From positions 1 through 23,724 of IMG/VR virus record IMGVR_UViG_3300046313_000316: a stretch of 23,724 nucleotides of DNA. The stretch is one strand, 5' to 3'. Of this stretch, positions 1 through 23,724 are shown in pieces. The DNA is from a virus. A program made the translations under genes and the position numbers. The notes under the pieces were generated by a model. The model was given only the letters and a program-made list of their open reading frames with translations, searched no databases and was not told the origin of the DNA. Each line of letters opens with the position of its first letter. The stretch's first letter is position 1.

Positions 1-150
1 TGGTGCTCTCCTGTCGCTCCTGCTGGTGCTCTCCTGTCGCTCCTGCTGGTGCTCTCCTGTCGCTCCTGCTGGTGCTCTCCTGTCGCTCCTGCTGGTGCTC
101 TCCTGTCGCTCCTGCTGGTGCTCTCCTGTCGCTCCTGCTGGTGCTCTCCT
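1..150. repeat. 23-bp tandem repeat array
   Basis: Six complete head-to-tail copies of a 23-bp unit (TGGTGCTCTCCTGTCGCTCC plus TGC) start at 1, 24, 47, 70, 93 and 116, with a 12-base partial copy at 139-150. The copies I compared are identical, which suggests recent expansion or active homogenisation. The array begins at or before the window edge, so its true length is unknown. It is far more GC-rich than its surroundings. The unit is not a multiple of three, so any reading frame cycles through all three frames and gives a 23-residue peptide repeat. No ATG or ribosome site supports translation. Confidence 0.95.
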
Positions 151-169
151 ACTTCCCCACACCCCAAGC

Positions 170-326
170 GGCTTTTTAGTCCAAGATGTACTAAACGGCT
201 TTTTAACTCAAGGTTTAGTCAAGGGCTTTTTAATCAATGAATTACTCAACATAAAGTACACAACATGAATTACTAAACATGAATTACTGAAGGGCTTTTT
301 AGTTAAAAGTTTCAGTTAAAAGTTTG
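170..326. repeat. Dispersed short direct repeats in the left non-coding region
   Basis: GGCTTTTTA(A/G)(T/C) occurs at about 170, 197, 224 and 293; the first three are spaced exactly 27 bases apart. ACATGAATTACT occurs at about 264 and 278, with a related TGAATTACTC at 238. AGTTAAAAGTTT occurs at 301 and 313. No gene is supported in 1-311. The repeats lie just past the stop of the last minus-strand gene. They could be protein-binding repeats, part of a genome-end region or an origin; the sequence alone does not decide. Confidence 0.7.
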
Positions 327-623
327 AATAGTTTTAGTAGTTGTTTTCAAAAAAAAAACCTCAACCAACTTAATACTACTCAAGTGATTACTCAACACAT
401 CAGGACTGATACCTAATGTAAGTTCTTTATCCCGATTAGAGTAGTAAGTACTCCAAATAACATCCTGTACAGCTTGGTTATTTCGCATCCGTTGAGCACC
501 CCTAAATGTCCTGTATCCCTTTTGATTACCAACTACACCACCCAAGCAATCAAAGATGAAGTACTTTTGTTTTTTCATTTGTTGTTCTTGTGTTTGTTGT
601 TTCTGTTTTTGCAGTTTCAGCAT
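312..623 (-). CDS. Hypothetical protein, Gln/Lys-rich N terminus
   Basis: I do not recognise this 103-residue protein. I chose the ATG at 623 over an in-frame TTG at 632 because an AAAGGA sits about 9 bases upstream of it. The start overlaps the stop of the preceding gene (ATGCTGA), so translation is probably coupled. Residues 4-20 are rich in Gln and Lys (KLQKQKQQTQEQQMKKQK) and probably helical. A second Met at residue 16 could be an alternative start. The rest is a mixed sequence with no membrane segment or signal peptide. It is the last gene of the left arm before the repeat region. Confidence 0.65.
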   Translation of the reverse strand: MLKLQKQKQQTQEQQMKKQKYFIFDCLGGVVGNQKGYRTFRGAQRMRNNQAVQDVIWSTYYSNRDKELTLGISPDVLSNHLSSIKLVEVFFLKTTTKTIQTFN

Positions 624-871
624 TGTAAGCAATCCTTTGTGGCGTTTTTAGCTTTGCTTTCACACAGTAAGTACCAAGCATTATAGTCCCAGTTGAACTT
701 AGAACGAGTGCTACTTGTAAATACATCAAACCAGATATTACCTAAAGTTCTAACCATAGCACCAGAGATAGCCCAACTTTCTATATCTCCGTTGTAGTTA
801 TTGTCCTTTTCTTTAAGTGCTCCAGAGATAATTGCAACTCCAATATTGACTGCATCTGCTTTAGTAATCAT
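617..871 (-). CDS. Hypothetical protein (84 aa)
   Basis: Unrecognised small protein. AAAAGGA lies 7 bases before the ATG. It starts MITKADAVNIGVAIISGA and continues with an aromatic-rich C-terminal half (IWFDVFTSS...NWDYNAWYLL) and two Cys near the end (one being LLCESK, the other the penultimate residue). It forms a two-gene unit with the following 103-aa gene and has its own TATAAT-type promoter about 40 bases upstream. Confidence 0.65.
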   Translation of the reverse strand: MITKADAVNIGVAIISGALKEKDNNYNGDIESWAISGAMVRTLGNIWFDVFTSSTRSKFNWDYNAWYLLCESKAKNATKDCLQC

Positions 872-907
872 TGTGTTTCCTTTTACTGTTTTACTTACTA
901 TGCCTTG

Positions 908-913
908 ATTATA
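908..913 (-). promoter_or_regulatory. Promoter -10 box for the 84-aa gene
   Basis: Minus-strand TATAATCAAGGCATAG, about 37 bases upstream of the ATG at 871. It is a variant of the cassette found before most left-arm genes. No convincing -35 box is seen. Confidence 0.5.
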
Positions 914-931
914 TATCGAATTTAGTATTTA

Positions 932-1150
932 TTAAAGGCTGTACCCAATTTGTTTGTAGTAATTAACAGCAACGTCTTTAGAACTAAACACCTGAGTACA
1001 GAATGAACTTTGCTTGTACTTCTTGAACTCAGAGCAAATGCAAGCTGACTTTGATGTGGAATCCTGATTATAGCTATCACCAGTAATAAATGAAAAAGTT
1101 ACACGATTTCCAGTTATTGAGCTAACCATAAGAAATTCATTGTCTTGCAT
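932..1150 (-). CDS. Hypothetical protein (72 aa)
   Basis: Unrecognised. An AAAGGA ribosome site lies about 7 bases before the ATG. The sequence (MQDNEFLMVSSITGNRVTF...) looks like a small beta-rich fold with a Cys pair ACICSEFK near the middle and a third Cys in SFCTQVF. The C-terminal segment VFSSKDVAVNYYKQIGYSL resembles the short 'element followed by YY-Q' tails of many phage orphans but names no family. It stands alone behind its own promoter. Confidence 0.65.
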   Translation of the reverse strand: MQDNEFLMVSSITGNRVTFSFITGDSYNQDSTSKSACICSEFKKYKQSSFCTQVFSSKDVAVNYYKQIGYSL

Positions 1151-1187
1151 TTTAATTTCCTTTACTTACGTTGTTTGGGATAAAGGA

Positions 1188-1193
1188 ATTATA
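1188..1193 (-). promoter_or_regulatory. Promoter -10 box for the 72-aa gene
   Basis: Minus-strand TATATAATTCCTTTATCCC, followed by a leader that shares CCCAAACAAC with the leader of the 86-aa gene. Confidence 0.55.
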
Positions 1194-1219
1194 TACCAAA
1201 AACTACAAGCATTAAGTAT

Positions 1220-1480
1220 TCAGTACTGCTCTAAGTACACCAAATGCTTATTTATTTTCCACTTCTCCAGCACAGCATCCCCGTTACTATCCTCATCAAC
1301 GCAAACATAAACTACAGTCCTCTTGACAGTACAGAACCTAACTGAATCAAAACCCACGTCAATCTCATGCTTCAATCCCTTTGATATAGCCCAAGGGTTA
1401 GTACTTGCTCTGTATGTGAAGTTCCTACCGTATTTTACTTCATAGAACTCACCTAAGTTTTCTGGGTTGTATTTGAACAT
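1220..1480 (-). CDS. Hypothetical protein (86 aa)
   Basis: Unrecognised. The N-terminal MFKYNPENLGEFYEVKYGRN is followed by beta-strand-like stretches (VRFCTVKRTVVYVCVDED). The leader AAACAACACAACAGAAAG precedes the ATG and is shared, base for base, with the leader of the alanine-rich gene that starts at 3185, so the two genes carry a duplicated 5' region. The ribosome site is weak (AGAAAG). Confidence 0.65.
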   Translation of the reverse strand: MFKYNPENLGEFYEVKYGRNFTYRASTNPWAISKGLKHEIDVGFDSVRFCTVKRTVVYVCVDEDSNGDAVLEKWKINKHLVYLEQY

Positions 1481-1515
1481 ATTTAACTTTCTGTTGTGTT
1501 GTTTGGGATGACTGA

Positions 1516-1521
1516 ATTATA
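1516..1521 (-). promoter_or_regulatory. Promoter cassette for the 86-aa gene
   Basis: Minus-strand TGCTATAATTCAGTCATC. An upstream AAGTTCTAGGA box is also present in the right-arm promoter at 12351. The pairing of the two boxes suggests a shared recognition pattern, though the spacing differs between copies. Confidence 0.6.
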
Positions 1522-1585
1522 GCAGTAAATCCTAGAACTTTTCAGAACATCCTAGGAATTATTCAGAAATTATTCAGAGCTATCT

Positions 1586-2455
1586 TTAGTTAAACGCAAT
1601 ATCCTCCGCAATGTCCCACAACTCAGCATTGATACGGATGCTTTCCTTCACAGCATTAACTGCACGAGCCTTACGCAAGAATCCCAATTGATCTTCTTCC
1701 GTTACTGACCGCACGTATGTACGACCACGCATTACAGCCTCTTGTACTCTATTAAGCACTGTAAAAGCATCACTACTTGAGTCACCAAAGCGATTGACAC
1801 GCAGCGCATTCTTAGCTGTTGTTGTATCAGCATAAGAACCCTTCTTCATTTGGGTATTGCTATCGTACAAATCCCATCGTGTTTCAAGACCACGCAATGC
1901 TAGGCTGTATTGCTGATGCCTTTCTAGCTGTACTTGCTTCAAATCCTGAATACGAGCCATCATTTTAGGTAGGCTTTCAATAGTTGATTTAAGCATATCC
2001 TCAAAACCATTTAAGCCACTCTTACTGTGGTACATACGAGAGCTAAAACCATCACCAGCTACAATACCATTAGAGCAAATAAAGCGAAATACACCAGCGT
2101 ACAACTGCACAGAGGATGAACCATCGTGAGAATTATATAGGGTAATCTCAGGGCGTACATCACTTTGTTCTTGCGTACCACCCAGCACAGAACGATGAGC
2201 AAATGACAACAAGTGCGAGTTATGGCTCAGAACATCATCTGTCTTAACGCGAGATACCTTCTGTGCAGCTTGCACTGGTACATATCCGTAATCAAGCATA
2301 ACAGGAATCAAATCAGACGTATCCAAAGAGACATAACGCTCAGTCAAATGCTGGGCTTTACTTGAGCTAAATACAGCAGGGGCTAGCTGTTGAATGCGCT
2401 CAGAAGAAAGCTCTTGGTTGTTGGAATTACGAGAGAAGATAAGATTTTGACGCAT
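1586..2455 (-). CDS. DUF932 family phage protein
   Basis: A 289-residue protein that I assign to the DUF932 (phage/plasmid-like) family. The central segment, about residues 82-145, shows the family pattern: LLSFAHR, then RPEITLYNSHDGSSSVQL, then FRFICSNGIVAGD and SRMYHS. The C-terminal half is helical and charged. The molecular role of the family is not established as far as I know; members sit in phage early regions and on plasmids. A TTTCCTTTG-complement ribosome site (AAAGGAAATTAAA) precedes the ATG. It is a single-gene transcription unit with its own TATAAT cassette. Confidence 0.85.
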   Translation of the reverse strand: MRQNLIFSRNSNNQELSSERIQQLAPAVFSSSKAQHLTERYVSLDTSDLIPVMLDYGYVPVQAAQKVSRVKTDDVLSHNSHLLSFAHRSVLGGTQEQSDVRPEITLYNSHDGSSSVQLYAGVFRFICSNGIVAGDGFSSRMYHSKSGLNGFEDMLKSTIESLPKMMARIQDLKQVQLERHQQYSLALRGLETRWDLYDSNTQMKKGSYADTTTAKNALRVNRFGDSSSDAFTVLNRVQEAVMRGRTYVRSVTEEDQLGFLRKARAVNAVKESIRINAELWDIAEDIAFN

Positions 2456-2491
2456 TTTAATTTCCTTTGTACATGTGAATAAGATGGATGA

Positions 2492-2497
2492 ATTATA
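2492..2497 (-). promoter_or_regulatory. Promoter cassette for the DUF932 gene
   Basis: Minus-strand AGCTGTATAATTCATCCATC about 40 bases upstream of the start. A TTGAAA lies 19 bases upstream of the TATAAT, and the promoter at 3222 has the same TTGAAA-19-TATAAT arrangement, including the AATTAGCTG before the -10. Confidence 0.65.
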
Positions 2498-2528
2498 CAG
2501 CTAATTTTGGTATAAATTTCAAGAACTT

Positions 2529-3185
2529 TTAGGATTCTTCTAGAAATTTCTTTAGGATTTCTACTTGCTTTTGTTTCATATCAGGATCAGCAGCATAAGC
2601 AGCAGCAACACGAGCAGCAGCATGAGCAGCATAAGCAGCAGCAGCAGCATCATAAGCATCATAAGCAGCATCAGCAGCATCAGCAGCAGCAACACGAGCA
2701 GCAGCATGAGCAGCATAAGCAGCAGCAACACGAGCAGCAGCATGAGCAGCATAAGCATCAGTACGAGCAGAAGCAGCAGCAGCAGCAGAAGCAGCAGCAT
2801 GAGCAGCATAAGCATCAGTACGAGCATCAGCAGCAGCAGCAGCAGAAGCAGCAGCAGCAGCATGAGCAGCAAGCTCCAACTCCCCCTGCGTAGCCTCCCC
2901 GTTAGCGAACTTCTCAGCCACATCGAGCGCAGCAATGCTCCTTTGGTCTTTCATCAAGTGCTGCACTTCCCGAGCAAAAGCAACCGCCATCAACCGCTTC
3001 TCTTTGTCAAAGCCATCTACTGCTCTCAAGCACCACAACGTATCATCCAAACCATTGCTTTCAAGGATTGTCAACAAATCCAGCTCAACGTCATCTGCAA
3101 CTGTCTTACCAAGATGTTTCAACAACTTAGTCCAACCAGAAGTGCAAGGTGATTTAGAACGGATTTTATTTAGGTTAGTTTTCAT
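2529..3185 (-). CDS. Alanine-rich repeat-tail protein, paralogue 1
   Basis: A 218-residue protein in two parts. Residues 1-103 are a normal globular, probably all-helical domain (MKTNLNKIRSKSP... LWCLRAVDGFDKEKRLMAVAF ... RSIAALDVAEKFANGEATQ). Residues ~105-203 are a low-complexity helix of Ala with spaced His, Arg, Tyr and Asp, with units such as AAHAAARVAAAY and ARTDAYAAHAAA. A short charged end (KQKQVEILKKFLEES) follows. The arrangement recalls the alanine-rich 'putative immunity protein' (Imm5-like) group, but the match is only by composition. It has a paralogue at 4557-5183 with about 13 differences over the first 103 residues. Function unknown. Confidence 0.8.
   Translation of the reverse strand: MKTNLNKIRSKSPCTSGWTKLLKHLGKTVADDVELDLLTILESNGLDDTLWCLRAVDGFDKEKRLMAVAFAREVQHLMKDQRSIAALDVAEKFANGEATQGELELAAHAAAAASAAAAADARTDAYAAHAAASAAAAASARTDAYAAHAAARVAAAYAAHAAARVAAADAADAAYDAYDAAAAAYAAHAAARVAAAYAADPDMKQKQVEILKKFLEES
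2585..2871 (-). repeat. GCA/GCT-type trinucleotide-rich repeat inside the alanine-rich gene
   Basis: Nearly pure AGC/CAT triplets on the plus strand, with an imperfect 36-base higher-order unit (CAACACGAGCAGCAGCATGA core) seen around 2605, 2690 and 2720. The repeat keeps the frame, so slippage would change protein length without breaking it. It also creates long open frames on the opposite strand. Confidence 0.85.
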
Positions 3186-3221
3186 GTTTGGGCTTTCTGT
3201 TGTGTTGTTTAAGGTGACTTG

Positions 3222-3227
3222 ATTATA
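3222..3227 (-). promoter_or_regulatory. Promoter cassette for alanine-rich paralogue 1
   Basis: Minus-strand AATTAGCTGTATAATCAAG with TTGAAA 19 bases upstream of the TATAAT. The leader contains AAACAACACAACAGAAAG, shared with the 86-aa gene. Confidence 0.6.
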
Positions 3228-3248
3228 CAGCTAATTGTTGGTGTATTT

Positions 3249-3515
3249 TCAAACAGAATCCGAATAATGCGAATATCTTACTTGAAAATTCCAAGCATCT
3301 TTCTTGGATATATCACTAATAGTATTAGAGTACCTATAGGTTACTTCATAAGATGATAAGTGCTCATCCTTACAACCTTTGTACTTCTCTACAGATACAA
3401 TCCAGCACTTAGTACCAGAGCTACTAACCCACAATTCATCTTTATCGAAGGCTGGTGATATAACCTTCCTGAACTTTACTTGACTGTGTTTTGCTTGTCT
3501 AGTTTTTGCTTGCAT
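3249..3515 (-). CDS. Hypothetical protein (88 aa)
   Basis: Unrecognised. It begins with a basic stretch (MQAKTRQAKHSQVKFRKV), then DELWVSSSGTKCWIVSVEKYKGCKDEHLSSYEVTYRYS, which looks like a small beta sheet with two Cys. The ribosome site is the unusual AGAAAG type used by its neighbours (TAATAGAAAGTCCAAT before the ATG). Single-gene unit. Confidence 0.6.
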   Translation of the reverse strand: MQAKTRQAKHSQVKFRKVISPAFDKDELWVSSSGTKCWIVSVEKYKGCKDEHLSSYEVTYRYSNTISDISKKDAWNFQVRYSHYSDSV

Positions 3516-3551
3516 ATTGGACTTTCTATTAGGTATTAATAAGATGGATGA

Positions 3552-3557
3552 ATTATA
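3552..3557 (-). promoter_or_regulatory. Promoter cassette for the 88-aa gene
   Basis: Minus-strand CTTGCTATAATTCATCCATC with an upstream AAAGTTCTGGAAT box, close to the copies at 1516 and 2492. Confidence 0.6.
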
Positions 3558-3578
3558 GCAAGTATTCCAGAACTTTTA

Positions 3579-4067
3579 CTACTTGCTATAAAAAATATGC
3601 ACACCTAGTACTTTGATTCTCTTGAAGGTAGAACTCCAAGCTGGTCGCACGTCCTTTGTATGGTAGTACAGAGCAGCTTCTGGTAGCACCTTAGCTAGCT
3701 CTAAATCACTTGAGTACGCAAGAATCAGGGCTGTGTTATACGCTTGTATTTCCCTTGAATTAAGCCCTGTTGTATCCCCCATTAACAGCGCATCAATAGC
3801 TTTGTAGCTCTGTTGGTGCGTCCAACTGAATTGCTTACGCTGAAAGATAACCCCACATGGTGTACTTGGGTAGCCGCTTGCCTTTACTCTGTTGTTTACT
3901 ACTTTAATTACAGCCATCATGCCTTTAATACCTTCGCTCCTTGCTTCGTAGTAAGCATTCAAAGCATGGCACTGCTCTTGCTGTGGTAGTTTTGATTGAG
4001 GTACATCAGGTGCATAAGCAAGAGACCCAAGGAATAAACTCAAAGCTAGGATAAGAAATTGTTTCAT
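3579..4067 (-). CDS. Secreted SleB/CwlJ-like cell-wall hydrolase
   Basis: A 162-residue protein of the Hydrolase_2 (SleB) family, whose members cleave peptidoglycan. Residues 1-18 are a signal peptide or signal-anchor (MKQFLILALSLFLGSLAYA). The catalytic domain follows: NAYYEARSEGIKGMMAVIKV (about 37-56, with the family's conserved Glu in YYEARSEG), NNRV, CGVIFQRKQFSW, and the C-terminal YYHTKDVRPAW...VHIFY motif. It is likely the phage lysin, or an exported wall-modifying enzyme, exported through Sec rather than through a holin. No holin or spanin is visible nearby. The ATG has no clear Shine-Dalgarno sequence, so expression may be low. A terminator lies just upstream, so it needs its own promoter, which I could not place. 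Confidence 0.85.
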   Translation of the reverse strand: MKQFLILALSLFLGSLAYAPDVPQSKLPQQEQCHALNAYYEARSEGIKGMMAVIKVVNNRVKASGYPSTPCGVIFQRKQFSWTHQQSYKAIDALLMGDTTGLNSREIQAYNTALILAYSSDLELAKVLPEAALYYHTKDVRPAWSSTFKRIKVLGVHIFYSK

Positions 4068-4100
4068 GTATTACTTATGTATTGTGTATGTATATAAAAA

Positions 4101-4136
4101 GAAAAACCCCAAGGAGCCTTGTGAGCAACTTGGGGT
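4101..4136 (-). terminator. Rho-independent terminator, minus strand
   Basis: Read on the minus strand, ACCCCAAG and CTTGGGGT form an 8-bp stem around a 15-base loop, followed directly by TTTTTCTTTTT. It closes the transcript that carries the 127-aa gene and alanine-rich paralogue 2, ahead of the hydrolase gene. Confidence 0.8.
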
Positions 4137-4176
4137 AATTGTAACCTAATTCTGTAACTTCATCTTCCATCAATAA

Positions 4177-4560
4177 TCAATAATCAATATTTCCACATCT
4201 TGAGTAAGAGGTTTTTCCTGTTAGTTTAGTATCAAATACATATACAATCTTTTGTTGGTAGTTGCCTTTGTCAATATCTTCTTTATATACATAGGGATTT
4301 TCTTCGTACTTAAACATTTTGTAGTGCTTTGTCAGTCGTTCTACTTCATCTTTGGGCATCTGATAGTCCCAATCTTTTTTATCTCCGCAATCCTCAAGTC
4401 TACACATTTCAAGATAGAACGCTTGAGTTTGCTTTACGAGCCTAACCTCTACTAACTTTGGTTTCAAATCCACAACATCACCAACGATACCGTTCCAGAG
4501 CATTATATCTGGATTACCCTCGATGGTTTGTAAAAGTTCGATTAGTTTTTGTTTTTTCAT
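4177..4560 (-). CDS. Hypothetical protein of a phage 'EGNPDIMLWNG' family
   Basis: A 127-residue protein. The N-terminal KLIELLQTIEGNPDIMLWNGIVGDVVDL resembles a small family I have seen in many phages, where the first ~40 residues read 'L..l..leGnp.v.....' followed by a beta strand; no function is known to me. The C-terminal half is charged and Tyr-rich with KTSYSRCGNIDY at the end. Its ATG overlaps the TGA of the upstream alanine-rich gene (ATGA), so the pair is an operon with coupled translation. A terminator follows it. Confidence 0.75.
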   Translation of the reverse strand: MKKQKLIELLQTIEGNPDIMLWNGIVGDVVDLKPKLVEVRLVKQTQAFYLEMCRLEDCGDKKDWDYQMPKDEVERLTKHYKMFKYEENPYVYKEDIDKGNYQQKIVYVFDTKLTGKTSYSRCGNIDY

Positions 4561-5183
4561 TTTATAAATTTCTTTAGTATTTTTACTTGTTTATTTCTCA
4601 TATCATCATAAGCATCATCATAAGCATCATCATAAGTAGCATAAGTAGCAGCATAAGCAGCATAAGCAGCAGCAGAAGTAGCATCGGCAGCAGCAGAAGC
4701 AGCATCGGCAGCAGCAGCAGCATCAGCAGCAGCATCAGCAGCAACATAAGCAGCAGCACGAGCATCAGCAGCAACATAAGCAGCAGCACGAGCAGCATCA
4801 GCAGCAGCATCAGCAGCAACATAAGCAGCAGCACGAGCATCAGCAGCAACATAAGCAGCAGCACGAGCATCATTCAACTCTTGTTGTGTAGCCTCACCAT
4901 TAGCAAACCTCTCAGCCATATCCAGTGCAGCAATACTTCTTAGGTCTTTCATGAGGTGTTGCACTTCACGAGCGAAAGCAACAGCCATCAGACGCTTCTC
5001 CTTGTCAAAGCCATCTACGGCTCGCAAGCACCACAAAGCATCATCAAGACCATTGCTTTCTAGGATTGTTAGGAGTGAGAGTTCAACGTCATCTGCTTGA
5101 ACCTTACCTAAATGCTTTAACAACTTAGTCCAACCTTCTTTGCAAGGTGAGTTCAAGCGAATCTTGTTAAGTGATGTTTTCAT
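4557..5183 (-). CDS. Alanine-rich repeat-tail protein, paralogue 2
   Basis: A 208-residue paralogue of the protein at 2529-3185: the first 103 residues differ at about 13 positions (MKTSLNKIRLNSPCKEGW... MAERFANGEATQQEL). The alanine-rich tail (about 108-193) has a different unit, ARAAAYVAAD, and ends in YATYDDAYDDAYDDMRNKQ, so the tails expanded independently after duplication. The C terminus again is a short basic helix (VKILKKFIK). It is the first gene of a two-gene operon. Function unknown; keeping the N domain while the tail varies suggests the N domain carries the activity. Confidence 0.8.
   Translation of the reverse strand: MKTSLNKIRLNSPCKEGWTKLLKHLGKVQADDVELSLLTILESNGLDDALWCLRAVDGFDKEKRLMAVAFAREVQHLMKDLRSIAALDMAERFANGEATQQELNDARAAAYVAADARAAAYVAADAAADAARAAAYVAADARAAAYVAADAAADAAAAADAASAAADATSAAAYAAYAATYATYDDAYDDAYDDMRNKQVKILKKFIK
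4604..4872 (-). repeat. Trinucleotide-rich repeat inside paralogue 2
   Basis: AGC/CAT-type triplets with a 27-base higher-order unit (CAACATAAGCAGCAGCACGA core) that recurs at about 4741, 4771, 4816 and 4846. The end near 4604 shows three tandem CATCATAAG units coding for YDD-type residues. Confidence 0.85.
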
Positions 5184-5217
5184 TTTGGTCTCTCTATTGT
5201 TTGTTTATGATGAATGA

Positions 5218-5223
5218 ATTATA
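5218..5223 (-). promoter_or_regulatory. Promoter cassette for the paralogue 2 operon
   Basis: Minus-strand TTGTATAATTCATTCATC, followed by a leader ending AATAGAGAGACCAAA before the ATG. Confidence 0.6.
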
Positions 5224-5226
5224 CAA

Positions 5227-5604
5227 CTAATCTTCTGCACTCAATCCAGCAGTCTCCAAATAATCCTTGTGCATTTCGTGCATAAATAAAAGAGCAAATA
5301 CCCGGTGGTCATTTACAGCGTTAATCTTTTGGATTGCTTCTTCTGTTGGTGGTAATCTGTAATACTTACAACCATCAAACCAGCGTTCACCCTCTGAGAT
5401 ATTACTTGGCTTAAACGCAGTCCTAAAGGCAGTACGTCCGAACTCATTTAACCAAGGGCAGATTGCTATAGCATAACCATCCCTCTGAGCATCAAACCTA
5501 TCCTTGTAGAATATCTCAGCTAAACCAAGGAAGTTATTACGCTTAAAAGAAGTCCAGTGGTCACATGGATATAGGACTTGTTCTTTTGTATATTCTGTAG
5601 TCAT
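5227..5604 (-). CDS. Hypothetical protein (125 aa)
   Basis: Unrecognised. I chose the ATG at 5604 (MTTEYTKEQ) over a GTG at 5610, because GGGGAG lies 5 bases upstream of the ATG, whereas it abuts the GTG. The protein contains SFKRNNFLGLAEIFYKDRFDAQRDGYAIAICPWLNEFG and an acidic end. No membrane or signal segment. The stop of the previous gene lies just 2 bases before this start, so the two genes form an operon. Confidence 0.65.
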   Translation of the reverse strand: MTTEYTKEQVLYPCDHWTSFKRNNFLGLAEIFYKDRFDAQRDGYAIAICPWLNEFGRTAFRTAFKPSNISEGERWFDGCKYYRLPPTEEAIQKINAVNDHRVFALLFMHEMHKDYLETAGLSAED

Positions 5605-5606
5605 AT

Positions 5607-5813
5607 TCACTCCCCGCGCTTGTTCTTGCGCTCTTGTGAGTAGTCCTTCTTTTTATCCTTTGGTTTTTTACCGCCTTGACTGTCCTCTGAGCTACCATAA
5701 ATACCAGCTTTAATTTCTTTTGAGCTAATCCGGGAATAGCTAAAGTCCATTCCATTTGTATCATGCAACTTAAAGCTGGGGTTAGTACCTGAAGTAAAGT
5801 CCTTGAATTTCAT
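5607..5813 (-). CDS. Small basic protein (68 aa)
   Basis: Unrecognised. An AAAAAGGAACAAA ribosome site precedes the ATG. The first half is mixed (MKFKDFTSGTNPSFKLHDTN); the second half is strongly basic and probably disordered (GGKKPKDKKKDYSQERKNKRGE), consistent with nucleic-acid binding. It leads a two-gene unit with the 125-aa gene. Confidence 0.6.
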   Translation of the reverse strand: MKFKDFTSGTNPSFKLHDTNGMDFSYSRISSKEIKAGIYGSSEDSQGGKKPKDKKKDYSQERKNKRGE

Positions 5814-5866
5814 TTTGTTCCTTTTTGAGTTAAGAGAGATAGAGAGAGAGATATTTAGATGACTGA

Positions 5867-5872
5867 ATTATA
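5867..5872 (-). promoter_or_regulatory. Promoter cassette for the 68-aa/125-aa operon
   Basis: Minus-strand CTGCTATAATTCAGTCATC. The leader just downstream carries an (AG)-rich complement, a TCTCTCTCTCTATC-type run at 5834-5850. Confidence 0.6.
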
Positions 5873-5899
5873 GCAGATTTCTAAGCGTTAAAACTTTAA

Positions 5900-6148
5900 T
5901 TATGTTTCATCCTTTAGTTTGCGGATAGCGTCAGCACACCAAGAGCACGCAAACTCTTCGTCTGTTTGCCTACATAACGGTTCTGGTTTTGCTGCGTTAT
6001 CACAAACACGCGCAGCCTCTTCCAACACATCGCGCCTGAATTGGAGCATTTGCTCTTCTGAATAAGCGTCTTGACTACTCACAAAATCATCTTCCCAAGA
6101 TCCACCTTCGAAACATATTCTTCCTTCAGGTTCAGGTAGCTTAATCAT
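5900..6148 (-). CDS. Small phage protein with 'EEAARVCDN...CADAIRKL' pattern
   Basis: An 82-residue protein. It starts MIKLPEPEG; the middle AYSEEQMLQFRRDVLEEAARVCDN and the end FACSWCADAIRKLKDE match a widespread family of small phage orphans that end in an '..CA.AIR.L' helix. Function unknown. Four Cys are present. The start overlaps the stop of the 62-aa gene upstream (ATGA). Last gene of a minus-strand cluster. Confidence 0.75.
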   Translation of the reverse strand: MIKLPEPEGRICFEGGSWEDDFVSSQDAYSEEQMLQFRRDVLEEAARVCDNAAKPEPLCRQTDEEFACSWCADAIRKLKDET

Positions 6149-6333
6149 AATTTTTTCCTTTGTTCGTTATTAACTTCTTGACTACAGTAGTCAAGACCTT
6201 CAGAAACCACTTTATTGAAAGATGCACCATTCATTCGTTTCATCTGCTTAATGAACCAAGGCATCTGTATTAGTTCTTTCATTTTTTCATCTGGATTATA
6301 CATCTGTTTAGTCATGCGGTCTTGAACTAACAT
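6145..6333 (-). CDS. Hypothetical protein (62 aa)
   Basis: Unrecognised. AAAGGATAAAAT precedes the ATG. Mostly helical, Met- and Lys-rich (MKELIQMPWFIKQMKRMNGASFNKVVSEGLDYCSQEV). Its ATGA overlap with the next gene supports it being real and coupled. Confidence 0.65.
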   Translation of the reverse strand: MLVQDRMTKQMYNPDEKMKELIQMPWFIKQMKRMNGASFNKVVSEGLDYCSQEVNNEQRKKL

Positions 6334-6366
6334 ATTTTATCCTTTAACAACAGCAAACAGAGCGAA

Positions 6367-6555
6367 TCATTCTTTAACTCCAAAATGCTCTTTAACATTG
6401 CGTTTAACAACACCTGCTGGTCGGTGGCTATGTTCTTCCATGATGTTACAACATTCTTTCACAATCAATTCAGCAAACTTTTCAATGTTGCTTTCTTGAT
6501 CTTCGCCTATATCAATCCCGGATTGTTTAAACAATTCCCAGATACGTTCGTTCAT
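6367..6555 (-). CDS. Small phage protein with 'MNERI.EL...FAELIVKEC' pattern
   Basis: A 62-residue protein of a very common phage orphan type: MNERIWELFKQSGI, then FAELIVKECCNIMEEH, then VKRNVKEHFGV. These proteins occur in early regions of many phages of Gram-negative bacteria and have no known function. The start overlaps the stop of the 91-aa gene (ATGA). Confidence 0.8.
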   Translation of the reverse strand: MNERIWELFKQSGIDIGEDQESNIEKFAELIVKECCNIMEEHSHRPAGVVKRNVKEHFGVKE

Positions 6556-6827
6556 TCTGGTAGCTCCTTGTAATCAACATCTTCTAGTAGCTTGGTGATC
6601 GTTGACAAGTTATTTGCCCAAACTCCACCTTCCATTGTAATCCAGTGCTCGTCGAGTTTAATGCTGTCACCAACAATTACCTCATACTTGATGTTGTCGA
6701 CACCAGATACTTCGAGTTCCATAAATGCAGCAAAGAATTTGGTACACTGTTGCTTATCGTAGAACCTAAATTGCAAATCCCAAGTGCAGATACTCGCTCT
6801 GTTGCGAATAGTTGGCCCATATGTCAT
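6552..6827 (-). CDS. Hypothetical protein (91 aa)
   Basis: Unrecognised. TAGGAGTAAAACT precedes the ATG. Beta-rich look (SICTWDLQFRFYDKQQCTKFFAAFMELEVSGVDNIKYEVIVGDSIKL), possibly a small ACT- or ferredoxin-like fold, but this is only an impression. Third gene of the 7069-to-5900 run. Confidence 0.65.
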   Translation of the reverse strand: MTYGPTIRNRASICTWDLQFRFYDKQQCTKFFAAFMELEVSGVDNIKYEVIVGDSIKLDEHWITMEGGVWANNLSTITKLLEDVDYKELPE

Positions 6828-6848
6828 AGTTTTACTCCTAATTATTCT

Positions 6849-6917
6849 TTAGTTCTCAACGCAATCTTTGTTCATCTTACCTTTAGTGAACAAGGATTTG
6901 ATTGGTTCTATTTTCAT
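6849..6917 (-). CDS. Possible micro-protein (22 aa)
   Basis: MKIEPIKSLFTKGKMNKDCVEN, fully inside the gap between the 51-aa and 91-aa genes. Its ATG overlaps the TGA of the 51-aa gene (ATGA), the same junction as most neighbours. There is no separate ribosome site. It fills what would otherwise be a gap, but a 22-codon frame can arise by chance. Confidence 0.35.
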   Translation of the reverse strand: MKIEPIKSLFTKGKMNKDCVEN

Positions 6918-7069
6918 TCTTCATCTACCTCATGCCAAGTGTCTTTGAACGGAGAGCGATCATCTTTATTATTTGCGAACGAATATGCTTCTTCTTCAGT
7001 CTCGAAACGAGCGACTTCTGTTTTCCATACATCACCATAATCTCTAACGCAGTATTTTACTACAAACAT
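6914..7069 (-). CDS. Small protein (51 aa)
   Basis: MFVVKYCVRDYGDVWKTEVA... ending FKDTWHEVDEE. A perfect AAGGAG lies 4 bases before the ATG, and the promoter cassette at 7092 is immediately upstream, so it is very likely real. The pattern (short beta strand, then RFETEEEAYSFANNKD, a small helix) is like the many 'phage beta-beta-alpha' orphans and like the 49-aa protein at 9663-9812. Acidic C terminus. Function unknown. Confidence 0.75.
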   Translation of the reverse strand: MFVVKYCVRDYGDVWKTEVARFETEEEAYSFANNKDDRSPFKDTWHEVDEE

Positions 7070-7091
7070 ATTACTCCTTTATATGTGATGA

Positions 7092-7097
7092 ATTATA
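7092..7097 (-). promoter_or_regulatory. Promoter cassette for the 7069-to-5900 gene run
   Basis: Minus-strand AATGTATAATTCATCACATA only ~20 bases from the ATG at 7069, the shortest leader of the set. It overlaps the end of the 175-aa gene, whose stop is at 7093. Confidence 0.55.
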
Positions 7098-7620
7098 CAT
7101 TTGGATTAATCAAATCATCCCACTGCTTAATCGTCCTACCGCCTGAGATAATCCAATCGTTGTAGTGGTCAGTACTCAATGAAGGTACTGCATAGTTAAT
7201 CCAAAGATGACTCCTGCGTGATATAGCCTCAATCTGGAATAAGAGCTTTAGTTTTTTAACTGCATTATCCACCTCAATCATATCGGTTTCAATCTCTGTA
7301 CTACCCTCACCAAGTTTAAGCAAGGATGTTAACAGAATCAAATCATACAACGAAGTATGTTTAGATGTTTCTTGAGCTTTTTCATCGTCTAGTACTTTAT
7401 ACAACTGGTCGTAGTATAGCATATCATTGAAGTTTAGAGTACTCAAGAAAGCACCTGTGTTGCAGTAGTTGTGCTTTGTTAGGTAAAGAGCAAACGAACG
7501 AATAGAGGGATGTACTTTATCTTGATGTACTACTTTTAGTAAATCAATAGAGGTCGAACCTAAGTTACTCTTAGGTAGCCAAGGTTTGTCCTCGAAATCT
7601 TCCTGTGCTGTGTCGCGCAT
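7093..7620 (-). CDS. Hypothetical protein (175 aa)
   Basis: Unrecognised. ATAAAGGAAACAAA precedes the ATG. Mostly helical and acidic (DLILLTSLLKLGEGSTEIETDMIEVDNAVKKLKLLFQIEAIS...), ending SGGRTIKQWDDLINPNV. No Cys cluster or catalytic motif stands out. Single-gene unit with its own promoter. Confidence 0.7.
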   Translation of the reverse strand: MRDTAQEDFEDKPWLPKSNLGSTSIDLLKVVHQDKVHPSIRSFALYLTKHNYCNTGAFLSTLNFNDMLYYDQLYKVLDDEKAQETSKHTSLYDLILLTSLLKLGEGSTEIETDMIEVDNAVKKLKLLFQIEAISRRSHLWINYAVPSLSTDHYNDWIISGGRTIKQWDDLINPNV

Positions 7621-7650
7621 TTTGTTTCCTTTATTCTTTAAGATGATTGA

Positions 7651-7656
7651 ATTGTA
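7651..7656 (-). promoter_or_regulatory. Promoter cassette for the 175-aa gene
   Basis: Minus-strand CTGGTACAATTCAATCATC, a TACAAT variant of the cassette. Confidence 0.55.
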
Positions 7657-7665
7657 CCAGAAATT

Positions 7666-7953
7666 TTAATCATTATTATCATCTGGTTTAATGCTATCAG
7701 CAAACGCATATGCTAAGTCAGCAATCTTCTGTAAATTAGCAATACGCTCATCCTTGAGCTTTATATAGTACAGTGCTGAATCAAGTGCAGCAAGTAAAGC
7801 ATCTTCCCTACCTTTGGTCTTGTATACGAGGTTTACTTCTGTCTGTTCACTCCAAATCCAGTGTCGTCCTAGATTGTCTACTGTAAGTTTACATCCACGC
7901 ACTTCACGAGTAATACCATCGTTGTCAGTGTAGTTTAATTTAGAAGATGTCAT
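7666..7953 (-). CDS. Hypothetical protein (95 aa)
   Basis: Unrecognised. TAAGGATTAAAG precedes the ATG. The first half is beta-like (REVRGCKLTVDNLGRHWIWSEQTEVNLVYKT) and the second half is one long helix (REDALLAALDSALYYIKLKDERIANLQKIADLAYAFADS) of coiled-coil character, ending in acidic DDNND. Transcribed from the hairpin-embedded promoter at 7986. Confidence 0.65.
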   Translation of the reverse strand: MTSSKLNYTDNDGITREVRGCKLTVDNLGRHWIWSEQTEVNLVYKTKGREDALLAALDSALYYIKLKDERIANLQKIADLAYAFADSIKPDDNND

Positions 7954-7977
7954 CTTTAATCCTTACTTGAATTGAAT

Positions 7978-8027
7978 AAGCCCTAAGTATAGCACATTGG
8001 ACTTATCCTTGTACCTACTTAGGGCTT
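7978..8027. terminator. Perfect 12-bp inverted repeat; possible terminator with an embedded promoter
   Basis: AAGCCCTAAGTA (7978-7989) and TACTTAGGGCTT (8016-8027) pair perfectly around a 26-base loop. On the minus strand it follows the HU-like gene; the tract after it (ATTCAATT) is only mildly T-rich, so termination may be partial. A minus-strand -10 box, TATACT at 7991-7986, overlaps the downstream arm and would drive the 95-aa gene. Confidence 0.55.
7986..7991 (-). promoter_or_regulatory. Promoter -10 box (TATACT) for the 95-aa gene
   Basis: Minus-strand TGTGCTATACTTAGGG. It shares TGTGCTATACTT with the right-arm promoter at 12351. Confidence 0.5.
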
Positions 8028-8042
8028 TTAATTGGTATTTTA

Positions 8043-8450
8043 CTAGGTATTTTTAGAGAGTCTACTCTTAGCTAACTTCTTTGTACTTCTGGGCTTATTC
8101 GGATTAAGAATAGCATCGAGGTGTAGGCTGGTCTTTAGCTTAACGGACATGCTACTATCTGATAATCCAGTATGTCCATTAATCGAGAACTCCCTAGGCG
8201 CATTAAACTTAGGTACTAAAGTAATAAAATGCTCTAGCTTAACTTCAACACCATCCTTTAGTAACTTCTCGGAGATAACCCTAAGTCCATTTAGCACATC
8301 CTCTACTTCGTACTTTGTGTAATCAATTTCCTCAGCGATTAATAGGGCTAACTTTTCGTGAGGTAATCCCTTGGTTCTACGACCTGTCTCTTTGAAGCTA
8401 TCAATAACAGATTGATATTTTGGTTTGTTACTTTTGGTTATGTTAGTCAT
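8043..8450 (-). CDS. Divergent HU/IHF-like DNA-binding protein
   Basis: A 135-residue protein. Residues ~28-118 fit the HU/IHF layout: two helices (KLALLIAEEIDYTKYEVEDVLNGLRVISEKLL), then DGVEVKLEHFITLVPKF (the family's 'G..V.L.gfG.f' strand), a beta arm (NAPREFSINGHTGLSDSSMSVKL) and a last helix (SLHLDAIL). HU proteins bend DNA in the nucleoid. The N-terminal ~25 and C-terminal ~18 residues (PNKPRSTKKLAKSRLSKNT) are basic extensions. The family's RNP arm signature is not conserved, so the call is by layout, not by motif. The ribosome site (AAGGA) lies in the end of thyX, about 11 bases from the ATG; the two genes are an operon. Confidence 0.5.
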   Translation of the reverse strand: MTNITKSNKPKYQSVIDSFKETGRRTKGLPHEKLALLIAEEIDYTKYEVEDVLNGLRVISEKLLKDGVEVKLEHFITLVPKFNAPREFSINGHTGLSDSSMSVKLKTSLHLDAILNPNKPRSTKKLAKSRLSKNT

Positions 8451-8458
8451 ACTCGAAG

Positions 8459-9397
8459 TTATCCTTGCTTGTAGTTATTAGGTACTAGTGCCCTGTACTG
8501 AATCCAACCCTGTAAGTTATTACTCCACATATTACTTTCCCTATCCATATGTGTAATACCATCTTCCCATACAAGCGGAGTATAGTCCTCATATACGTCA
8601 ATCAAACCAGTATTCAAGCACTTGGCTACGTGCTCCAAGGGCGATGCGTGACATGGCTCACTCTCAATTAAGCGATTATAAATCATTTTAGCTTTGTCTA
8701 GGGATGTATCGCTCCTGCGATAACTAACCTGAGCGCAACAACTAACTGAAATAATAATAGCTTCTTCTTCTGTTATTTCCATTAGCTCATTATTTGAGGG
8801 ATTATTTATGTAGTAACCCAGTGCATTATTAATCTTACGATAAGTACTAATATAAGGTAAATGCCACTCACCAGCTTGTAATTCTCTTGGTTTGGAATTG
8901 TCAAACTCAATCAGCATTTTCTTAGCTAACTCAGCAATAGTTGGGTCAGCATCTTTGTGGTCACGTAACCACCAGAAGTTATTGAACTCAGTAGATGTAA
9001 GCACAACCTTCATGTGCTGAAAGGGTTCTGTCAAGCGGTTAGCAACTTGCTTATGAGCACCTTCTTTGTGCATAGCAGAACTCCAATGCAAAGCGTCAGC
9101 ACAAGCTCTATGCCAGTACTTCTGTACGTTATGTAACTGAGGGCCACTTAACTCCACATCAGCCTGCATACCAGCTTGATTCTTACCCCAGTGTGACGGA
9201 CCTGCTGTATCATTCTTGATTGCGCCTAGCATTGTCTCAATAGGGATAGCCCTAGAGCTAGCGGAGTTTCTAGAGAAAATTCGATGCGTAAGTAACTCAG
9301 CATGAATAATTCTGGGGTACTCAAGCTCATATGTTGTAATGCGCTTTTTAGTATCTGCATTAATTGAATCAGCAATGATTTTAGCATTGATTGTCAT
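8459..9397 (-). CDS. thyX: FAD-dependent thymidylate synthase
   Basis: ThyX makes dTMP from dUMP using FAD, NADPH and methylene-tetrahydrofolate. The ThyX signature RHRxxSxNxxSxR is present as THRIFSRNSASSRAIP (about residues 37-52; the first Arg is Thr). A second conserved block, HKQVANRLTEPFQHMKVVLTSTEFNNFWWLR (about 114-144), holds the His/Arg and substrate-binding segment of the family. At 312 residues it is longer than the typical ~220-250 of bacterial ThyX, but similar long forms are usual in phages. ACGAAAGGAAATAA precedes the ATG. It acts with the deaminase at 10609-10956 in the dCMP to dUMP to dTMP route. Confidence 0.93.
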   Translation of the reverse strand: MTINAKIIADSINADTKKRITTYELEYPRIIHAELLTHRIFSRNSASSRAIPIETMLGAIKNDTAGPSHWGKNQAGMQADVELSGPQLHNVQKYWHRACADALHWSSAMHKEGAHKQVANRLTEPFQHMKVVLTSTEFNNFWWLRDHKDADPTIAELAKKMLIEFDNSKPRELQAGEWHLPYISTYRKINNALGYYINNPSNNELMEITEEEAIIISVSCCAQVSYRRSDTSLDKAKMIYNRLIESEPCHASPLEHVAKCLNTGLIDVYEDYTPLVWEDGITHMDRESNMWSNNLQGWIQYRALVPNNYKQG

Positions 9398-9426
9398 TTA
9401 TTTCCTTTCGTATATTTATTAATATA

Positions 9427-9669
9427 TCATTTACTAGGCGATAGTGCAGTATTCAAGTACTCCAGCACATAATCAAGTACACAAGCACAACCATCTAGTG
9501 CAGCTTTCAGCATTTGAATAGGCCAGATAAACACCAATCGAAGCGGCACAAATAACCACTCCAAAATAGTACGTCCTTTGAAATAATCAAAGTATTCATT
9601 ACTGTACTTTCGCATACCTAGCTTTGTTTGTAGGAGTGCATTAAGTAAGTTATTAAGTTCTTCTAGCAT
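9427..9669 (-). CDS. Small hydrophobic protein (80 aa), possibly membrane-bound
   Basis: Unrecognised. Residues ~33-55 (TILEWLFVPLRLVFIWPIQMLKA) form an amphipathic or membrane-inserting helix, followed by ALDGCACVLDYVLEYLNTAL. AAAGGA lies 9 bases upstream. The start overlaps the stop of the 49-aa gene (ATGCTAG). It could be a small inner-membrane protein; a holin is possible but unsupported, as it lies far from the hydrolase. Confidence 0.6.
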   Translation of the reverse strand: MLEELNNLLNALLQTKLGMRKYSNEYFDYFKGRTILEWLFVPLRLVFIWPIQMLKAALDGCACVLDYVLEYLNTALSPSK

Positions 9670-9812
9670 GTTCTATTGTCCTTTACAACAATAGCAAACC
9701 AGTTATTATCTCCAAATGTAATGGATTGCACAGCCCACCCAAAAGAAATAGCATTCTTCAGTGCATCCTCAAAATGATTTGGGGTATTTTCACGTATTAC
9801 TTTATACTGCAT
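9663..9812 (-). CDS. Small protein (49 aa)
   Basis: MQYKVIRENTPNHFEDALKN AISFGW..., ending KDNRTC. AAAGGATATAGAT precedes the ATG, and the frame overlaps the next start by 7 bases, so it is likely translated. Layout: strand, helix (HFEDALKNAISFGW), two strands (AVQSITFGDNNWFAIVVKD), like the 51-aa protein at 6914-7069. Function unknown. Confidence 0.75.
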   Translation of the reverse strand: MQYKVIRENTPNHFEDALKNAISFGWAVQSITFGDNNWFAIVVKDNRTC

Positions 9813-9844
9813 ATCTATATCCTTTGTAGTTTAATCCTTATACT

Positions 9845-10054
9845 TTATTTCAATCGAAAGAACTTAAGAACTTTAGTCAGTTTGCTTGGTTCGTATAACA
9901 CACCACCAGAGCAAGCACCTCTACGCATCATAAAGCAATTCATACCGTGATTACCGCCAGTTACTTCATTTTGCCCATTAACGGGATGATAGCAATCAAA
10001 CATTGATTCATGCTTGCAGTTCTTGCAATATTTATTAGTATTTGTACTACTCAT
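9845..10054 (-). CDS. Small Cys-rich (putative zinc) phage protein
   Basis: A 69-residue protein with C-x2-C near the N terminus (YCKNCKHES), CYHP next, then a Cys/Met-rich middle (MNCFMMRRGACSGGVLYEP). This pattern (CK.CKH...C.HP...........M.R..G.C..G...EP) is a common phage and bacterial small orphan family that probably binds a metal. Function unknown. No clear ribosome site before the ATG, which lies 10 bases after the previous gene's stop. Confidence 0.75.
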   Translation of the reverse strand: MSSTNTNKYCKNCKHESMFDCYHPVNGQNEVTGGNHGMNCFMMRRGACSGGVLYEPSKLTKVLKFFRLK

Positions 10055-10064
10055 TTTTAAGTAT

Positions 10065-10622
10065 CTATTCTACTTGGCTTAATTTAAGAAGTTCGGCTTG
10101 TAACTTTTCAATCTTCTTTTGCTTTAGGATGCCTTCAATAGAACCCTTGTTTGTTACATACCAATCATTGATTTTATCCAAGCCAGCTTCTAGTTGCTCC
10201 GGCAAGAAGTAAAACGTGCTATTTGACCTATCGTAGTAATAGCACTCGACTTCTTTGGCTAGGCTGTGGATTGAAGCATTGGTTTCTGTATATACATCAT
10301 CATTAAATAGATTTATGCAGTTAATATATACGTTAATCAATCCACGAGGCATTGGTAGTTCTTCTGGGTGGTTAACTCCTTTGCTTATTTGCCAGTTAAT
10401 ACCCCAAGCAAAGTAAGTATCTTTGTACCGATCGGCTAGTTTGAAATAGTCAGTACCGCAGGCTTCATCCTGAATTATTTTTTTGCTGAACAACGAAATT
10501 AGTGCAGCAAATTCGGTGCAATTCTTGTATTTCTTAGCTATATTAACAAGTTCGGCTTGTAGTTCTGGGTGAATACCAGTAACGTCGATTGTGTCTGTAG
10601 TTTTATAGTTAGATGTTTTCAT
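10065..10622 (-). CDS. Hypothetical protein (185 aa)
   Basis: Unrecognised. I chose the ATG at 10622 over the TTG at 10631: AAAGGA is about 10 bases from the ATG but too close to the TTG. The gene overlaps the end of the deaminase gene by 14 bases. It contains a DTIDVTGIHPELQAELVNIAKKYKNCTEFAALI helical segment and a charged C-terminal helix (EGILKQKKIEKLQAELLKLSQVE). Function unknown. Confidence 0.7.
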   Translation of the reverse strand: MKTSNYKTTDTIDVTGIHPELQAELVNIAKKYKNCTEFAALISLFSKKIIQDEACGTDYFKLADRYKDTYFAWGINWQISKGVNHPEELPMPRGLINVYINCINLFNDDVYTETNASIHSLAKEVECYYYDRSNSTFYFLPEQLEAGLDKINDWYVTNKGSIEGILKQKKIEKLQAELLKLSQVE

Positions 10623-10956
10623 ATTGTTCAATTCCTTTTTCTGTTGTGTAGTTCACGATTCTAACGCCAAAAGCTCTAAGCATGTGCTGACAGGATAAAC
10701 AAGGTTTAGCATTGGCTGTGCTTCCATCCTTATTGAACCTTTGAACCAAGATAGAGAAGATACGATTCTTATTGGACTTAAGTACAGCATTTAACTCAGC
10801 ATGTATTTTATCCTTATGCTCGGACTCACCTGATTGCAGAGCGAAGTGCTTGCTGAGTGGGTGCGTCTTGTTGTACTCATTTCTACCTGTAGCTATAACA
10901 GTACCATTCTTGCGGAATGTTGTAGCAATAAGCTCGTACTTCTTTCTTGGTTTCAT
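10609..10956 (-). CDS. Zinc-dependent deoxycytidylate/cytidine deaminase-like protein
   Basis: A 115-residue protein of the CDA/dCMP deaminase fold. The catalytic motifs are visible: KIHAELNAVL (HAE, about residues 51-60) supplies a zinc ligand and the catalytic Glu, and AKPCLSCQHMLRAFG (PCxxC, about 82-96) supplies the two Cys ligands. dCMP deaminases turn dCMP into dUMP, the ThyX substrate. With the same-strand thyX this supports a dTMP supply module. It is shorter than typical dCMP deaminase (~150) and lacks the allosteric region, so cytidine, dCMP or a modified-base substrate are all possible. Confidence 0.8.
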   Translation of the reverse strand: MKPRKKYELIATTFRKNGTVIATGRNEYNKTHPLSKHFALQSGESEHKDKIHAELNAVLKSNKNRIFSILVQRFNKDGSTANAKPCLSCQHMLRAFGVRIVNYTTEKGIEQYENI

Positions 10957-11072
10957 TTGTTCTCTGGGGTTTCTGTATTAAAACGAGCTACAAGCCTTTA
11001 AGTACTCATTAAGTACTGCTAGTATTATCTAGCTCTGTAAAAGCTGTTGTAGCCCTTCCTAGTGCGTTTGTA

Positions 11073-11573
11073 TTAACTTCCTCTGGCTTGTTTCTTTAGC
11101 TTGCGCTGTACTTCTGATACAACCTTTACTTTTTCCTTTACTTGACGTAGTTTATCACGTCCTTTGTTCAACAGATAAAACAAACTCTCTTGGTACTGCG
11201 AACCATCTGGAGTACAGGCTTGCATTGTACGAGATACAGCATCATCTATGTTGCTTTGAATATCCTGCATTTCAGAGATGTAATTACGCAACATAAGTAC
11301 AAGTAGTTTAGCTTCATGGGCTGTAAGTTGGTTGTCATCTTTTGATGGAGATTCTGATGTGTTGAGATGAGTGCAGTAAATATTTACATTTCGTTCTTGT
11401 TGAGGCAGCGTAGCACGTAGTAAAGCTGGTTCTGACGTACCACGTTGAAATGCGTACTGCAAGCCAGCATACCAAAAGAACTCAGCTACACCTTGCTCAT
11501 CTTGTGTAACTTCTGCTGCTTTGGCTAGTGCCTTGAACTTGTCCTTGAACTGCATAGGTTTGGATTGAATCAT
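11073..11573 (-). CDS. Hypothetical coiled-coil protein (166 aa)
   Basis: Unrecognised. GAAAGGAAATC precedes the ATG. N-terminal FKDKFKALAKAAEVTQDEQGVAEFFWYAGLQYAFQRG, a Gln/Ser-rich linker, then long charged helices (AHEAKLLVLMLRNYISEMQDIQSNIDDAVSRTM and KGRDKLRQVKEKVKVVSEVQRKLKKQARGS) with a strongly basic end. Lies between the promoter at 11612 and a 116-base gap that contains GCTACAA/TTGTAGC inverted repeats. Function unknown. Confidence 0.7.
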   Translation of the reverse strand: MIQSKPMQFKDKFKALAKAAEVTQDEQGVAEFFWYAGLQYAFQRGTSEPALLRATLPQQERNVNIYCTHLNTSESPSKDDNQLTAHEAKLLVLMLRNYISEMQDIQSNIDDAVSRTMQACTPDGSQYQESLFYLLNKGRDKLRQVKEKVKVVSEVQRKLKKQARGS

Positions 11574-11611
11574 GATTTCCTTTCGTTGATTAAATAAGAT
11601 TTAGAGCTAGA

Positions 11612-11617
11612 AGTGTA
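11612..11617 (-). promoter_or_regulatory. Promoter -10 box (TACACT) for the 166-aa gene
   Basis: Minus-strand TTCAACTTGTGCTACACT; the first promoter of the left arm (11793) has the same TTCAACTTGTGATACAGT, so the two share an 11-base box ending just before the -10. Confidence 0.5.
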
Positions 11618-11635
11618 GCACAAGTTGAATCACAC

Positions 11636-11755
11636 CTATTGGTGTTCTTTACTAGCTTTTAGGTATTTCTCGCAGAAGCTGTCGGTGTACTTCCAGACGC
11701 TACTCAAGTTCTCCTTAATGAACTCCATCGTTACGAGGTATTGCAGGTACAGCAT
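11636..11755 (-). CDS. Small protein (39 aa), first gene of the left arm
   Basis: MLYLQYLVTMEFIKENLSSV... ending YLKASKEHQ. AAAAGGAGAATCA precedes the ATG, one of the strongest ribosome sites in the window, and the promoter at 11793 is just upstream. This is the first gene transcribed leftward from the divergent control region, where phages often keep their earliest takeover genes. Function unknown. Confidence 0.75.
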   Translation of the reverse strand: MLYLQYLVTMEFIKENLSSVWKYTDSFCEKYLKASKEHQ

Positions 11756-11792
11756 TGATTCTCCTTTTGGTTGTGTTGTTGTTGATGTATGG

Positions 11793-11798
11793 ACTGTA
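11793..11798 (-). promoter_or_regulatory. Leftward promoter of the divergent region
   Basis: Minus-strand TTCAACTTGTGATACAGT about 40 bases before the 39-aa gene. Shares TTCAACTTGTG with the promoter at 11612. Confidence 0.5.
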
Positions 11799-11823
11799 TC
11801 ACAAGTTGAAACGTACTTGACTG

Positions 11824-11890
11824 TATGTACGTAACAACTTAAACTATATGTACGTTGTAACTTAAGTTGGTATGTACGTTTGTACTTTCG
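11824..11890. repeat. Iteron-like direct repeats, 23-24 bp
   Basis: TATGTACGT begins at 11824, 11847 and 11871. The first two units extend as TATGTACGTNNNAACTTAA. Spacing of 23 and 24 bp puts the copies on the same face of the helix about every two turns, as expected for repeated protein-binding sites. Confidence 0.75.
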
Positions 11891-12062
11891 ATTAACTTAA
11901 GTACAAGTAGTAGAGAGTTATATACAAGTAAATAAACAAGAACTAAACAACTCGTGGTACACTGCAACTTGTTCTGAACCTTGTGCTTGACGTTTACTTA
12001 CTGTTTGAGTGACGTATATAGCAACTTAAGCTGAATCAGTAAACTGAATTGTACTCTACTTT

Positions 12063-12152
12063 TGGCTAAATTTGCACTACATGCTAAAACAACTGAAATA
12101 TATTTTTATGTGTTGTATTTTTACAAATGCAAAATACAAGCTAAATTTGTGC
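12063..12152. repeat. AT-rich segment with direct repeats and a perfect hairpin
   Basis: GCTAAATTTGCACTA (about 12064) and GCTAAATTTGTGCTA (about 12140) flank a ~60-bp AT-rich stretch. Inside it, TTGTATTTT (12113-12121) and AAAATACAA (12131-12139) form a perfect 9-bp inverted repeat with a 9-base loop. A plausible strand-opening element. Confidence 0.7.
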
Positions 12153-12350
12153 TAGGAACTTTAAATTAATTACTTAATAGTGCTTGTACTTTCACTGGTA
12201 TAGAACAGTTGAACTCAGGTATAACTCAAGATATAGCTGTATTACACTTTGGTTGAACTCTGGTTGACCGTTCATTAGGTGCTGCATCTTTCTGTGCTTT
12301 TTCCTTGGAAATTTTTAGTAGAAGTTCTAGCTAATGCAAGGATTGTGTGC

Positions 12351-12356
12351 TATACT
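12351..12356 (+). promoter_or_regulatory. Rightward promoter of the divergent region
   Basis: TGTGCTATACTTCAGTCC, 49 bases before the 51-aa gene. AAGTTCTAG lies upstream at about 12322, echoing the cassette at 1516. No TTGACA-type -35. Confidence 0.55.
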
Positions 12357-12404
12357 TCAGTCCTTAACAACCTATTGACTACATAATAAAAGAAAGGAAA
12401 TCCT

Positions 12405-12560
12405 ATGTTTCTATCTAACTTACCACCATCAATAAAAGTCCATTACGATAAAGAAAGTAAAAATTACGTTGCTTATTACTCCAACAGTCAAGGGGACCGA
12501 ATAGGTAATTGCAGTTATGGTACAACAAAGAAAGATGCACTGTTTAATTTGCAGAAATAA
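12405..12560 (+). CDS. Small protein (51 aa), first gene of the right arm
   Basis: MFLSNLPPSIKVHYDKESKN, then YVAYYSNSQGDRIGNCSYGTTKKDALFNLQK. GAAAGGAAATCCT precedes the ATG. The end (GTTKKDALFNL) resembles many short phage orphans with a strand-strand-helix layout. Transcribed from the promoter at 12351. Function unknown. Confidence 0.75.
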   Translation: MFLSNLPPSIKVHYDKESKNYVAYYSNSQGDRIGNCSYGTTKKDALFNLQK

Positions 12561-12582
12561 ACCAAAATGAAAGGAAACAAAC

Positions 12583-12624
12583 ATGCACAAAGAATTGCCA
12601 GTAGCACCAAAGGGGGCGGTGTGA
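12583..12624 (+). CDS. Possible leader peptide (13 aa) coupled to the next gene
   Basis: MHKELPVAPKGAV with AAAGGAAACAAAC before the ATG; its stop overlaps the next start as TGATG. It could be a translational coupling leader or a remnant of a larger gene. Small enough to be chance. Confidence 0.35.
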   Translation: MHKELPVAPKGAV

Positions 12625-12986
12625 TGACCGAATATTGTTACAGCACCGATGAAGAAAACTTCCAGCACGAATCAATGGGCGACCTGCTTGATTATCTCGA
12701 TGGAGAAACCGACGACAAAATTGGAGCCGCCTACTGGAAAGGCGAAAAAGTCGCACTCAGTCACGCGGATTGCATTGACGTTGATAGCTTTCTGGAGGTG
12801 TGCGACGAACGCGCCTACGAGGAAATTGGCGAGGTGTACGACAACTGCTTTGCTGATGTAGATGACGACGAAAAAGCTGAGCTGAAAGCGTTAATTGTGG
12901 AGTGGGCAAAAAAGCACGTAAACATTCGGTACTGGAGAGTTCTTAATGTCCAAGAACTGAAAATCACTGCGGAGGATTTGGAATGA
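12624..12986 (+). CDS. Phage orphan of the MTEYCYSTDEENF family
   Basis: A 120-residue acidic protein. I chose the ATG at 12624, because MTEYCYSTDEENF is the start pattern I know from this family and AAAGGGGGCGGTG precedes it; an in-frame ATG at 12567 would add 19 unrelated residues. Recognisable blocks are DLLDYLDGE, ALSHADCIDVDSFLEVCDERAYEEIGEVYDN and LIVEWAKKHVNIRYWRVLNVQELKITAEDLE. Function unknown. It lies in a stretch richer in G+C than its surroundings, suggesting import. Confidence 0.85.
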   Translation: MTEYCYSTDEENFQHESMGDLLDYLDGETDDKIGAAYWKGEKVALSHADCIDVDSFLEVCDERAYEEIGEVYDNCFADVDDDEKAELKALIVEWAKKHVNIRYWRVLNVQELKITAEDLE

Positions 12987-13510
12987 CACACACAGTAGAT
13001 AGCCTGATGGCGCTGGCCTACAAAATCCGTGATGCTCGCACCTACGAATGGGACGTAAGTGAGGCGGTTGAAGCTGGCAATACCCTCCGCAAAGCACTGG
13101 AGGAAGCACTAGGATTCCGACCAGATTGGGCAGACTTTGAAAATGGGCGTGAATGTGGGAGGCTTGAAGTAGAGCAGCTACACAATGCAGACCCAAGTTG
13201 TGCTACTGTTAAACTAGCCGAAAAGATACTTTCCGATTGTGGGTGTAGTTCAAACAACACATTACTAGTGTCGCGTATTGCGAATCGGATTGATGCTCAT
13301 ATGCAGGCTACACAGTCAGTACAAAAGTATAATGATTTTAGTATCCTGTCAATTACAACAGCTTATGAGCAAGGTGTCGGAAAGGGTTATCAAGCATTTC
13401 AGTCAGGTAAGGATATTGAAAACCCATATCTAAGTACAAGTGACTGCGCTTACGCTTGGATTTTAGGCTATCACGAAGGTAAAACTCAGGCAGATAGATT
13501 AAGGAAATAG
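12983..13510 (+). CDS. Chimeric protein: phage MTHTVDSLM N-domain plus RMF-like C-domain
   Basis: A 175-residue protein. Residues 1-45 (MTHTVDSLMALAYKIRDART...LRKALEEAL) match a common phage orphan N-terminus. Residues ~130-173 (AYEQGVGKGYQAFQSGKDIENPYLSTSDCAYAWILGYHEGK) resemble the ribosome modulation factor (RMF)-like domain pattern (YxxGxxxG....NPY.....AWxxGxxxG). The two halves differ in base composition: the first is richer in G+C, the second resembles the AT-rich neighbours. It starts with an ATGA overlap. Inferred to be a domain fusion; a role in ribosome handling is only suggested by the C-domain. Confidence 0.7.
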   Translation: MTHTVDSLMALAYKIRDARTYEWDVSEAVEAGNTLRKALEEALGFRPDWADFENGRECGRLEVEQLHNADPSCATVKLAEKILSDCGCSSNNTLLVSRIANRIDAHMQATQSVQKYNDFSILSITTAYEQGVGKGYQAFQSGKDIENPYLSTSDCAYAWILGYHEGKTQADRLRK

Positions 13511-13533
13511 ACTAAAATTTTAAGTGTTAAAAT

Positions 13534-13737
13534 ATGACTCAACGCATAACTATACAAGAATTTAGAGACCTTATCCAAGGATCAGTTGGTGAAATAGTAG
13601 ATGGATTCATCCCTATTATTGACGGTCAATTTTTGACAATTAATTCGGGAACGGGTGGACGTAGAACAACTTGGAGTACACCTATGACTTTTGAATTGTG
13701 GTCACCCGAAGATATGACTGAATATTTGAACTCCTGA
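13534..13737 (+). CDS. Hypothetical protein (67 aa)
   Basis: MTQRITIQEFRDLIQGSVGEIVDGFIPIIDGQFLTINSG..., ending WSPEDMTEYLNS. No Shine-Dalgarno sequence is seen (AAGTGTTAAAAT before the ATG). Unrecognised. Confidence 0.55.
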   Translation: MTQRITIQEFRDLIQGSVGEIVDGFIPIIDGQFLTINSGTGGRRTTWSTPMTFELWSPEDMTEYLNS

Positions 13738-13750
13738 GAGGCCCAATATT

Positions 13751-14092
13751 GTGACAAAACTACAAATAGTAAATCTCTCACCAGACCAGCACAAAGCAAG
13801 CGTACAAGCCCTAGCTGAGTCCTGTGGATTTATCCCTAATCGCTTTGGTAAGAACTTCGGTTATGAAGCTAGTACTGCTGCTATTCTTAGGTTAGTAGCT
13901 AAGGTAAAGGAACACTCCGCTGAGATAGCTGAAGATACAGTAACAGCATTGTGCGGTCTACCTGATACAGAAAGACTTATAGCACTAGGTGATGATATAG
14001 CTGAGAATATCAGAAAATCCAATGCGGATTACCACGCAAAATCCAGAAATCAATGCTACAATCAACTTATACCAAACATAAGGAGTAATTAA
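13751..14092 (+). CDS. Hypothetical protein (113 aa), GTG start
   Basis: MTKLQIVNLSPDQHKASVQALAESCGFIPNRFGKNFGYEASTAAILRLV... then an acidic helix and DTERLIALGDDIAENIRKS. The GTG start is supported by GAGAGG about 8 bases upstream, and no ATG precedes it in frame. The pattern is of a small all-helical protein. Function unknown. Confidence 0.6.
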   Translation: MTKLQIVNLSPDQHKASVQALAESCGFIPNRFGKNFGYEASTAAILRLVAKVKEHSAEIAEDTVTALCGLPDTERLIALGDDIAENIRKSNADYHAKSRNQCYNQLIPNIRSN

Positions 14093-14389
14093 ATGCAAAA
14101 ACCAACGCCACACAAACACGCTGATTTAATTCGAGAATGGGCACTTGATACGAGTAGGGTTGTGCAGTATGCTGCCAGCCCCCTAGGAGAATGGCAAGAT
14201 TGTGCGGAATTGCCGACGTGGGGCGCGTATTTGCACTACCGCTTTAAGCCAGAACCTAAACCTGACTACCATACACACGCCGCAATCCTGAACAACTCAT
14301 TACAGGTAAGTTTCGTAGGTAAGCCCAATATCAAGCTCACATTCTGCGGTGAGACACACCAACTGAAAGCTGCTGAGGTGCTGGAATGA
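14093..14389 (+). CDS. Phage orphan of the HADLI..WA...W family
   Basis: A 98-residue protein. HKHADLIREWALDTSRVVQYAASPLGEWQDCAELPTWGAYLHYRFKPEP fits a very common phage pattern ('K.HADLI..WA.G..I.....G.W.....P.W.....YR.KP'). The C-terminal third (LQVSFVGKPNIKLTFCGETHQLKAAEVLE) is less typical. AAGGAGTAATTAA precedes the ATG. Its stop overlaps the next start (ATGA). Function unknown; it commonly sits in clusters of accessory genes. Confidence 0.85.
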   Translation: MQKPTPHKHADLIREWALDTSRVVQYAASPLGEWQDCAELPTWGAYLHYRFKPEPKPDYHTHAAILNNSLQVSFVGKPNIKLTFCGETHQLKAAEVLE

Positions 14390-14571
14390 GTAAAGATATG
14401 CCAGCTTTTCCTTGCCCTGAATCATCAGTTAGTCAATTCGGTGACCCAACGGCTTACGAGGGAATGACACTACGTGATTACTTCGCAGCAAAAGCAATGC
14501 AAGCTGAATACTCAACTTTACAAAGACTTAACCAGTTTGAGGAAATGCTAAAAGAAAGGAATGAAAAATAA
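14386..14571 (+). CDS. Phage orphan of the GMTLRDYFAAKAMQ family
   Basis: A 61-residue protein, MSKDMPAFPCPESS..., then GDPTAYEGMTLRDYFAAKAMQAEY. This motif is widespread in phages and prophages of Gram-negative bacteria; function unknown. It overlaps both neighbours by a few bases. Confidence 0.85.
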   Translation: MSKDMPAFPCPESSVSQFGDPTAYEGMTLRDYFAAKAMQAEYSTLQRLNQFEEMLKERNEK

Positions 14572-14837
14572 TGCAAACGATAGAAACGGCACAAAATAAA
14601 GAACAAGAACAAGAATTGCAGTACACCTCTCGGGTAATCTCCATGATTTGCTTGCCACAGAAAGAGCCAATTTTCTCAGAGCTTGGTACTACTATTACAA
14701 TAGTAGATGAAGCTGCTGGTGAGTTCCTTGAAGTTACTCAAAGTACAGACTTGGGTTTGATGACTATTCGTATTACAAAAAACGAATGGCCTCATTTACG
14801 TAGTACAATCAATACTATGATGGACAATATAAAATGA
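14571..14837 (+). CDS. Phage orphan of the EPIFSELGTTITIVDEAAGEF family
   Basis: An 88-residue protein. LPQKEPIFSELGTTITIVDEAAGEFLEVTQ...IRITKNEWPHLRSTINTMM matches a small beta-rich phage orphan family that ends in '...eeW..lr..i..m'. Gln/Glu-rich N-terminal extension. AAAGGAATGAAAAATA precedes the ATG; the first base of the ATG is the last of the previous stop. Confidence 0.75.
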   Translation: MQTIETAQNKEQEQELQYTSRVISMICLPQKEPIFSELGTTITIVDEAAGEFLEVTQSTDLGLMTIRITKNEWPHLRSTINTMMDNIK

Positions 14838-14858
14838 ACCCAAAATAAGGAGTACATA

Positions 14859-15074
14859 ATGCAAGAATGCGTAGTAGGCAAGGAGTATCTATCAATAAAT
14901 ATAACAACTGAGGCAGAGAAAACCAAAGAAGGTGACTATTTTGAATTAGCTCTTGAAGTATTAAAAGAATTGAGTATCAAACTAAGTGGTGGGTACTACG
15001 AACCAAAATCAGATAGGGACGCTAACTTAAGTAAATCCATATCTGATTTAGTAGAGATATACGAAGTAACCTAA
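14859..15074 (+). CDS. Hypothetical protein (71 aa)
   Basis: MQECVVGKEYLSINITTEAEKTKEGDYFELALEVLKELSIKLSGG..., acidic. Ribosome site ATAAGGAGTACATA. Resembles no family I can name. Confidence 0.65.
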   Translation: MQECVVGKEYLSINITTEAEKTKEGDYFELALEVLKELSIKLSGGYYEPKSDRDANLSKSISDLVEIYEVT

Positions 15075-15086
15075 AAGGAGTAAGTA

Positions 15087-15554
15087 ATGATTGATGATTC
15101 CGTTAATAACGCATCTAATAGTTATAAGTTCAGTGCAAGTAGCAGCATATATTGGTTTCGTAATGCTATTCAAACACCAGATGGTACTATCCTTGATTGC
15201 TTGAATAATCATGACTACTGCTGGCACTTAGATAAAGTATCAGGTGAGAGCTATATGAATGATGGTTTGGGTTGGTGCGTTCGTCGTTCTGTTAATGAAG
15301 TACAGGCAATTGATTTGTCAGTTACTACAGAGGATTCATTTGATAAAATCCGCACAGCCCTTAAATGGAAAAGCTACGGTAAGAGTGGAGAGCACCCAGA
15401 GGGTATTTATATTGCTTTATGTAATATAGAAGATGACCACCTTGAAGCAATCCTCAGAACACAAAGTCATATTAGGGGTACACCAGTACATGAGGCTCTA
15501 CTTATGGAGCAGGTATATCGCAGTAATAACGAAAAAGAAGGACGCAAAGAATGA
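15087..15554 (+). CDS. Hypothetical protein (155 aa)
   Basis: Unrecognised. AAAAGGAGTAAGTA precedes the ATG. Includes WFRNAIQTPDGTILDCLNNHDYCWHLD, an aromatic-rich segment (DGLGWCVRRSVNEVQAIDLSVTTEDSF) and ALKWKSYGKSGEHPEGIYIALCNIEDDHLEAIL. The C-terminal tail is charged. Stop overlaps the start of the next gene (ATGA). Confidence 0.65.
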   Translation: MIDDSVNNASNSYKFSASSSIYWFRNAIQTPDGTILDCLNNHDYCWHLDKVSGESYMNDGLGWCVRRSVNEVQAIDLSVTTEDSFDKIRTALKWKSYGKSGEHPEGIYIALCNIEDDHLEAILRTQSHIRGTPVHEALLMEQVYRSNNEKEGRKE

Positions 15555-15757
15555 GCGAAGTAAATAACAAACAACAGCCAAGTAAGCCCAAGAAAACTAA
15601 AAAGATTAAAGCAAATAAAACTACTGCAAGTCCATATTTTGAGGAGGATTTGAGCTATAATCCATACAGCAACTCAGATGATGATTTAGAGCTAGTACAA
15701 GGAGTAGTCCAGCAGCACACCTGTAGTAGCTCTAAATCAAGCTCATTCTGGGATTGA
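15551..15757 (+). CDS. Small Lys/Ser-rich protein (68 aa)
   Basis: MSEVNNKQQPSKPKKTKKIKANKTT, then an acidic, Ser-rich second half (YFEEDLSYNPYSNSDDDLELV...SSSKSSSFWD). A basic head and acidic tail suggest a disordered binding protein. AAGGACGCAAAG precedes the ATG. Unrecognised. Confidence 0.55.
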   Translation: MSEVNNKQQPSKPKKTKKIKANKTTASPYFEEDLSYNPYSNSDDDLELVQGVVQQHTCSSSKSSSFWD

Positions 15758-15789
15758 TAAATTAACGGTTTAACAAATTAGGAGAAAAT

Positions 15790-15942
15790 ATGAACTTCAA
15801 CGTAGAGGAATACTGGACAGCAATCGCTAAGAAAGCTGAAGATAACCGCACATGGCATCAACTACCACCTCAGCATCAACAGATGGTTATTCAATCTATT
15901 AATATGCTTTTGATGGCACTTACTGATAAGACAGTGGGGTAA
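15790..15942 (+). CDS. Small protein (50 aa)
   Basis: MNFNVEEYWTAIAKKAEDNR..., ending MLLMALTDKTVG; mostly helical. TTAGGAGAAAAT precedes the ATG. Likely real by its ribosome site and position in the gene run; function unknown. Confidence 0.65.
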   Translation: MNFNVEEYWTAIAKKAEDNRTWHQLPPQHQQMVIQSINMLLMALTDKTVG

Positions 15943-15946
15943 CGCA

Positions 15947-16054
15947 ATGAAAATAGTATATCAATCTCCTAAGTTCTTTAAGCGAAGTGGTCTTGTACTT
16001 ATTACATCAAGCGGTAAGCGATATACACTTATACCTTTTAGTTTGTTGTTTTAA
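15947..16054 (+). CDS. Small protein (35 aa)
   Basis: MKIVYQSPKFFKRSGLVLIT, then SSGKRYTLIPFSLLF. Begins 5 bases after the previous stop with GGGG about 8 bases before the ATG. A hydrophobic end without a clear membrane helix. Tentative. Confidence 0.45.
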   Translation: MKIVYQSPKFFKRSGLVLITSSGKRYTLIPFSLLF

Positions 16055-16075
16055 TTAAGTACAGAGGATTTTAAT

Positions 16076-16291
16076 ATGACATTAAGTGATTTAATGCAAG
16101 TAGCTGATAACTACAGTAATGCTAGATATGGCCCTATACAAATGGGTGTTAGCTTTGGTTGTGACTGCGGTTGTGGTGGATATAGCTACACAGAAGAAGA
16201 ATGGGACGATGAGATAGAGCAAAATGAGCAAGCTGTTAAAGCTATGAAGAACTTATGTGCTACACTTGGGATTACCTATGATGGTATTTAA
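16076..16291 (+). CDS. Small Cys/acidic protein (71 aa)
   Basis: MTLSDLMQVADNYSNARYGPIQMGVSFGCDCGCGGYSYTEEEWDDE..., with a CDCGCGG cluster of three Cys and a following helix. It may bind a metal or be redox active, but no family is recognised. ACAGAGGATTTTAAT precedes the ATG; the next gene has an almost identical AAAGGATTTTAAT leader. Confidence 0.65.
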   Translation: MTLSDLMQVADNYSNARYGPIQMGVSFGCDCGCGGYSYTEEEWDDEIEQNEQAVKAMKNLCATLGITYDGI

Positions 16292-16305
16292 TAAAGGATT
16301 TTAAT

Positions 16306-18081
16306 ATGTCAAAGTACCAAAAGAACGAAACACAAGGTCAGTTACTGTATCATACAGCTTGTATTGGTGATAATTGCAGTAGTAGTGATGCTATGGCTGT
16401 GTACGCTAAAGTAAAAGAAAACGAAGATACAACTATGGATGCTTATTGTTGGAGTTGTCATAGTTATTTTCCGCATTCAAAATTAGAAGAACATGGAGTA
16501 AAGATGCAAGAACCAGAAGCTAAGTACAAGGATGATGAACCAGTTGATTTTTCAGCTATTGAAGCTATTGAGTGCCGAGGTTGGAAAGACCGAGGTATTA
16601 CATCTATTGTCTCAAAGAAGTACGGTGTTCGCACAGAAGTTGAAGGTAAGTACGAGGTATTGACTCGGTACTATCCATATACAGCAGATGGAGTAGTTGT
16701 TGGATATAAGAAGCGCACAGCAAGTACTAAAAGTTTTATTGGAATTGGTAATACAAAATGCACTAATGAGTTCTTCGGTCAGGCTGCTTTCACTGGTAAA
16801 CAGAAGTACGTTGTTGTTACAACAGGTGAAGAAGATGCAATGGCATTTGCTGAGGTACTTCGTAGCGGTAAGGACTCAACTGAGTATTGGACACCTTGCG
16901 TATCTGTTACAGCAGGTGATGGTAGTATTCTTAAGCAGTTCAAAGCTAACTACGAATATCTTTGCTCGCATGATAAAGTTATCCTAGCATTCGACAATGA
17001 TGAACCCGGTCAGCGGTATATGGAAGAAGCTGCGCGTTTATTACCTCACGGTAAAGCCTTTATTGCTAAATTCCCAAGTGACGTAAAGGATGCTTGTGAT
17101 TTATTGGCTGCTGGTCGCAATTCAGAGCTTAAGCAGGTATTCTGGAAGGCTGAAGCGTTCAGTAGAGTTGATGTGATTCACTTAGGTCAAATGTGGGATG
17201 ATTTTGAACATGCTGATTCAAACGTAAAGATTCCATTCCCACCTGCTTGGAGTCACCTAAATGAGATGATGAATGGTGGTATGGAGCGCGGTGAAATTAC
17301 AGTAGTTGGTGCTTTAACGAGTATTGGTAAATCAACTATTATTTCTAATGTTGTGTATCACCTGATTGAGAATACGTCATTCAAGGTTGGTGCTATGTAC
17401 TTAGAGGGTACTAAGCGAGAAGTAGTCCGTGATTTATTGTCACTAGATATGGGTATGAATCTTCGTTTACTTAATCGAGATAACCTAGATATGCACAACC
17501 TAAAGAATAGGTTTAATGATGGTATTGCTAGAAAGAATCAGTTTGTATATGTTGACCATCAAGGTAGTATCAGTACAGAAGAAATCTTTGATAAGTTGAA
17601 CTATTTAGCTAAGGCTGAGGGTTGTGATGTTATTGTAATCGACCCAATTCAGTGCGGTGTTAATTCAAGTGACAATGCTGCTATTATTAACTTTATGGAT
17701 ACTTTATTAAAGTTCGCAAAAGAAACTAATACTTGTGTAATTGCTGTATCTCATATGCGTAAACCATCCGAGGATAATCCACACAATGTAAATGAGTACT
17801 CACTTATGGGTAGTGCTTCAATAAATCAAGTTGCGTTTAATACTATCTTATTAAGTCGTGATAAAATGAATGAAGATCAAGCTAAGAAGTCAGCTACTCG
17901 ATTGCAGCTTGTTAAGTGCAGACGCACAGGTAATACAGGTGAAGCAGGTTGGTTACGATATGACCACAAGACCACTCATATGTATGCTACAAGTAATCCA
18001 TATGTTGAACAGAATGTAGGAGTTGATACAGCACCAGCACAGGCATCGACACCAGTTCAATCTGTTGAAGTTGATTTCTAG
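16306..18081 (+). CDS. Bifunctional DNA primase-helicase, T7 gp4-like
   Basis: A 591-residue replisome protein. N-terminal zinc domain: HTACIGDNCSSSDAMAVYA and YCWSCHSYF (about 17-66), the T7 gp4 type of Cys pattern. TOPRIM primase: VTTGEEDAMAF (Glu about 174) and LAFDNDEPG (DxD about 229-231). RecA/DnaB helicase: Walker A GALTSIGKST (about 335), Walker B DVIVIDPIQC (about 441), the sensor VSHMRKP (about 482), then LMGSASINQVAFNTILLSRD and LQLVKCRRTGNTGEAGWLRYD, which carries the arginine-finger type motif of T7 helicases. It makes RNA primers and unwinds DNA at the fork. AAAGGATTTTAAT precedes the ATG. Followed by a UUCG terminator. Confidence 0.95.
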   Translation: MSKYQKNETQGQLLYHTACIGDNCSSSDAMAVYAKVKENEDTTMDAYCWSCHSYFPHSKLEEHGVKMQEPEAKYKDDEPVDFSAIEAIECRGWKDRGITSIVSKKYGVRTEVEGKYEVLTRYYPYTADGVVVGYKKRTASTKSFIGIGNTKCTNEFFGQAAFTGKQKYVVVTTGEEDAMAFAEVLRSGKDSTEYWTPCVSVTAGDGSILKQFKANYEYLCSHDKVILAFDNDEPGQRYMEEAARLLPHGKAFIAKFPSDVKDACDLLAAGRNSELKQVFWKAEAFSRVDVIHLGQMWDDFEHADSNVKIPFPPAWSHLNEMMNGGMERGEITVVGALTSIGKSTIISNVVYHLIENTSFKVGAMYLEGTKREVVRDLLSLDMGMNLRLLNRDNLDMHNLKNRFNDGIARKNQFVYVDHQGSISTEEIFDKLNYLAKAEGCDVIVIDPIQCGVNSSDNAAIINFMDTLLKFAKETNTCVIAVSHMRKPSEDNPHNVNEYSLMGSASINQVAFNTILLSRDKMNEDQAKKSATRLQLVKCRRTGNTGEAGWLRYDHKTTHMYATSNPYVEQNVGVDTAPAQASTPVQSVEVDF

Positions 18082-18087
18082 TATAAT
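18082..18087 (+). promoter_or_regulatory. Candidate -10 box before the terminator
   Basis: TAGTATAATAGACTTC sits immediately after the helicase stop but upstream of the terminator, so it would make a ~60-base transcript unless read through. Possibly a chance match. Confidence 0.25.
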
Positions 18088-18121
18088 AGACTTCTAGCGC
18101 GACAGACTTCTAATAAACAAG

Positions 18122-18147
18122 CCCTAACTTCGGTTGGGGTTTTTTTT
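18122..18147 (+). terminator. Rho-independent terminator with UUCG tetraloop
   Basis: CCCTAAC, TTCG, GTTGGGG, then eight T. The 7-bp stem (one G-T pair) with the extra-stable UUCG loop and a full T tract is a textbook terminator. It closes the helicase transcript, so the polymerase needs its own promoter. Confidence 0.95.
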
Positions 18148-18172
18148 GCTTTATTAAGCAGTAATTCCATGA

Positions 18173-18178
18173 TACAAT
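18173..18178 (+). promoter_or_regulatory. Promoter -10 box (TACAAT) for the DNA polymerase
   Basis: CCATGATACAATACC, between the terminator and the polymerase gene, 22 bases before the ATG. Short leader with TAAGGAGAG. No clear -35. Confidence 0.5.
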
Positions 18179-18199
18179 ACCATCTTTATAAGGAGAGAT

Positions 18200-20437
18200 A
18201 TGCAGAAGTGCAAAGACTACATTTATGACTTGGAGTGCTATCCTAATGTCTTTACATTTTCAGCTATTTACATGAGTGGTAAAGGTGCTGTATCATTTGA
18301 AATTTCTGACCGCAAGAATCAAACCAATGAACTTCTTGAGTTCTTACGTAATATCAAGCGCACTAGCTGTCGTATGATTGGTTATAACAATATTGGATTT
18401 GACTATCCAATGCTGCACTACATCCTACTAAAAGCAAAAGAATCATTTAAGAATGGAACTACTCCAGTCATTACAGCACAGGAAATGTACACTGAGTGCT
18501 CTAACTTAATCAATCGACCAATTGATGACCGCTTTGGTGGTAGGATTAAAGACAAAGATATTATCCTTCCACAAGTTGACCTTTACTTAGTACATCACTT
18601 CGACAACAGAGCACGAGCTACTAGCTTGAAGATGCTTGAGTTTAATATGCGCTCTAATAACATTGAGGACTTGCCTTTTCCTGTTGGTACTGTGCTTACA
18701 TCGCAGCAAATTGATACATTACTTAAGTACAATATGCACGATGTAACTGAAACTCTAAAGTTCTATAACTTCTCAAAAGATGCATTAACTCTACGTGACG
18801 AATTAACTAATTTATTTGGTTTTGATTGCACTAACTTCAATGACACCAAAATTGGTAAGCAGCTATTCATTACATCACTCGAAAAAGAGAAGTCCGGAGC
18901 TTGTTATACACAAACACAACGAGGTCGTAAGATGAATCAAACTAAGCGAGAATACATACCTATTCAGGATTGTATTCTTCCTTATGTGAAGTTCCAGCGT
19001 CCTGAGTTCATTGCTTTACTTAAGTGGTTCAAGCAGCAGATTATCACTGAAACGAAAGGTGTATTCAGTGATATTGATGAGGATAAATTAGGCGATGTTG
19101 CGTTGTATGCAAACATGGTAGTAAAGCGCAAAAAGTTCAAAGGTAAACCAAGCGATGACGATGTTGCTGAGTTCATGAAAGAACACGGTAAGGGGTGGGT
19201 ACAGGTTGAGGAATTAAAAGCTACTGAGTACTTATTTGATGAGCTTGGACAGCATGTTATGGAGCAAGCACTCGATGAGTTCGGACTACCTAAAGGTAAA
19301 CCAAAGAAGAAGCGCACACCTAAGCTATCGTACTATGGTTGCTGGCGTGTAGCAGAGACTCTAAATGTAGTTGTTGAGGGTTTACAGTATGATTATGGAC
19401 TAGGTGGTATTCACGCTGCTAAGGTTGGTACGCATAGAAGTACAGCAGATAGGGTACTGGTTACACAAGATGTTGCAAGCTACTATCCAAACCTTGCTAT
19501 CAAAAATGATATATCACCTGCTCACTTAGGAAGTACATTCTGTAAGGTGTATTCCGACTTATATGATATGCGAAAAGCAGAACCAAAAGGTACACCAGCA
19601 AATGCTGCGCTTAAATTAGCTCTTAACGGTACATACGGTGATAGCGGTAATGAGTTCAGCCCTTTGTATGACCCTCAGTACACAATGTCAATTACTATCA
19701 ATGGTCAAATGCTTTTAAGTATGCTGATTGAGCAGATAATCACCAAGTGTAATGCTGAGATAATCATGGCTAATACTGATGGCTTTGAGTTCTTTGTCAC
19801 TCCAGATAAAGTACAGGAATCAAATCAGTGCATTAAAGAATGGGAAGAATTGACTAAGTTGCAAATGGAGGGCGATGTGTACTCTGTTATGTTTGTTAAC
19901 AGCGTAAATCACTACATTAGCGTAAATGAAAAAGGTAAGGTTAAGCTAAAGGGTATGTACGAACATGCTGACTACACAAAGCTAGGATGGCACAAGAATC
20001 ATTCTGCTATGGTTATAGCTAAAGCAGTAGAGGCTCACTTAGTTAACGGAATTGATTACGAGGAATTTATTAGACTTCATAGAGATAAGTTTGACTTTTG
20101 CTTACGTACTAAAGTGCCTAGGTCATCTAGCTTGGTTCTAGTTGACAACTTAGGTAATGAAGTAAAGCAACAGAATATCTGTAGGTACTACCCAAGTAAA
20201 AATGGTGGTAAGTTAGTTAAAATCATGCCACCGATAGAGGGTTCAGATGAGTACAGACGAATTGGTATTGATACAGATTACAATGTAGTAACTTGCAATG
20301 ATATTTCTAACTTTAGTTGGAGCGACTTAGATTACTCCTACTACCTAAGAGAAGCTAAAGTTCTGATTGAAGCTGTGACTAATCCAAATTCCATGCTACA
20401 ATCCTCTATCCATTCAGACAACGAAACAACAGAATAG
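18200..20437 (+). CDS. Replicative DNA polymerase with 3'-5' exonuclease, family B-like
   Basis: A 745-residue polymerase that copies the phage genome. Exonuclease domain: Exo I YDLECYP (about 9-15), Exo II GYNNIGFDYPML (about 60-71), Exo III YNMHDVTETLKFY (about 177-189). Polymerase domain: motif A DVASYYPNLAIK (about 424-435, the family B DxxSLYP type), motif B KLALNGTYGDSGN (about 471-483, the KxxxNxxYG type), motif C ANTDGFEF (about 524, the DTDS-type metal-binding motif, here NTDG). Motifs A and B are only ~47 residues apart, closer than in phi29- or T4-type enzymes. It pairs with a T7-like helicase, although T7 itself uses a family A polymerase. TAAGGAGAGAT precedes the ATG. Confidence 0.92.
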   Translation: MQKCKDYIYDLECYPNVFTFSAIYMSGKGAVSFEISDRKNQTNELLEFLRNIKRTSCRMIGYNNIGFDYPMLHYILLKAKESFKNGTTPVITAQEMYTECSNLINRPIDDRFGGRIKDKDIILPQVDLYLVHHFDNRARATSLKMLEFNMRSNNIEDLPFPVGTVLTSQQIDTLLKYNMHDVTETLKFYNFSKDALTLRDELTNLFGFDCTNFNDTKIGKQLFITSLEKEKSGACYTQTQRGRKMNQTKREYIPIQDCILPYVKFQRPEFIALLKWFKQQIITETKGVFSDIDEDKLGDVALYANMVVKRKKFKGKPSDDDVAEFMKEHGKGWVQVEELKATEYLFDELGQHVMEQALDEFGLPKGKPKKKRTPKLSYYGCWRVAETLNVVVEGLQYDYGLGGIHAAKVGTHRSTADRVLVTQDVASYYPNLAIKNDISPAHLGSTFCKVYSDLYDMRKAEPKGTPANAALKLALNGTYGDSGNEFSPLYDPQYTMSITINGQMLLSMLIEQIITKCNAEIIMANTDGFEFFVTPDKVQESNQCIKEWEELTKLQMEGDVYSVMFVNSVNHYISVNEKGKVKLKGMYEHADYTKLGWHKNHSAMVIAKAVEAHLVNGIDYEEFIRLHRDKFDFCLRTKVPRSSSLVLVDNLGNEVKQQNICRYYPSKNGGKLVKIMPPIEGSDEYRRIGIDTDYNVVTCNDISNFSWSDLDYSYYLREAKVLIEAVTNPNSMLQSSIHSDNETTE

Positions 20438-20445
20438 GAGTTCTA

Positions 20446-20643
20446 ATGAGCGTTTATACAAAACAACAACTAGATAGCATGCTTAGTAAACTAGGTCTAT
20501 CGGACGAGCAAGTCAATACATGGTGGAACTCACCTAACAAAGCCTTTGGTGATATTGAACCAATCGTAATCTACACGGCTACAGAACAAGGTGAGCAAAC
20601 TGTAACTAACTACGTCTTAACAAGCTACTGGGGTGATTACTAA
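20446..20643 (+). CDS. Small DUF2384 (MbcA/ParS/Xre-type)-like protein
   Basis: A 65-residue protein. LGLSDEQVNTWWNSPNKAFGDIEPIVIYTATEQGEQTVTNYVLTSYWGDY fits the DUF2384 pattern known from Xre/MbcA/ParS antitoxins ('...a..WL..PN.aLgg..P.ell.t..G...V...l.....G.y'). The N-terminal DNA-binding part of those antitoxins is absent. AATAGGAGTTCTA precedes the ATG. It abuts the next gene. Fold call moderate; whether it acts as an antitoxin is unknown. Confidence 0.5.
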   Translation: MSVYTKQQLDSMLSKLGLSDEQVNTWWNSPNKAFGDIEPIVIYTATEQGEQTVTNYVLTSYWGDY

Positions 20644-20850
20644 ATGAGTTGGGGTGCTTTACCTTGGTGGGTTTATGAGGTACAATACGAACGACACCAA
20701 GCGGAAATACTAGGTGGGATGCACCAAGAAATATCTAGTGGGTATATGCGCTCTCTACCTGAGCATGTTGTTAGTATCCAAAAGTACTGCATAGATAATC
20801 CCTCAGATAAAGTACTTAAACAGCTTGGTTGGGATTCTCTAACTGGATAA
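20644..20850 (+). CDS. Hypothetical protein (68 aa)
   Basis: MSWGALPWWVYEVQYERHQA... Its TAAATG junction with the previous gene means the start directly follows the stop. Trp/Tyr-rich N terminus, then a helix-rich region ending LKQLGWDSLTG. As partner of the DUF2384-like gene it could be a matching effector, but it does not resemble RES, HEPN or other toxin families I know. Confidence 0.6.
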   Translation: MSWGALPWWVYEVQYERHQAEILGGMHQEISSGYMRSLPEHVVSIQKYCIDNPSDKVLKQLGWDSLTG

Positions 20851-20875
20851 GATTTTGGAATAAAAGGAAAATACC

Positions 20876-20887
20876 ATGAAAAAGTAA
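20876..20887 (+). other. Three-codon mini-ORF (MKK, stop) ahead of SSB
   Basis: AAAAGGAAAATACC is followed by ATGAAAAAGTAA. The true SSB gene begins ATGAAAAAGATC 130 bases later with its own AAAGGA, so this looks like a duplicated SSB start region or a leader peptide. Confidence 0.4.
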
Positions 20888-20915
20888 TTGAAATAACTAA
20901 GAAATGTGCTACAAT
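20888..20915 (+). promoter_or_regulatory. Sigma70-like promoter for SSB
   Basis: TTGAAA (20888-20893), 16 bases, TACAAT (20910-20915), about 90 bases before the SSB start. The best -35/-10 pair on the right arm. The leader (20921-21005) has several short repeats but no strong hairpin. Confidence 0.6.
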
Positions 20916-21005
20916 ACAACTTCTGAAGAATAGATCAACAGATAAGCAAACCGCAACCACCGCTGATTAAACATAAACATCAGCACTAAGATAAAGGAAC
21001 ACACA

Positions 21006-21671
21006 ATGAAAAAGATCGAAGGCACTTTGGTATATGTCCGCATGAATGAGCCACAAAAAGCATATGTTAAACCCGGTACACCTCAGAAACCAGATGAGTG
21101 GAAAGCATCAGTTGTAGTAACTGACAAATCTGTAATTAAAGCATATCGTCAGTTCGCTAAAGAGTTAGACACGCTAGTATCCGTAAAGGAAATAGAAGCA
21201 GGTGATTTTGAAGCTGAGTTCAAGTGCCCACTACCAGAAGGTGCAGGTGATGAGGTATGGGTTGTTACCCTACGTAAATCAACTGAACTAGGTAAGACAG
21301 GTGAGCCAGTACCTGATAAGTATAAACCTCGTGTATATGAGCAAGTTCAAACAGATAGTGGCACTATCCGTAAGGATATTACATACACCAAAGAAGTAGG
21401 TAATGGTTCTAAAGGTGCTTTGAGTATTGAAGTATTCACTAAGACTAATGGTACTGGTACGTTGTATCTAAAGAATTGCTTGGTTACTGACTTGGTTGAA
21501 TACGAGCGCAAAAGTCTAGAAAATGATGGTGGTGAATTTGATGACGAGGATGACGCTCCAGCAGCTAAATCAGCGCCAGCTAAGAAAGCTGCTACGACCT
21601 CTAAAGCACCAGCAAAAGCCAAGGCTAAAGTGCAGGATGATTTTGCTGATGATGAGTCGCTTCCGTTTTGA
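21006..21671 (+). CDS. Single-stranded DNA-binding protein, T7 gp2.5-like
   Basis: A 221-residue protein. Residues ~1-165 have the beta-rich OB-fold character of phage SSBs (KKIEGTLVYVRMNEPQKAYV, KASVVVTDKSVIKAYRQF, WVVTLRKSTELGKTGEPVPDKYKPRVYEQV, GSKGALSIEVFTKTNGTGTLYLKNCLVTDLVEYE). A flexible Ala/Lys linker (AAKSAPAKKAATTSKAPAKA) follows, then an acidic tip DDFADDESLPF, like bacterial SSB tails that bind partner proteins. It coats single strands at the fork. AAAGGAACACACA precedes the ATG. Preceded by a TTGAAA-TACAAT promoter. Confidence 0.85.
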   Translation: MKKIEGTLVYVRMNEPQKAYVKPGTPQKPDEWKASVVVTDKSVIKAYRQFAKELDTLVSVKEIEAGDFEAEFKCPLPEGAGDEVWVVTLRKSTELGKTGEPVPDKYKPRVYEQVQTDSGTIRKDITYTKEVGNGSKGALSIEVFTKTNGTGTLYLKNCLVTDLVEYERKSLENDGGEFDDEDDAPAAKSAPAKKAATTSKAPAKAKAKVQDDFADDESLPF

Positions 21672-21673
21672 TG

Positions 21674-21679
21674 TATAAT
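21674..21679 (+). promoter_or_regulatory. -10 box (TATAAT) ahead of the structured non-coding stretch
   Basis: TGATGTATAATAAATTAGG begins at the SSB stop. It is the same TGTATAAT core as the left-arm cassette and the promoters at 22894 and 23380. It would transcribe the whole non-coding region and then the nucleotidyltransferase gene. Confidence 0.55.
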
Positions 21680-21680
21680 A

Positions 21681-21787
21681 AATTAGGTGTCCTGCTACCT
21701 TAATTGCAGAATTAAAAAGGCCTTTGCTGCGTTTGGGTTATTCAGGTTAGAAACAAGCTGACTGCTAGGAATAGACTAGCAAACTTT
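21681..21787 (+). ncRNA. Hairpin-rich leader of the non-coding stretch
   Basis: AATTAGGT (21681-21688) and ACCTTAATT (21697-21705) pair with one bulge. GCAG and CTGC (21706-21709, 21727-21730) close a loop with the palindrome AAAGGCCTTT. TGCTAG (21763-21768) and CTAGCA (21776-21781) form a 6-bp stem with a 7-base loop. No reading frame is convincing. Part of the same transcript as the tRNA-like element. Confidence 0.45.
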
Positions 21788-21789
21788 AT

Positions 21790-21877
21790 ATGCGGTGTCC
21801 CTTTACGATTCTTCTAAAATCGTGTCATTAAATAAAAGGATGAACGACAAGAGGTTTGATTCCTCCACCGCATTCCA
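21790..21877 (+). tRNA. tRNA-Arg(UCU)-like RNA without a D arm
   Basis: 88 bases. ATGCGGT (21790-21796) pairs perfectly with ACCGCAT (21867-21873), followed by T73 and an encoded CCA (21875-21877). Anticodon arm: CGATT, loop CTTCTAA, AATCG (21806-21822), with T33 and anticodon TCT, identical in the loop to normal tRNA-Arg(UCU). T arm: GAGG, TTTGATT, CCTC (21851-21865) with an A-C mismatch at the base. Only nine bases lie between the acceptor and anticodon stems, so there is no D arm. The 27-base variable region can pair TGTC with GACA. It may be a degraded tRNA, a decoy, or a tmRNA-like form. Confidence 0.5.
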
Positions 21878-21880
21878 TAA

Positions 21881-22015
21881 ATAATAGATAGTTGCACTAG
21901 GTACTTCTGCTGGTTAGTACTAATAAGCACTGCGGAACTGAGTATTCAGCGTTAAATATCGAAGCGCAGTTTTAAGGAGTTGTGTCTCCACTAACCTAGT
22001 GCAACTATCTATTAT
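21881..22015 (+). ncRNA. 135-base structured element closed by a perfect 22-bp inverted repeat
   Basis: Bases 21881-21902 and 21994-22015 are exact reverse complements (22 bp; core TAGTTGCACTAGGT). Inside lie TGCT...AGCA around a TTAGTACTAA palindrome (21908-21929), CTGCG...CGCAG (21930-21934, 21965-21969) enclosing CTGAGTATTCAG, and GGAG-TTGTGT-CTCC (21976-21989). This gives a multi-branch cloverleaf on a long stem. No T run follows, so it is not a simple terminator. An inverted-repeat mobile element is an alternative, but I see no target-site duplication. Confidence 0.6.
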
Positions 22016-22048
22016 CGTAATATCAAAATCAAATATAAAGGATTAATC

Positions 22049-22885
22049 TTGAAAAATATTCTAATTGGTTCTCGTGCATTGGATTACTGGATGGACTTAG
22101 GTATAGCACGTCCTGATAGCGATTGGGATGTAATTAGTGCAGAACCAATTGAAGGTACTGAATGGCACAAACCATCTATCCTGAATAACTCAAGTATTGA
22201 GCAGTACATTACAGCAGAGCACACAACAAAGCTAAATGGCGAGGTGTTATATGTTCCTCCACTGTGGGTACTGGCAGCTATCAAACGAAGCCACCTGCAC
22301 CGTTCTGAGGGCTTTGGTAAGCACATTACGCATTATCATAAGTACTTGCATAAGTACACCAAAGTACAGCATTCAATTCAGTACCCATTAGGTACTAACA
22401 TATCATCTTTATATCAACCCTTCATGCAAGAGCGCAGGAGACTTACGGAAATTGAGTACCCCCAGAGATACCCAAAACTAGATGTTACTGTAGAAGAGTT
22501 CTTTGATGATGCTGTACCTAAAAGGTTCAACCATGATTACTTGCATGAGTTAGTGCAGTACAATTCAAGTCCTATGTATAAAGCAATGCAGCGTGATAGT
22601 TCCAGAGCTATGTGCCACGAGGACTTATGGTTGGGGTTTACACATCAGCAGAAATTGCAATGCGTAGCAGAAGAAGTACAGGTGATTGCTTTAGAGAGAT
22701 TTATTATTCCAAGTAAAGGTAAATTCATGCTTGGGTTAGCATATAATAAAGCACTTGAAAAAGTATGCACTACTTTATGCTCTGGTTGGTTTAGGGAGTT
22801 CGCTATTGATAACTACCCAGAGCTATTGGATATGCTTGATAAAGAAAGATTAATTAAAGTGCTAAAGGTACTTCAAGTAATCTAA
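22049..22885 (+). CDS. Nucleotidyltransferase-fold protein
   Basis: A 278-residue protein with the Pol-beta nucleotidyltransferase signature at its very start: IGSRALDYW (Gly7-Ser8) then PDSDWDVI (Asp25 and Asp27), the metal-binding GS...DxD motif. Such enzymes add nucleotides to RNA, proteins or small molecules. The TTG start (AAAGGATTAATC before it) must be right, as the next Met, at residue 15, would remove the GS motif. Residues ~65-110 include VLYVPPLWVLAAIKRSHLHR; the rest is helical with no HEPN partner seen. It lies directly downstream of the tRNA-like and inverted-repeat RNAs. The substrate is unknown. Confidence 0.75.
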   Translation: MKNILIGSRALDYWMDLGIARPDSDWDVISAEPIEGTEWHKPSILNNSSIEQYITAEHTTKLNGEVLYVPPLWVLAAIKRSHLHRSEGFGKHITHYHKYLHKYTKVQHSIQYPLGTNISSLYQPFMQERRRLTEIEYPQRYPKLDVTVEEFFDDAVPKRFNHDYLHELVQYNSSPMYKAMQRDSSRAMCHEDLWLGFTHQQKLQCVAEEVQVIALERFIIPSKGKFMLGLAYNKALEKVCTTLCSGWFREFAIDNYPELLDMLDKERLIKVLKVLQVI

Positions 22886-22893
22886 TTTAGGTG

Positions 22894-22899
22894 TATAAT
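22894..22899 (+). promoter_or_regulatory. Promoter for the 137-aa gene
   Basis: AGGTGTATAATTCAATTCAG, the plus-strand form of the TGTATAATTCA cassette, 59 bases before the ATG. Confidence 0.6.
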
Positions 22900-22957
22900 T
22901 CAATTCAGAATGTAAATAATTCTAAGCGTAATAGTTTTAATGTAAAGGAGATATAAC

Positions 22958-23371
22958 ATGGTAAAACAAGCACACAAGAATCAACTTGAACTCGACCTAA
23001 AAGATGGGCAAGGAAGTCTACTAAAAGATGTAGAGGACTTATTGATTAGATCAGATGAGTATATAAAACGAGCACTATTTAATCAAGATTTCACCTCTGA
23101 GTTCCGTAAGTACGATAGCAATGAAGAGGTTGAATTTAAGTCAAAGCTACAACTGCTAGGTATTGATATGGTATCAGTTTACCATTACGGAGGTGAAGGC
23201 GAAGGAGAGCAATACTACACAGTATGGAAGTTCTCAAGAGATAAAGAAGAAGTCTACTTCAAGTTCAATGGGTACTATCAAAGTTACAATGGAAGTACTT
23301 ATGATGAGTACTTCCAAGTTGAACCAAAAGAAGTACAAGTAATTCAGTACGAACCAGTCATTAAGTATTAA
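22958..23371 (+). CDS. Hypothetical protein (137 aa)
   Basis: Unrecognised. TAAAGGAGATATAAC precedes the ATG. Basic head (MVKQAHKNQLELDLKD), then an acidic helical part, then a beta-rich Tyr-heavy part (YYTVWKFSRDKEEVYFKFNGYYQSYNGSTYDEYFQVEPKEVQVI). The second half is of the type seen in many phage orphans that copy a beta sheet. Single-gene unit with its own promoter. Confidence 0.7.
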   Translation: MVKQAHKNQLELDLKDGQGSLLKDVEDLLIRSDEYIKRALFNQDFTSEFRKYDSNEEVEFKSKLQLLGIDMVSVYHYGGEGEGEQYYTVWKFSRDKEEVYFKFNGYYQSYNGSTYDEYFQVEPKEVQVIQYEPVIKY

Positions 23372-23379
23372 AAGTACTG

Positions 23380-23385
23380 TATAAT
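23380..23385 (+). promoter_or_regulatory. Promoter for the 82-aa gene
   Basis: TACTGTATAATTAAACTTC, 41 bases before the ATG. The leader ends CAAAACGTAAAGGAATAAC, similar to the preceding leader AGCGTAATAGTTTTAATGTAAAGGAG. Confidence 0.6.
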
Positions 23386-23426
23386 TAAACTTCTCTGTAG
23401 TAATAATCAAAACGTAAAGGAATAAC

Positions 23427-23675
23427 ATGACACAAAATGAAACAAACCCAACATCACCTCAACTTACAGCAAAGCAACTAATGGATAAGCTAGTACCTAT
23501 CTTCATTGAGATGGAGGATTTAGAGTCCCAAGTTAAAGACCTAAAAGACGACATTGCAGATGATGTTGACTTCAGCGGTGTAGTAGCAATTGCTAAAGCT
23601 AAAGTTAAGGGTAAGGTTGGTAAGCTAGAGGAAAAAGCTCAGGCTACTCTAGATATGATTGAAGAACTTATTTAA
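23427..23675 (+). CDS. Small coiled-coil protein (82 aa)
   Basis: MTQNETNPTSPQLTAKQLMD then a helix with heptad character (KLVPIFIEMEDLESQVKDLKDDIADDVDF), a break (SGVVAIAKAKVKGK), and a second helix (KLEEKAQATLDMIEELI). It resembles small dsDNA-binding or replication-accessory proteins of phages in general layout only; I cannot name a family. TAAAGGAATAAC precedes the ATG. Confidence 0.65.
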   Translation: MTQNETNPTSPQLTAKQLMDKLVPIFIEMEDLESQVKDLKDDIADDVDFSGVVAIAKAKVKGKVGKLEEKAQATLDMIEELI

Positions 23676-23690
23676 TAAAAGGAGAAACAT

Positions 23691-23724
23691 ATGAATGCAA
23701 CTACAGGTAGTATTATTTTTATGG
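23691..23724 (+). CDS. Partial gene cut by the window edge
   Basis: MNATTGSIIFM and onward, after AAAAGGAGAAACAT, the same strong ribosome site as its neighbours. Only 11 codons are visible. It probably continues the right-arm operon. Confidence 0.6.
   Translation, partial: MNATTGSIIFM

Follow-up and report, generated by a model that had tools for sequence, protein, structure and literature searches.

The phage element described here is very probably a functional tRNA-Arg that reads AGA and whose chain runs in a rearranged order. Its secondary structure and the conservation of that structure were shown by covariation. The element is one of about 90 distinct elements of a transposed-D design from diverse phages, which fall into two types (64 of type A and 26 of type B). 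A working decoder of AGA is its most likely role, for which charging with arginine is predicted.

The element at 21,790–21,877 and its neighbourhood

The window, i.e. the whole stretch of 23,724 nucleotides that was analyzed, is an IMG/VR phage fragment with a primase-helicase and a protein matching DNA polymerase. The features of the element and its surroundings are listed in Table 1. The perfect acceptor stem, the CTTCTAA loop on a 5-bp stem, the T arm and the encoded CCA noticed in an earlier sequence-only reading were all present, and the parse upheld the assignment as a phage tRNA-Arg(UCU) with encoded CCA and a very unusual D region. The acceptor pairing ATGCGGT/ACCGCAT is indeed perfect, and with the 7 bp described the T arm reads AGAGG-TTTGATT-CCTCC. 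A better parse adds G21797-C21866 to the acceptor, which then has 8 bp, and leaves the T stem with 4 bp. The 9-base linker (GTCCCTTTA) and the 27-base variable region were of the lengths given. They are, however, no loose spacers, since CCTTT pairs with AAAGG and TGTC with GACA. The element is not D-armless as had been claimed, because the linker pairs with the variable region as a D-stem around the anticodon arm, and this helix is kept by compensatory changes across many phages.

Table 1: Coordinates of the tRNA element and of neighbouring features in the window.
Feature	Position	Strand	Basis or remark
Gp2.5-like single-strand-binding protein	21006-21671		
Noncoding island holding the tRNA element	21672-22048		between Gp2.5-like and DUF7275 genes
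Upstream conserved hairpin motif TGACTGCTAGGAATAGACTAGCA	21759..21781	+	also found unchanged in seven IMG/VR contigs and Acinetobacter phages
Complete gene for a tRNA-Arg(UCU) of type B transposed-D architecture, with encoded CCA	21790..21877	+	model R2 75.4 bits, E 4.6e-18
Acceptor stem 5' strand ATGCGGTG, 8 bp with G8	21790..21797	+	partner strand 21866-21873
Linker D-stem strand CCTTT	21800..21804	+	partner AAAGG 21835-21839
Anticodon arm CGATT-CTTCTAA-AATCG	21806..21822	+	UCU anticodon 21813-21815; helix covaries
Helix P 5' strand TGTC, immediately 3' of anticodon stem	21823..21826	+	partner GACA 21846-21849
Relocated D-stem strand AAAGG	21835..21839	+	pairing with CCTTT, model R2, covariation
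D-loop-like ATGAAC	21840..21845	+	model-fitted type B alignment
Helix P 3' strand GACA	21846..21849	+	covariation of helix P
T arm, 4-bp stem GAGG/CCTC, loop TTTGATT	21851..21865	+	parse and covariation
Acceptor 3' strand CACCGCAT, discriminator T, CCA	21866..21877	+	sequence parse
Downstream structured RNA, perfect 22-bp closing stem	21881..22015	+	syntenic homologue in Curvibacter phage P26059A
DUF7275 protein	22049-22885		

The element thus has the acceptor stem, discriminator and 3' CCA of a tRNA, a 5-bp anticodon stem with a 7-nt loop carrying U33, and a near-consensus T arm (loop TTTGATT versus TTCGATT in 23 of the 26 type B elements). It departs from a canonical tRNA in having no D arm between the acceptor and anticodon stems; linker and variable region form the D-stem instead. 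Only 1 of 200 shuffled sequences folded at least as stably. Model R2, a covariance model of type B trained on ten other phages with the window excluded, recognized the element (Table 1). This excluded a chance structure and bore out the earlier judgement that such features would hardly arise by chance. ARAGORN, one of the detectors proposed as a check, found neither a tRNA nor a tmRNA in the window, and Rfam gave no match above threshold for the element, the best sub-threshold match being tRNA-Sec with 25.2 bits (gathering threshold 47, E 0.009). Random drift of the stems at homologous loci, named beforehand as refuting evidence, was not what the alignments contained; compensatory changes were seen instead.

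The equivalent neighbourhood is occupied by a type B element in the window, a type A element in Limnohabitans phage DC31 and an ordinary tRNA-Arg(UCU) in Curvibacter phage P26059A, where the latter stands in the slot of the window element and the downstream hairpin is shared. The DC31 element precedes a DUF7275-type gene; here too the linker is short and the variable region long, and the sequence reads GCGAGTG TACCGGA ACGCT CTTCTAA AGCGT AGTACCGTAATGGAGTCAAT GGGGG TTCGAAT CCCTC CACTCGC ACCA. Synteny was also compared with L014, which among distinct relatives in IMG/VR is the closest. No island was seen there, though the start of the match is followed about 1.7 kb further downstream by an ordinary tRNA-Arg(UCU).

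Several other structured RNAs were observed. In the P26059A homologue of the downstream RNA (L002 3998-4180) the stem is kept by compensatory changes and internal segments are conserved. More RNA elements with long closing stems follow the tRNA-Arg of this phage (L002 4190-4800), one of which ARAGORN called a tRNA-Pyl(CUA) with a 99-nt body. The 23-nt hairpin motif TGACTGNTAGGAATAGACTANCA is conserved intergenically in diverse phage contigs (L003-L009, and L023 at 9441-9463 and 9831-9853), and Acinetobacter phage BS46 carries a compensatory variant (GCTAG/CTAGC versus GATAG/CTATC). This hairpin is weakly terminator-like and gave no Rfam match in the window. In BS46 (L001 3099-3180) the motif is followed by a tRNA-like element, GCGGAG...CTCCGC-TCCA, which has a T-arm-like segment and gave no standard anticodon arm parse. 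A further tRNA-like element in DC31 (L019 4234-4340) combines an 8-bp acceptor stem and CCA with two T-arm-like GGTTCGATTCC segments. In viral contigs, permuted two-piece tmRNA genes occur close to distant relatives of the DUF7275 neighbour (L016, L017, L018).

Architecture of the two types

In the ordinary chain order the acceptor strand is followed by positions 8-9, the 5' strand of the D-stem with the D-loop (10-21), positions 22-25, the anticodon arm, the variable loop and the T arm. The transposed order is read as acceptor, 8-9, 22-26, anticodon arm, 44-45, 10-21, 48, T arm. The segment 10-21 then lies on the 3' side of the anticodon arm, and the D-stem closes across that arm.

Type A elements have the linker U8 A9 N CGG N and a variable region ending in CCG-UAA(N)YGGA...U48, on acceptor and T stems of 7 and 5 bp. 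From 36 type A sequences aligned with MAFFT, RNAalifold recovered the acceptor, linker/variable, anticodon and T stems de novo, with two-sided changes at 17 of 19 pairs; in the linker/variable helix all 3 of 3 pairs showed such compensatory changes. Paired cells amounted to 98.2% versus 65% in shuffled and 38-47% in slid alignments. Linker and variable region were complementary in 47 of 57 elements versus 18 when permuted, a comparison which, as all counts and permutation statistics given here, treats the elements as independent despite shared ancestry. The pairings include CGG/CCG, CUC/GAG, CGC/GCG, CCC/GGG, CAG/CUG, CAC/GUG and CUU/AAG. The type A linker corresponds to canonical positions 8, 9 and 22-26. 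The variable insert is equivalent to 10-21, which places the 5' strand of the D-stem and the D-loop between positions 45 and 48. The displaced D-stem of type A is a nested helix.

U8, A9, A14, G18, G19, the T-loop TTC and C56 were invariant in the 64 distinct type A elements, an invariance that is partly built in for U-A and GG because the type A parse required them. Positions 15, 20 and 48 had been left free, and the 15-48 pair covaries (A-U in 57 and G-C in 4 of the 64). The tertiary-core signature, i.e. U8-A14, 15-48 and G18/G19 with the T loop, was accordingly found in type A; in type B it could be mapped only in part. The pattern is as would be expected if the relocated segment still serves as D-loop.

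Because the variable region of type B was not aligned correctly by MAFFT, this type was tested by explicit parsing and on a model-fitted alignment (alignments A4-A6 are fitted to the models). Among 27 distinct rows the pair between positions 8 and 65 was G-C in 24 and C-G in 2. G8 pairs with C65 and the acceptor and T stems of type B are therefore 8/4. Five linker bases pair with five bases of the variable region: besides CCTTT/AAAGG of the window the pairings CCCAC/GTGGG, CCCTC/GAGGG, CCGAC/GTTGG, CCTCC/GGAGG and CCTAC/GTAGG occur, and all 9 of 9 distinct ones were complementary versus 1.8 expected when permuted. A second helix, P, is formed by TGTC/GACA in the window and by TAGC/GCTG, TGGC/GCCA, TACTT/AAGTG or TCAC/GTGG elsewhere. 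Helix P flanks the insert, and D-stem and P therefore cross as a pseudoknot, which sits on the 8-bp acceptor and 4-bp T stem. With this pseudoknot written in, 96.9% of the cells pair and two-sided changes occur at 21 of 26 pairs. Helix P is the weakest type B helix, with 83.7% paired and weaker covariation.

The D-stem strand of type B is followed by AAGGA, with G18, G19 and A20, and in the window by ATGAA, with G18, A19 and A20. One TCT element (L184) has GGT instead of GGA. The window element alone combines U56 in the T loop with A at mapped position 19, while its relatives have G19 with C56. Replacement of G19-C56 by A19-U56 is possible, this single case being only suggestive. A point against the reading as a working tRNA-Arg is the discriminator: the window element and 12 of the 26 elements of type B have U73, where arginine tRNAs usually carry A or G.

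Distribution and arginine identity

Viral contigs were scanned with pattern 33, which demands the anticodon loop of the element followed at long distance by a T loop, and the matches were parsed. Two further patterns (39 and 40) were independent of the anticodon and fixed the D-loop motif, and named phages were searched by BLAST. A canonical-parse filter removed most ordinary tRNAs whose D arm had been read as an anticodon arm. A type B query at E 1e-5 matched 338 phage records, and in 329 the match covered at least 80% of the query; the genera were Vibrio (304), Acinetobacter (29), Aeromonas, Escherichia and Salmonella. A first type A query retrieved 231 records, from Escherichia, Salmonella, Klebsiella and other phages, and a second one 15, from Pseudomonas and Limnohabitans phages. 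Phages of the genus Felixounavirus that grow on E. coli MG1655, such as heid, garuso and mio, are among those with type A matches. Parsing yielded elements in PAK_P2, phiPsa397, KARL-1, PG07, AhSzw-1, Arash, Av-05, LPML1, SSBI34, SOVA965, Va1 and CRR8, and the models called further ones in REP9, Riker and phi92. None of the named-phage elements is annotated as tRNA-Arg, two records listing tRNA-OTHER, and ARAGORN detected none of those checked. Of the elements checked against the Rfam tRNA model, the three of type A were caught (37.5-44 bits) and none of type B.

In 84,980 species genomes the type B pattern had two matches, only one of which fits the model; the contig concerned also has a C4 antisense RNA of the phage P1/P4 type. 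The same single genome was the only one with type B among 274 genomes of one class, for which few candidates were scored per genome, and the type B query had no match in 5,426 E. coli genomes. On this limited evidence the transposed-D class looks essentially viral. HNH endonuclease genes adjoin the transposed tRNA in some named phages (L174, L175, L181, L182, L184, L188). This association is weak, with 11 of 93 transposed-D elements versus 26 of 534 ordinary tRNAs.

In type A 61 of 64 elements and in type B 25 of 26 have arginine anticodons, mostly UCU; the share of UCU (and likewise of GGA) is partly set by the search because the patterns fixed these motifs. Rare non-arginine anticodons are GUA in type B and UAU in type A (L060 3908-3997, L066 2416-2495, L133, L150). 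A20 and C35 are identity bases for the E. coli ArgRS. Position 20 is A in all 61 type A elements with an arginine anticodon and in none of the three with Ile(UAU), which have U, U and G, as ArgRS identity predicts. The window element has A at mapped position 20 and C35 within its UCU anticodon. CCA is present in most members of the class.

No ordinary tRNA-Arg(UCU) was found by ARAGORN in AhSzw-1, PG07, Av-05, Arash, phiPsa397, DC31 and a 40.7-kb part of REP9, phages in which it called 6 to about 34 ordinary tRNAs and in each of which the models found a transposed gene. AhSzw-1 carries UCU and CCU transposed versions side by side. In REP9 the transposed gene, annotated as tRNA-OTHER, is flanked by tRNA-Ile(GAT) and tRNA-Ser(TGA), and the related phage Sf14 lists Arg_TCT at this slot (PMC12482277). 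These data fit a decoding tRNA that can take the place of ordinary tRNA-Arg(UCU) or give way to it. A point against is that AGA makes up only about 20% of the arginine codons in the window.

Function, alternative explanations and relation to known tRNAs

A decoding tRNA is favoured because the gene is the sole copy in tRNA-rich phages, is an orthologous replacement of the ordinary gene and conserves an ArgRS identity base. In the proposed mechanism the T loop would still meet G18-G19, and the ArgRS A20, in the relocated loop, so that L shape, charging and decoding would be kept. Tertiary contacts, arginine charging by the host ArgRS and use in translation are thus what the sequences suggest. 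A decoy or regulatory tRNA-like RNA outside translation, compatible with the unusual architecture and with the other structured RNAs around the element in the window and in P26059A, is improbable given the conservation of A20 with arginine anticodons, the CCA of most members, the sole-copy status and the orthologous replacement of ordinary tRNA-Arg(UCU). Decay of an ordinary tRNA after loss of its D arm, considered in the sequence-only reading, agrees with the rejection of the window element by ARAGORN. Each helix is nevertheless intact and covaries in dozens of phages; decay was ruled out by this covariation and conservation and retains hardly any probability. Equally remote is kinship with tRNA-Sec or tmRNA, the latter also raised in that reading. 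The top sub-threshold Rfam match, the 8-bp acceptor with the long variable region and the permuted tmRNA genes near some distant relatives of the neighbouring gene point that way, but the anticodon is UCU, not UCA, in a CTTCTAA loop, the score lies under the gathering threshold, the alignment with tRNA-Sec skips the D-arm positions, and model R2 assigns the element to type B. ARAGORN called no tmRNA, and no Rfam tmRNA model matched in the window.

A different matter is why such a tRNA would be kept. That a translation-competent transposed-D tRNA-Arg serves to evade host tRNA-targeting defences or modification enzymes seems rather doubtful. Phage tRNAs have been proposed or shown to counter tRNA-depleting defences (PMC10264068, PMC11555353), and a Septu system is reported to cleave the variable loop of tRNA-Tyr (PMC13096335); the class is, moreover, overwhelmingly arginine and apparently overwhelmingly viral. 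On the other hand, no defence system was linked to transposed-D genes, the equivalent slots of relatives contain ordinary tRNA-Arg(UCU), and the anticodon loop is the plain consensus CTTCTAA. The proposal of a large phage class with a rearranged core that is charged, used on the ribosome and selected for escaping host tRNA-targeting immunity is, taken as a whole, likewise unlikely.

The canonical tRNA-Arg(UCU) of P26059A (L002:3921-3996) shares with the transposed-D class the acceptor, anticodon and T arms, the CCA, the genomic slot and the G18-G19, A20, U8-A14 and 15-48 signatures. Its D-stem 5' strand and D-loop precede the anticodon arm, whereas in the transposed-D class they follow it. The transposed-D tRNA would depart from a canonical tRNA only in this D-arm order and would work as a tRNA. 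To our knowledge, the cloverleaf arm order is treated as universal, and it is built into ARAGORN and standard tRNA models. As far as is known, the segments of circularly permuted tRNA genes are rejoined into a standard tRNA. These genes likewise have segments in non-standard order (PMC3978253), whereas in the transposed-D class the CCA-ended chain itself would have an altered order. Metazoan mitochondrial D-armless tRNA-Ser (PMC4013460) has a similarly short acceptor-anticodon linker, but the transposed-D class has a D-stem, a GG-bearing D-loop and a long variable region; the presence of the D-stem led us to reject a D-armless mitochondrial-type tRNA. A review of non-canonical tRNAs (PMC7609411) covers, in the section consulted, tRNA-Sec, 8/4 and 9/3 allo-tRNAs, tRNA-Pyl and mitochondrial tRNAs, and that section contains no relocated D half-arm. 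Type B shares the 8-bp acceptor, 4-bp T stem and long variable region with the allo-tRNAs and tRNA-Sec. The latter two are Ser/Sec-like and have their D arm in the ordinary form, and the stems of type A are 7/5. We found no description of a transposed-D tRNA in the open-access literature, to which the search was confined, subscription papers and preprints lying outside it.

For phage tRNA inventories the finding means a correction, since the phages examined do carry the tRNA-Arg(UCU) that seemed to be absent. The tertiary-contact signature is kept and the chain order changed in hundreds of phage records, including phages that grow on laboratory E. coli. Transposed-D genes would let one ask of ArgRS, RNase P, modification enzymes and the ribosome whether the chain order is required or the fold suffices. 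If the class is indeed charged and used on the ribosome, the chain order of tRNA is not fixed, and, if read rightly, the supposedly universal tRNA shape can be wired in another order.

Follow-up and report, generated by a model that had tools for sequence, protein, structure and literature searches.

A covarying structured RNA beside phage tRNA genes, very probably a member of a previously uncatalogued phage RNA family

The DNA analysed here (the window) comprises positions 1-23,724 of the IMG/VR virus record IMGVR_UViG_3300046313_000316. Towards its end, a gene for a Gp2.5-like single-strand DNA-binding protein (21006-21671, assigned from a weak PHROG 112 match) is followed by a promoter-like box, a hairpin, a tRNA-Arg(UCU)-like RNA and a structured element of 135 nt, after which comes a DUF7275 gene (22049-22885) whose TTG start is 33 nt past the end of the element's closing stem. 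The features of this RNA cluster are collected in Table 1.

Table 1. Features of the RNA cluster, in window coordinates
Feature	Position	Strand	Basis or remark
Promoter-like TGTATAAT box heading the RNA cluster	21672..21679	+	Recurring motif
tRNA-Arg(UCU)-like RNA	21790..21877	+	Sequence; alignment with L153 and phage Av-05
Whole RNA, member of the unnamed phage RNA family	21881..22015	+	Model core 21894-22002
P1 closing stem, 5' arm	21881..21902	+	22 bp with 21994-22015; 6 of 7 modelled pairs covary
P1 closing stem, 3' arm	21994..22015	+	Longest inverted repeat; covariation
P2 hairpin region, TACT/AGTA around CUGGU	21902..21919	+	6 of 6 model pairs with double changes
P3, 5' side	21926..21927	+	Partner 21991-21992; covariation model
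P4, 5' strand CUGCG	21930..21934	+	Partner 21965-21969 CGCAG; 99% of cells paired
P4, 3' strand	21965..21969	+	Covariation alignment
P5 hairpin CUGA-GUAU-UCAG	21938..21949	+	4 of 4 pairs with double changes; recovered by RNAalifold
P5a, CG-UUAAAUAU-CG, T-loop-like	21950..21961	+	Near invariant among members
P6 hairpin GGAG-UUGUGU-CUCC	21976..21989	+	4 of 4 pairs with double changes

The TATAAT at 21674-21679, named as a promoter in a preliminary description of this DNA, is real and lies within a recurring TGTATAAT motif, present in the window as eight exact copies and three copies of the form TGnTATAAT; a sigma-70 scan omitted it because it has no -35 match. Such boxes (at 21672, 22892 and 23378 on the plus strand and at 7092, 6295, 5867, 5218, 3552, 3222, 2492 and 1516 on the minus strand) are found mostly at gene boundaries, several being followed by TCATYCATC or a similar sequence, and a TGTATAAT box also follows the corresponding gene, at the same place, in Curvibacter phage P26059A. 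The hairpin GACTGCTAGGAATAGACTAGCAAA (21760-21783) recurs, unchanged or almost so, in about 15 Acinetobacter phages (BS46, Obolenskvirus), with several of the copies in unannotated gaps, and may mark another small RNA. Elsewhere in the window, on the minus strand, two paralogous ORFs (2529-3185 and 4557-5183) have long Ala/Asp/Tyr-rich repeats.

Directly upstream of the element is the tRNA-Arg-like RNA, which the preliminary description overlooked together with the tRNA-array context seen across the family described below. Its acceptor has 7 bp, its anticodon hairpin carries the loop CUUCUAA, and a T arm is present together with a CCA encoded in the DNA, but there is no normal D arm. The closing stem of the element begins 3 nt beyond this CCA. 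The same layout without a D arm occurs in L153 (9547-9637) and L012 (1998-2082), this odd form being common to the present phage, a relative and the E. coli phage Av-05, and ARAGORN misses all three. In these RNAs a short CCC-type stretch can pair with the enlarged variable region (CCCUUU/AAAAGG, CCCUC/GAGG and CCCAC/GUGGG).

The two 22-base ends of the element are exact reverse complements and form the longest perfect inverted repeat in the window for loops of up to 250 nt, the runner-up being 13 bp. Across 20 Markov simulations the longest repeat ranged from 10 to 13 bp, and chance would give about 1e-6 repeats of 22 bp, in agreement with the earlier judgement that such pairing is very unlikely to be fortuitous. 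As RNA, 21881-22015 has a folding energy of -51.7 kcal/mol (z = -7.5 against shuffled sequences), a check of the kind originally suggested. It had also been described as non-coding and lacking a T run, and both points hold: no ORF of at least 50 amino acids in the window's ORF list covers it, and neither a T run nor a scanned terminator was found 3' of the closing stem.

Searching with blastn and the window element gave a match to one named phage, Curvibacter phage P26059A, where the corresponding locus is 44904-45094 of KY981271. Using the pattern GCGTTAAAYATCGRAGCG, taken from the core of the P26059A sequence, IMG/VR was sampled by pattern scans for more members, and a covariance model (R1) was built from seven relatives with the window sequence excluded. 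With R1 the window element scores 70.2 bits (E 3e-17, with 263 kb searched), and with a further model, R2, 83.9 bits. R1 gave 30 matches with E below 1e-11, of which 27 are distinct, and to these we added P26059A and L038, which score weakly because of an insertion and were counted as members since their core and stem are alike. Thus, 29 distinct members are known: the window element and 28 further relatives in phage records, namely 27 uncultured-virus contigs and P26059A. Each positive record searched holds one copy, about 100-175 nt in length. The long closing stem is a subgroup trait shared by the window, P26059A (about 17 bp) and L038, while most members have 7-8 bp.

No family in Rfam 15 corresponds to the element, either at the gathering threshold or at E up to 5, and a literature search returned no description of the RNA family; the earlier remark that no described phage RNA with such a layout was known to its author is sustained, in that no catalogued family matches. 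Among 50,697 phage records searched by sequence with the window element and six other members, P26059A was the sole member, the few other matches being short stretches, mostly within coding genes, that we attribute to chance. In bacterial genomes a pattern search gave 15 matches, none with the flanking helices of the fold, and R2, applied at reduced sensitivity to some 800 bacterial genomes from one order and from a sample of one phylum, gave none. The RNA is also absent from the examined parts of the closest polymerase relatives, L153-L156, which were recognised by synteny through DUF7275 and the DNA polymerase.

The consensus fold comprises, from 5' to 3', the closing stem P1, the P2 hairpin, a GUAAA joint, P3, P4 enclosing the P5 hairpin and the P5a loop (CG-UUAAAYAU-CG), and P6, whose loop contains UGUG. 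Support for this arrangement comes from an alignment of 27 distinct sequences with a mean pairwise identity of 67%, in which 91.6% of cells pair, compared with 31-40% when the 3' partners are slid by 1-3 columns. In 25 of the 32 base pairs both partners change, and covariation scores 0.51 compared with 0.15 for shuffled controls, none of 500 shuffles reaching any of these measures. The outer pair of P4, for example, exchanges between U-A, C-G and A-U among members, and the GGAG/CUCC of P6 becomes AGAG/CUCU in P26059A; the P5 loop is of the GNRA type in several relatives, and P5a appears to resemble a T-loop.

As this first alignment had been fitted to the structure, the test was repeated on a sequence-only MAFFT alignment, from which RNAalifold independently returned P1, P2, P4, P5 and P5a; of the 22 pairs, 15 showed double changes. 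The invariance of the UUAAAYAU loop and of the 3' strand of P4 is partly a matter of ascertainment because members were fetched with core patterns, but the pairs of P1, P2 and P6 and most of those of P5 were left free by the search patterns. A mutual information analysis for pseudoknots gave as its top pairs the known helices and an alternative register of P3 (41-136), together with a doubtful contact to the P2 loop (29-38) that is possibly an alignment effect. The covariance search proposed in the preliminary description has yielded homologues with abundant compensatory changes, bearing out its view of a non-coding, structured element in which several branches are carried on a long stem.

In the window member P1, P4, P5, P5a and P6 consist entirely of standard pairs, with P2 and P3 only partly formed; P2 is strong in relatives but weak here, with some mismatches and a probability of about 0.002. 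For the window sequence by itself, the consensus interior is about 6.5 kcal/mol less stable than the minimum-energy fold, and P4, although supported by covariation, has a probability of about 39% in the single-sequence ensemble, so folding of this one sequence is misleading for the interior. The interior hairpins of the preliminary description, at least three in its count, need correction in this respect, since covariation backs only some of those in the minimum-energy fold of the single sequence.

The placement of the family is regular. In 23 of the 29 members the RNA begins some 12 nt or less past the 3' end of a same-strand tRNA or tRNA-like sequence: 18 start 1-12 nt, mostly exactly 2 nt, after a tRNA called by ARAGORN, with no opposite-strand tRNA in their loci, and five more (window, L016, L027, L079 and L099) come after sequences that we read as tRNA-like but for which ARAGORN makes no call there. 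The adjoining tRNA may be of the Met, His, Ser, Thr, Val, Tyr, Pro, Ala or Arg type, being tRNA-Arg(UCU) in P26059A, and in 12 members another tRNA lies within 10 nt downstream, often 5-9 nt after the RNA. Three members (L015, L072 and L108) have no adjacent tRNA, and in L108 a TGATATAAT box is found just upstream of P1, suggesting that the RNA can be its own gene. Other RNA-like elements closed by long stems, which do not belong to this RNA family, adjoin a family member or lie in the matching gap of the relative (L010 at about 4300-4800, L153 at about 9837-10015 and L024 at about 1220-1309 on the minus strand), and phage tRNA clusters may hold several such RNA families.

Taken with the fold, these data make it very probable that the element is a real RNA gene of a previously uncatalogued phage RNA family that resides near tRNA genes. 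As to what it does, the reading we favour, and consider reasonably probable, is that of a small non-coding RNA gene that is co-transcribed with phage tRNAs, freed by host RNases and active in trans. Transcription would start at the promoter at about 21674 and run through the tRNA-like gene, and the RNA would be released by the host enzymes for tRNA processing and double-stranded RNA (RNase P, E and III), with P1 shielding its ends. The stable product could then act through its conserved core, made up of the UUAAAYAU loop, the GUAA joint and the UGUG loop. Its most likely binding partner in the infected cell would be a host protein, the ribosome or another RNA, a mode of action also suspected for other RNAs encoded in phage tRNA islands.

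A somewhat unlikely alternative, in our estimation, is that the fold acts in cis, marking or performing cleavage at tRNA 3' ends as an RNase landing site or a new self-cleaving ribozyme, with no role after the tRNA has been made. The highly regular spacing of about 2 nt after the CCA could equally mean a role in tRNA processing, the short distance to a downstream tRNA fits as well, and theta ribozymes beside phage tRNAs provide a precedent (PMC10879173). However, an encoded CCA followed by 2 nt gives no obvious exact cleavage product, none of the known ribozyme families match, and a purely cis role is made less likely by the single copy, even where the locus has as many as 25 tRNAs, by the different tRNA neighbours and by the members that stand without an adjacent tRNA. 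We think it rather unlikely that this single-copy RNA of unrelated phages constitutes a new functional class, whether as a self-cleaving ribozyme linked to tRNAs or as an antagonist of a host defence or translation factor. An anti-defence or host-takeover decoy, mimicking the tRNA elbow or a ribosomal element and so absorbing a nuclease or regulator, would be one particular version of the trans-acting reading and, so specified, seems improbable: the T-loop-like UUAAA loop, the location in tRNA arrays, the one copy per phage and the restriction to phages within the searches made are all compatible with it, but neither a defence system nor a partner was found.

Two further explanations concern the window locus more narrowly. 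The short distance from the stem to the TTG start would suit a regulatory 5' UTR leader of the DUF7275 gene, yet in P26059A and many other members it is a tRNA or other RNA that follows, making a leader very improbable. The perfect terminal repeat and compact size had also raised the alternative of a mobile element (a MITE or IS remnant) with the 22-bp ends as transposase sites. This was not borne out and we reject it as scarcely credible, given that no record searched has a second copy, that the terminal sequences differ among members and covary while the folded interior is kept, and that the position at tRNA 3' ends is regular.

Stable RNAs in the tRNA clusters of phages are a long-standing observation, with RNA C and RNA D of T4 as examples. 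The new family combines strong covariation and compact size with a cultured carrier, the lytic phage P26059A, which infects a Comamonadaceae host strain (Curvibacter sp. IMCC26059), and so makes the role of phage tRNA-island RNAs testable in a small molecule. Current annotation misses such RNAs, as shown by the P26059A record, which has no RNA feature at the place of the element.

Comparable phage RNAs in a like setting, which the preliminary description also overlooked, include the T4 RNAs and GOLLD and ROOL. RNA C and RNA D (species 1 and 2) are small stable RNAs in the phage tRNA cluster, directly after tRNA-Arg in the order tRNA-Arg, RNA D, RNA C, and are still described as of unknown function (PMC9697503). 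Their position matches that of the window and P26059A members, which likewise follow a tRNA-Arg-like RNA and tRNA-Arg(UCU), respectively, but their predicted fold differs from that of the RNA family. Homology to them was considered and rejected: across the T4 RNA C/D stretch neither model of the new family exceeds 6.8 bits, which is close to chance, and a likeness to RNA D (GCGUUAA..AUC, 13 of 18 positions) that had looked promising gave nothing beyond noise with both models. GOLLD and ROOL are structured RNAs of phages and prophages, of unknown function and often near tRNA islands (PMC12286853); however, they are far larger (GOLLD often exceeds 800 nt) and form multi-subunit cages, and their Rfam models do not match the element. 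Theta ribozymes are HDV-like structured RNAs on the 3' side of phage tRNAs, but the HDV fold is a double pseudoknot, whereas the consensus here is nested with its 5' end paired to its 3' end and, in most members, leaves 2 nt between CCA and P1; the HDV-like Rfam models give no match either. This shared setting, with neither homology nor a model match, places the RNA as a new family within the loose kind of structured RNAs of phage tRNA islands.
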